DNA from: Gammaproteobacteria bacterium
Lineage (GTDB): Bacteria; Pseudomonadota; Gammaproteobacteria; Pseudomonadales; Azotimanducaceae
Assembly: GCA_002728675.1 (NCBI GenBank)
Contig: PBVL01000054.1
Span: forward strand, 1 to 54,606
Reading direction: 5' to 3'
DNA length: 54,606 nucleotides
Positions 1 to 54,606 of this stretch are shown in pieces. Each line of letters starts with the position of its first letter. Positions within the stretch are counted from its first letter, which is position 1. The notes below the pieces were generated by a model. The model ran no database searches and was not told the DNA's origin. It saw only the letters and a program-made list of their open reading frames with translations. Made by a program: the position numbers and the translations under genes.

Positions 1-1
1 C

Positions 2-1637
2 TCGAGCGCGGCGAGCATCGACTTCTTCAGCGTTTACGATCTCAACGCCCGAATTCTGATGAACGAGTACCCACCTGAGGTTTTGCCGAGGTCTTCGGTC
101 AGGACGAGGTGCCCATTGCGCTCTACGAGTTCGGGCGCCTTGCAGAACACGTGCTGCTTGAGGCGCTGGGCAACTGCCACTTTGCCAATCAGTCGGAAGT
201 GCACTTCACGATCATCGACTCGGGTGAGAACCGCGCACAGGCGCGCCTGATGCAGGAGAGTTCGAACCTCACGAGCATCTGCAAGATCGACTACGTCGAG
301 ATGGCGCTGAACGCGCAGGAGTTCAGCACGCTGTCCGAGTCGCTGTTGCAGAGCGTGACCGAACACGTCGTATGCTCTTCGACCGACGAGCGCAGTCTGG
401 AAGTCGCCCTGCTGCTGCGCAAGCGGGCGGCCAACGCGCCTATCCTCGTCCGGAGGCAGCAGTCGAGCGGTCTCGCGCAGTTGCTGGAATCGAACCGCGG
501 ACTTCCGGAAATCCCCGACGGCCTGTACCCGTTTGGCATGCTCGACGAACGCTCAGCTACGAGAACATCCTCTCCGACCGACTCGACGAGCGTGCGCAGG
601 CGTTCCACGGTGAATATCTGCGCAGGCACGCCCAGAAGTTCGATGCCGAACGCAGAATTGACCCGGCGCACCGCACGCGGGAAGAACTGACCGAACCGCT
701 GCGCAACAGTAACCGCCTCCAGGCTGACCACCTGGAGGGCAAGTTCCGGGCGGTCCGCTGCGCCCTGATCACAGGTGACCATGCGCCCGGCTTCGAGTTC
801 AGGGAGAGCGGGGCGGAAATGCTCGCGATCATGGGGCACGAACGCTGGAGAGCGACCAGATCTACAACGGCTGGCGGGCAGGCCCGGAGCACATAGAAAA
901 CGCCAAGATCAACCCGCTCGCAGTGCGCTAGGGCGAGATGAGCGATGCCCAGAGGGAAGAAGAGATCGATGCGGTGCGCGACCTCCCAAGGCTGCTGTGG
1001 GAGTCGATGGGAATCGGGCTTCGACGCGAGTACCTGATTGGGGTCACGGGTCACAGGCCGCACAGACTGGGTGACAGTGCGGCGCTCGAGAACGCGGTCA
1101 TCGAAACCCTGGAGACGCTGCAGTCCCAACATGCGGACAAGCGAATGGTGCTGATGTCACCGCTCGCAGAAGGGTCGGATCGTTGCAAAAATCGCGATGG
1201 AACGTTTCGGGATGGGGCTCGTTGTTCCGCTGCCGCTGCCCTATGAGCTGTATCAGAGCGACTTCGAGACCTGGGAATCCATGGCCGAGTTCAGGGAACT
1301 CGTCGGAAAGGCGGATTACTACTTCGAACTCCCGATGCGCTTCGGCACGCTCGAGGAACTGGCAAGAAAAAACTCCGGCGACACCAATCCCCTGCGCGAT
1401 CAGCAGTATGCGTTGGTCGGCGCGTATGTCGTCGAACGGTGTGATGAACTGATCGCGGTCTACGACGGAGCGCCGGCGGCGGGAGAAGGGGGAACGGGGC
1501 AGGTGGTCGAATGGCGCCGACAGGGATTCGTGCCCGAGGCCTATCACATCAAGGGGAGTTTCTTCTCGTTGCCGGAGATCACACAGCCGATGGTGATCGA
1601 CCCGATGGGCGTTCAGGAAACAGCGGGATGCAGTTGA
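2..1637 (+). pseudogene. Decayed TrkA-N-like / RyR domain / SLOG-like nucleotide-sensing protein, 5' end cut by the window edge
   Basis: Consecutive fragments in frames 2,1,3,2,3 join into one protein: ...SIDFFSVYDLNARILMNEYPPEV / FAEVFGQDEVPIALYEFGRLAEHVL...LYPFGMLDE / SYENILSDRLDERAQAFHGEYLRRHA...NRLQADHLEGKFRAVRC...MGHERW / ESDQIYNGWRAGPEHIENAKINPLAVR*GEMSDAQREEEIDAVRDLPRLL...GVTGHRPHRL...MSPLAEGSDR / VAKIAMERFGMGLVVPLPLPYELY...QYALVGAYVVERCDELIAVYDG. Breaks near 85, 550, 848 and 1181, plus an in-frame TAG at 929. Confidence 0.7.
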
Positions 1638-1648
1638 CCCCGACAAGA

Positions 1649-1687
1649 ATACTGTATATTTATACATTCTGTATAAATTGCCAGTAT
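1649..1687. promoter_or_regulatory. Tandem LexA (SOS) boxes upstream of imuA
   Basis: CTGTATATTTATACAT (1652-1667) and CTG-TATAAATTGC-CAG (1669-1684), close to the CTG-N10-CAG LexA consensus, flanked by ATACTG...CAGTAT arms; about 100 nt upstream of imuA. Confidence 0.85.
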
Positions 1688-1785
1688 TAACCCCTGACAC
1701 CAACATGGGCTCCACCGCCCCTGAGATTCATCGCTGTCATTGACCGTCCCCTGGGACCGTCTGACATCGCTGAACTCAGCTTCAG

Positions 1786-2604
1786 ATGATGATCCCGTCT
1801 TCCCTCAACAAACTCATGCAGTCGACAGGAATGTGGCGAGCGTCGCATCTCGACGACGCCAACCGTGCATGTACACCGACCGGATACTCAGAACTCGACA
1901 GCCATCTTGCGGGTGGAGGCTGGCCTTCGGACGGGCTGACAGAGTTATTGCACGACCATGTCGGCATCGGCGAAATGCGTCTGATCGGCCCGGCCCTGTC
2001 ACATCTCACCAATCATGAAAACCGCTGGATCGTATGGGTGGCGCCGCCGTTCATTCCCTATGCGCCCGGTCTCTCGGCGATGGGGATCGATCTGCGTAAC
2101 GTCCTCATCGTGCGCCCTGGGGAGCGGCGTGATGTGCTCTGGGTCATCGAACAGGCGCTGGCATCGCCCAGTTGCAGCGCAGTGCTTGCCTGGGAGAAAC
2201 GTCTCGACCCCAGGGATCTGCGCCGACTGAATCTTGCGAGCCGGGAAGGCAAGACATGGGGGGTGTTGTTCAGACCGGCACACGCAGAGCGTGACCCCTC
2301 CCCCGCAGAACTTCGGCTATCGCTCGAAGGCAGACGTCAGACAGATCACGCCCCGCACCGAACCATTGACGTGCAGATTCTTAAACGCAGAGGCGGCTGT
2401 GCAACAGGTCCCTTCACAGTGAACCTGCTCGATTCCCTCGACCAGGCAATGCTGAATCTCGACTACTGTGATCTTCCGTTCGAGGCGCCACCCGACGCTC
2501 CCGGGCACAGCCTGACGCTGGTCGGGCATGCCGGACACATGAGTCTCGACGCTCTGCTCGAAACAGGAGTGTCCGGGATGACGTCTGAGAAACATCATGT
2601 CTGA
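1786..2604 (+). CDS. imuA: Translesion synthesis-associated protein ImuA
   Basis: 272 aa ORF: TGYSELDSHLAGGGWPSDGLTELLHDHVGIGEMRLIGPAL...IVWVAPPFIPYAPGLSAMGIDLRNVLIV; overlaps imuB by 8 nt and lies behind LexA boxes. Confidence 0.88.
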   Translation: MMIPSSLNKLMQSTGMWRASHLDDANRACTPTGYSELDSHLAGGGWPSDGLTELLHDHVGIGEMRLIGPALSHLTNHENRWIVWVAPPFIPYAPGLSAMGIDLRNVLIVRPGERRDVLWVIEQALASPSCSAVLAWEKRLDPRDLRRLNLASREGKTWGVLFRPAHAERDPSPAELRLSLEGRRQTDHAPHRTIDVQILKRRGGCATGPFTVNLLDSLDQAMLNLDYCDLPFEAPPDAPGHSLTLVGHAGHMSLDALLETGVSGMTSEKHHV

Positions 2605-4099
2605 AAAGAACGCGGCGTCTGAACGCAAAAGCGCCCTGTCGAGGGACTCCGCCGGACTCTGGCTCTGTCTTCACTTCAACGCGCTTCCTCTCGAAGTGTT
2701 CTCACGTGGATTCAAGGAGCCCGATCATCCGACTGTCGTGACAGAAACAGCCCGGGTTGCCTGGCTGAACGTTGCAGCTGCCGAACACGGGATTCGCATC
2801 GGCAGCAGTATGGACACAGCGTTTACGCTTGCGGAGTCGGTTGCATCGTTCGAACGCGACACAGCCCGGGAGCTCTCTACGCTCTCACAGCTTGCGGGAT
2901 GGGCATATCAGTTCACTCCCAATGTCTCGACATCGCCACCGCACAGCCTGCTGCTCGACGTGTCGGGATGCCTGAAGCTCTTCGGTGGGCTGGGCAATCT
3001 CACGAGAAAGATGCTCGATGGGTTGAGTTCGATGAAATACAGCGTCGTGTTCGGAGCGGCGAATACCCCGATGGCTGCATTGTTGCTCGCGAAGTCAGGA
3101 CTTGCACCGAAAGACTTTCTCAAAGCGCCTGTCGCCCAGCTCGAGGTCGACCCCCGGGTCGTCGATTCTCTTGCTCAGCTTGGGATGCGTAACCTTGGAG
3201 ATGTCCTGAAACTTCCGGGAGGCGGCCTCTCGCGCAGGTTTGGAGTGTACTTCTCGGATTACCTCGCACGACTCACGGGAGCCCGCCCGGACACGCGGAA
3301 GTACGTCAACCCTGAACCCCGTTTCTTCAGCGAACTCGTGTTCCAGAGTGACGTGACGAACGTGGGCTCAGTCGTGTTCCCGATGCGCAGACTTCTTGGG
3401 GAACTCACCGAATACATGCATGGCAGACAACTGTCGACGCGCCATCTGACCTGGACACTCGATCACAGGAGCCACCCTGCCAAATCGCTCAACGTGTTCA
3501 CTGCAAGTCCGGAGAACGATGCGCAACTGTTCTTTTCCCTGACCCAGCTTCAGCTGGACAAGATCACCGATGTCAGGGAACTTGACTCGGTTTCCCTCAA
3601 GGTCACCGAGTTCGAGTCTCTGGTCACTTCAACGGGTGATCTGTTCGAAGGTAAACGGTTCCGCGGTCCCGACGGCAAAGTCAGCCAAGCGGGAGCGCAC
3701 AGGCAGGAAGAGCACCTGCTGAATCTGCTCCGCGCAAGACTTGGACCCAGAACATGCTTCGGCCTGTCCGAAGCGAACGATCACCGCCCGGAGAAAGCAT
3801 GGAAAACAGTACGCCCTGACATCAAAGACTATTGGGAACCTGAAGAGCCGCACGCCCTGCTCCGCCCTTCGATGCTGCTTGCGGAACCGCAAATGCTCGA
3901 CATCCGTAACGGACTCCCGTGGCACAGGGGTCCGCTTGAAATCGTGCGGGGTCCCGAACGTATCGATTTCGGTTGGTGGGATGCCGGGCTCGATCGCGAT
4001 CTGCACAGGGACTACTACATCGCGAGAAAAGAGAACGGTGCCCGTCTCTGGATCTATCAGACGAACTCAGAATGGTACCTGCATGGTCTGTTTGCGTGA
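2597..4099 (+). CDS. imuB: ImuB, Y-family polymerase-like mutasome protein
   Basis: 500 aa: LWLCLHFNALPLEVF..., RLTGARPDTRKYVNPEPRF, C-terminus RDYYIARKENGARLWIYQTNSEWYLHGLFA typical of ImuB. Confidence 0.9.
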   Translation: MSEKNAASERKSALSRDSAGLWLCLHFNALPLEVFSRGFKEPDHPTVVTETARVAWLNVAAAEHGIRIGSSMDTAFTLAESVASFERDTARELSTLSQLAGWAYQFTPNVSTSPPHSLLLDVSGCLKLFGGLGNLTRKMLDGLSSMKYSVVFGAANTPMAALLLAKSGLAPKDFLKAPVAQLEVDPRVVDSLAQLGMRNLGDVLKLPGGGLSRRFGVYFSDYLARLTGARPDTRKYVNPEPRFFSELVFQSDVTNVGSVVFPMRRLLGELTEYMHGRQLSTRHLTWTLDHRSHPAKSLNVFTASPENDAQLFFSLTQLQLDKITDVRELDSVSLKVTEFESLVTSTGDLFEGKRFRGPDGKVSQAGAHRQEEHLLNLLRARLGPRTCFGLSEANDHRPEKAWKTVRPDIKDYWEPEEPHALLRPSMLLAEPQMLDIRNGLPWHRGPLEIVRGPERIDFGWWDAGLDRDLHRDYYIARKENGARLWIYQTNSEWYLHGLFA

Positions 4100-4168
4100 G
4101 CGTTCCCCTTCGCGCCTCCTTGTGTTCGATCGGGATAGCCTTTAATTTCGCGCCGAACAAAATCACCG

Positions 4169-4697
4169 ATCGAGTCTGCCCAGGAGGCCCAGGAGGACGG
4201 ACAGGAACAGTTTCGGTCTGGCTTGAGCAGTTCAAGAGCGTCCTCAACTTCGACGGTGGGGATCTCGAAACCTCGTACAACGCACTCAACGCAGAGCACG
4301 AAGACAGTGTATCTGCCGCTGAAGAAATCTCCGACCGGATCGACAGCTTCGAGTCGGTCGCCGAAGCGCTGTTCACCGAATGGCAGGCCGAGCTGGACGA
4401 GTACACGAGCGCCTCGCTTCGGCGCGACAGCGAACGCCAGCTCCGCGCAACGCGCGGGCGTTACGAACGCTCATGACCTCCATGCGCGGTGCCGAACGCA
4501 GCATTGATCCGGTGCTCGCAAGCCTCAAGGACAACGTGCTCTACCTGAAGCACAACCTGAACGCGCGAGCCATCGCATCGCTGCGCGGCGAACTCGCAAG
4601 CGTCAACAGCGACGTGACCCGCCTGCTCGAAGCGATGAATGCTGCGATCAACGAGTCCAACGAGTTCATCGCCGAACTTCGCAGCAGCGGCGCCTGA
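4169..4697 (+). pseudogene. Frameshifted DUF2959-family gene
   Basis: Frame 2 IESAQEAQEDGQEQFRSGL, then frame 1 EQFKSVLNFDGGDLETSYNALNAEHEDS...SASLRRDSERQLRATRGRYER, then frame 3 LMTSMRGAERSIDPVLASLKDNVLYLKHNLNARAIASLRGELASVNSDVTRLL; breaks near 4221 and 4467. Confidence 0.7.
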
Positions 4698-4833
4698 AGA
4701 CACAACCGTCGCCGAAAGCGGCCGGCCGGCATGCGACGCTCTGCAGGCGACGTGCTGATGTCTTGCCTTCCTCACCGTGACCGCGCACATACCCCGCGCG
4801 CCCCGCTGCCACGTCGTGGCGGGGCCGCCCCTC

Positions 4834-4842
4834 TGCTATAAT
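4834..4842 (+). promoter_or_regulatory. Extended -10 promoter element upstream of the acyl-CoA carboxylase operon
   Basis: TGCTATAAT (TGn-TATAAT) about 40 nt upstream of the 4881 start; AAGGA ribosome-binding site just before the ATG. No convincing -35. Confidence 0.5.
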
Positions 4843-4880
4843 CCGCGACCCTTCAGAAAACCTCTATTTCTCAAGGACTT

Positions 4881-6620
4881 ATGAGCAACTCCAAACAGTC
4901 CGATGACGATATCGTCCCGACAGTCGCGAACCCTTTCCGGCGCGACGAGAAACCCAACCTCAGGGTGCCTGGTCAGGTAGACACCACTCCCGGTGCTTAC
5001 GAGGAGACGCTGAACGACGCACATGCCCTGCAGGAGCGGCCGTTCGTCTCCGCGGGCATCAACAACATTCAGCGCCAGCACCTGAAAGGCCGCATGACCA
5101 TCTGGGAGCGGATTCGCGTTCTGACCGACGAAGAACCGCTGGTCCTCTTCCAGAACTGGGGCGAGAACCTCGACGGTGCGTCACTTGTCACCGCGATCCT
5201 CCGTATCGACGGGCGCGACGTGGCGCTCTATGGACACGACTTCACCATTCGCGCGGGCTCGATGGACGCAACGAACGGTAAGAAGCTCGCCCGTCTTTTC
5301 GAGCTTGCCGGCAAACGCAAGATCCCGCTGATCGGGATGAACGACTCGAGCGGCGCATTCGTGCCTGCCGGGGTCGGCGGCCTCGACGGCTATGCCGAAG
5401 CCTTCACGGCCCTGCGCAAGATCAGCGGGGTCGTGCCGTCGATCATGTGCATGTTCGGCTTCAATGCCGGCGGCGGCTCTTATCTCCCGCGACAGGGCAG
5501 CTTCCTGATCCAGCCGCACGACACCTTCTTCGGCCTGACCGGCCCCGGGGTCGTGAAGTCCGTGTTGGGTGAAGACATCAGCGCGGACGAGCTTGGCGGT
5601 CCCGGCGTGCACGGCCAGACCGGTGTCACCGACATCGTCGTCAAGGACGAAGTCACGGCACTCGAGACGGTGCGGGAGTTGCTGCGCTACCTGCCGGACA
5701 ACAACAGTCAGTTCGCGCCGCGGCAGGAGACATCCGATCCCACCGACCGCAAGACCTGGGATATCGACATCCTCTTCCGCAAGACCTTCAACTCGCCAAC
5801 GGGTTTCAACACCCCCTTCGATGTCAGCATTGTGATCCAGCAGTTGTGCGACCACGGCGACTATTTCGAGATTCAGCCGGAGCGGGCGCGGAACACCATT
5901 ACCTGCTTTGGTCGCATAGGCGGTCACGTCGTCGGCTTCGTCGCGAACAATTCGGCCGTTGGATCGGGCCAGATCGACATTCATGCTGCCTACAAGAACG
6001 CGCGGTTCATCCGGTTCTGCAATCTGTACAACATCCCGGTGATCTTCATGGAAGACACGACCGGCTTCCTGCCGGGCCGGGAGCAGGAATCGGAAGGCAT
6101 TGTGCAGGCTGGCCGGGCCATGCTCGATGCAATCATCGACCTGCGCACGCCGCGTTTCCTCGTATTGCTGCGCAATGCCATCGGCGGCGCGTACGCTTCG
6201 TACAACAACTACCCCACGGGCGCGGACCTAGTGGTCGCGCTTCCCACCACACGGGTTGCCGTAATGGGGCCGCCGGGTGTCGAGTTCGTCTACAAGGACG
6301 AACTGCGTGGCGCCCGGGGCAGGCTGGCTGCGCGGGTTCAGGAAGAGACAGCCCGCCTCGAAGCGGATGGCGCGGAACCTACGGCTGCCGCTGCGGAGGC
6401 CCAGGCGATCGCCCAGGGCGAGTTGCACCAGGTCGAGGCAGAGCTTGCCGCACGCTATGAGAAAGAACTGATGAACCCACGCGAAGCGCTGAGCCTCGGT
6501 TCCGTGTCACAGATCGTGATGCCCGCCGATCTGCGGCGCGTGCTTGCCCAGCACCTGGAGTTCCATCTTCGCAACTACACACCCGAACCGCTCAACGCCG
6601 TACAGAGGGAGTTCCATTGA
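4881..6620 (+). CDS. Acyl-CoA (probably propionyl-CoA) carboxylase, carboxyltransferase subunit
   Basis: 579 aa carboxyl_trans domain: [83 protein letters not shown] overlap with the next gene. Confidence 0.85.
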
Positions 6621-9508
6621 ACCGGTCACCGCAACCCGGGTCCGAGCCCGGAGAACATGCGGCCGCCCAGGATGGCGCGGCACACACTCTCGTCCATCGT
6701 GACCGACGCCTTGCGGGTCGCGCTTCGGCCTGGGTCCGCCAATTCGACGCGAGTCACCTCAAGCCGCTCATCATCTGTCGCGGTCCAATCCGCAAGGAGG
6801 CGATGGACGTCTTCGAGGAAATGGGCATCGACGGCTACGGAATCCTCCTGTCCGAGAAAGACTCCATCACCTACTCAAATGCGCTCGCGCCGGAACTGAG
6901 GCAGCTGACCGATCCCCACAGAATCCACCGCGTCCCGGACTACACCGGCGCGTCCCGTGAAGAGCGTGACGAGCGCATCGCACAGATTATCGCGATCGCA
7001 CGCGACAACGGCTACGACTCCGTCTTCGCCGGGTACGGCTTCATGGCGGAGGACGAAACGATGGTCGGCGCGCTGGAAGCTGCCAGCCTGACCTTCATTG
7101 GCCCCTGCGCCGCGACCGTCCGCAGGGCCGGCAACAAGGACCTCGCGAAGCGCACGGCGATCACCGCCGATGTCTCCGTCACCCCGGGCGTCGACAATGC
7201 GACGACGCTGACCCTGCTGCGCCGCGCACCCGATGCCGGGGCGTTGCGGGCTCTGGTGGCCGAATACGACCTGAACGTGGACCCGCACACCTGGGATACC
7301 GGAACGGTTGACGACATGGCCGACGCGGTCCTCACTGCTTCCTATGCGAAAGGCGTCGATCTGTTCAACGTCGATGCCCTCGGGGAAGAACTCGAACGGC
7401 AGGTCGCCGGCCTGTATGAGGCAAATCCCGACTACCGGATCCGGCTCAAGGCGATTGGTGGCGGCGGAGGCAAAGGCCAGCGCATTCTTACCTCGCCCCG
7501 CGACCATGCGGGTGACGACAAGGCCCGTGCGGCCGCCGCGGCGGCGGACACACCCGCCGCGCTGCGCGAGATCCTGTCTGAAGTCAAAGCCGGCGGGGTT
7601 GGCGACAACAAGAACGTACTGGCCGAACTGAACATCGAAACCGTCCGTCACCAGGAAATCCAGGTGATCGGCAACGGCGAGTGGTGCGTCACGATTGGCG
7701 GCCGGGACTGTTCGCTGCAGAACAACGAGCAAAAGCTTCTCGAAGTCTCGGTGACGGTCGAAGAACTGGCGGAGGCCGCGGCGGCAGCCCACGAAGCGGG
7801 TGACGCAGAGAAGGCGACGCGTCTCGGGCACGAGCGTGAGATTCTGGAAGCGATGGAAGCTCAGGCGGTTCGTTTCGGCAAAGCCGTCGGGCTGAACTCC
7901 GTGTCGACGTTCGAGTGTATCGCCGACGTCGACCGGCATTTCTTCATGGAGATGAACACCCGAATCCAGGTTGAGCACCGCGTCTCCGAGTTGTGTTACG
8001 CCCTGAGATTTGCCAATCCGGACGACAGCAGCGACGCACTCGTCGTCGAATCACTGGTTGAACTGATGGTCCTGCTTGCGGCGCACGGCTCCCGCCTGCC
8101 GGAGCCGCAACGCATCCGCCGCGAGACCTCCGCGCTAGAGATGCGGCTGAACGCCACCGATCCGGCACTCCGCCCCCACGCGGGCGGCATCATTGCCAGC
8201 TGGTCACCGCCGTCCGACACGGAGATCCGTGACGATCAGGGAATCAGCCTGCCCAACCCGGATACCGGCGTCTTCGTGCGCTACCACGTCGCCGGCGCCT
8301 ACGACTCGAACATTGCCCTGTTACTGACCACCGCATCATCCCGGCAGGACAGCTACGAGCGCATGGCCGAGATCATTCGCACGACGCGGCTGACGGGACC
8401 GAACCTCGCCACAAACCTGAATTTCCACTACGGACTGCTGCACTGGCTGCTTGGCCAGGACGCGTGGGCGCTGCCGACCACCGCCTTCGTGCTGCCCTAT
8501 CTGACGGCCGTCGGGATGCTCAAGCGCGAGGTCGACAATCTCGACTTCGTCTACGCGTACGACCAGTTGGTGAACCGGGAGATTCTGCAGTCGGAATCCG
8601 GCGGCGATGCCGCGGTCGGCATCAAACGCGCGGCGGACGCCAAGGCAAGTCTGCTCTCGAGGGCGCTGCACCGTCTGTTCGACGAGCCGCACCTGCTCGC
8701 GGGCTGGCTCAGTCGGAACCGGTCGCGCTTCAGCGTCACGGACGGCAAGGTGCACTGGCTCGTGAACGTGATCGACGTGGTCGCGGACAGCTACCACTTC
8801 CTCAATATGGAGCGCAGCAGCGGTAACCCGGCGCTGTACCAGATCTGGGACCACGATGCCGACCTGCTCCATGACGCGCTGGATTTCTATGCTGAAGTCC
8901 AGAGTCGTCTCGGCACTGACGACTGGGCCACGGTAGCGGCCGCGCTCGACGGCGCGTGCCCCGCCAGCTTCTCGAGCGACGAGTGGGCCGCCGCCCGCGC
9001 GGCGCACCGCGGTTATCAGACCGGCCTCGACGTATTCTCGATTCTGCCGTATGCCGGACACGCGACGGGCTTCTTCGACCTTCGCTGCGAACCGGACCTG
9101 ACTGTGCACATTCCCGAAACACTCCGCGACGCCGACCTGCAGGCGCAGATGACACGTGTTCTGTCACCACCGCCCGCCGCGCCGGCCGACGAGATCATCG
9201 CGGAGACGGGCGGCATGTTCTATTCGCGCGAAGCGCCGGACAGACCGCCGTTTGTCGAAGCAGGGACTCATTTCGAAGTGGGCGATCCGCTCTACATCAT
9301 CGAGGTGATGAAGATGTTCAACAAGGTCCACGCGGAGTTTGAGGGGACCGTCGATGCGGTGCTGACGGATGACGACGGCACGATCATAACCAAGGGACAG
9401 TCGCTCTACAAAGTCACACCCGACGAGGCGGTCACGGTAGAATCGCCAGCCGACATTGCCGCACGCCGCCACGCGAATACGCGCAACTTTCTGGATAGCC
9501 AAGCCTGA
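6617..9508 (+). CDS. Fused biotin carboxylase / biotin carboxyl carrier protein subunit
   Basis: 963 aa: ATP-grasp loop [29 protein letters not shown]-terminal biotinyl motif [19 protein letters not shown]. Confidence 0.85.
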
Positions 9509-9518
9509 CAGGACGCTC

Positions 9519-9953
9519 ATGATCATTGGACTCGACCACGTCGCAATCGCTGTACCCGACCTGCAGGAGGCCATTGCACGCTTTCTCGACGACTTCGGGC
9601 TGACCTATGAAGGCTCGGAGGATGTCGAAGCAGCGGGCACCACGACCGCGTTCTTCCCGGTTCCGGGCACCAGCATCGAGCTTGTTCATCCGTTGAACGG
9701 CGGCGGCCCCCTGGCCAAATACCTCGACAAGAACGGCGGCGGAATTCACCACATCTGCTTCCGTTCCGACGACGTCGAGGCTGACATGGTCCGACTTCGC
9801 GAGAAAGGCTACCGGCTGCTATCGGACGAACCGCAACCGGGCGCTCACGACACTAAGACCGTATTCATCCATCCGAAGTCGTGCGGAGGCGTGCTGATCG
9901 AGATTGCCGAACACACGCACGGCGCGGAAGGAACCGCTCACGCGGCGGGCTGA
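9519..9953 (+). CDS. mce: Methylmalonyl-CoA epimerase
   Basis: Glyoxalase-fold: MIIGLDHVAIAVPDLQEAIARFLDDFGL...GGGIHHICFRSDDVEADMVRLREKGYRLL...KSCGGVLIEI. Confidence 0.9.
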   Translation: MIIGLDHVAIAVPDLQEAIARFLDDFGLTYEGSEDVEAAGTTTAFFPVPGTSIELVHPLNGGGPLAKYLDKNGGGIHHICFRSDDVEADMVRLREKGYRLLSDEPQPGAHDTKTVFIHPKSCGGVLIEIAEHTHGAEGTAHAAG

Positions 9954-10075
9954 TCCGGCCACCTCCGGGGAAATACTCAAAGACACGGTCTGCGGGAATA
10001 AAGCTGATATTCTCGCCGAAGACCCCAATCTGATCGCGCTGACGCTCCCTGGCGACGCGGCTCGAGGACCGCAAC

Positions 10076-12226
10076 ATGGCTGACTACAAACCAAAACCGC
10101 AAACGCTCGACGACTGGGAGGACGCGGCATCCAGGCTGCTGAAGGGCAAACCCTCCGCGAGCCTCGTGCGCGGCACGTCGGAGGGGATCGACGTCAAACC
10201 CCTCTACACCTCCGCCGATACGGAGGCGCTCGACTACGCTGACACCATGCCCGGGCTGGAACCGTTCGTTCGGGGCCCTCAGGCGACCATGTACGCCGGA
10301 CGCCCCTGGACGATCAGGCAATACGCGGGTTTCTCGACTGCGGAAGAGTCGAACGCCTTCTACCGCCAACTGCTGGCGGAAGGCGGCCAGGGTATCTCCG
10401 TTGCCTTCGACCTCGCGACTCATCGCGGTTACGACTCCGACCACGAACGTGTCACCCACGACGTGGGCAAGGCGGGCGTCGCGGTGGACTCCGTCGAGGA
10501 CATGAAAATCCTGTTCGATGAGATTCCGCTCGACACCGTATCGGTCTCGATGACCATGAACGGGGCCGTTCTGCCAATCATGGCGGGCTACATCGTCGCC
10601 GCGGAAGAACAGGGCGTTGCCCAGAGCGCGCTGTCGGGAACCATCCAGAACGACATTCTCAAAGAGTTCCTCGTTCGCAATACCTACATCTATCCGCCCA
10701 AACCCTCGTTGCGGATCATCGGCGACATTATCGCCTACTGCACCGAGCACATGCCGCGGTTCAACACGATCTCGATCTCCGGCTACCACATGCAGGAGGC
10801 GGGAGCCGACTCCGCGCTGGAGCTTGCCTACACGCTGGCTGACGGAAAGGAATACATCCGTACCGCGCTTGCCGCCGGCCTCAGCATCGACGACTTTGCG
10901 CCGCGCTTGTCGTTCTTCTGGGGCGTCGGCATGAACTTCTATATGGAGATCGCGAAGATGCGCGCGGCGCGATTCCTGTGGGCGAAGGTCGTCGATGAGT
11001 TCGGACCGCAGAATCCCCGGTCGAAAATGCTGCGTACACACAGCCAAACATCCGGCTGGTCGCTGACCGAGCAGGATCCGTACAACAACGTCGTCCGCAC
11101 GACGATCGAAGCGATGGCGGCGGTCTTCGGCGGCACCCAGTCGCTGCACACCAACGCGCTGGACGAAGCGATCGCGCTCCCGAGCGAGTTCGCGGCACGG
11201 ATTGCGCGAAATACCCAACTCATCCTGCAGGAAGAGACGGGCATTACCGATGTCGTCGATCCCTGGGGCGGCTCCTACATGATGGAGTCGCTGACGCAGA
11301 AGATCGCGGATCGTGCCTGGGAGCTCATCAACGAAATCGAAGAGGCCGGCGGCATGGCGCAGGCGATCGAGTCGGGGCTGCCCAAGCTGCGCATCGAAGA
11401 GTCAGCGGCACGCAAACAGGCCCGCATCGATCAGGGCGAACAGGTCATCGTCGGGGTCAACAAATACCAGCAGGCGGAGCAGGACGAGGTCGATGTCCTG
11501 AAGATCGACAACGAAGCCGTTCTCCGTGTGCAGCTGGACCGTCTGCAGGAGATTCGCGGCTCGCGCGATCAGGCCGCTGTCGACGCCGCGCTTGCCGCGA
11601 TCACGGCCTGTGCAAAAGGCGGCGACGGCAACCTGCTGGATCTCGCCGTCAAGGCGACGCGCCTGCGCGCGACCATCGGTGAAATCAGCGCGGCAATGGA
11701 GTCCGAATTTGCCCGTTTCAAGGCATCAACCCAGACCGTGTCCGGCGTCTACGGCGAGTCGTTCGCGCAGGACGAGGACTGGCAAAGCATCGCGACCGGC
11801 GTCCGCGACTTCGAGAACCGCGAAGGGCGCCGCCCGCGCATGCTGGTCTGCAAGATGGGCCAGGACGGTCACGACCGCGGCGCGAAGGTCATCGCGACCG
11901 CCTTCGCCGACGCGGGGTTCGATATTGACCTCTCGCCGATGTTCTCGACACCGTCCGAAGTCGCGCGTCAGGCAATCGAAAACGACGTGCACATCGTCGG
12001 CGTCTCGTCACAGGCGGGTGGCCACTCGACACTGGTCCCGCAGTTGATCGATGAACTGAAAGCCGAGCAGGCGGAAGACATCATCGTGATCGTCGGCGGC
12101 GTGATCCCGAAACAAGATTACGCGGCGTTGGAGCAGGCCGGCGTTCGCGGCATCTTTGGCCCGGGCACGCCCATTCCGGTTGCGGCACGCCAGGTGCTGG
12201 ACGCCGTCTCCGCTACGCGGCAATGA
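10076..12226 (+). CDS. Methylmalonyl-CoA mutase (B12-dependent)
   Basis: 716 aa: [53 protein letters not shown]12-binding motif [22 protein letters not shown]. Confidence 0.95.
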
Positions 12227-13176
12227 TCGACACGGATGCCCTGCGGGCCGGTAATCGGCGGGCACTCGCACGCGCGATCACGCTGATCGAGAGTTCCCGG
12301 GAGGAAGATCGGACCGCAGCCCAGGAACTGCTTGCCGAACTCCTCCCCGACACCGGCAAGAGCATTCGCCTCGGCATCAGCGGTGTCCCGGGGGTCGGCA
12401 AGTCCACGTTCATCGAAGCGTTCGGCGTGTACCTGGCCAAGCGCGGGCGGCGGGTTGCCGTACTCGCGGTGGACCCCAGCTCACCGATCCACGGGGGCAG
12501 CATTCTTGGTGACAAGACCCGCATGTCGGAGCTGTCACGGCTCAACAATGCCTACATTCGGCCTTCCCCCACCTCTGGCGCCATTGGTGGCATCGCGGAG
12601 AAGACCCGCGAGACGATTCTGCTGTGTGAAGCCGCCGGTTTCGACGTCATCCTCATCGAGACGGTGGGCGTCGGTCAGTCCGAATATGACGTCGCAGCGA
12701 TGGTCGACTGCTTCATGCTGCTGGTGGTTCCGAACGCGGGGGACGAACTCCAGGGCATCAAGCGCGGCATCACCGAACTGACCGACATCCTCGTTGTCAA
12801 CAAGGCCGACGGCAACGCCGTCGCACAGGCGGAACAGACCAAACGGTACTACGAGAATGCATTTCACATTCTGCACAGCAGCGGCGGCTGGCAGCCCCGC
12901 GTGCTGACCTGTTCGGCGCTCGAGAAAACCCAGCTCGCCGACGTCTGGGACACCCTGCAAACCTACCTCGCGGAGACGGCGGACACGCTGGACGCCCGTC
13001 GCGCGGGCCAAAACGTCGACTGGATGCGCCATCTCATCCAGGACATGTTGCTCGACAAGCTCACCCGGAGCGAAGCCGCCCAGAACCGGTTGCCGGACCT
13101 CGAAGACGGCGTCCGCCGCGGCGATTTCACGCCCTACGCGGCGGCAGCGGAGGTTCTCGACCTGCTGGATCGCTGA
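12223..13176 (+). CDS. meaB: Methylmalonyl-CoA mutase-associated GTPase MeaB
   Basis: 317 aa: [63 protein letters not shown] overlap with the mutase. Confidence 0.93.
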
Positions 13177-13454
13177 AGGCGCGGACGAGAGGCCCACGTC
13201 TGACTGACTGCGGATCCGGACCACCGTAATGACGCTCTTCCGCGAACCCGCTTCAGTTCCAGGATGCGGGTACGTCGAGCGTCCGTCGGTACATGTATCG
13301 ATCTCGCATCACCGATCTATGGGATCGAGTTGCAGGCAGCGCTCCTTCGCAGGCAGGGTCCCGCGCACGGATATGAGACCACGAAGCAGTGGGATCAGCG
13401 CCGAAACGCCCCGGCAACGGCAAACCGTCACATGTGGTTTGCCTCGCACACCCG

Positions 13455-13495
13455 ATACTGTATATATTTACATGTACTGTACATATAACCAGTAT
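13455..13495. promoter_or_regulatory. Tandem LexA (SOS) boxes upstream of dnaE2
   Basis: CTGTATATATTTACAT (13458-13473) and CTG-TACATATAAC-CAG (13477-13492), again inside ATACTG...CAGTAT arms; ends about 10 nt before the dnaE2 ATG. Confidence 0.87.
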
Positions 13496-13504
13496 CCCGC
13501 CTTC

Positions 13505-16500
13505 ATGTCGGTACGTTACGCGGAACTCCACTGCATCAGCAACTACTCGTTCCTTCGCGGCGCTTCACACCCCGAGGAACTTGTCATGCGCGCAAGCGCC
13601 CTTGGTTACTCGGCAGTTGCGATCACCGACGAGTGCTCGATGGCGGGCGTTGTGAAAGGGCACATGGCCGCCGAGGAATGCGGGATCAAGCTGATCGTCG
13701 GCAGCGAATTCAGGCTCGAAGATCACAAACACCCGGACTCGGAACCCGTACACCTGGTCTTGCTCGCGCCATCCCGTGCAGCCTACGGTGAAATCTGCAG
13801 TCTCATCACAACGGGACGAAGACGGAGCGAAAAGGGCACCTATTCGCTCAGCCTCGACGATCTCGAAACGGGCCTTCACCAATGCCTCGCGATCTGGATT
13901 CCTCACGACTCAAAAGCTGACAGGGCGGCCGTTTCACCAGACCAGGGACAGCGCGAGCACTCTTTCGCCCCGCTGTTGAGGCAGGGTACACGGCTGCGCA
14001 GGATTTTCGGCGATCGGTTGTGGCTGTCGATCCAGGCGTTCCCTGACGGGCGGGAACGCGCCCGCTACGAGCAGGGATTCACGCTCGCCAAACTGCTCCG
14101 GCTTCCGCTCGTCGCAAGTGGAGACGTCCACATGCACGTTCAGGAGCGCAAACCGTTGCAGGACGTACTGTCCGCAGTGCGCATGGGGCAATCGGTACGC
14201 GTCGCCGGAAGGCTCCTGGCGCCAAACAGAGAGAAGTACCTTCGCCCGCTTCCTGCTCTGGAGACCTGGTATCCGGAGTCAATGCTCAATGAGTCTGCAC
14301 GCATCGCGGATCTCTGTGATTTCAAACTCACCGAACTTCGCTACGAGTATCCGGAAGAACTTGTGCCGCCTGGGCTGACCCCCACGAAGTACCTGCGCCA
14401 ACTCACCTATGCAGGCGCCGAGCGGCGCTGGCCTGACGGCATCAGGCCCGATGTCCTCAAGATCATCGAACACGAACTGACCCTGATCGAGGAACTGGAA
14501 TACGAGTTCTACTTCCTGACCGTGTTCGATGTCGTCCACTTCGCGCGCAGCCAGAACATTCTGTGTCAGGGACGCGGTTCTGCGGCGAACAGCGCGGTCT
14601 GCTATTGCCTTGAGATCACCGAGGTCGACCCGGCCCGTGTCTCGCTGCTGTTCGAACGGTTCATCTCGAAGGAACGCAACGAACCGCCGGACATCGACGT
14701 TGACTTCGAACACTCACGACGTGAGGAAGTCATCCAGTACATCTACAAGAAATACGGTCGCAACCGGGCGGCGATCGCAGCAACTGTCATCACCTACAGA
14801 CCAAAAAGTGCGGTGCGCGACGTCGGCAAAGCACTCGGGCTCGACCTGACGCTGGTCGATCATCTGGCGAAGTCGCTGTCCTGGTGGGACAAGAAGGAAC
14901 ATCTGCTCGAACGGTTCGAAGAGAACGGCATCAACGGCAACAGCCCCATCGTTGGCCAGTTCCTGACGCTCGTTCGGGAAATTATGGGGTTCCCGAGACA
15001 CCTCTCTCAGCACGTCGGCGGTTTCATCATCTCGAGCGGGCCGCTTGCACAGTTGGTTCCCGTCGAGAACGCGGCAATGCCCGACAGGACGATCATCCAG
15101 TGGGACAAATACGATATTGAAGCGCTTGGTCTGCTCAAGGTCGACGTACTCGCGCTCGGAATGCTGACCGCAATCCGCAAGAGTTTCGATCTGTTCAACG
15201 CCTACCGCGGGACGTCGATGACGATTGCACACATCCCTCCCGAAGACCCGCTTACCTACAAGATGCTCCAAACCGGCGACAGCGTCGGAGTGTTTCAGGT
15301 CGAGTCGAGGGCGCAGATGTCGATGTTGCCGCGACTCAAGCCGAAAACGTTCTACGATCTCGTCATCGAGGTGGCCATCGTCAGACCGGGTCCGATTCAG
15401 GGGAACATGGTCCACCCTTACCTGAAGCGACGATCGGGGGAGGAACCCGTCACCTACGCAAACGATGCGGTCAGGGGTGTACTGGAACGCACCCTGGGTG
15501 TTCCGATCTTCCAGGAACAGGTCATCAAGCTTGCTGTCGTTGCTGCAGGTTTCACTCCCGGCGAAGCCGACCAACTCAGGCGAGCGATGGCGGCCTGGAA
15601 GAGCAGGGGCGGGCTTGAGGTGTTCGAGGAAAAGCTTGTCCAGGGGATGCTCGAGCGTGGTCACGAGCGCGAATTTGCGGAGCGCATTTTCGAGCAGATC
15701 AAAGGTTTCGGTGAGTACGGCTTTCCCGAATCGCACGCGGCGAGTTTTGCCCTGCTCGTCTACATCTCCGCATGGATCAAGCGCTACGAGCCTGCCGCGT
15801 TTTACTGCGGTCTGCTCAACAGCCAGCCCATGGGATTCTATTCCCCCTCCCAACTCGTACAGGACGCCCGTCGGCACGACATTGAGATTCGACCCGTCGA
15901 TGTTCTGTACAGCGCATGGGAATCGACACTCGAGAAACCGACCTATCGAAACGGTCAACTGACCTCACAACAGCCCGCCCTGAGGCTGGGAATGAACCGG
16001 ATCAAGGGCATGCGCGAGGACGCCGCGCAGCGCATCGTACTCGCGCGTGAACGCAGAACGTTCAAAGACGTACCCGATCTCTCACGACGATCGCGCCTCG
16101 ACCGCGGCGAACTTGCCAGACTGACAGAGGGAGGCGCGCTCAAAACCCTGTCAGGTCATCGCCATGAGACTCACTGGCAGGCCCAGGGACTGCTGCCTGA
16201 GGCGCCTCTGTTCCCTGTGAATGACGGCGCGCAAGGAACCAGTGCGAAAACCGGTCCAGGTGATGGAAGAAGTACAGGTGCAGATGCAGGAAAAGGCACA
16301 GGCACCGATGCACCGAACCAAGGTGACCCGATACGCAGGGTCGCTGAGCCCTCGCAGGGTTACGGGGAACGGGTCGAGTTACCCGCCCCGAGCGAAAATG
16401 ACGACCTTCGCGCCGACTATTCATCGCTGGGATTGACGCTTGGACGCCATCCCATGGCGATCCTTCGCGACTCGGGAGGACCGTTTCGCCACTGCAGAAA

Positions 16501-16813
16501 GGCGGATGATCTGCCAAATCTGAGGCACGGCTGCTTCATTCAGGTCGCGGGTATCGTCACAGGCAGGCAGCGTCCAGGATCGGCGTCCGGCGTGATCTTC
16601 CTGACCCTCGAAGATGAGACGAACAACATCAACGTCGTGATCTGGACGAGCGTGTTGGAGAAATATCGCTCCGCTGTCGTGCAGGGGCGATTACTCAGAA
16701 TCAAAGGTGTCATGGAGCGCCAGGAGTCCGTGATTCACGTGATCGCCGGACACGTGGAGGACCTGAGTCAGTACCTCAACCACTTTTCACTGAAGTCCCG
16801 GGACTTCCGCTGA
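13505..16813 (+). CDS. dnaE2: Error-prone DNA polymerase DnaE2
   Basis: MSVRYAELHCISNYSFLRGASHPEELVMRASALGYSAVAITDECS..., PPDIDVDFEHSRREEVIQYIYKKYGR, C-terminal OB-fold. The in-frame extension to 13229 runs through the LexA boxes and is unlikely to be coding. Confidence 0.93.
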   Translation: MSVRYAELHCISNYSFLRGASHPEELVMRASALGYSAVAITDECSMAGVVKGHMAAEECGIKLIVGSEFRLEDHKHPDSEPVHLVLLAPSRAAYGEICSLITTGRRRSEKGTYSLSLDDLETGLHQCLAIWIPHDSKADRAAVSPDQGQREHSFAPLLRQGTRLRRIFGDRLWLSIQAFPDGRERARYEQGFTLAKLLRLPLVASGDVHMHVQERKPLQDVLSAVRMGQSVRVAGRLLAPNREKYLRPLPALETWYPESMLNESARIADLCDFKLTELRYEYPEELVPPGLTPTKYLRQLTYAGAERRWPDGIRPDVLKIIEHELTLIEELEYEFYFLTVFDVVHFARSQNILCQGRGSAANSAVCYCLEITEVDPARVSLLFERFISKERNEPPDIDVDFEHSRREEVIQYIYKKYGRNRAAIAATVITYRPKSAVRDVGKALGLDLTLVDHLAKSLSWWDKKEHLLERFEENGINGNSPIVGQFLTLVREIMGFPRHLSQHVGGFIISSGPLAQLVPVENAAMPDRTIIQWDKYDIEALGLLKVDVLALGMLTAIRKSFDLFNAYRGTSMTIAHIPPEDPLTYKMLQTGDSVGVFQVESRAQMSMLPRLKPKTFYDLVIEVAIVRPGPIQGNMVHPYLKRRSGEEPVTYANDAVRGVLERTLGVPIFQEQVIKLAVVAAGFTPGEADQLRRAMAAWKSRGGLEVFEEKLVQGMLERGHEREFAERIFEQIKGFGEYGFPESHAASFALLVYISAWIKRYEPAAFYCGLLNSQPMGFYSPSQLVQDARRHDIEIRPVDVLYSAWESTLEKPTYRNGQLTSQQPALRLGMNRIKGMREDAAQRIVLARERRTFKDVPDLSRRSRLDRGELARLTEGGALKTLSGHRHETHWQAQGLLPEAPLFPVNDGAQGTSAKTGPGDGRSTGADAGKGTGTDAPNQGDPIRRVAEPSQGYGERVELPAPSENDDLRADYSSLGLTLGRHPMAILRDSGGPFRHCRKADDLPNLRHGCFIQVAGIVTGRQRPGSASGVIFLTLEDETNNINVVIWTSVLEKYRSAVVQGRLLRIKGVMERQESVIHVIAGHVEDLSQYLNHFSLKSRDFR

Positions 16814-16826
16814 CCTGCTCGCTCCG

Positions 16827-17345
16827 TCAGGACCGCAGAACAATCCTCGCATTCACCAGCCCGGGTCGATCCTGACGATCGAGTGAAATCTGCTGCACGG
16901 AGATGCCTTCCCTCGTCTCGAGTTCCTGCAGCCAGCGAATGAGGCTGTCAAACGCAACCCCGTCGAACCAGACGCTGACGTTCCCCTCTCCTTCCGGCTG
17001 CAGCCGATTGGGCTTGATCTGGTGTTGCTGCGCTGTGCGCGAAACCCGGGTCAGCAGCGTCTGACCGGTCGGTCCTGCCCTTCTCGCGGTTGTGCCTGAC
17101 TGTTGCGACGCCTGGGCACGCGTCGATACCATCCATGTCAGCAGATCACGATTTCGGTCCCTGTCTGCACGCGCGTCTTCCGCGAACGTCTGCATCGGTT
17201 CCCACACGCCGAAATAGCAGACCACAACCGAAAGGAACACCGCGAGCGACTTCGCTGCAAACCGATCCCTGGGCTCGAGCTGATTGAAGCGATCGAGACC
17301 CTGTCGGACCGGAGGCATTGCGGCAATACGGTCCGTGAGACTCAT
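16827..17345 (-). CDS. gspM: Type II secretion system protein GspM
   Basis: 172 aa, N-terminal TM, ...QHQIKPNRLQPEGEGNVSVWFDGVAFDSLIRWLQELETREGISVQQISLDR; last gene of the gsp operon. Confidence 0.85.
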   Translation of the reverse strand: MSLTDRIAAMPPVRQGLDRFNQLEPRDRFAAKSLAVFLSVVVCYFGVWEPMQTFAEDARADRDRNRDLLTWMVSTRAQASQQSGTTARRAGPTGQTLLTRVSRTAQQHQIKPNRLQPEGEGNVSVWFDGVAFDSLIRWLQELETREGISVQQISLDRQDRPGLVNARIVLRS

Positions 17346-18553
17346 TGCAGCCGCACCTTGATGCTGCCTTTCACCTGATCTTCAGCCTGATTGATCGTGC
17401 CGATCTCGGCAGTCAGGCCTGCGTCCCCAAGCGTCTGGGAGAACCCGACAAGTTGCTCACTGCGCGGCGCCTCGAGCTGCAGGATCAGGTCTCCGCGTGA
17501 CTCGTTGAAGTTGACGTTCTGCGCATCGAGGCTCGACCCAGGGAGGTGCCGAACGGCTGCGCCGAACACCTGCAGAAAGCCGCCCTCCTCCCCACCGCCG
17601 CCACGCAGGTGCGACTGCCACCTGGCACGCACGTCGCGCACGTTACGGTCCTTGGGGAAAGTCCTGGCATAGAGCGCGCGCGCGTCGGCATCGTACTGGT
17701 CCGCCAGCGTCCCGAGGTAGAGCCCTTCTCCCGCGAAAAGGAGCACCTGAAGCGCGAATACCGCCACGCCCAGTTTCCAGACGAGTGACCACCCGTTGCT
17801 GTCATCCGCAGTGACTTCATCGACCTCATACTCGCCCTGCAGAAGATCCAGTTCGCTCCGGCCGTAGTTTGCACACAGGAGATCGAAGCCTTCCGCGTCT
17901 GAAACGTCGACCTGCGCCGCGCCGTCCGTTTCGGCTTCCAGTTGGGCAACCAGGACTTCTCCGGCATCACCCCCGTCGGCGCATTTCACCACGCTGACCG
18001 CCGCATCTTCCGGCAGGAGGCCAAGTGCCGTCCCCGCAAGCGCCGTTTCGAGCGAAAGCCCGCTCGCGGGCCCCGTCTTGACGTGAACCCGTCCGTGCTC
18101 GATCAACACGCTCGTTGTGCCATCGAACGGGACGCACAACGTGTCGAGCTTCATTGAGCCCGGGGCGAGGCCGGCAGCCGACAACCGTTCGAGAATCTGG
18201 TCGAGCGTCCCCCGTTCGATAGCGGCGACGCTGATCTCACCATCGGGGAGCCGTTCACCAATCGCGAAATGGCATTGCTCGACCTCGGTCGCGAGGTCGT
18301 CCTCCACCATGTAGGGAACGGCCTGTTGGATCTGCCGACGCTGCCGGGTGGGAATGTCGGCCGATGTGAGCAGTACGGTTTCGCCCGGTAACAACGCGCT
18401 GACGCTTCCCGACCAGCTCATTTCCGCCGTGCGCTCGGCGAACGCTTCCGGGGGACCTTCGCCGCGCAGCTTCACGTTTCCCTCGCCGTCGTACATCAGC
18501 CATTGCAGCGAGTCCGACTCCGGGAAATAGCGTACGAAAAGCCTGTCAGGCAT
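17342..18553 (-). CDS. gspL: Type II secretion system protein GspL
   Basis: 403 aa with actin-like N-terminal half and single TM; position between K and M. Confidence 0.85.
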   Translation of the reverse strand: MPDRLFVRYFPESDSLQWLMYDGEGNVKLRGEGPPEAFAERTAEMSWSGSVSALLPGETVLLTSADIPTRQRRQIQQAVPYMVEDDLATEVEQCHFAIGERLPDGEISVAAIERGTLDQILERLSAAGLAPGSMKLDTLCVPFDGTTSVLIEHGRVHVKTGPASGLSLETALAGTALGLLPEDAAVSVVKCADGGDAGEVLVAQLEAETDGAAQVDVSDAEGFDLLCANYGRSELDLLQGEYEVDEVTADDSNGWSLVWKLGVAVFALQVLLFAGEGLYLGTLADQYDADARALYARTFPKDRNVRDVRARWQSHLRGGGGEEGGFLQVFGAAVRHLPGSSLDAQNVNFNESRGDLILQLEAPRSEQLVGFSQTLGDAGLTAEIGTINQAEDQVKGSIKVRLQ

Positions 18554-18555
18554 GC

Positions 18556-19596
18556 CTATTCATCCTCAGCGTCTTGCTCGACGTCGGTGGTCAGAGGGGG
18601 CAACGCGCGGGTAAATGTCCTGCTGAGCACTCGCAGACCGCCGTCCGCTGGATTGCGTTGCACGACGCTGCGCAGGTAACCGAATCGATCCTGATAGCGT
18701 GCGGTGACGTTGATCTCGAAGAAGCCGGATTGTACACCAAGGCCTTCGGTGCTCGTCCTCGGCGGGGTGCCCATGGCCGCGAAAAGCTCCGGCACGGCAT
18801 TGAAGCCTTCGACCGCAACACGCTGTTCGAGGGCGTTGCCCACCGCCTCCCCATTGATCTGCGGAGCCAGGACCTGCAGCATCACAAAGTCGGCCGTGTT
18901 GACATTGAGCGGCACGTTGGTCGTCGGCAACGCTGTGACATAAGGCTCGAGCCTCGCAAACGACTCAGTGTCCATATCGAGGACCATGCGCAACTCGCTG
19001 ACGTCCTGGAACCCCTGGTCCGCAGTCCGATACGGTCGTTCGAGCCCCAGATACTCATAGTCCTCGGCGCCGAGATTCGACGTGTTCTGATCGGCATCCG
19101 ACCAGTCGGCAATCCGGTCCACGAATACGGCGTCGACCCCGAGTTGAGACAACAATCGTGTGAAGCGCTCGCGCTGCAATCCGCCAATCATCAGGTTGTT
19201 CAGATTGAAGCGGCTTTGCAGATCGATGATCCGCAGAGAGATCTCACCGTCTTCATACTCGTAGTTGAGCTCCTGTGAGGCCCAGACCTCGAGCAGGTGA
19301 TCCTTCGTCGGCGTTTCGGCAAAGTCCTCGAACAGGATTTGCCGCGCCAGCTCCTCTCCTCCGACCACATACTGACGCAACTGCGCCTGATCGAGATAGT
19401 TCCGCGCCCGGTGGATCGCAAGATTCTGCGCCGTCGACATCGACGTACCCAGGAGCGTTGCGATCACGACCACCAGCAACACCGTGATCAGCGCAACTCC
19501 GCGCTGACCTCGTACAGGCCCGGGACGCCGCCAGGATCGATTGCCGCCTGTCGAACCTTCGTTGGCTCCGGAACCGTTCATGCGCGGACCGTTCAT
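18556..19596 (-). CDS. gspK: Type II secretion minor pseudopilin GspK
   Basis: RGVALITVLLVVVIATLLGTSMSTAQ, DLQSRFNLNNL, DWSDAD. Confidence 0.88.
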   Translation of the reverse strand: MNGPRMNGSGANEGSTGGNRSWRRPGPVRGQRGVALITVLLVVVIATLLGTSMSTAQNLAIHRARNYLDQAQLRQYVVGGEELARQILFEDFAETPTKDHLLEVWASQELNYEYEDGEISLRIIDLQSRFNLNNLMIGGLQRERFTRLLSQLGVDAVFVDRIADWSDADQNTSNLGAEDYEYLGLERPYRTADQGFQDVSELRMVLDMDTESFARLEPYVTALPTTNVPLNVNTADFVMLQVLAPQINGEAVGNALEQRVAVEGFNAVPELFAAMGTPPRTSTEGLGVQSGFFEINVTARYQDRFGYLRSVVQRNPADGGLRVLSRTFTRALPPLTTDVEQDAEDE

Positions 19597-19653
19597 GCGC
19601 GGACATCCGCGTGCGCCACGCTGGATGCGCGGGGCACCGCGCGCTGAGACCAG

Positions 19654-20388
19654 CTAGCGCACATTGGTGTTCCCCTGCCCCGGCTGCGTGGCGCCCGGCC
19701 TGCCAGAGAGCGGCGTGCCATCCTCCTCCGCGCCCGGGTCACCGTCACCCTGACCCGGGAGTGGAATGCTCTGCTGCAGTTCCAGCGGAGGCGCAACGAA
19801 CGAGACTACCCTGCGCATTTCACCGAGCGCCTCGGTGTCTACGACGAGTTCGAGTGATTGCGGGAGCGGCGTCCTGGTCGAGAACGACGGCCAGGTCGTG
19901 CCCTGCTCGCCCTGCTCGTCCACCACGCTGATCCGCAGGTCGAGGACACCATCTAGCAGTAACTGTTCGACCCGCTCGCTGTCCTCCGCGCGATCGAGCA
20001 CGTACCAGAACCTGCGAATGAGCTGCTCGTCCTCGATGTCGTAAGCAACCCGCTGCAGCGTGCTGCGGTTGACGCGCAGGGGATTTCGCCAGCCGGAGCG
20101 CGTGAACTCGATGAGGCTGTCCTCGCCCGGGACGGCGAGTGCGGGCTTCGGGTCGCCGAAACCGTCCCGGATCCCGCGCGGCACGATCTGGGAGAGGTCC
20201 CTCTCCATGACCGACATGGCGCGCATCAGTCCCGCGATCGATTCCCGGGCATTTTCGGTCCGATCATGACTGTCGATGACCGTGCGCAGCATGGTGTGCG
20301 ACGCGAGCCCGATGACAGCGAAGATCGCAATCGCCACCAGTATCTCGAGCAGCGTGAAGCCCCCGCGCTGGTTCCGGAGCCGACTCAT
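19654..20388 (-). CDS. gspJ: Type II secretion minor pseudopilin GspJ
   Basis: MSRLRNQRGGFTLLEILVAIAIFAVIGLASHTMLRTVI...MERDLSQIVPRGIRD. Confidence 0.88.
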   Translation of the reverse strand: MSRLRNQRGGFTLLEILVAIAIFAVIGLASHTMLRTVIDSHDRTENARESIAGLMRAMSVMERDLSQIVPRGIRDGFGDPKPALAVPGEDSLIEFTRSGWRNPLRVNRSTLQRVAYDIEDEQLIRRFWYVLDRAEDSERVEQLLLDGVLDLRISVVDEQGEQGTTWPSFSTRTPLPQSLELVVDTEALGEMRRVVSFVAPPLELQQSIPLPGQGDGDPGAEEDGTPLSGRPGATQPGQGNTNVR

Positions 20389-20762
20389 CAGTAACGCCCC
20401 ACGAAGCCGTCCAGCTCGACCACGGGCTCGGTATTGTCGCTTGCATTGAAGACCTGCACCGTAACCCGCCGAACATTCTCGTTTTCGGTACTGTCTGTCG
20501 CGACGACCACATCCCAGTCCCGGCCGGCCAGCGAGACACCGGCGCGCTGTGTGCCTACGCCCGGGAACGTCGCGTCAGAGCGGATTTCGACGCGCCTCGC
20601 GTTGAGTTCATTCTCGGCGACCCAGGTCGCGTAGACACGTTCCTCGATCACCGCGGCCTGTCGCACCGATTGGGCGGCATTCTTCACGAGCGCGGCGGAT
20701 ACGATGGACAGGACGGCCAGGGCGATCATGACTTCGAGCAGGGTGAATCCGGATGCGCGCAC
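20388..20762 (-). CDS. gspI: Type II secretion minor pseudopilin GspI
   Basis: MRASGFTLLEVMIALAVLSIVSAALVKNAAQ...TWVAENELNARR. Confidence 0.88.
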   Translation of the reverse strand: MRASGFTLLEVMIALAVLSIVSAALVKNAAQSVRQAAVIEERVYATWVAENELNARRVEIRSDATFPGVGTQRAGVSLAGRDWDVVVATDSTENENVRRVTVQVFNASDNTEPVVELDGFVGRY

Positions 20763-20764
20763 GC

Positions 20765-21280
20765 TCAGTCGTCCCCTTCCTCGTCTTCGCCTTCCCAGAC
20801 CAGGCGCGAGTAACCGTCAGCACGCAGCACGCGTTCGGCACGGTCCGTTGAGCGAATGACGTAGAGCTCGAACGGGGTGACTTCACCGCTCGACATCACC
20901 AGCACCGGCGGCTCTGTCTCTTCGTCTTCGGGGGTCAGACTGAAGCCCGTATCCTCGACGCGCAGCACAAGTTCGAGCCCTTCGGGGAGCGTGTGTTCCC
21001 TGAACGGCGCCTGCGTGCTCTCGATCCACCCCTGCTCGAACTCGTTGTAGACATGAAACGTATAGGTGTCCTTGTCGGGCACGAACGCGTACTCCGTCGA
21101 GGCAATCACCGCTTCGTCACGAAGGAGTTCCATGACAAGCCGGATTCGCTCGCTCTCGCGGAGAAACTCCTCGTCCTGCGTGAAGGACGGGAATCTGGCG
21201 ATCACCACGCCGACCATCACCGAGATGATCAGCAGGACGACGAGGATCTCGACGAGCGTAAAGCCGCGGGCGTCGCGCAT
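20765..21280 (-). CDS. gspH: Type II secretion minor pseudopilin GspH
   Basis: MRDARGFTLVEILVVLLIISVMVGVVIARFPSF; the ORF extends to 21424 but the prepilin-like start at 21280 is preferred. Confidence 0.82.
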   Translation of the reverse strand: MRDARGFTLVEILVVLLIISVMVGVVIARFPSFTQDEEFLRESERIRLVMELLRDEAVIASTEYAFVPDKDTYTFHVYNEFEQGWIESTQAPFREHTLPEGLELVLRVEDTGFSLTPEDEETEPPVLVMSSGEVTPFELYVIRSTDRAERVLRADGYSRLVWEGEDEEGDD

Positions 21281-21303
21281 GTCCGTAGCTTGCCCGGGAC
21301 TGC

Positions 21304-21795
21304 TCAGAGTTCCGTGTAGCGGAGGTCCGAATCGTACCCTTCGCCACCTTCGCGACGGTCGCGTGCAAAGGTATACACGTCGTAGGAGTTGTCTTCGCTC
21401 ACGTAGAGGTAGGGCTCGTCCCACGGATCCTTTGGCATCTTCGGCAGGTAGCCGTCCGGATTCCAGCGGCGTGCCTCGGGGTAGCCGGACGGTTGTGTGA
21501 CCAGCGCGTCCAGCCCCTGATCCGAACTCGGATAGTTGCCGTTGTCCATCCGGTACATTTCGAGTGCTGTCGCGATCGCGCGCAGGTCACTCTTCGCGGC
21601 TTCGACCTTGGCCTGATCCGGGCGGCCGATGACGTTTGGCACGATGAGTGCCCCGAGTATTCCGAGAATCACGACGACAACCATGATCTCGATGAGCGTG
21701 AAGCCGGCTGCCTGGCGCTTGGGGCGCGGCGCTCCCGCTGGCGGAGCGATGCTTGCGGTCAAGGTCCGTTCTGACATTGTGGGGGATGGTTCCAT
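21304..21795 (-). CDS. gspG: Type II secretion major pseudopilin GspG
   Basis: GFTLIEIMVVVVILGILGALIVPNVIGRPDQAKVEAAKSDL...LDALVTQPSG...WDEPYLY. Start could also be the internal Met at 21777. Confidence 0.93.
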   Translation of the reverse strand: MEPSPTMSERTLTASIAPPAGAPRPKRQAAGFTLIEIMVVVVILGILGALIVPNVIGRPDQAKVEAAKSDLRAIATALEMYRMDNGNYPSSDQGLDALVTQPSGYPEARRWNPDGYLPKMPKDPWDEPYLYVSEDNSYDVYTFARDRREGGEGYDSDLRYTEL

Positions 21796-21964
21796 GGTGA
21801 GGAGTGTAGCTAGTTCGTGGCTGAAAAGTCAGTTTTCCGGCACGCGGCATCAGCCGCGCAGCGGGGCTCGCCTCGCCAGATCCAGGCAGAACCCTGAGGT
21901 CCTGGCTACGTACGGATCAGGACGCATTCCTCCCGTCTGATCCGCGCTCCACAGAGACCGATCG

Positions 21965-23182
21965 TCAGACGACAAGCTGGTTGAGATTCATGATTGGCAG
22001 CAGGATTGCCATCACAATCGTAAACACGGCGCCGCCCATCATCAGCAGCATCATTGGACCAAACAGCGACAACATAATTCCCATAGTCATGTCGACGTCC
22101 TGCTGGGTATGCACGGCAACCCGCGCCAACATCTCGTCGAGTTCACCGCTCGATTCCCCACTCGCGATCATGTGCAGCATCATCGGCGGAAAGTAGCCCG
22201 ACTCCTCGAGTGCGACATGCAGGCTCGAACCCTCCGACACCCGGGTCGTTGCTTCATTCACCTTCGTTTGCAGCCAGGTATTCGTCAACACCTGACCCGC
22301 AATGCGCATCGCCTCGACCAGCGGCACACCACTGCTGGAAAGGATCGCAAGCGTGCTGGAAAACTGCGACGTATTCGTACCGCGTGACAGCTTCGAGACA
22401 AGCGGCAGATGCAGCAGGCGCCGGTGGTACTGCAGACGCAACGCCGGCTGGCGCAACAGCTGATGACCAAGTAACCACAGCGCCCCGATCAGGACCAGCA
22501 CGACGATCCACCAGTCACGGACGAAATCGCTCATCAGGATGATGAGCGTTGTCAAAAACGGCAGATCCTGCCCGGTATCGCTGAATACCTTGACGATGTC
22601 CGGGACCACGTATCCGAGCAGGCCCGCGAGAATCGCAATCGTCAGGACGAACAGAATGACCGGGTACACCATCGCCTGCTGGACTTTTTGACGCGATACC
22701 TGGCGCGTCTCGGTGTAATCCGCCAGGCGATTCAGGACCAGGTCCAGATGGCCGGCGGACTCACCCGCCGAGACCGTCGCCCGATACAGTTCGGGAAACG
22801 CACGAGGAAAGTCCGCAAGACTGATTGCCAGTGAGTATCCTTCGAGCACCTTCGAGCGCACCGAAATCAACATCCCTTCCATGCGCGGGTTCTCGCTCTG
22901 CCGCGATACGGCAAGCAGCGCTTCCTCGACGGGCAGCCCCGCGCCAATCAGCGTCGCAAGCTGCCGCGTGACAAGCGCCAGCTCGCGAATCGAGAGACCC
23001 GGCGTAAACAGTCGCGCAAGCGGATTGGAGCGCTCTTTCTTCTCCCGGCTCGCCGCAACGCCGAGCGGTGCGAGGCCACGCTCGCGGAGGAGCGCCCGGA
23101 CCTGGCGCATGCTGTCCGCTTCGAGAACACCCTTTTCTTCTCTTCCGCGCTTGTTCAGCGCGGTGTATTCAAATGCCGGCAC
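21965..23182 (-). CDS. gspF: Type II secretion inner membrane protein GspF
   Basis: 405 aa: MPAFEYTALNKRGREEKGVLEADSMRQVRALLRERGLAPL; two T2SSF domains. Confidence 0.93.
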   Translation of the reverse strand: MPAFEYTALNKRGREEKGVLEADSMRQVRALLRERGLAPLGVAASREKKERSNPLARLFTPGLSIRELALVTRQLATLIGAGLPVEEALLAVSRQSENPRMEGMLISVRSKVLEGYSLAISLADFPRAFPELYRATVSAGESAGHLDLVLNRLADYTETRQVSRQKVQQAMVYPVILFVLTIAILAGLLGYVVPDIVKVFSDTGQDLPFLTTLIILMSDFVRDWWIVVLVLIGALWLLGHQLLRQPALRLQYHRRLLHLPLVSKLSRGTNTSQFSSTLAILSSSGVPLVEAMRIAGQVLTNTWLQTKVNEATTRVSEGSSLHVALEESGYFPPMMLHMIASGESSGELDEMLARVAVHTQQDVDMTMGIMLSLFGPMMLLMMGGAVFTIVMAILLPIMNLNQLVV

Positions 23183-23201
23183 GTGGAATCGCCTGGTTGT
23201 C

Positions 23202-24689
23202 TCAGTCCGCCGTCGTCGCGCGCAGGAGTTCGTCGACGGTCGTCATTCCGGACAACACCTTGGCACACGCATCGTCCCGGATGCCTTTCGACCGCGTCCT
23301 GGCATGCTGTTCGAGCTCGAGTTCGGACCCGCCGTTGTGGATCATCCGGCGCATCTCGTCATCGACCATCACGATCTCGTAGATGCCCTGGCGTCCACGG
23401 TAGCCTTCATGCGCGCACTGCTCACACCCGGTTGCGCGGTAGAGCGTCGGACGTTCCGCGCCACATCCGAGCACCTCCGCCTCGTAATCGTCCGCGGTAT
23501 AGGTTGTCCGGCAGGACCTGCACAACACGCGGACGAGGCGCTGCGCAATCAGCCCGACGATGCTGTTGCTCAGCAGGTACGGCTGCACGCCCATGTTTGC
23601 CAGTCGCGTCAACGCGCCAATCGCCGTGTTCGTGTGAATCGTGGAAAGCACGAGGTGGCCGGTGAGACTGGCCTGGACGGCGATATCCGCCGTCTCGTAG
23701 TCCCGAATCTCTCCAACCATCACGACGTCAGGGTCCTGGCGCAGGATGGCGCGCAGGCCTTTGGCAAACGTCATGTCCGCTTTGGAATTGACCTGGGTCT
23801 GGCCAACGCCGTCGACATCGTACTCAATGGGGTCTTCGACGGTCAGAATGTTGCGACTCCGGTCGTTCAGCTTGTCGAGGCAGGCATAGAGCGTCGTCGA
23901 CTTGCCCGATCCCGTGGGACCGGTTACGAGGATAATGCCGTGCGGCCGGGAGACAATCTCCTGCATGTTACCGAGACCGGTCGGCGCCATGCCCAGATGT
24001 GCAAGGTCACGTCTGCCCTCCTGTTTGTCGAGCAGGCGCATCACCACGCGTTCGCCATTCGACGCGGGGATCGTCGACACCCGCACGTCGACCTCCTTGC
24101 CGGCGACCCGGACCGAAATCCGTCCGTCCTGTGGCAAGCGCTTCTCTGCGATGTCGAGCTTTGCCATCACCTTGATCCGCGAGACGAGCAGCGGCGCCAG
24201 CGCCCGTCTCGGAGTGACCACCTCGCGGAGCACACCGTCAACGCGAAACCGGACGACAAGGCGTGTCTCATAGGTCTCCACGTGGATGTCCGATGCGTCG
24301 ACCTTGACCGCCTGCAACAGCAAGCTGTTGATCAGACGGATGATCGGAGCATCGTCCTCCTGTTCGAGCAGGTCGCTGGTCTCGGGAATACTGTCGGCGA
24401 GACTGGAGAGATCCATCTCATCGCCGATGCCCTCCATCATCTCCATGCCTTCCCCGCTGCCTTCCTGATAGGTGTGGGAAAGCTGGGCGTCGAAGGTCGC
24501 GTCATCCACTTCCGCCAGGGAAAACTGCCGGCCGGCAAAGCGCCTGACCTCAGCGAGTGCCCTCACGGGCATCCCCCGCTTGAACACGACACTGCGTGCG
24601 TCACCCGTCTCATCCGGAGGCAGGAGAATGACGCCGTGACGCTTGGCGAATCGAAACGGCAGACGGCTGCGGGACGCGGGTTCGCTCAT
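23202..24689 (-). CDS. gspE: Type II secretion ATPase GspE
   Basis: Walker A GPTGSGKSTTLYACLD, DPDVVMVGEIRDYETADIAVQASLTGHLVLSTIHTN, tetracysteine CRSC...CEQC. Confidence 0.95.
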   Translation of the reverse strand: MSEPASRSRLPFRFAKRHGVILLPPDETGDARSVVFKRGMPVRALAEVRRFAGRQFSLAEVDDATFDAQLSHTYQEGSGEGMEMMEGIGDEMDLSSLADSIPETSDLLEQEDDAPIIRLINSLLLQAVKVDASDIHVETYETRLVVRFRVDGVLREVVTPRRALAPLLVSRIKVMAKLDIAEKRLPQDGRISVRVAGKEVDVRVSTIPASNGERVVMRLLDKQEGRRDLAHLGMAPTGLGNMQEIVSRPHGIILVTGPTGSGKSTTLYACLDKLNDRSRNILTVEDPIEYDVDGVGQTQVNSKADMTFAKGLRAILRQDPDVVMVGEIRDYETADIAVQASLTGHLVLSTIHTNTAIGALTRLANMGVQPYLLSNSIVGLIAQRLVRVLCRSCRTTYTADDYEAEVLGCGAERPTLYRATGCEQCAHEGYRGRQGIYEIVMVDDEMRRMIHNGGSELELEQHARTRSKGIRDDACAKVLSGMTTVDELLRATTAD

Positions 24690-25005
24690 TCAAGACGCTC
24701 CGATCGAGGTTGAGTCGTGGTCGTGTTGGGGCCGGTGTACGGCGTCGTTCCGGATGTGAGAGCTACCGCTTGGCACGGCAGGGTGCTTTCTCCTACTATA
24801 AGTCATGCTGATAAGCTATGAGAACAAGCATTCAGACCACTGATAGTAGTCAGCGGTCAGCCAGCCCGAGAGATCACGACAGATCACAAGAGAACCCGGT
24901 CTGGCCTGCAGGAAAAGCGAAGGGCCCGGACGGCCCGTCAAGGCTGGTTGGGATCGCGGTCCGCCGGCCGGGCATGACGATACGCCCGGATTCCAAGGTC
25001 CAAAG

Positions 25006-25914
25006 ATGAAACTGAGCGACATCGACCTCAACCTGTTCGTGGTGTTCGACGCCATCTATTCAGAAGGCAACCTCACCCGTGCGGGCGAAATCATTGGCAT
25101 CACCCAACCAGCCGTTTCGAATTCCCTCTCGCGCCTGCGCAATCTCTTCGACGACCCTCTGTTTGTCCGCACGGCAGACGGAATGGTTCCCACGCCGGTT
25201 GCACAAAACATCGTCGGGCCGGTCCGGCAGGCGCTCGGCTACATCCGGGCGAGCGTTCAGGAGGCCGAAAGCTTCTCGCCGACGGACTCTGACAAACGCT
25301 TCCGTGTGAGTATGACCGACCTGTCCCAGGAGCTTCTGCTGCCGGGACTGGTCGCAAGCGTCAAGGCCGCCGCACCGATGGTCAGCGTCGACTGTTATCA
25401 GGTCCGGCGCCGGGACATGAACATCGAACTGGCTTCAGGCAATGTCGATCTGGCGATCGACATCCCGCTGACACCGGACCCACAGATCCGGCAGTCGAAA
25501 CTCTTCTCACACGATCACGTGTGCGTGTATCGCCGCGGCCACCCGATCGCGTCAGAAGTACTCAACCTCGAGCGCTACCTGGAACTCGACCACGTGCACG
25601 TCTCGGCCAGGCGGGGCGGACTTGGCCACGTCGATCTGGTGCTCGGCAAGATGAGCCGCAGACGCAAGGTGGCGGTGCGCACCCAGCATTACCTGATCAC
25701 CCCGCGACTGGTGGCCAACACCGACATGGTGCTCACGGCACCCTCGATGCTCGCGGAACTCATCCGATCGAACTACGACGTCGAGATCCAGAACCTGCCG
25801 TTCGACGTGCCACCGCTCGAAACCTATCTCTACTGGCACGAGAGCACCGACAGCGACCAGGCCAACCAGTGGATGCGCAACCAGATCCTCACCCTTGGCG
25901 CCACGTTTCGCTAG
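25006..25914 (+). CDS. LysR-family transcriptional regulator
   Basis: 302 aa: DIDLNLFVVFDAIYSEGNLTRAGEIIGITQPAVSNSLSRLRNLFDDPLFVR. Confidence 0.93.
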   Translation: MKLSDIDLNLFVVFDAIYSEGNLTRAGEIIGITQPAVSNSLSRLRNLFDDPLFVRTADGMVPTPVAQNIVGPVRQALGYIRASVQEAESFSPTDSDKRFRVSMTDLSQELLLPGLVASVKAAAPMVSVDCYQVRRRDMNIELASGNVDLAIDIPLTPDPQIRQSKLFSHDHVCVYRRGHPIASEVLNLERYLELDHVHVSARRGGLGHVDLVLGKMSRRRKVAVRTQHYLITPRLVANTDMVLTAPSMLAELIRSNYDVEIQNLPFDVPPLETYLYWHESTDSDQANQWMRNQILTLGATFR

Positions 25915-26025
25915 GGCCCTGTTCGAACCGGTGCGCGCCCCGTATCCTCCCTCCGGCACGTCCGACGTGCACGGACTGAGCAGCGCCCACCCAACACCTT
26001 CCGCCACACACACCAGGAGGAGCCT

Positions 26026-27039
26026 TTGGATTTCGTAGGCAACCACATTCTGTCCGTCTCCCAGTTCGACCGCGACGACATCGAACGTGTTTTTGAGGTT
26101 GCCGACATGATGCGTCCGTATGCGCATCGGGAAGTGGTGACGCGCGTGCTCGAAGGCGCGATCCTCGGCAATATGTTCTTCGAACCCTCGACCCGGACGC
26201 GGGTCAGTTTCGGCTGCGCGTTCAACCTGCTCGGCGGCGAGGTACGCGAAACCACCGAAGTGCGGGCTTCGTCGCTGGCAAAAGGCGAGTCGCTTTTCGA
26301 TACCGCACGCGTGCTGTCCGGATACAGCGACGTGATCGTCATGCGTCACGAACTCGAAGGCTCGGTGCAGCAGTTTGCCAAGGCATCCCGCTGCCCGGTC
26401 CTGAATGCGGGCGACGGCGCGAACGAACACCCGAGCCAGGCGCTGCTCGACCTTTACACGATCAAACGGGAACTTGCGACACACGGGAAGACGATCGACG
26501 GGATGCGCATCACCCTCATCGGTGATCTGAAGTACGGTCGGGCGGTGCACTCGCTCGTCCAGATGCTGACACTCTATTCGAACATCCGCGTCTCACTCAT
26601 CTCCGCACCGGAGCTTGCGCTGCCGAGCCGGTATATCGATGCGCTCCGCCTCTCCGGCCACGAGGTCATCGAATCTGACCGACTGGAAGACGGGATTGCC
26701 CAGGCCGACATCCTGTACGTCACCCGCACCCAGGAAGAGCGGTTCGGGAGTCAGGCCGAGGCTGACAAGTACAAGGGCATCTACAAGGTCAACCGGAACA
26801 TATATACCGAGTTCTGCGAACCGAACACCGTGATCATGCATCCCCTGCCCAGGGACTCGCGTGAAAACGCGAGCGACCTCGATGCAGACCTCAACGAAAA
26901 TCCCAACCTCGCCATTTTTCGCCAGACCGACAACGGCGTGCTGATCCGGATGGCCCTGTTCGCGCTGATCCTCGACGTCGTGGGGCAGATTTCCCGGCAC
27001 TCGCGAAAGGTCAATTGGTATACTGCGAAACGCTTTTAG
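26026..27039 (+). CDS. pyrB: Aspartate carbamoyltransferase
   Basis: FFEPSTRTRVSFGCAF, DGANEHPSQALLDLYTI, MHPLPR; TTG start behind AGGAGG. Confidence 0.88.
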   Translation: MDFVGNHILSVSQFDRDDIERVFEVADMMRPYAHREVVTRVLEGAILGNMFFEPSTRTRVSFGCAFNLLGGEVRETTEVRASSLAKGESLFDTARVLSGYSDVIVMRHELEGSVQQFAKASRCPVLNAGDGANEHPSQALLDLYTIKRELATHGKTIDGMRITLIGDLKYGRAVHSLVQMLTLYSNIRVSLISAPELALPSRYIDALRLSGHEVIESDRLEDGIAQADILYVTRTQEERFGSQAEADKYKGIYKVNRNIYTEFCEPNTVIMHPLPRDSRENASDLDADLNENPNLAIFRQTDNGVLIRMALFALILDVVGQISRHSRKVNWYTAKRF

Positions 27040-27057
27040 AGCCGATCCCGCACCGCC

Positions 27058-28221
27058 TTGCCCTACAACAATCTCAACTTTGGTCTCGGTGAGACCATCG
27101 ACCTGCTTCGCGAGTCCGTCGCGCGCTTTGCCGCCGACGAGATCGCGCCCCGTGCTGACGAAATCGACCGCACGAATGCGTTCCCGCGTGAACTCTGGCG
27201 CAAGATGGGTGACATGGGACTGCTCGGCATCACGGTCAGCGAAGACCTGGGCGGCGCCGACATGGGCTACCTTGCCCATGCCGTCGTCATGGAGGAAATC
27301 TCCCGCGCGTCTGCGTCGGTCGGTCTGTCCTACGGCGCCCACTCCAATCTCTGCGTCAACCAGATCTATCGCAACGGCACAGCCGGGCAACGACGCGACT
27401 ACCTGCCCGGACTGATTTCCGGAGAGCACGTGGGCGCACTCGCCATGAGCGAGCACAACGCTGGCTCGGACGTGGTCAGCCTTGCGCTGCGTGCCGAGCA
27501 GGATGGCGACACCTACCGTCTGACGGGTTCGAAGATGTGGATCACGAACGGTCCGGATGCCGACACCTACGTGATCTATGCATCGACAACGCCCGGTGCC
27601 GCAGCCCGCGGCATCTCGGCATTCATCGTGCCGCGCGACACTCCCGGATTTTCCCGTTCGCCGAAGATGGACAAACTCGGCATGCGCGGTTCGAACACGT
27701 GTGAACTCGTCTTCGAAGATTCACCGGTACCCGCGGCAAACATACTGGGCCAGCGCGACTCCGGCGTCCGCGTGCTGATGAGCGGCCTCGACTTCGAACG
27801 GGTTGTACTCGCGGCCGGGCCGGTCGGCATCATGCAGGCCTGCATGGACGTCGTGGTGCCATACGTGCACGAGCGACGTCAGTTCGGCCAGGCCATCGGT
27901 GAATTTCAGCTGGTACAGGGCAAGCTCGCGGACATGTACGCCCGAATGAACGCCTGCCGCGCCTACCTGTATGCCGTCGCCGCCGCGTGCGATCGCGGCG
28001 AAACCACGCGCAAAGACGCGGCTGCCGTCATTCTCCATTGCGCGGAAGCGGCCACACAGACCGCCCTCGATGCGATCCAGCTGCTCGGTGGCAATGGTTA
28101 CATCAACGACTATCCGACCGGTCGACTGCTACGCGACGCGAAGCTGTATGAGATCGGCGCCGGCACCTCCGAGATCCGGCGCATGTTGATCGGGCGCGAA
28201 CTGTTTGGGGAGTCCGCATGA
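27058..28221 (+). CDS. ivd: Isovaleryl-CoA dehydrogenase
   Basis: Acyl-CoA dehydrogenase of IVD type: [22 protein letters not shown]-like segment, [51 protein letters not shown] overlap with mccB. TTG start assumed. Confidence 0.85.
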
Positions 28222-29825
28222 ACGTCATCCCGTCACGAATCAACACGCGCGACCCGGAGTTCACCGCGAACCGCGTGGCGATGCAGACGCTGGTCGACAA
28301 CCTTAGGGAGAGTTTCGGAACAATCGCCGAGGGCGGCGGTGAGCGGAACCGCGAACGGCATCTGTCGCGCGGCAAGCTGCTGCCGCGCGATCGTGTCGAA
28401 GGGCTTCTCGACCCCGGTGCACCGTTCCTCGAACTCTCGCAACACGCCGCATACGGGATGTACGACGACGAGGCGCCCTGTGCAGGGATCATCACGGGCA
28501 TCGGCACTGTCAACGGCACAGAGTGCATGGTCATTGCCAACGACTCGACCGTCAAAGGTGGCACCTACTACCCCGTCACGGTAAAGAAGCACCTGCGCGC
28601 ACAGGCGATCGCCGAAGCGTGCAACATTCCCTGCATCTACCTCGTCGACTCCGGAGGCGCGAACCTGCCCCATCAGGACGAGGTCTTCGCCGACCGCTTC
28701 CACTTCGGACGAATCTTCTACAACCAGGCCAACATGTCAGCTAGGGGAATTCCGCAGATTGCTGCCGTCATGGGTTCCTGCACCGCCGGCGGAGCCTATG
28801 TCCCCGCGATGTCGGACGAGAGCATCATCGTGCGCAATCAGGGCACGATCTTCCTTGCCGGTCCGCCCCTCGTAAAAGCCGCAACAGGCGAAGTGGTCTC
28901 GGACGAAGCGCTTGGCGGCGGCGACGTCCACACCCGGATTTCAGGTGTCGCGGATCACCTGGCCGAAGATGACGAACACGCCCTCGCCATCGCACGGACC
29001 GCGGTCGCAAATCTCAATCGCAACAAGCCGGACCAGGTGAAGCTGCGCGACCCGGCACCGCCACGTTACGACCCTGCGGAAATCTACGGAATCGTGGCAC
29101 CCGATCTCGCCAAACCGTTCGACGTTCGCGAGGTCATCGCACGTCTCGTCGACAACTCCGAACTGGACGAATTCAAACGCAACTTCGGTCCAACCCTTGT
29201 CTGCGGCTTCGCGCATCTCTGGGGCATGCCGGTCGGCATTCTGGCCAACAACGGCATCCTCTTCTCGGAGTCCGCGCAGAAAGGCGCGCACTTCATCGAA
29301 CTGTGCTGCCAGCGACGCATCCCGCTGCTCTTTCTGCAAAACATCATGGGTTTCATGGTGGGTGAGAAGTACGAGAACGAAGGGATCGCCAAACACGGTG
29401 CAAAGATGGTCACCGCGGTGGCCTGCGCCAACGTACCCAAACTTTCGCTCATCATCGGCGGCAGCTTCGGCGCCGGCAACTATGGAATGTGCGGACGCGC
29501 CTACGACCCGACGTTCCTCTGGATGTGGCCCAACGCGCGGATTTCGGTCATGGGCGGCCAACAGGCCGCCGACGTTCTGGCCACCATCCGCGGCGACAAC
29601 CTGGCGGCACGCGGCAATCCCTGGACGGACTCGGAGGCGGATACATTCAGGGCGCCGATCCTCGAGCAGTACGAAGCGCAGGGCCATCCCTACTATGCCA
29701 GCGCACGTCTCTGGGACGACGGAATCCTGGATCCCGCCGAGACCCGGACCGCACTGGCGCTGGGCATGTCTGCCGCGCTGAATCGGCCAATCGAGGAGAC
29801 GCGGTTCGGCGTCTTCCGCATGTAA
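28218..29825 (+). CDS. mccB: Methylcrotonyl-CoA carboxylase beta (carboxyltransferase) subunit
   Basis: 535 aa: [58 protein letters not shown]. Confidence 0.9.
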
Positions 29826-29848
29826 GGTTCATCCCTGGTACCGACGCC

Positions 29849-31765
29849 ATGTTCGAACGACTGCTCATAGCCAACCGCGGCGAGATTGCCGCACGAATCG
29901 CCCGCACCGCGAAACGCCTTGGGATCCGGACCGTCGGCGTGTGCTCCAGCATCGAGCGTCAGGCGTACCATGCGCGCGCGATGGACGAGGTGCGGGTAAT
30001 CGGTGGCCCATTGCCTGCCGAGAGCTATCTCAACATCGATGCCATCATAGAAGCCGCCAGGGACACCGGCTGCACAGCCGTCCATCCGGGTTACGGATTC
30101 CTGTCGGAGAACCCGGAGTTTGCGGAACGCTGCGCGGGTGCAGGCCTGATCCTGGTCGGGCCACCGGCCGAGGCAATGCGCGCCATGGCCATCAAAGGTG
30201 ATGCCAGGGACACCATGGCTGCCGCCGGTGTTCCGGTCCTCCCCGGCATTCCCGGGCTCGCATCCCTTAGTGACGCCGTCCGCGCGGACATCGAAGCCGT
30301 CGGCTATCCACTGCTGCTGAAACCGGAATCGGGCGGCGGCGGCAAAGGGATGCACGTTGTTAACGCCGACAATGAACTCGAGGAACTGTTCGCGGTTGCG
30401 CAGCGTGAAGCGTCCGCGAGCTTCGGTGACGCGACGATCCTCATCGAGCGTTACCTCGCCGGACCCCGTCACGTCGAGGTCCAGGTGTTCGCCGACAACC
30501 ACGGCGGCTGCGTCTGGGTCGGCGAACGCGACTGCTCGCTGCAGCGCCGCCATCAGAAGATCATCGAGGAAGCGCCCGCGCCGCACATCCGGGACGAACT
30601 GAGGGACGCGCTGGGATCCGCGGCCGTCGACGCTGCACGCGCAATCGGGTACCGCGGCGCAGGTACCGTGGAGTTCCTGCTCGATGCGGACGGCCGCTTC
30701 TACTTCATGGAGATGAACACGCGGCTGCAGGTCGAACACCCCGTCACGGAGGCAGTCACAGGTCTGGACCTCGTCGAATGGCAGCTTCGCGTCGCGTCGG
30801 GCGAACCTCTCCCGCTGGCCCAGAATGAGATCACCCGGTCCGGCCACGCGGTCGAGGCGCGCATCTACGCTGAGAACCCATCTGCCGGATTTCTGCCCGA
30901 CTCGGGCACGATCAGCTATCTTCTGGTGCCATCGGGAGACGGCATCAGGGTCGACAACGGAGTAGCGCGCGGGGACGCTGTCGGGGTGTTCTACGACCCG
31001 ATGCTGATGAAGGTCATCGCGTCTGGCAGCGACCGGGACGCGGCCCTTGCGGCTCTCGAGCTGGCTCTGGGCGGACTCCACGTCGCGGGCCTCGAAACGA
31101 ACCGCGACTTTCTGCTCGCGATGTTACGTCGGACCGCGGTGCGCGACGGCACAGTCACAACCGACTACCTCGACACCCACGGTTTCGGGCGGGCCGAGAT
31201 CGTGGAAGACCGCACCCTTGCGACCATCACCGCGGTCTGCTGGCTGCTGCACGACAACCCGGCACCCGCGTTTCGCCTGAATCAGCCCCACACGGCTCGA
31301 ATTCGACTCTACGACGGGGAGGATCCCGTCGATGCCAGGGTCCTGCGGCGCAGCGCCGCGCTCGAGATCACGGTCGACGGGGCTACCCATCGTGTGTCGG
31401 ATGCAGGTCCGTCCTCCGCGGTCATCGACGGCACGCTGCACCGCTTCAGCATCATCGAAGACGGAGATGAACTCCACGTGTTCCTGTCCGGCGCGACGAG
31501 AACCTTCGCGCGCCAGCGCCAATACACGGGTAGTGCCGACAGCGAAGCAGGCGTTGCCGCACCCATGTCGGGTCGGATCATCCGCATCGAAGCCGAATCC
31601 GGTTCCGTGGTCGCCGAAGGCACACCGCTGGTTGTCATCGAAGCCATGAAGATGGAACACACGATCCGTGCGCCAAGCGACGGCACCGTGGTATCGCTCC
31701 GGTGCAGTGAGGGCGACCTGGTCGACGAGGGTATCGAGCTCGTCGAGTTCGAAGCCTCAGAGTGA
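29849..31765 (+). CDS. mccA: Methylcrotonyl-CoA carboxylase alpha (biotin carboxylase/BCCP) subunit
   Basis: MFERLLIANRGEIAARIARTAKRLGI..., GGGGKGMHVV, FMEMNTRLQVEHPVTE, biotinyl VIEAMKMEHTIRAP. Confidence 0.9.
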   Translation: MFERLLIANRGEIAARIARTAKRLGIRTVGVCSSIERQAYHARAMDEVRVIGGPLPAESYLNIDAIIEAARDTGCTAVHPGYGFLSENPEFAERCAGAGLILVGPPAEAMRAMAIKGDARDTMAAAGVPVLPGIPGLASLSDAVRADIEAVGYPLLLKPESGGGGKGMHVVNADNELEELFAVAQREASASFGDATILIERYLAGPRHVEVQVFADNHGGCVWVGERDCSLQRRHQKIIEEAPAPHIRDELRDALGSAAVDAARAIGYRGAGTVEFLLDADGRFYFMEMNTRLQVEHPVTEAVTGLDLVEWQLRVASGEPLPLAQNEITRSGHAVEARIYAENPSAGFLPDSGTISYLLVPSGDGIRVDNGVARGDAVGVFYDPMLMKVIASGSDRDAALAALELALGGLHVAGLETNRDFLLAMLRRTAVRDGTVTTDYLDTHGFGRAEIVEDRTLATITAVCWLLHDNPAPAFRLNQPHTARIRLYDGEDPVDARVLRRSAALEITVDGATHRVSDAGPSSAVIDGTLHRFSIIEDGDELHVFLSGATRTFARQRQYTGSADSEAGVAAPMSGRIIRIEAESGSVVAEGTPLVVIEAMKMEHTIRAPSDGTVVSLRCSEGDLVDEGIELVEFEASE

Positions 31766-32682
31766 CCGAACGAACGGCAATTCTTTTCGACGGCGATCCG
31801 GGCGTCGACGACGCTTTCGCGCTCGCGCTCGCGGCGCGCCATCTCGACATCGTTGGGCTGACCACGGTGTTCGGAAACGCAAGCGTCGCGCACACCACAC
31901 GCAACGCGCTCGCTGTCGCCGGGCACCTGAACCTCACCTGCCCGGTCGTGTCGGGCGCAGACACGCCCATCGAGGCACCCAACGCGCAAATGCTCGAACA
32001 CGCGCGGACCATCCACGGCGAAGACGGCATGGGCGGAGCGGACCTCCAAACTGACCGCCTGCCGGACGGCGACGACGCCCCAGCGTTCATCGTCGACACG
32101 CTCAGGGGGTCAGGCGCCACCCTGGTCGCCACCGGCCCGTTGACCAACGTTGCGCGGGCGCTGCAGCTCGATCCGACACTGGCCGACGGGCTCGACATCT
32201 CGCTGATGGGAGGCTCTGCCACCAACGGCAACGTGACGGCGGTTGCCGAGTTCAACATCCACGCTGACCCCGAGGCGGCGGCATACGTGTTCGCATCGGG
32301 TGCCAACCTGACAGTGGCGCCGCTTGATATCACCTCGACCTTCGGACTTGGCGAGGCGGAGATCGCGCGACTGGAGGCAGGCAACACACTGGCGCGGGAG
32401 CTTAGTGCGGCTGCCCGCTTCTATCGTGGTCGGCAACTCGAGCGTTTCGGACGCGGCTACGCACCAATCCACGACGTGTGCGCCATCGTCCCGCTGATCC
32501 GTCCTGCGCTGATCACGTTCGAGACAATGCACGTTGCGGTTGAATGTGCGGGCACGCAAACTCGCGGCATGACCGTGTGCGACCGGCGCAGTCCCGTCGT
32601 CGCCGAACCGTCGAACGCCACGCTCGGCATGCAGGCGGACGGCACCGCCATTGTCGAACTGCTGATGGAGGCGCTGCTCTGA
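31762..32682 (+). CDS. Inosine/uridine-preferring nucleoside hydrolase family protein
   Basis: ILFDGDPGVDDAFALALAA (DxDPGxDD metal motif), ATGPLTNVARAL, LMGGSATNGNVTAVAEFNIHADPEAAAYVF; ATGA overlap with mccA. Confidence 0.85.
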   Translation: MTERTAILFDGDPGVDDAFALALAARHLDIVGLTTVFGNASVAHTTRNALAVAGHLNLTCPVVSGADTPIEAPNAQMLEHARTIHGEDGMGGADLQTDRLPDGDDAPAFIVDTLRGSGATLVATGPLTNVARALQLDPTLADGLDISLMGGSATNGNVTAVAEFNIHADPEAAAYVFASGANLTVAPLDITSTFGLGEAEIARLEAGNTLARELSAAARFYRGRQLERFGRGYAPIHDVCAIVPLIRPALITFETMHVAVECAGTQTRGMTVCDRRSPVVAEPSNATLGMQADGTAIVELLMEALL

Positions 32683-32712
32683 CACGGCGTCATCGACAGC
32701 CAGAACGCAAAA

Positions 32713-32732
32713 GGCCGGGCATCGGCCCGGCC
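32713..32732. terminator. Stem-loop between convergent nucleoside hydrolase and etfA genes
   Basis: GGCCGGGC-atcg-GCCCGGCC, perfect 8-bp stem in the convergent gap; A-run on the left side gives a U-run for minus-strand transcripts. Confidence 0.65.
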
Positions 32733-32752
32733 TCTGCGTCGAACGGCAACGG

Positions 32753-33685
32753 TTACCCGAGGAGGCCGTCGATCTCCGGTACAGCCTTGAAGAGATCTGC
32801 TACGAGACCGTAGTCGGCCACCTGGAAGATCGGCGCGTCTTCGTCCTTGTTGATCGCAACGATCACCTTGGAGTCCTTCATGCCTGCCAGGTGCTGAATC
32901 GCACCGCTGATACCAACAGCAATGTAGAGTTCAGGCGCCACGATCTTGCCGGTCTGTCCGACCTGCATGTCGTTTGGCACGAAGCCGGCGTCGACGGCTG
33001 CACGGGACGCGCCCATGGCTGCGCCGAGCTTGTCCGCGACGGTTTCCAGAATTTTGAAGTTCTCGCCATTCTGCATGCCGCGGCCGCCCGAGATGATGAT
33101 GCTCGCTGACGTCAGTTCAGGACGTTCCAGCTTCGCAATCTCATCTTTCTCCCAGGTCGAGAGACCGGTGTCGAGCGCTGCGTCGACGGCTTCGATCGAG
33201 GCGCTGCCACCTTCGCCTGGCGCCGCATCAAAGGCGGTTCCGCGCACCGTAATGCACTTGATCGCGTCTGACGACTGCACCGTGGCAATGGCGTTACCGG
33301 CGTAGATCGGACGTTCGAACGTGTCTTCGCTGACGACTCCGCTGATGTCGGAAATCTGCGCAACGTCAAGCAAAGCTGCAACGCGGGGCATGAAGTTCTT
33401 GCCCGTGGTGGTCGTCGGCGTCAGAACGTGGCTGTAGCCACTTGCCACCTCCGCCACGAGTGCCGCGACGTTCTCGGCCAGCCGATGCGCGTAGGCCGCG
33501 TTGTCAGCAACGAGGACCTTGCCTACGCCCGCAATCTTTGCGGCTTCTTCAGCCGCGCCGCCGCAGTTTTCGCCCACGACCAGGATGTCGATGTCGCCGC
33601 CAATGGCCTGCGCCGCGGCGACAGTGACGAGCGTTGCACCCTTGATGCTGGCGTCGTCGTGTTCTGCAATGACAAGAGTACTCAT
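32753..33685 (-). CDS. etfA: Electron transfer flavoprotein alpha subunit
   Basis: C-terminal FAD domain: [42 protein letters not shown]...[27 protein letters not shown]. Confidence 0.95.
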
Positions 33686-34434
33686 GGGATCACCTTGGCT
33701 TCGTTGCGGAGTTTGTCGACGAGGTCTTCAGCCGTCTCGACGATGATGCCGGCCTGACGCTGGGGTGGCGGCTCAACCTTGAGAACGCTGAGGCGCGGCG
33801 CGACGTCGACACCAAGATCTTCCGGGGTGTAGGTATCGATGGGCTTCTTCTTGGCCTTCATGATGTTCGGCAGCGATGCATAACGCGGCTCGTTCAGGCG
33901 CAGGTCGGTGGTGACGACAGCCGGCAGGGAGATCGAAATCGTCTCGAGTCCGCCGTCGATTTCCCGGGTAACCGTCGCCTTGCCGTCGGCAATTTCCACA
34001 TTGGACGCAAACGTGGCCTGGGACAGCCCCGCAATCGCCGCCAGCATCTGACCCGTCTGGCTGTTGTCGTCGTCGATCGCCTGTTTGCCCACGATGACGA
34101 GTTCAGGCGACTCTTTCTCCACGACCGCCTTCAGCACCTTGGCAATCGCGAGCGGCTGCATGGTCTCGTCGGTCTCGACGAGAATCCCGCGGTCGGCGCC
34201 AAGCGCCAGTGCGGTACGAATCTGTTCCTGGCAGTTTGACTGGCCGATGGACACGACGACGACTTCATCCGCCGTTCCGGCTTCCTTGAGCCGAACGGCT
34301 TCCTCGATGGCGATCTCGTCAAACGGATTGACGGACATTTTCACGTTGTTCAGGTCAACGCCACTGTTGTCGCTCAGCACGCGAATGTTCACGTTGTAGT
34401 CGACAACCCGCTTGACCCCTACAAGAACTTTCAT
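33682..34434 (-). CDS. etfB: Electron transfer flavoprotein beta subunit
   Basis: [54 protein letters not shown] extension to 34839 is considered non-coding. Confidence 0.95.
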
Positions 34435-34563
34435 GGGAATCCTCTGGTTGGTTCGCTCGTGTCCCGCGCCGGACGTGACGCGATGAAGAGTGATGAGTCG
34501 GTGTGAGCGTGCGCTCAGCGCGCGCCGCTCGCATGCTTGTCGCACCCCGGCAAAACGGCGCGT

Positions 34564-34595
34564 ATTCTGCCCATTTGACGTGGGTCGGTCAAATG
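34564..34595 (-). promoter_or_regulatory. Putative etfBA promoter with an inverted-repeat operator over the -35
   Basis: Perfect inverted repeat CATTTGAC-N8-GTCAAATG (34572-34595); on the minus strand TTGACC-N17-CAGAAT (-35 34592-34587, -10 34569-34564). Confidence 0.5.
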
Positions 34596-34881
34596 CGGCC
34601 CTCCTCTGATTGGCAAGCGATTTCAAAGGCTTAAAGCAGGTTCCCAGCAGGTGTGCCAATCCGTTTCGGCGACGCGGACGGAGGCACGCGGCTCCCGGGC
34701 CAACGCGCCCCCACAGCGACATCGCATCAACCGGCAACACCGGACCTAACGGCCCTGAATGACGGTTCATAAGCGCGTTTTTCATTACAATAGCGACGCC
34801 GCGGGACAGCGCCGCGGCGCATGAGACATTCATTGCCAATACCGGTTGTGCATCGCGGGGGAAGTTTTGGAAAGAGAATCA

Positions 34882-36525
34882 ATGGAGTTCGACCTGGTCG
34901 TCGTTGGTGGCGGGCCCTCAGGCCTCGCAACCGCGATCCGATTCGCTCAGATGGCCTCGGCCGCCGGCGAGGAATTCACGGTTTGCCTCGTCGAAAAAGG
35001 CTCGGAAATCGGCGCGCACATTCTCTCGGGGGCAATTTTTGAACCGACCGCGCTCGATGAGCTTTTCCCGGACTGGCAAGAGATGGGCGCTCCACTCAAC
35101 AACCCCGTCACCATTGACGAGGTCCACTACCTGACCGATGAGCGCCAGGGCCTGCGGGTGCCGTCCCTGTTCGTGCCGAAAGCGACGCATAACGAGGGCA
35201 ATCACGCCATCTCGCTGGGTAACCTCTGCCGCTGGCTCGGGGAGCAGGCGGAAGAACTGGGCGTCAACGTCTTTCCTGGATTTGCCGCAACGGAGGTGCT
35301 CTTCAATGAGGACGGCTCGGTGCGCGGGATCGCCACGGGTGACATGGGTATCGGCACTGACGGCGATCAGAAGGCAACCTACGCGCCGGGCTACGAACTG
35401 CTCGCGAAGTACACCGTGTTTGCCGAAGGCTGTCGCGGCCACCTCGGCAAGCAGCTCATGGCCAGGTACAACCTGCAGCAGGACTCAGGGACGCAGCACT
35501 ACGCGATAGGGCTGAAGGAACTCTGGAAGGTCGACCCTGAGAAGCACATTCCCGGCAAGGTTGTGCACTCGGTTGGCTGGCCGCTTGGACATTTCCCGGG
35601 CGAGACCATTGGCGGGTCCTTCATGTACCACCTCGAGAACAACGAGGTGGTCGTCGGCCTCATCGTCGATCTGTCCTACAGCAACCCGCACGTCAGTCCG
35701 TTCGATGAGTTCCAGCGCTTCAAGCATCACCCGCTGTTCAGGTCGACGCTCGAAGGTGGAGAGCGCATCTCCTACGGGGCCCGTGCCATCGTCAAAGGCG
35801 GCCTGCAGGCCCTGCCGAAGCTCGTGATGCCGGGTGCACTGCTGGTCGGGGACGACGCCGGCTTCCTGAACTACCTCAAGATCAAAGGCAGCCACACCGC
35901 CATGAAGTCGGGAATGATGGCTGGCGAAACCGTGTACGAGGCCGTCAAACGCGGTTCCGGCGGTGCGGAGGAACTCACCGACTACCCCGAGAAGTTCAGG
36001 GAGTCGTGGCTGTACGATGAGCTGCATGCGGGACGCAATGTCGGCCCCGCCATGCACAAGCTCGGCATGTTTCTCGGTTCCGCATACGCCTTCGTGGATC
36101 AGATGTTTGGCGGTCGCCTGCCGTTCACCTTCAAGGACAACAAGGCGGATCACGATGGGCTGAAACTGGCCGCCAGGGCAGAGCCCATTGACTACCCCAA
36201 ACCCGACGGCGAGATCAGCTTCGACAAGCTGTCATCGGTCTTCCTCACCAACACCTTTCACGAGGAAGACCAGCCCTGCCACCTGCAGCTGACCGACGAC
36301 TCGATCCCCATCTTCTCGAATCTGGTCAAGTTCGACGAACCCGCGCAGCGTTACTGCCCGGCGGGCGTCTACGAAGTGGTCGAGCAGGAGGACGGCGAGA
36401 AGCAGTTCCAGATCAACGCGCAGAACTGCATCCACTGTAAAACCTGCGACATCAAGGATCCGGCGCAAAACATCACCTGGGTTGCGCCTGAGGGTACAGG
36501 GGGCCCGAACTATCCCAACATGTGA
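34882..36525 (+). CDS. Electron transfer flavoprotein-ubiquinone oxidoreductase
   Basis: MEFDLVVVGGGPSGLATAIRFAQ..., C-terminal 4Fe-4S INAQNCIHCKTCDIKDPAQNITWVAPEGTGGPNYPNM. Confidence 0.95.
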   Translation: MEFDLVVVGGGPSGLATAIRFAQMASAAGEEFTVCLVEKGSEIGAHILSGAIFEPTALDELFPDWQEMGAPLNNPVTIDEVHYLTDERQGLRVPSLFVPKATHNEGNHAISLGNLCRWLGEQAEELGVNVFPGFAATEVLFNEDGSVRGIATGDMGIGTDGDQKATYAPGYELLAKYTVFAEGCRGHLGKQLMARYNLQQDSGTQHYAIGLKELWKVDPEKHIPGKVVHSVGWPLGHFPGETIGGSFMYHLENNEVVVGLIVDLSYSNPHVSPFDEFQRFKHHPLFRSTLEGGERISYGARAIVKGGLQALPKLVMPGALLVGDDAGFLNYLKIKGSHTAMKSGMMAGETVYEAVKRGSGGAEELTDYPEKFRESWLYDELHAGRNVGPAMHKLGMFLGSAYAFVDQMFGGRLPFTFKDNKADHDGLKLAARAEPIDYPKPDGEISFDKLSSVFLTNTFHEEDQPCHLQLTDDSIPIFSNLVKFDEPAQRYCPAGVYEVVEQEDGEKQFQINAQNCIHCKTCDIKDPAQNITWVAPEGTGGPNYPNM

Positions 36526-36534
36526 TCCGGGCGG

Positions 36535-37137
36535 TTACAGCGCGAGGTCGAGGCATACGAGGAACTCGCGCAGTCGCGCCTGGTCCCTGTTCGTACCGAG
36601 AATCATGGCGCGATCCTCCATGGAATCGAACTGCCGCACGACCAGGTAGAGATCCTCGCCAAACGCCAGGTGGCAGTGTTCGACGATGTCGAGATGCGTA
36701 TCAAAGATGCCGCGTACGGACGAGAGTCCAAGCCCCGCAAGATGGCCCGGCGGCATGACCATGGTCGTTAGCGGCCACCGCAGGGCCGTCACGTCAAACT
36801 GATGGGTCCGCAAGCGACGCAGTTCGCCGCACGTGTCCCGCGCGGGCGTTCCTTCGAGGTCCATCAAGTATTCGAGCAGATCCTGCTCGCGGATGACGTA
36901 GGGCTCGTCCTTGTACATGGACATGCCGCCCGTCATTACCGCGGCAAGTGACAGGAAGTACCAGTAGCCCTCCCCGACCCCGAGTGGCAGATCGTTTGGC
37001 GTACCGGGTTCGTAGCCAAAGCTGGTCATGACCCCGTGCTGCCACGACAGCGCTTCCTGACGACCAACTTTGCCGTCGATCACCTGTTTCAGCACCGACA
37101 TGAGTCGGGCGCGGGTGGGCCGTTCAATCAGCAGCAC
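36535..37137 (-). CDS. Hypothetical protein of unrecognised family
   Basis: 200 aa ORF, 21 nt downstream of the DUF1285 gene on the same strand; contains SWQHGVMTSFGYEPG...GEGYWYFLSLAAVMTGGM. Confidence 0.6.
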   Translation of the reverse strand: MLLIERPTRARLMSVLKQVIDGKVGRQEALSWQHGVMTSFGYEPGTPNDLPLGVGEGYWYFLSLAAVMTGGMSMYKDEPYVIREQDLLEYLMDLEGTPARDTCGELRRLRTHQFDVTALRWPLTTMVMPPGHLAGLGLSSVRGIFDTHLDIVEHCHLAFGEDLYLVVRQFDSMEDRAMILGTNRDQARLREFLVCLDLAL

Positions 37138-37158
37138 GCGGGTAACCGGGTCGTCCGC

Positions 37159-37794
37159 CTACACGGGTGTGGCATCGGCAGGCTGAATGGGGAAGAACCT
37201 GCCCCCCGCCGAAATTCCGTACCACGGCCTGCCCTCATGTGCCCCCTCCTCAACCAGCTCCATCAGATCGTAGTAGACGGCGCGGGACACGCGCGCGTCC
37301 AGCCCGTCACGAACGTGTACATACGGGAGAGGCGCCTCCTGCCGACCGGCACGAAACACGAGCGGGTGCGCGTCCGAGACGACAACCGACTCGGCCATGT
37401 TGGTCGTGAACGTGATCACCCTGCTCGATCCGCTGCCCCGGACGTCCATACCGATGATGACGAAGGGCGCGTCCTCCACATCGACCCTGGACTTTTCGAC
37501 CGGAGTAATGAGGTAGTACTGGCCGTCATCCTCGCGCCTGAGAATCGACGTAAACAGCCGGGCCAACCTCAGTCGCTCGATCGCTGCGCCCTCTTGGAAC
37601 CAGTTCCCGTCCACATCGATCCGCATGCGGGATTCCGTGACCCGGCCGGGTTGCCACAGCTGAATGGGCGGGCGCTTGTCCTTCACATCGTCGAGATGTG
37701 ACAAGAGCGCGTAGGCTGACTTCAAGACTCGAGACCTGATCGGCGCAGGAACGGTGATGATACCAGCGCGACTGACGGATGCCTTTGCCGACAT
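37159..37794 (-). CDS. DUF1285 family protein
   Basis: PPIQLWQPGRVTESRMRIDVDGNWFQEGAAIERLRLARLFTSILRREDDGQYYLITPVEKSRVDVEDAPFVIIGMDV...PYVHVRDGLDARVSRAVYYDLMEL. Start assigned to MSAKASV. Confidence 0.8.
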   Translation of the reverse strand: MSAKASVSRAGIITVPAPIRSRVLKSAYALLSHLDDVKDKRPPIQLWQPGRVTESRMRIDVDGNWFQEGAAIERLRLARLFTSILRREDDGQYYLITPVEKSRVDVEDAPFVIIGMDVRGSGSSRVITFTTNMAESVVVSDAHPLVFRAGRQEAPLPYVHVRDGLDARVSRAVYYDLMELVEEGAHEGRPWYGISAGGRFFPIQPADATPV

Positions 37795-38316
37795 CGGGTG
37801 TGGGTCAGAAAGCAGTCCAGGCTCCGAGCAGCCGTTCCAGGCCCTCGTGCCGAGACACCGCACCCCCAGCAGTCCGCCCCGGCCGCCAGGACCGCTGTCT
37901 CGATGAGATCACCGGTGTGCACGTCGTAGACCTGCACGCGGACATCGAGCGCGGCTCTGCGCATCGACTTCAGCAGCTTTGCTGCTCTGCCAGAAGCCGC
38001 GTCGGGCCGCGGTGATCTCGATTACGGGGTACAGGTAATCTGCCCCGGCATATCGCGCACTCGCCAGCACCGCGCTTGCCGACTCCTCCCGGACAGCCAG
38101 CAGACTGGACGGGTACCGCAGCGCCAGTTCTCTGCCCAATCGTTCGTGAAAGACTTCGGTGTAACGCGGGTCAACCGGCCAGGCGACGTAGTAAGCGCCG
38201 TCTGGGTCGAGACCCCAACGGGCCGAGCGGTTGACGTCCGTCCCCGCACAGCCGATGAGCAGGAGCGCGAGGAACACGGGCGCCGCACCGCGCGCGAAAT
38301 GATGAAGCAATGCCAT
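37722..38316 (-). pseudogene. Frameshifted DUF4823-like lipoprotein
   Basis: Lipobox N-terminus LALLLIGCAG...SARYAGADYLYPVIEITAARRGFWQSSKAAEVDAQ, then a frame change near 37960 to RRAALDVRVQVYDVHTGDLIETAVLAAGADCWGCGV. Confidence 0.55.
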
Positions 38317-38319
38317 GCC

Positions 38320-38350
38320 CTGAATCCTGATCCGCTGGATCAGAGTTCAG
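38320..38350 (-). promoter_or_regulatory. Imperfect hairpin/operator at the start of the DUF4823-like gene
   Basis: CTGAA-tc-CTGATCC-gct-GGATCAG-ag-TTCAG immediately upstream of the start codon at 38316 (minus strand). Confidence 0.45.
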
Positions 38351-38423
38351 TATAGAAGTTGGAATAGGGGGCAGACCTGCCCGGTTCTCCCGCAGACTGC
38401 GGGGCACCCCGCTGTTCCCGGCG

Positions 38424-39386
38424 TCAACCGCCGATCAGCTTCATGACCGTCACCTCGCCCTGGAAGGCGAGCTTCTTGTCATCGAGTGCGTTGTGCAGGA
38501 TTTTCTGCAGCTTAGGCAGCGCAGCGTAGCGGGGCTGATCAATCAGATCGCCAATGTAGTGCTTGTTCGCGCTCGACAGGCACCCGTAGAGGTTGCCGTC
38601 TGACGACAGGCGCAGGCGCGTGCACGCTTTGCAGAACGGCTCGCTTTCGTTGGCAATGATGCCAAACGTCCCTTGCTCCGGAATCTCGAAGCGCACCGCC
38701 GTCGAGTCGTAGGGTGCGTCGGTTCGCTCGAACTCGTATCGCTCACCGATCAGGTCGAGCAGCGCTTCCATCGACATGAAGTCTGCCGCGAAGCCCTGAG
38801 ATCCGAGCAGGTGGCCCATCCGCATGAGTTCGATGTAGCGCAGTTCGATCCCACGTTCGAGGCAATATTCGAGCAGCGGGACAACCTCCGCGGCGTTCTG
38901 CGAACGCATCGGCACCATGTTGATCTTGATCTTCAGACCGAGCTCGAGCATGGCGTCGATCCCGGCAAGCACGGTCTCGAGGTCTCCCCCGCGCGCAATC
39001 GACTTGAAACGCATGGGATTGAGCGTGTCGAGGCTGATGTTCATCCGCCGCAGGCCGGACTCGGCAATGACGTCCTTCTTCTTCAAAAGCAACTGACCAT
39101 TGGTCGTGAGACTCACGTCATCGAGCGGCAGTTGCATGACGCCAAGCAGAAACTCGTCGAACTTGGGTGTCACCAGCGGTTCGCCGCCGGTGATGCGCAC
39201 CTTGTCGATACCTGCAGCGTCGATCAGGTAATCGACTGCCTTCAGCAACTCATCGGCGGGAAGCTCATCACGCGCCTTCAGCAAACGCTTGCCGTCGGGC
39301 ACGCAATACGTGCACGCGTAATTGCACGCAGCTGTCAGGCTGACGCGGAGGTTCCTGAAACTCCGGCCTAGACGATCAACTATCAT
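38424..39386 (-). CDS. moaA: GTP 3',8-cyclase MoaA
   Basis: MIVDRLGRSFRNLRVSLTAACNYACTYCVPDG (radical SAM Cx3Cx2C), RITGGEPLVTP, C-terminal cluster CKACTRLRLSSDGNLYGCL, terminal GG. Confidence 0.93.
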   Translation of the reverse strand: MIVDRLGRSFRNLRVSLTAACNYACTYCVPDGKRLLKARDELPADELLKAVDYLIDAAGIDKVRITGGEPLVTPKFDEFLLGVMQLPLDDVSLTTNGQLLLKKKDVIAESGLRRMNISLDTLNPMRFKSIARGGDLETVLAGIDAMLELGLKIKINMVPMRSQNAAEVVPLLEYCLERGIELRYIELMRMGHLLGSQGFAADFMSMEALLDLIGERYEFERTDAPYDSTAVRFEIPEQGTFGIIANESEPFCKACTRLRLSSDGNLYGCLSSANKHYIGDLIDQPRYAALPKLQKILHNALDDKKLAFQGEVTVMKLIGG

Positions 39387-39616
39387 TCGGGTAGGAAGGC
39401 TCGATACCGCACCGCAGGCGATTATGGCATGGTTGCGGCGGCAAAGGCAGGTTAAGCACGAACAGACGCCGAGCGACGGCCGAAGGCTCGTGCAGACGAT
39501 CGCGGGAGGGGTCACGGCGTGCTCAGGTGGGTGATGGACTCGGTCGTCAACTGGCTGAACGGGAGAAAAGGTGCCGGGCGTTTCCGCTCTCCGACTAGGA
39601 GCAGATTCGCTACGAG

Positions 39617-40522
39617 TTGAAACCCTGTGACGTCCTGCTGGTCGAGGGCACCTCGCGGGTCAGCGAGATCATCAAACTCATCACCCAAAGCCCCTGGTCA
39701 CACGTAGTACTCTACCTGGGGCGTCTGCACGACGTCGAGGACCCCGATCTCAGGCGGATCGTGAGCCAGCACTACGACGGCGACGCTGGCGATCAGCTGC
39801 TGGTGGAGAGCCTCCTCGGATACGGCACGATCGTCCGACCCCTCGAGGTTTACCGACACGACCATCTGCGCATCTGTCGTCCATCGGGCATCACGCATCC
39901 GGACGCTCAGCACGTCGTCCGCTATGCCGTCAGCCGTCTGGGCGTCGACTACGACGTCAGGCAGATATTCGACCTCGCCCGGTTCTTCTTCCCCTGGTGG
40001 ATTCTGCCGCGGCGCTTCCGCTCGTCGCTGTTCCGTCACAACCCCGGTCGCTCCACACGTACCGTCTGTTCGACGATGATCGCGAACGCCTTCTCATTCG
40101 TGCAGTTCCCGATCCTGCCGTTGATGAAGGCTGTGGACGCGAACGACTCGGCGCCGGTTCAGATGTTCAGGCGCAATCCCAAGCTGTGTACCCCAAGCGA
40201 CTTCGACTACTCACCCTATTTCGAGATCATCAAATATCCGTTTGTCGGCTTCACACACGGGCAGGACTATCATCTGCTGCCCTGGCACGGGACAGGGCAG
40301 CTCGAGTCCGACGAGGCCGGACTCTACATCGACCCGACGCTGCAGCCGACGTCGGACGCGGTCGACGACGCAATTGGACGCGCGCTCGAAGGACTCGACA
40401 TGCCCCCGCCGGCGTTCGACCAGGCGGCGGTTGACACAAGTGACGCGGTCAGTCCCTACCGACCGGACACCGCCGGAAGGGCCGGTGACGGCGCCGCCAA
40501 TGAAGGCCCGGCGACGTCTTGA
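39617..40522 (+). CDS. YiiX/YaeF-like permuted papain-fold (C92 family) protein
   Basis: KPCDVLLVEGTSRVSEIIKLITQSPWSHVVLYLGRL...LGVDYDVRQIFDLARFF...RTVCSTMIANAF (His and Cys motifs). TTG start; true N-terminus uncertain. Confidence 0.65.
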   Translation: MKPCDVLLVEGTSRVSEIIKLITQSPWSHVVLYLGRLHDVEDPDLRRIVSQHYDGDAGDQLLVESLLGYGTIVRPLEVYRHDHLRICRPSGITHPDAQHVVRYAVSRLGVDYDVRQIFDLARFFFPWWILPRRFRSSLFRHNPGRSTRTVCSTMIANAFSFVQFPILPLMKAVDANDSAPVQMFRRNPKLCTPSDFDYSPYFEIIKYPFVGFTHGQDYHLLPWHGTGQLESDEAGLYIDPTLQPTSDAVDDAIGRALEGLDMPPPAFDQAAVDTSDAVSPYRPDTAGRAGDGAANEGPATS

Positions 40523-40576
40523 AAGAAAGTGCGCCGATCGACTGGCGGAATCCGGAATCTGGACCATACTGAAAGT

Positions 40577-40697
40577 GTCGCCTCTCTCACCCCCATGGAG
40601 AGCCCGGCGGCGAGGGTCTCATGACCTCGTCATGCTGAAAGGCATTCAAGTGTCACTCCGAATGGTGTTCGGCCCGGACAATGTCCGGGCCACTTTT
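40577..40697 (+). ncRNA. Candidate structured small RNA or 3'-UTR RNA ending in a Rho-independent terminator
   Basis: No ORF; successive stems CTCTC/GAGAG, CGAGG/CCTCG and CATTC/GAATG, then terminator GGCCCGGAC-aat-GTCCGGGCC followed by ACTTTTTT. Weak -10-like CATACT at 40565. Confidence 0.35.
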
Positions 40698-40699
40698 TT
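40671..40699 (+). terminator. Rho-independent terminator
   Basis: GGCCCGGAC-AAT-GTCCGGGCC-AC-TTTTTT. Confidence 0.85.
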
Positions 40700-40731
40700 C
40701 GTGACACGTTGCGTATCTGAGAAAAGGCGGG

Positions 40732-42123
40732 TCAGCCGCCTCGCCTCTCCAGTGCCTCGATGAGGCGTTGGGTCCATTGATGGACCCAGAACACCCGGTT
40801 GGACCCTTTGACGAGCACCTGATCGCCCGGCTGAAGTTCCTCCGCGAACGTTTCAGGCGGCAGTTCTGCAACTGAGCTGACGTGCTTCCAGCGCGGGGCA
40901 TGCGCCGGAAATTCCGCGAGCCCGTCTCCCACCGTGATCACTCCGCTGAGACCGGCAGTTGCGTCGGCCAGACTGTCGTAGAACGTGGGTGCTTCACCTC
41001 CGAGTTCAAGAATCTCGCCGAGCACGGCGATACGCCGGCCGCCCTCCCTGGATCGCAGCGCCTCGAGCGCATGCGCCATGCTGACGGGGTTTGCGTTGTA
41101 GCTGTCATCGCAGATGGTCACGCCTCCTACCCGCGTCAGCGCACCCCGCCCGGCCAGTGGACCGAGGTGCGCCCATGCAGTCTCCGCTGCGTCGGCTGGA
41201 AGATCGAGCAGCGCGCCGATGGTGAGGGCGGCCCGCATCGTCTGCACGTGGTGGTGACCCGCGTCCGGTGCCCGAAGCGACAAGCGCGTGCCGCGGTAAT
41301 CGAAGACCAACCGGGACTCACGGTCGTCGATCAGGCGCACGGGGCTGCCGGCGCCGTCATAGACAATCACGTGAGGCCCCCGCTCCCCCAGCGCCTCCGG
41401 CACGAGCAGCGTTCCACCGGGGAGCAACCCCTCGCGGATCGAGAGCTTCTCGCGCCGAATGCCGGCAATCCCGTCCGTGAACTGTTCCAGATGAACGGGT
41501 AGCACGTTCAACACGACCGCAATCTCCGGTTCGACGAGTTTCGCGAGCGGTGCCAGTTCTCCCGGATGGTTCATTCCGACCTCGAACGCGGCGCGGGTCG
41601 TCGCGCGGGGCATTCGGGCCATCGAGAGCGGCACGCCCCAATGGTTGTTGAGACTGCCGGTCGAGGGATGTCCATTGCCCACGACTCGGAAGAGCGCTTC
41701 CACGAGATGACGCAAGGTTGTCTTGCCGGAACTGCCAGTCATCGCCACGACCCTGGCATCCGCGCGGCGGCGCGCGGCGCGGGCGATCGCCCAGAGCCCC
41801 TCGAAGGTATCGGGAACCAGAATGCACGGCGCGGCAGCAGTGCCCGTACCCACCGACATCGATTTACCTGCTTCCGGAGCCGTCAGTTGGTGTACCAGTG
41901 CGCCGGCCGCGCCGGCCGCAAACGCGGCCTGCACGAACTCGTGACCGTCACGTCCCGCGCCGCCGGAACTGTGAAACGGCGGAGGTGCAGAACCGCGGAG
42001 CGCAACGAACAGGTCACCTTCCGCTACCGTGCGGCTGTCGATGCTGACGCCACGAATCTCAGGTCCCGTCTGGTCGGCGACATGCACCGCCGCTGTCAGC
42101 TCAGTCCAGGTCCAGAGACTCAT
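40732..42123 (-). CDS. murF: MurF-like UDP-N-acetylmuramoyl-tripeptide--D-alanyl-D-alanine ligase
   Basis: AMTGSSGKTTLRHLVEALF, GSLNNHWGVPLSMARMP, FEVGMNHPGELAPLAKLVEPEIAVVLNVLPVHLEQF, ICDDSYNANPVSMAHALEAL, VLVKGSN. Confidence 0.82.
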   Translation of the reverse strand: MSLWTWTELTAAVHVADQTGPEIRGVSIDSRTVAEGDLFVALRGSAPPPFHSSGGAGRDGHEFVQAAFAAGAAGALVHQLTAPEAGKSMSVGTGTAAAPCILVPDTFEGLWAIARAARRRADARVVAMTGSSGKTTLRHLVEALFRVVGNGHPSTGSLNNHWGVPLSMARMPRATTRAAFEVGMNHPGELAPLAKLVEPEIAVVLNVLPVHLEQFTDGIAGIRREKLSIREGLLPGGTLLVPEALGERGPHVIVYDGAGSPVRLIDDRESRLVFDYRGTRLSLRAPDAGHHHVQTMRAALTIGALLDLPADAAETAWAHLGPLAGRGALTRVGGVTICDDSYNANPVSMAHALEALRSREGGRRIAVLGEILELGGEAPTFYDSLADATAGLSGVITVGDGLAEFPAHAPRWKHVSSVAELPPETFAEELQPGDQVLVKGSNRVFWVHQWTQRLIEALERRGG

Positions 42124-42144
42124 GGGTACCGACCGGAGCGCCGA

Positions 42145-42633
42145 CTACGGCTTCTGTTCGGCGACGGCGGGATCGATCAGGTCATTGACCATCCGTACAG
42201 CAGCCTCTTTACCGTCGTAGTAGCCCGGGAGGGTCTTTTCCGATGCGTACCCCGCACGTTCGTAGAACCGTTGCGCACCTTCGTTCGTGCTGCGTACCTC
42301 GAGAACGATCCGATCACACCCCGCGGTGCGCGCTGACTCGGTCATCCACTCCAGCATCCGGGTGCCGAGCCCCCTGCGCTGGTGCGCCTCGCGCACGGCG
42401 AAAAGCGTGAGATGGGCGTGATTGGTATGAAATTCCATCAGCCCGAAGCCAACGATTTCAATGCGCGTCTCAGCCACGAGGCCAAGGGTTTCGGAATCGC
42501 TGATCGCGCGCTCGACCCGTTTGGGAGTCCAGCTCCAGCCGAGCCCAGTCTCGATCAGGTCACGCGAGAGGTTCGCGATCCTACGCGCATCGCGCCTTCG
42601 CGCGAGCCGCAGTTCTGACTCGACGGCGCTCAT
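42145..42633 (-). CDS. GNAT-family N-acetyltransferase
   Basis: HLTLFAVREAHQRRGLGTRMLEWMTESARTAGCDRIVLEVRSTNEGAQRFYERAGY; ATGA overlap with upstream gene. Confidence 0.88.
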   Translation of the reverse strand: MSAVESELRLARRRDARRIANLSRDLIETGLGWSWTPKRVERAISDSETLGLVAETRIEIVGFGLMEFHTNHAHLTLFAVREAHQRRGLGTRMLEWMTESARTAGCDRIVLEVRSTNEGAQRFYERAGYASEKTLPGYYDGKEAAVRMVNDLIDPAVAEQKP

Positions 42634-43826
42634 TGCTGGCCGGTCGGGATCTCGTTGAACGGCACCGACTTGTCGACACGGATGTCGCCCGGCAGGCCGA
42701 GCACCCGTTCGGCAATGATGTTCAGCAGAATCTCATCCGTGCCACCGGCAATCCTGCTGCCGGGCGCCCCCAGGTAGCCCAGCTGAAACGTACCGTCGGC
42801 GGCTTCCATCGACGTTCCGGCCATGTCGAGCAGATCGATACAGAACGAGGCGATGTCCTGAGTCTGCTTCGCGCTGACGAGCTTGCCAATGGAATTCTCG
42901 GGGCCGGGCGTCTCGCCGCGCGACAGGGCCGACTGCGTGCGATAGCGTGTGAATCTCAGCCCGGACTCCCGGCAATACCAGTCTGCAAGACGGGAACGCA
43001 CGTCCCTGTCCTCGATGGCGGGCGCATCACCCAACTCGACGGACGCGGCCAGCGACATCGCGCCTTCGAACCCCATCGCGCCGCCGGCGCCGCCAATCGC
43101 GGCGCGTTCGTTCATGAGCGTCGTGATGGCGACCTGCCAGCCCTGCCCGACGCCACCGAGACGCTGGGCGTCCGGAATGCGGACGTCGGTAAAATACACC
43201 TCGTTGAAGTTCGACGCACCGCTGATCTGCTTGATCGGACGCACTTCAACACCCTGACTTTTCATGTCGAGGAAAAAGTAGGTGAGTCCCTGGTGTTTGG
43301 GCACCTCCGCATCCGATCGTGTCACGAGGATCGCGTAATCGCTGTAGTGCGCGCCGGAAGTCCAGATCTTCTGTCCGTTGATGACCCACTCGTCGCCGTC
43401 CTTCTCGGCCCGTGTCCTGAGCGCGGCGAGGTCTGAGCCACCCGCCGGTTCGCTGAAGAGCTGGCACCAGACTTCCTCCCCACTCCCGAGCTTCGGCAGA
43501 AAACGCTCTTTCTGCTCGTCGCTTGCATACGCCATCATGGTCGGCGCGGCCATCCCCTGACCGATCGTGAAAAATCCGGCCGGCACGTCGAAGCGCGACT
43601 CCTCTTCGACGAAGATTGCCGCTTCCGTCGGAGTTGCACCCCTGCCGCCATATTCTTTCGGCCAGCGCAAACAGGCCCAGCCTGCCTCGTACTTGCGAAG
43701 TTGCCAGGCTTTGGCCCGCTCCAGCGCGTCACCGCCGGTTGCCGCAAACTCCGGCGCGTTGCCGGCCAGCCAGTCGCGCGCTTCGGCGCGGAACGTGGCC
43801 TCTGTGTCCGTATCGTTAAAGTCCAT
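42630..43826 (-). CDS. Acyl-CoA dehydrogenase
   Basis: RWPKEYGGRGATPTEAAIFVEEESR, QLFSEPAGGSDLAALRTRAEKDGDEWVINGQKIWTSGAHYSDYAILVTR, GGTDEILLNIIAERVLGLP. Confidence 0.9.
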   Translation of the reverse strand: MDFNDTDTEATFRAEARDWLAGNAPEFAATGGDALERAKAWQLRKYEAGWACLRWPKEYGGRGATPTEAAIFVEEESRFDVPAGFFTIGQGMAAPTMMAYASDEQKERFLPKLGSGEEVWCQLFSEPAGGSDLAALRTRAEKDGDEWVINGQKIWTSGAHYSDYAILVTRSDAEVPKHQGLTYFFLDMKSQGVEVRPIKQISGASNFNEVYFTDVRIPDAQRLGGVGQGWQVAITTLMNERAAIGGAGGAMGFEGAMSLAASVELGDAPAIEDRDVRSRLADWYCRESGLRFTRYRTQSALSRGETPGPENSIGKLVSAKQTQDIASFCIDLLDMAGTSMEAADGTFQLGYLGAPGSRIAGGTDEILLNIIAERVLGLPGDIRVDKSVPFNEIPTGQQ

Positions 43827-43843
43827 GCTGAGCTCCTCCTGCT

Positions 43844-44956
43844 TCAGGCCGCGCGTTCGGCTTCGAGTCGACTGATGAGCTTCTCTTTCCAGACCCCTTC
43901 ACTGCCGAGATTCACCGACAGCAGTTTGGCCCGCCGGTAGTAGAGGTGGCAGTCGAACTCCCACGTGAAGCCCATGCCGCCGTGCGTCTGGATATTCTCT
44001 TCAGCGCATTCCCGGTAGGCCTGCGTCGCCGAGACTCGCGCGGTTGCGGCCGCAACGCCGAGCTCGGGCGCACCGGTGGAGAGCGCCCACGCCCCGTAAT
44101 AGCTGTTCGAGCGTGCGAGCGTGGTGGCGACGTACATCCGCGCCAGCTTGTGCTTGATGGCCTGGTAGCCCGCGATCGGACGGCCGAACGCGTAGCGGCC
44201 CATCGCGTACTCCCTGGCCATTTCGATCGCTGCCTGACTGCCACCCACCTGCTCGAATGCGAACAAGACGGCAGCGCGATCGAACAGTTGTCCAAGCGCA
44301 GCCATCCCGTCACCGCCGTCAGCCAGCGGTTCGGCGTCCGCGCCGTCGAAGGTCACGCGCGCATGGGATCGGGTCGGATCGATCGTGTCCATCACCTCAC
44401 GCGTCACGCCGGAACCCGCCAGATCCGTCACACACAACTGCGGCCCGTCTTCACCCTTCGCGAGGACAATTGCCAAATCAGCCACATCGCCATCGGCCAC
44501 CATGATCTTCGTGCCGCTCAGCTTTCCGCCGGCAAGCGTCGTTGACAGACGTTCCGCCTTGAGTGCACCCGGTCCTTCGGCAACCGCCAGACACCCGATT
44601 GCTGCGCCTTCTGCCAGCCTGGCGAGATGCCCCTCCTGCTGCGCGGGACTCCCGAACTGCAGCAACGCCTCCGTCGCGAGGTAGACCGATGATGAGAAAG
44701 GGATGGGGGACAGTGCGCGACCCAGTTCCTCAGCCAGCACACAGAGTTCGAGGTGCCCGAGGCCAAGCCCGCCGAACTTCTCCGGAATCGCGGTCGCTGT
44801 CCAGCCGAGCGCGGCGACGTCACGCCAAAGGTCGGCGTCATAGGGGGTATCGGAATCCAGAATGGCCCGGGCGACCTTCAGACCGGACTTATCCGCGAGG
44901 AAACTTGCCGCCTGGTCCCTCAGCAGGTTCTGTTCTTCGGAAAACTCGAAATTCAT
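43844..44956 (-). CDS. Acyl-CoA dehydrogenase (second paired subunit-like)
   Basis: MNFEFSEEQNLLRDQAASFLADKSG..., GRPIAGYQAIKHKLARMYV, NIQTHGGMGFTWEFDCHLYYRRAKLL. Confidence 0.88.
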   Translation of the reverse strand: MNFEFSEEQNLLRDQAASFLADKSGLKVARAILDSDTPYDADLWRDVAALGWTATAIPEKFGGLGLGHLELCVLAEELGRALSPIPFSSSVYLATEALLQFGSPAQQEGHLARLAEGAAIGCLAVAEGPGALKAERLSTTLAGGKLSGTKIMVADGDVADLAIVLAKGEDGPQLCVTDLAGSGVTREVMDTIDPTRSHARVTFDGADAEPLADGGDGMAALGQLFDRAAVLFAFEQVGGSQAAIEMAREYAMGRYAFGRPIAGYQAIKHKLARMYVATTLARSNSYYGAWALSTGAPELGVAAATARVSATQAYRECAEENIQTHGGMGFTWEFDCHLYYRRAKLLSVNLGSEGVWKEKLISRLEAERAA

Positions 44957-45012
44957 GGTTCATTGGCTCCATTGTTACGCGGCCTCAGTTCTGCCGGCAT
45001 CGTGTCAGACGT

Positions 45013-46641
45013 TCAGGCTCCCTGCGCCTCGGCCGTCTCCCGCAGCAGGTATTTCTGCACTTTACCCGTCGACGTCTTGGTCAGCGGGCCGAAGATCACG
45101 GTCTTCGGGACCTTGAACCGCGCAAGCTCGCCGCGGCAGTACTCGATGACGTCGTCCGCAGTCAGGGTTGCCCCGTCCTTCACCGTCACGAAGGCACAGG
45201 GATGTTCTCCCCACTTCTCGTCGGACTTCGCCACGACAGCGGCTTCGAGGATGTCCGGATGTTTGAACAGGACGTCCTCGATCTCGATGCTGGAGATGTT
45301 CTCCCCGCCGCTGATGATGATGTCCTTGGAGCGGTCCTTGATCTGGATGTAACGGTCCGGGTGGAGCACCGCTATATCCCCCGAATGGAACCAGCCGCCG
45401 GCAAATGACTCGGCGCTTGCCGTGGGATTTTTCAGGTATCCCTTCATGACGATGTTGCCGCGCATGAAGACTTCGCCCTGCGTTTCGCCGTCGGCAGGTA
45501 CCGGTTCGAGCGTTTCCGGGTCAGCCACCATCATGTCTTCCGCCAGCACCGCGGCGATCCCCTGACGGGCCTTGAGACGAGCCCGCTGCTCGTCGCTCTC
45601 GCTGTCCCACTCCGATTTCCACGCGGAGACGACCATTGGTCCATAGGTCTCGGTGAGACCGTAGACCTGGGTGACCTCGAACCCGAGCGCCTCCATGCCC
45701 TGAATGACGGCCGCGGGCGGCGCCGCACCCGCTGTCATGACCCTGATCCCTGCCGGCACACCCTCTTTGAGCCAGTCCGGGGCGTTGATCAGCGTATTGA
45801 GGACGACCGGCGCGCCGCAGAAGTGCGTGACCGCCTCGTCCCTGAACGCGGTGAAGATCGCATCCTCACGCACGTGACGCAGGCACACCGACGTGCCCGC
45901 CACCGCCGCCAGGGTCCAGGGAAAACACCAACCGTTGCAGTGAAACATCGGCAGCGTCCACAGGTAGCGTGGATGCAGTCCCATGCCCCAGGTCAGCGCG
46001 TTGTTGGCCGCATTCAGATAGGCGCCGCGGTGGTGATAGACGACGCCTTTGGGGTTGCCCGTCGTCCCCGAGGTGTAGTTCAGCGAGATGGCGTCCCACT
46101 CGTCTGCGGGCAGCGCCCACTCGAACTCCGGGTTGCCGGCGTCGATGAGTTCTTCGTAGCTGAGATCACCCAGGCGGGCCTCCTGGTCGAACTGGGCATC
46201 GACGACATCGATGACGAGCGGGGAGCCGTCCGAGATCCCCAGCGCCTCGCCCACGACACCCGCGAACTCGGCCTCGGTCACGACAATCCTGGCCTCGGCG
46301 TGATCGAGGATGAACGCAACCGTGCGCGCGTCCAGGCGCGTGTTGATCGCGTTGAGCACGGCGCCCGTCATGGCGACCGCAAAGTGCAACTCGAACATTG
46401 CCGGGATGTTCGGCAGCATCGCAGCGACCGTGTCACCGCGTCCGACCCCAAGTTCGGCAAGGACCGATGCAAACGCCCGACACCGCGCATACGTCTGCGC
46501 CCAGGTGTAGCGTTCCGGTCCGTGCACCACGGACGGGACCTCCGGGTAGATGGCAGCGGAACGGCGGAGGTAGGAGAGCGGCGAAAGGGGCGTGTAGTTG
46601 GCCTCGTTACGATCCAGATCCTGGCTGTAAATGTCGCTCAC
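45013..46641 (-). CDS. Acyl-CoA synthetase/ligase (AMP-binding; DmdB-like medium-chain type)
   Basis: SLNYTSGTTGNPKGVVYHHRGAYLNA, VYGLTETYGP, GWFHSGDIAVLHPDRYIQIKDRSKDIIISGGENISSIEIEDVLFKHPDI, KTSTGKVQKY. Confidence 0.88.
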   Translation of the reverse strand: MSDIYSQDLDRNEANYTPLSPLSYLRRSAAIYPEVPSVVHGPERYTWAQTYARCRAFASVLAELGVGRGDTVAAMLPNIPAMFELHFAVAMTGAVLNAINTRLDARTVAFILDHAEARIVVTEAEFAGVVGEALGISDGSPLVIDVVDAQFDQEARLGDLSYEELIDAGNPEFEWALPADEWDAISLNYTSGTTGNPKGVVYHHRGAYLNAANNALTWGMGLHPRYLWTLPMFHCNGWCFPWTLAAVAGTSVCLRHVREDAIFTAFRDEAVTHFCGAPVVLNTLINAPDWLKEGVPAGIRVMTAGAAPPAAVIQGMEALGFEVTQVYGLTETYGPMVVSAWKSEWDSESDEQRARLKARQGIAAVLAEDMMVADPETLEPVPADGETQGEVFMRGNIVMKGYLKNPTASAESFAGGWFHSGDIAVLHPDRYIQIKDRSKDIIISGGENISSIEIEDVLFKHPDILEAAVVAKSDEKWGEHPCAFVTVKDGATLTADDVIEYCRGELARFKVPKTVIFGPLTKTSTGKVQKYLLRETAEAQGA

Positions 46642-46691
46642 GGTGCCTCGCCTGCCTGTCGTCGTAGGGTCGGCAACCGTAACATCAACTC

Positions 46692-47351
46692 ATGGAACGG
46701 AACAACGAGATTGCCGCGGTCATCTTCGACTGCGACGGCGTTTTGGTAGACAGCGAACCGATCGCGAACCGCCTGTTCCATCGGTGCCTGGTCGACCTCG
46801 GGCTGGAGCTCTCGGCAGAGGAGACCAACGACCGATTCATGGGGCGATCGATGCAGGACTGCATCGAAGACGTCGAGCGCCTCCTGGCGCGTCGCGTCGA
46901 TGCGGCCGTCTGGTCCGGACTGGCCGAGCGGACCCAACTCGCATTCGACGCAGAACTGCAGCCGGTCATGGACATCGAGCACGTGCTGCAGGGCCTCGAT
47001 TTGCCCCGTTGCGTGGCATCGAGCGGCAGCCACGGCAAGATTCGGCATTCGCTCCGAATCACCGGTCTCACCCGATACTTCGAGCACATCTGCTCGGCCG
47101 ACGACGTATCGGCGGGCAAAACCGCGCCGGACCTTTTCCTGCTCGCTGCGAAGACCCTTTCTGTTCCGCCCGCAGCCTGCGTCGTCATCGAGGACTCTCT
47201 GCCAGGAGTCCGGGGCGCCGTGGCCGCTGGGATGCGCGCCTTCGGCTATTGCGAGCGCAGTGCAGACGCAGCGCTTGCCGCGGCGGGTGCCACGACATTC
47301 CGGGACATGCGCAAGCTCCCCGCGTTGCTGAAGGGGCGCGTGCTAGGATGA
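46692..47351 (+). CDS. HAD-superfamily phosphatase
   Basis: VIFDCDGVLVDSEPIANRLF, CVASSGSHGKI, GKTAPDLFLLAAKTL, VIEDSLPGVRGAVAAGM. Confidence 0.88.
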   Translation: MERNNEIAAVIFDCDGVLVDSEPIANRLFHRCLVDLGLELSAEETNDRFMGRSMQDCIEDVERLLARRVDAAVWSGLAERTQLAFDAELQPVMDIEHVLQGLDLPRCVASSGSHGKIRHSLRITGLTRYFEHICSADDVSAGKTAPDLFLLAAKTLSVPPAACVVIEDSLPGVRGAVAAGMRAFGYCERSADAALAAAGATTFRDMRKLPALLKGRVLG

Positions 47352-47405
47352 AGCATCGTCGGTCAGCGAGTGCGCGCCGACATACGAACCAGAGTTTCCC
47401 CTCCG

Positions 47406-49256
47406 ATGAGTCGAATCTGGAATGCCGTCACGGCAACCAAGAATGCCCTGGGCAATGTGCTCTTCCTGCTGATTATTGGTGCCATCGCGGCGACCGTGTT
47501 CTTCAGCGATGCGCTTCAGGTTCCCGAGCGGGGCGCACTGATCCTCAACCCGAAAGGCGTACTGGTAGAACAGCGTCGTCTGGTGGACCCCCTCGCCGAA
47601 GTGCTCGGCACCGGAGGCGCATCGGAGACGCGCCTGCGTGACGTCCTCGAGGCTCTGGACATGGCCGTAGGTGACCCGCGCATTACCCATGTCGTACTTG
47701 ACCTAGAGAAGCTGCGCGGCGGCTCGATCGCAGCCCTGCTCGAGGTCGGCAACGCGCTGGACGAGGTGCGTGCCTCGGGCAAGCCGGTGTATGCCTTTGC
47801 ACCCTCCTACACCCAGGCCCAGTACCTGCTTGCGGCCCATGCGGACAAGGTCTATCTCGACGCACGCGGGCTCGACCCGCTTGGCCCGGTGTTCCTGTCC
47901 GGACTTGGCGTCTTCCCGATGTTCTACAGATCGGCGCTCGACAGATTCCACGTGCGGGTTCACGTGTTCCGCGCGGGCCTGTACAAGAGTGCGGTCGAGC
48001 CCTGGGAACGTGACGACATGTCCGCGACCACGCGTGCCGAGACCGAGACGTGGCTGGGCACCCTCTGGAAGGTTTACAGCGAACGCATAGCCGACCGCCG
48101 CGGACTGGAAAGGGCGGCGCTTGGAACCTACAGCGACACCTATCCCGCACTGCTCAAAGCGGTGGAAGACCCGAACGATGTTGCGCTCGACGCCGGCCTC
48201 GTGGACAGCGTTCTCACTCCGGATGAATGGAATGACCATCTGACGCAGACGGTGGGTGGACCTCTGCAATCCGGCAACAGCATTTCAATGGACGACTACC
48301 TCTCCGCGACCCGGGCGCCTCTGCCGGTTGTCGCTGAACCGGGTGCGGGTCGCATTGCAGTACTCACCCTGGCCGGAATGATTCTGGACGGCAGACAGCC
48401 GCCGGGAACTATTGGTTCGGACTCGGCGCTGCAATTGATCGAGCGCGCCAGGCAGGATGAGTCCGTGCATGCCCTTGTGGTCCGCGTCGACACCCCCGGC
48501 GGCAGCGCGTCAGCAGCAGAAGACGTTCGGGTGGGACTCGAGTCCCTGCAGAACGCGGGAAAGCCGGTCGTCGTGTCGATGTCCGGTACGGCGGCTTCCG
48601 GAGGCTACTGGCTCGCCAGCACCGCGAACCGCATCTTTGCCTCGGAGGCCACCCTGACCGGATCCATCGGTACGTTCATCACCTTCCCGACGATCAACGA
48701 ATCCCTTGCGGCGCTCGGGATCAACAGGGACGGCGTGGGCACAACTCCGCTCGCGGGCGGACTCGACCCGTTGCGCGGGCTGAATCCAATGCTCGCCGAA
48801 GCGCTCGAAGCAAGTGTCGGCCACACCTACCTGCGCTTCACCAGCCTCGTCGCCCGCGGACGCAACCTCGACAGTGCCAGCGTCGAGGCTCTGGCTCAAG
48901 GCAGGGTGTTCACTGGTAGCACGGCCCTGGACGTGGGCCTGATCGATGCGCTTGGTGGACTCGATGATGCTGTCGCCTCGGCCGCCCAACTGGCCGGCGT
49001 CTCCGACTATCACGTCATCCACCTCGAGCGCGAGCTCAGCGCACGGGACCGACTCCTCCGCGAATTGTCCAGAGTCAGCCTGTCGCTCGGCCTTGCAACG
49101 AGCGAAACGGCACGCGATACGGCGGCCACCCTGGGTTCGACGTTCGGTCATCTTGCAGCCGATGCGGGAATGCTTGCCCGGCTGGCAGGCAGCGCGGCGA
49201 ATGCAACCGGCCCCGCACTCTACGCCCAGTGCCTCAGCTGCAACGTGAGGCTCTGA
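47406..49256 (+). CDS. sppA: Signal peptide peptidase SppA (67K type)
   Basis: N-terminal TM; RAGLYKSAVEPWERDDMS (catalytic Lys), VSMSGTAASGGYWLAS (catalytic Ser). Confidence 0.88.
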   Translation: MSRIWNAVTATKNALGNVLFLLIIGAIAATVFFSDALQVPERGALILNPKGVLVEQRRLVDPLAEVLGTGGASETRLRDVLEALDMAVGDPRITHVVLDLEKLRGGSIAALLEVGNALDEVRASGKPVYAFAPSYTQAQYLLAAHADKVYLDARGLDPLGPVFLSGLGVFPMFYRSALDRFHVRVHVFRAGLYKSAVEPWERDDMSATTRAETETWLGTLWKVYSERIADRRGLERAALGTYSDTYPALLKAVEDPNDVALDAGLVDSVLTPDEWNDHLTQTVGGPLQSGNSISMDDYLSATRAPLPVVAEPGAGRIAVLTLAGMILDGRQPPGTIGSDSALQLIERARQDESVHALVVRVDTPGGSASAAEDVRVGLESLQNAGKPVVVSMSGTAASGGYWLASTANRIFASEATLTGSIGTFITFPTINESLAALGINRDGVGTTPLAGGLDPLRGLNPMLAEALEASVGHTYLRFTSLVARGRNLDSASVEALAQGRVFTGSTALDVGLIDALGGLDDAVASAAQLAGVSDYHVIHLERELSARDRLLRELSRVSLSLGLATSETARDTAATLGSTFGHLAADAGMLARLAGSAANATGPALYAQCLSCNVRL

Positions 49257-49261
49257 GCCCC

Positions 49262-50125
49262 TCAGAGATCCGCCAGCGCGGCCTGATATTCGAGCGCCCG
49301 TGCGATGTGCCCATCGACGTTGGTTTCGCCCGCGTTGTGCGTCGCGACCGCGAGGTGGGTCGCACCAATGTCGCGCCATTTGCCGGCGTGCCGGCGCCAT
49401 CGGTCGGGATTGCCGCCCGCGTACTGCGCCTGGGCCTGAACGCCAAAGGGTGCGTCGATCCCAAGTGCCTTGCGTTGGTCGAGCATCGCGGTCAGGCAGT
49501 CACGTGCATCGGGGGTGGGTCCCATGACGGGCATCCAGCCATCGCCAAGGCGGGCACAACGATCGAGGAGTTGCGGCGCCGCGCCGCCAAACCAGACCGG
49601 GATGGGTTCGGACGGCCGCGGATTGATGCTCGCCTTGTCGACGGTGTGATAGCGGCCGGCGAACGACAGAGACTCCGACGTCCAAAGGGCGCGCATCAGT
49701 TCCACCTGTTCCGCCTGTCTTCTGCCGCGGTTACCAAACGACTCGCCAAGCGCTTCGTATTCGACCTCGTTCCAGCCGGTCCCAACCCCCAACCGCAGCC
49801 GATTCTCCGAGAGTACCGCAACCTCGGCCGCCTGCTTGGCGACCAGTGCTGTCTGACGCTGTGGCAGCACGAGGACCGTCGTCACGAACTCAATACTGCG
49901 TGTGACGGCCGCCATGAACGCAAACGTCGTGAACGGTTCGTGGAACGCCACGTCCTTGTCATAGGGCCCGCTAAATCCGCCGGGTCGGTCCGGGTCGGCA
50001 CCCAGCACATGATCGTAGATCAGGGCGTGGTCGAAGCCGGCCGCTTCGGCACCCTCGGCCCAGGCCCGGATCGCGCCGGGGTCTGTGCCAATCTCGTTGT
50101 GTGGAAAGACGATTCCAATGCGCAT
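49262..50125 (-). CDS. LLM-class (luciferase-like) flavin/F420-type oxidoreductase
   Basis: MRIGIVFPHNEIGTDPGAIRAWAEGAEAAGFDHALIYDHVLG...RLRLGVGTGWNEVEYEALG...PIPVWFGG. Confidence 0.85.
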   Translation of the reverse strand: MRIGIVFPHNEIGTDPGAIRAWAEGAEAAGFDHALIYDHVLGADPDRPGGFSGPYDKDVAFHEPFTTFAFMAAVTRSIEFVTTVLVLPQRQTALVAKQAAEVAVLSENRLRLGVGTGWNEVEYEALGESFGNRGRRQAEQVELMRALWTSESLSFAGRYHTVDKASINPRPSEPIPVWFGGAAPQLLDRCARLGDGWMPVMGPTPDARDCLTAMLDQRKALGIDAPFGVQAQAQYAGGNPDRWRRHAGKWRDIGATHLAVATHNAGETNVDGHIARALEYQAALADL

Positions 50126-50144
50126 CGGGATACTCCTTGGCCTT

Positions 50145-51203
50145 TCAGCGTGTTTGGCAGCGAGCCAGAATGGCGTCACACAGGTCGGTGGTCGATGCGT
50201 TCCCGCCCTGATCCGGCGTCAGCACCCGACCCTCGGCGTAAACCTCGGCGATCGCGCCGTGTATCCGCGTGGACACCTCGTTCATGCCCATGTAGTCGAG
50301 CATCATGCAGGCCGACAGCAACGTTGCGGTGGGGTTGATGACATGCTGCCCGGCGATGTCGGGCGCGGTGCCGTGGGCCGACTCGAAGTATGCGTAGTCA
50401 TCGCCATAACACCCGCTCGCTGCCATACCGAGGCCCCCCACAAGTCCGGCGGCCGCATCCGAGAGGATGTCACCGTAGAGGTTCGGCATGACCACGACAT
50501 CGAAGTCCTGCGGGCGTTTGCACAGGCGGTTCGCAAAGTCGTCGACAATGAACATCTCGAACTCGACGTCGGGGAAGTCCCTCGCGACGTCGATGGCGAC
50601 GTCCCGGAACAGCCCGTCAGTGTACGAGAGCATGTTGTATTTGCTCGTTGCGGTCAGTTTGCCTCTGCGGGTCCGCGCGAGTTCGAAGGCTTTCGTAATG
50701 ACCCGGCGCGAGCCCTCGTCGGTAATGACCTTCAGCGCATAGCGCCCGTCGAACTCGGCGAGCGGACGGCGTGAAGTCCGTGACTTGAGGCCTAGTTCGG
50801 CAAGTTCCGGCACGTCGCCTTCGATGCCCAGGTAAAGGTCTTCGAGGTTTTCCCTGACGATGATGAAATCCACGCCCTCCGGATCGGCCAGCGAGCTTTT
50901 GTAGCCCGGGAACCATCGAGTCGGACGCACATTCGCATAGGTCTGCTTGCCCCAGCGCAGGTAGAACAGCGCCGCCCCGCTCTTGCCGCTCGTGGAGCCG
51001 AACAGCGTTGTCTCGCTGGAGTCGATCAGTGTTTTGGTATCGTCCGGCAGCGCGTGACCGGTCGCCTCGATCGCGGCTTCACCAACGAGTGGGTACTGCC
51101 AGTCGATCTCCGGGACAAGGCTACCGATCAGCGAGACGACCGGCGCCATCGCCTCAGGGGCGGCGTCGTCGCCCGGAATCACGACAACCTGACGGGTGTT
51201 CAT
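50145..51203 (-). CDS. Isocitrate/isopropylmalate dehydrogenase-family protein
   Basis: VVVIPGDDAAPEAM, IIVRENLEDLYLGIEG, DVVVMPNLYGDILSDAAAGLVGGLGMAASGCYGDDYAYFESAHGTAPDIAGQ. Confidence 0.88.
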   Translation of the reverse strand: MNTRQVVVIPGDDAAPEAMAPVVSLIGSLVPEIDWQYPLVGEAAIEATGHALPDDTKTLIDSSETTLFGSTSGKSGAALFYLRWGKQTYANVRPTRWFPGYKSSLADPEGVDFIIVRENLEDLYLGIEGDVPELAELGLKSRTSRRPLAEFDGRYALKVITDEGSRRVITKAFELARTRRGKLTATSKYNMLSYTDGLFRDVAIDVARDFPDVEFEMFIVDDFANRLCKRPQDFDVVVMPNLYGDILSDAAAGLVGGLGMAASGCYGDDYAYFESAHGTAPDIAGQHVINPTATLLSACMMLDYMGMNEVSTRIHGAIAEVYAEGRVLTPDQGGNASTTDLCDAILARCQTR

Positions 51204-51282
51204 CGGCGTTCAGGCCTCGTTCAGTTGCGGGGCGCTAACTTATACCCGAGTTGGTCGTGAAAGTCGCAGACGAGGAAACCAG

Positions 51283-51819
51283 ATGAGCATAGCAGTCACC
51301 ATCCTGACGGCAGGGTTGATCCAGGTCGCGGCTGCGCCCGCGCTGGCAGACGGGAGTGACTCGACAGAGAGCGCCGAAGCTATCGTCGCCGAGCACATGG
51401 ATCGCCTGCCGCTCGACGATGGGCAAGCAGTTGTCATCAACCACGATGCGAGTCGGGTCGTGACTGACGACGATCCGCAAGCGGGCATCATCCCGGACAA
51501 CCCTCGTCGCGCAGCGGTCGAGTCCCTCCTGATTCGCAGATACCGGGTTGACGCCGACGGCCGACACCACGTCGAGTATGACTACAGTGAGGGTGAGATG
51601 CGCAACTCGAGGGTCCGCCCCCTACGGCACGACCACCGCCATCATCACCACCACGCGCTGGACGGCCTCGCCGTCGGACTTGCCCTCGACCTGCCCTACG
51701 TTGCATCCCACAACTACGATCGCCACGACCGCCATGGCTACCGATCCTATCGGCACGGCTACCGGAGTCATGCCCGGGCGCATCGCAAGCACCGCCGTCA
51801 CCATCGCCGCTGGTGGTAA
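51283..51819 (+). CDS. Putative secreted protein with His/Arg-rich C-terminus
   Basis: Signal-like MSIAVTILTAGLIQVAAAPALADG; tail RHDHRHHHHHALDG...NYDRHDRHGYRSYRHGYRSHARAHRKHRRHHRRWW. Confidence 0.65.
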   Translation: MSIAVTILTAGLIQVAAAPALADGSDSTESAEAIVAEHMDRLPLDDGQAVVINHDASRVVTDDDPQAGIIPDNPRRAAVESLLIRRYRVDADGRHHVEYDYSEGEMRNSRVRPLRHDHRHHHHHALDGLAVGLALDLPYVASHNYDRHDRHGYRSYRHGYRSHARAHRKHRRHHRRWW

Positions 51820-51904
51820 TGCGTGCAGGGCGAATGGGAAGTCTGGCAGACCTCCCTGCGGCATCCGTCATGCGTGGAGTTTGCCAGGCTGTGCGGCGAG
51901 GCCG

Positions 51905-54358
51905 CTATGTGCCCTCGCCGGACGCTGCGGTTGCAGCGTCTCGTCCGGTCATCGCGGAGCTCGCAACCGATGCGGCGCTCGTCTCGGTAGCCCCGCGCCA
52001 GAACGCGTACAGGGCTTCATTGAAGCGGGCGGGCTGGACGACCTTAGGCGCCCAGCTCGACGGCATCAGCTCGCGGTAAAACGGCTGCGTGAAACGCGCG
52101 TCCACCAGGCACAGGGCGCCCCGGTCGGCTTCGGTCCGGATCAGGCGACCGGCCGTCTGCAGGACGCGCTGCATCCCCGGGTATTGATAGGCGAAACGTT
52201 CACCCTCCTCGCCAAAGTGATCCCGGGTCAGGTCGCGTTCGACCTCCGGCTGGGGGATTCCGACGCCGACGACCATCACTCCGACAAGCCGGTCACCGGC
52301 GAGATCGATACCCTCGCCGAAAATTCCGCCCATCAACGCGAAACCGGTCACCCTGGTCCCGATCTGGAAACGCGCGAGCCACGCTTCGCGCGCCTCTTCG
52401 TCCATGTGCCGGGTCTGATGCGCCACCTCCTCGCCGGATTCGGCCGCGTAGTGTTCGGCGACGAGCGACAGGTACGCATAGGACGGAAAGAACACAATGT
52501 GGTTGCCGGGCTTCGCGCGGACAAACGTCGCGATCGCACCCGCCACCTCCGACGCCGTTCGCTCACGAGCCCGAAACGTGGTCTGGATCGGCAGCAGGAA
52601 CACGCCCAGATTCTCGCTCGGGAATGGCGACGCCAGCGCATACCATTGCGCATCCTCCCGCACCCCGAGCAGGCGCTCGTAGTAGCGTTTGGGAAAGAGG
52701 GTCGCGGAGAACAGCACGCTCGCCGCTGCCCGCGCCAATCCTTCGCGTAGCTGTGGCGCGGGGTCCACACAGAACAAGCGGGCCCTGAACCTGCGCTTGC
52801 GATCCTCCACGATCGACACGTATGTCGCGGAGTCGTACGCCTCTGCGGTTCTGACAAACCTGACCACATCAAAGTACACGGGAAGCAATGCCGCCTGCGT
52901 GTCGTCATCAAGCCCTTCCCTCAGCATCTCCTCCGCTTCACTAACGAACGTCCTGAGGCGCGCAATGAAGCGCGCCGGGAGCTCGCCGGACGTCACGATG
53001 CCCTGCTCCGCCAGGTCGGGGAGTGACTTGCGGAACTCGAGGAACCACCGGTTGGCGCGCATCAGCAGTTTGCCCACCCGACTCGCCGGCCCCGCCCCGC
53101 GCCGTGCCTCGAGGAAGGTCTCCTTGTCGAGCCCGGCGGAGAACATCTCACGCCCGCGGTCCACCAGGTTGTGGACCTCGTCGATCAGAAACACGTACGG
53201 GCTGGAGTCGTCGGCATCGAAGAAACGGCGCAGATAGACCACGGGGTCGAACGCGTAGTTGTAGTCGCAGATGATCACGTCGGCGGCGCGCGCGGCATCC
53301 AACGAGAGCTCGAAGGGACACACGACGTGCGCCCGGGCAACCTGCTCGATCGCCTCACGATCGAGATGGTCGGTCGCAAACGCTTCACGCACTGCACGCT
53401 CGCGTCGGTCGAAATAGCCCCTCGCGTACTGACAGACTTCCGGATCGCACGCGGTGCCGGTAAAACAGACTTTCTCCTTCGCGGTGATCGTGACCGACCG
53501 CAACCGCATCCCGACGTTCTGCATGTCCCTGAGCGCGGACTCGGCAACCTGGCGGCCGACAGTCTTGGCGGTCAGGAAGAACACCTTTTCGCGATGACCT
53601 CCCTCGAGCGCGCGCACGGCGGGATACAGGACCCCCATCGTCTTGCCGATCCCGGTCGGAGCCTGAAGCACCACTTCGCCGCCCGCGATTGCCGTGCGCC
53701 AGGCGGTGGTGGCCAACGCCCGCTGCCCCGGGCGAAAGGCGCCGAGGGGAAACGGCGCCCCCAGCGTCGTGTCCCGAAGCGCCCACCAATCCGCCAGACG
53801 CACCAGTTGCCGACAGTAACGCGCGACCGTGTCGATGTAGAAATCGTGCAGCGAAGCGCGGGAGGCCAACGTCTCGTAGGTGTGCTCCTGACCGTCATCA
53901 AGATTCAGGTAACACAGCCGCAGCACGATCGAGTCGCTGTCGATCTCCGCGAGCAACAGGTGGGCATAGATGCGCAGCTGGCCCCAGTGCAACTTGTGAT
54001 GCGACTCGGGCAACATCGCCGGGTTGCCCCGCAGCGTCTTGATCTCTTCCATCTCGACCGGCGAGCGGTCGGCAAACACGCCGTCCACGCGCCCGTTCAA
54101 CGCCACAACCACGACGCGCTCGTCAGCGCCCGGATCGTCGCCTTCCCGAACGCGGTCTCCGCAGACGGCGAACCTGCCGGTCCCGGCGACCCTGCGCTCC
54201 GCTTCATAGCCCTGACCGCGTGCCCGCTGGAGCTGCTGGTGACCCCGGATTCCCTCGAGTGCGGTGCTGCGCCCCGAATAGCGATCGTCGATATCCCCGC
54301 TCATCAGCGTGTGTTGCACCAGCGCCTTGACGGAGATGCTGGCGGTCAGTTCCTCCAC
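51905..54358 (-). CDS. RecB-type PD-(D/E)XK nuclease fused to a Rad3/XPD/DinG-type Fe-S DNA helicase
   Basis: 817 aa: nuclease motif GRVDGV...VEMEEIKT...QLRIYAHLL; Walker A APTGIGKTMG; 4-Cys cluster KVCFTGTACDPEVC...HVVC; DEVH box. Confidence 0.87.
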   Translation of the reverse strand: MEELTASISVKALVQHTLMSGDIDDRYSGRSTALEGIRGHQQLQRARGQGYEAERRVAGTGRFAVCGDRVREGDDPGADERVVVVALNGRVDGVFADRSPVEMEEIKTLRGNPAMLPESHHKLHWGQLRIYAHLLLAEIDSDSIVLRLCYLNLDDGQEHTYETLASRASLHDFYIDTVARYCRQLVRLADWWALRDTTLGAPFPLGAFRPGQRALATTAWRTAIAGGEVVLQAPTGIGKTMGVLYPAVRALEGGHREKVFFLTAKTVGRQVAESALRDMQNVGMRLRSVTITAKEKVCFTGTACDPEVCQYARGYFDRRERAVREAFATDHLDREAIEQVARAHVVCPFELSLDAARAADVIICDYNYAFDPVVYLRRFFDADDSSPYVFLIDEVHNLVDRGREMFSAGLDKETFLEARRGAGPASRVGKLLMRANRWFLEFRKSLPDLAEQGIVTSGELPARFIARLRTFVSEAEEMLREGLDDDTQAALLPVYFDVVRFVRTAEAYDSATYVSIVEDRKRRFRARLFCVDPAPQLREGLARAAASVLFSATLFPKRYYERLLGVREDAQWYALASPFPSENLGVFLLPIQTTFRARERTASEVAGAIATFVRAKPGNHIVFFPSYAYLSLVAEHYAAESGEEVAHQTRHMDEEAREAWLARFQIGTRVTGFALMGGIFGEGIDLAGDRLVGVMVVGVGIPQPEVERDLTRDHFGEEGERFAYQYPGMQRVLQTAGRLIRTEADRGALCLVDARFTQPFYRELMPSSWAPKVVQPARFNEALYAFWRGATETSAASVASSAMTGRDAATAASGEGT

Positions 54359-54606
54359 GCGACATCCACTACCGACGCAGGGATTCCGAAGTCGGCAAAC
54401 GCGTGCAACCAGCGCTTCTGGTTGTCCTGCAGCGCGTCCCCCGGCCCTTTCACCTCGACGAGGCGATAGCCGCCGTCATGCGTGAAGACGACCAGATCCG
54501 GAAAGCCGGTTCGGTTCCCGCGCGGATCTGTGAGGATGCGTTCGCTGACATCACGCAGGTGGCCACCCGGGATCCGCTCGAGCGCGCGCTCGAGAAGACG
54601 TGGCGT
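54346..54606 (-). CDS. VRR-NUC domain (FAN1-like) nuclease, C-terminal part only; gene continues beyond the window
   Basis: Translation of the minus strand from the edge: TPRLLERALERIPGGHLRDVSERILTDPRGNRTGFPDLVVFTHDGGYRLVEVKGPGDALQDNQKRWLHAFADFGIPASVVDVAWRN*; overlaps the helicase start by 13 nt. Confidence 0.85.
   Translation of the reverse strand, partial: TPRLLERALERIPGGHLRDVSERILTDPRGNRTGFPDLVVFTHDGGYRLVEVKGPGDALQDNQKRWLHAFADFGIPASVVDVAWRN

Follow-up and report, generated by a model that had tools for sequence, protein, structure and literature searches.

Separated imuAB and dnaE2 mutasome genes with individual predicted LexA operators in a clade of uncultured gammaproteobacteria

Results

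Organization of the imuAB and dnaE2 locus

The genes imuA, imuB and dnaE2 encode DNA-damage-induced mutagenic polymerase functions and usually form one operon. In the stretch of DNA analyzed here (hereafter the window, 54,606 nucleotides), imuA-imuB (1786-4099) and dnaE2 (13505-16813) occupy the same strand with 9.4 kb between them, and very probably represent two LexA-controlled units that arose when the mutasome was split in the ancestor of a clade, with dnaE2 acquiring its own operator-promoter and the contents of the interval changing later. Judging from the genomes compared, the split appears to be an old, clade-wide arrangement, and the propionyl-CoA carboxylase/methylmalonyl-CoA mutase operon that fills most of the gap appears to be only the window lineage's occupant of the interval.

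The gene imuA (1786..2604, + strand) was assigned with the NCBIfam equivalog model NF033429 (215.5 bits against a cut-off of 150), and imuB (2597..4099, +), a Y-family-like mutasome subunit, with the Pfam IMS model over its cut-off and with an ImuB tree, in which the window protein clusters with imuA-linked ImuBs. Inspected by eye only, this ImuB has an N-terminal WLCLHFNALP without the usual aspartates and a TGDLF motif; a PDB sequence search with it returned no Y-family alignment. The error-prone polymerase gene dnaE2 (imuC; 13505..16813, +) scored 1422 bits against a cut-off of 939 with NF004225, and its product retains the catalytic aspartates, with PDIDVDF and KVD aligning with E. coli Pol III alpha. 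The start at 13505 is consistent with the homologues; the same frame remains open as far upstream as 13229, but that additional stretch contains the operator described below.

The single-operon imuABC layout is absent at this locus, as imuB is followed by a gap of 9409 bp rather than directly by dnaE2. The gap holds a frame-shifted DUF2959 pseudogene with a decayed N-terminus (4150..4697, +), recognizable as two fragments matching Pfam PF11172, one at 4216-4473 and the other, in a different frame, at 4380-4694, and five metabolic genes on the same strand: pccB, the carboxyltransferase of an acyl-CoA carboxylase (4881..6620, Pfam Carboxyl_trans); a pccA-like biotin carboxylase/carrier fusion (6617..9508, Pfam and NCBIfam); mce, methylmalonyl-CoA epimerase (9516..9953, TIGR03081 over cut-off); mcm, methylmalonyl-CoA mutase (10076..12226, NF006944 over cut-off); and the GTPase gene meaB (12223..13176, NF006958 over cut-off). 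These reading frames and family matches bear out the separation, with a pseudogene and five metabolic genes between the halves, as it had been described in a reading made from the sequence only. The fusion protein is unusually long (963 aa) and patchily distributed in the family, with a close relative in about 30 of 151 genomes. Downstream, gspM and gspL (16827..18553, - strand) are convergent with dnaE2, in a neighbourhood that is conserved in several relatives and was found by tblastn in L149, L158, L044, L046 and L051. Upstream of imuA, window positions 1-1637 contain nothing but short, interrupted frames whose family matches are weak or absent, and which resemble decayed genes.

The host genome (G000) is a MAG of 4.66 Mb; among named records, its relatives are uncultured gammaproteobacteria, of which several carry the label Pseudomonadales. 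Its 252 contigs and estimated contamination of 7.57% could suggest that the separation is an artefact of assembly or binning; nevertheless, this explanation is scarcely credible, as 24 other genomes have the two halves separated in the same way, the locus lies on a 102-kb contig with a conserved dnaE2-gsp junction, and base composition shows no sharp step.

LexA operators and promoters

Each half of the mutasome is preceded by a predicted tandem LexA operator. That of imuAB (1652..1684, +) reads CTGTATATTTATACAT-T-CTGTATAAATTGCCAG, with boxes at 1652-1667 and 1669-1684 and a start-to-start distance of 17, and that of dnaE2 (13458..13492, +) reads CTGTATATATTTACAT-GTA-CTGTACATATAACCAG, with boxes at 13458-13473 and 13477-13492 and a start-to-start distance of 19. 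A genome-wide search for the tandem pattern gave two matches in 4.66 Mb, which are these two operators, assigned one to each half by the sequence-only reading, and the reversed control pattern gave no match in the whole genome. A consensus scan placed a sigma-70-like promoter before dnaE2 (13439..13468, +; TTGCCT-18-TATATT, 9/12), and the -10 element of this putative promoter sits within LexA box 1. The gene layout, the operator sequences, the distribution across the clade and the relation between dnaE2 boxes and gene order described below are shown; that LexA binds these sites, that the genes respond to the SOS signal and in which order the evolutionary steps took place are inferred.

The genome contains one LexA-family gene, and the region upstream of it (L211, contig C41) carries an imperfect tandem operator of like style, CTGTATATAATCCCAC-TA-CTGTATATCCAACCAG. 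Tandem boxes are thus a trait of the SOS promoters of this organism, and not a mark of a common imu control region. At position 1501 of L212 there is a LexA box whose core is perfect (CTGTATATTTGCACAG), about 130-160 bp 5' of an apparent mutS, which is not a usual SOS gene.

Gene order in relatives

Both DnaE2 and ImuB were mapped in 151 family genomes, DnaE2 was later sought in all 207, and DNA was obtained for 76 loci. Among these, 34 are contiguous, with imuB directly 5' of dnaE2, and 25, the window included, are linked splits in which the co-oriented imuAB lies upstream at a distance of 2.9-26.5 kb; imuB falls outside the fetched stretch in 16 further loci, and one locus is divergent. A contiguous cassette in relatives, which the sequence-only reading had suggested looking for, is found in 34 of the 76 loci, with G002 among the nearer relatives, but the split itself is common to the clade. 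In four genomes (G128, G149, G073 and G062), the imuB matches contain one internal stop codon and may be pseudogenes or errors.

In relatives, the interval between imuB and dnaE2 often holds genes for GPx, a SpoU methylase, DUF4397, a TauD dioxygenase and CaiB, followed by variable genes. The carboxylase operon was not found in the imuB-dnaE2 interval of any relative compared; it lies elsewhere in those relatives that have it, with the order pccB-pccA-mce-mcm-meaB conserved in many. The earlier proposal that a contiguous cassette was later split and that dnaE2 gained an operator is upheld by these data, but its assignment of the carboxylase-mutase operon as the cause is not supported, as the split extends to relatives throughout the clade, in which different genes fill the interval and the metabolic block is located elsewhere. 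Functional coupling between the carboxylase and the SOS response was likewise rejected, given that the block occupies other loci in relatives and that no LexA box was seen 5' of pccB in the sequence read.

The SpoU gene found in the interval of relatives has an orthologue elsewhere in the window's genome, on contig C227; this fits a replacement of older interval content by the carboxylase operon, with the caveat that C227 may be a contaminant of the MAG. That the whole ancestral interval moved to C227 was considered and is weakly supported: the SpoU orthologue and a TauD gene are there, and the contig has neither DUF4397 nor a clear CaiB orthologue. Membership of DUF2959 in the ancestral interval is suggested by one relative, G040.

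The dnaE2 operator follows gene order

The presence of a LexA box before dnaE2 follows a simple rule: dnaE2 carries a box if it is separated from imuB and none if the two are adjacent. None of the 34 contiguous loci has a box within 350 bp of dnaE2, whereas 24 of the 25 linked split loci have one 5' of dnaE2 within this distance, and the remaining one (G087) has it at -455. Where imuB lies beyond the fetched stretch, a dnaE2 box is present in 13 of 16 loci, and was not found within 350 bp in G037, G142 and G148. The background of the box scan was 2 in 2459 random windows from the same loci.

Other records retrieved by DnaE2 similarity follow a comparable pattern. Eight with an imuB-dnaE2 gap greater than about 700 bp, from Lysobacterales/Xanthomonadales, Rhodocyclaceae and Sulfuritalea, Halieaceae and one planctomycete, include five with a box before dnaE2, the three boxless ones being uninformative because the LexA motifs of distant groups may differ; the contiguous cassettes among these records lack a box before dnaE2 in all ten cases. 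In distant lineages, too, imuAB and dnaE2 are split in this manner and the LexA boxes are generic, which comes close to the pattern (the same split with unrelated operator sequences) that the sequence-only reading had itself set against its account.

These data also bear on the idea that dnaE2 is expressed mainly from transcripts that start in the carboxylase operon and read through, without effective SOS control. The genes share a strand, and a terminator-like site between meaB and dnaE2 was not found, but directly 5' of dnaE2 a promoter-like site and a tandem LexA operator overlap, and split relatives have boxes at the same place despite other upstream genes, some in the opposite orientation. 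We consider read-through as the main mode of transcription to be improbable.

Similarity of the two operators

The two tandem operators of the window are identical at 31 of 40 positions. The imuA operator is about as similar to dnaE2 operators of other genomes (31/40 with G040 and G008; 30/40 with G029, G063 and G081), and the dnaE2 operator is nearer to dnaE2 operators of other genera (35/40 with G029; 33/40 with G095, G063, G040 and G008) than to the local imuA operator. Similarity within the genome therefore does not exceed similarity to operators of other genomes, and the dnaE2 operator of the window is most simply read as an inherited dnaE2 operator; the window's two operators resemble each other because each is a LexA site.

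Duplication of one control region, which had been suggested earlier as the source of both operators, would account for their common tandem layout, for first boxes identical at 14 of 16 positions and for the imperfect halves ACAT and CCAG found in both. However, equal first-box identity is attained by 28% of between-genome box pairs, the imuA operator reaches the same 31/40 with dnaE2 operators from G040 and G008, the left flanks agree at only 5 of 26 nt, the spacings are unequal (17 versus 19), and lexA in the same genome shows the same imperfect tandem style. With similarity at the generic LexA level, different spacing and unlike flanks, duplication was rejected as highly improbable. Selection for matched induction, the other suggestion, is compatible with the data insofar as selection would keep a LexA box rather than match the operators to each other.

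Phylogeny and the position of G002

The DnaE2 proteins of all split loci form a single clade (SH-aLRT 99), the ImuB tree likewise groups the split loci in one clade, and a minimum of two changes between contiguous and split states is required on both the DnaE2 and the ImuB trees. The window joins the split relatives in the ImuB tree with support of 88/95. This placement, the resemblance of its dnaE2 operator to those of split relatives and the persistence of the relatives' SpoU gene elsewhere in its genome all argue against an independent event in the window lineage, in which the carboxylase-mutase operon would have entered a contiguous cassette and the dnaE2 operator would have been gained locally. 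Such an event could explain why the interval content of the window resembles that of no relative, and why G002, one of the nearer relatives, has an unbroken cassette followed by the same gsp genes; we regard it as unlikely.

G002 is the sole contiguous member within the split clade, where it pairs with the split G029. The genera of the window, G002 and G029 are represented by one genome apiece. The DnaE2 tree favours a re-joining in G002, and the careful ImuB tree places the G002/G029 pair basal in the clade. For a split-only clade without G002, the DnaE2 data gave no rejection (p-AU 0.17) and the ImuB data a mild one (p-AU 0.026). Given the weakly supported placement of the window and of G002/G029, two or more independent splits may have occurred; the likeness between the dnaE2 operators of G029 and the window favours a common operator origin with loss in G002. 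The split may be reversible, the G002 cassette having re-joined amid split relatives with loss of the dnaE2 operator, a reading that we hold tentatively and at somewhat less than even chances. The 172-bp gap between imuB and dnaE2 in G002 (L149) contains no LexA box. It does contain a long inverted repeat that is almost perfect (GGTCGGATGGAGGGAGGTGCCACCTCCCGTCCGACC) and may be a scar of re-joining.

Discussion

Our preferred explanation begins in the ancestor of one clade of the family, where genes would have ended up between imuB and dnaE2 of a formerly contiguous cassette. Acquisition of a LexA operator-promoter by dnaE2 would have kept both halves under one repressor, and the contents of the interval would then have turned over by lineage, leaving in the window a degraded DUF2959 gene and the propionyl/methylmalonyl-CoA operon. 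Upon DNA damage, cleavage of LexA would derepress the two promoters and allow the three proteins to assemble in trans.

The same three proteins and control by a LexA box characterize the imuA-imuB-imuC (dnaE2) cassette of the Pseudomonas putida type, from which the window differs in having more than one operon, no lexA2 and a separate operator for dnaE2. Its boxes correspond to the gammaproteobacterial LexA box CTGT-N8-ACAG, although each has one imperfect half, and they occur in tandem, also at the organism's own lexA. Split imuABC genes with separate SOS boxes have already been described: a review (PMC3901139) notes nearly every arrangement of the imuABC genes, among them dispersed loci with an SOS box apiece, and cites Mycobacterium tuberculosis, in which imuA'-imuB and imuC (dnaE2) occupy two loci, both under LexA control. 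In contrast to M. tuberculosis, the halves in the window's clade lie on the same strand 2.9-27 kb apart, the first gene is imuA and not imuA', and sister lineages carry contiguous cassettes. The window therefore represents a well-sampled new clade of a known kind of arrangement.

Taken as a natural series, these loci illustrate how a stress operon can be broken up with the separated gene coming under the same repressor. They also carry a warning that metabolic genes lying between the two halves do not imply functional coupling. If the cassette of G002 did re-join, the regulatory autonomy of dnaE2 would have been both won and lost along with gene adjacency.
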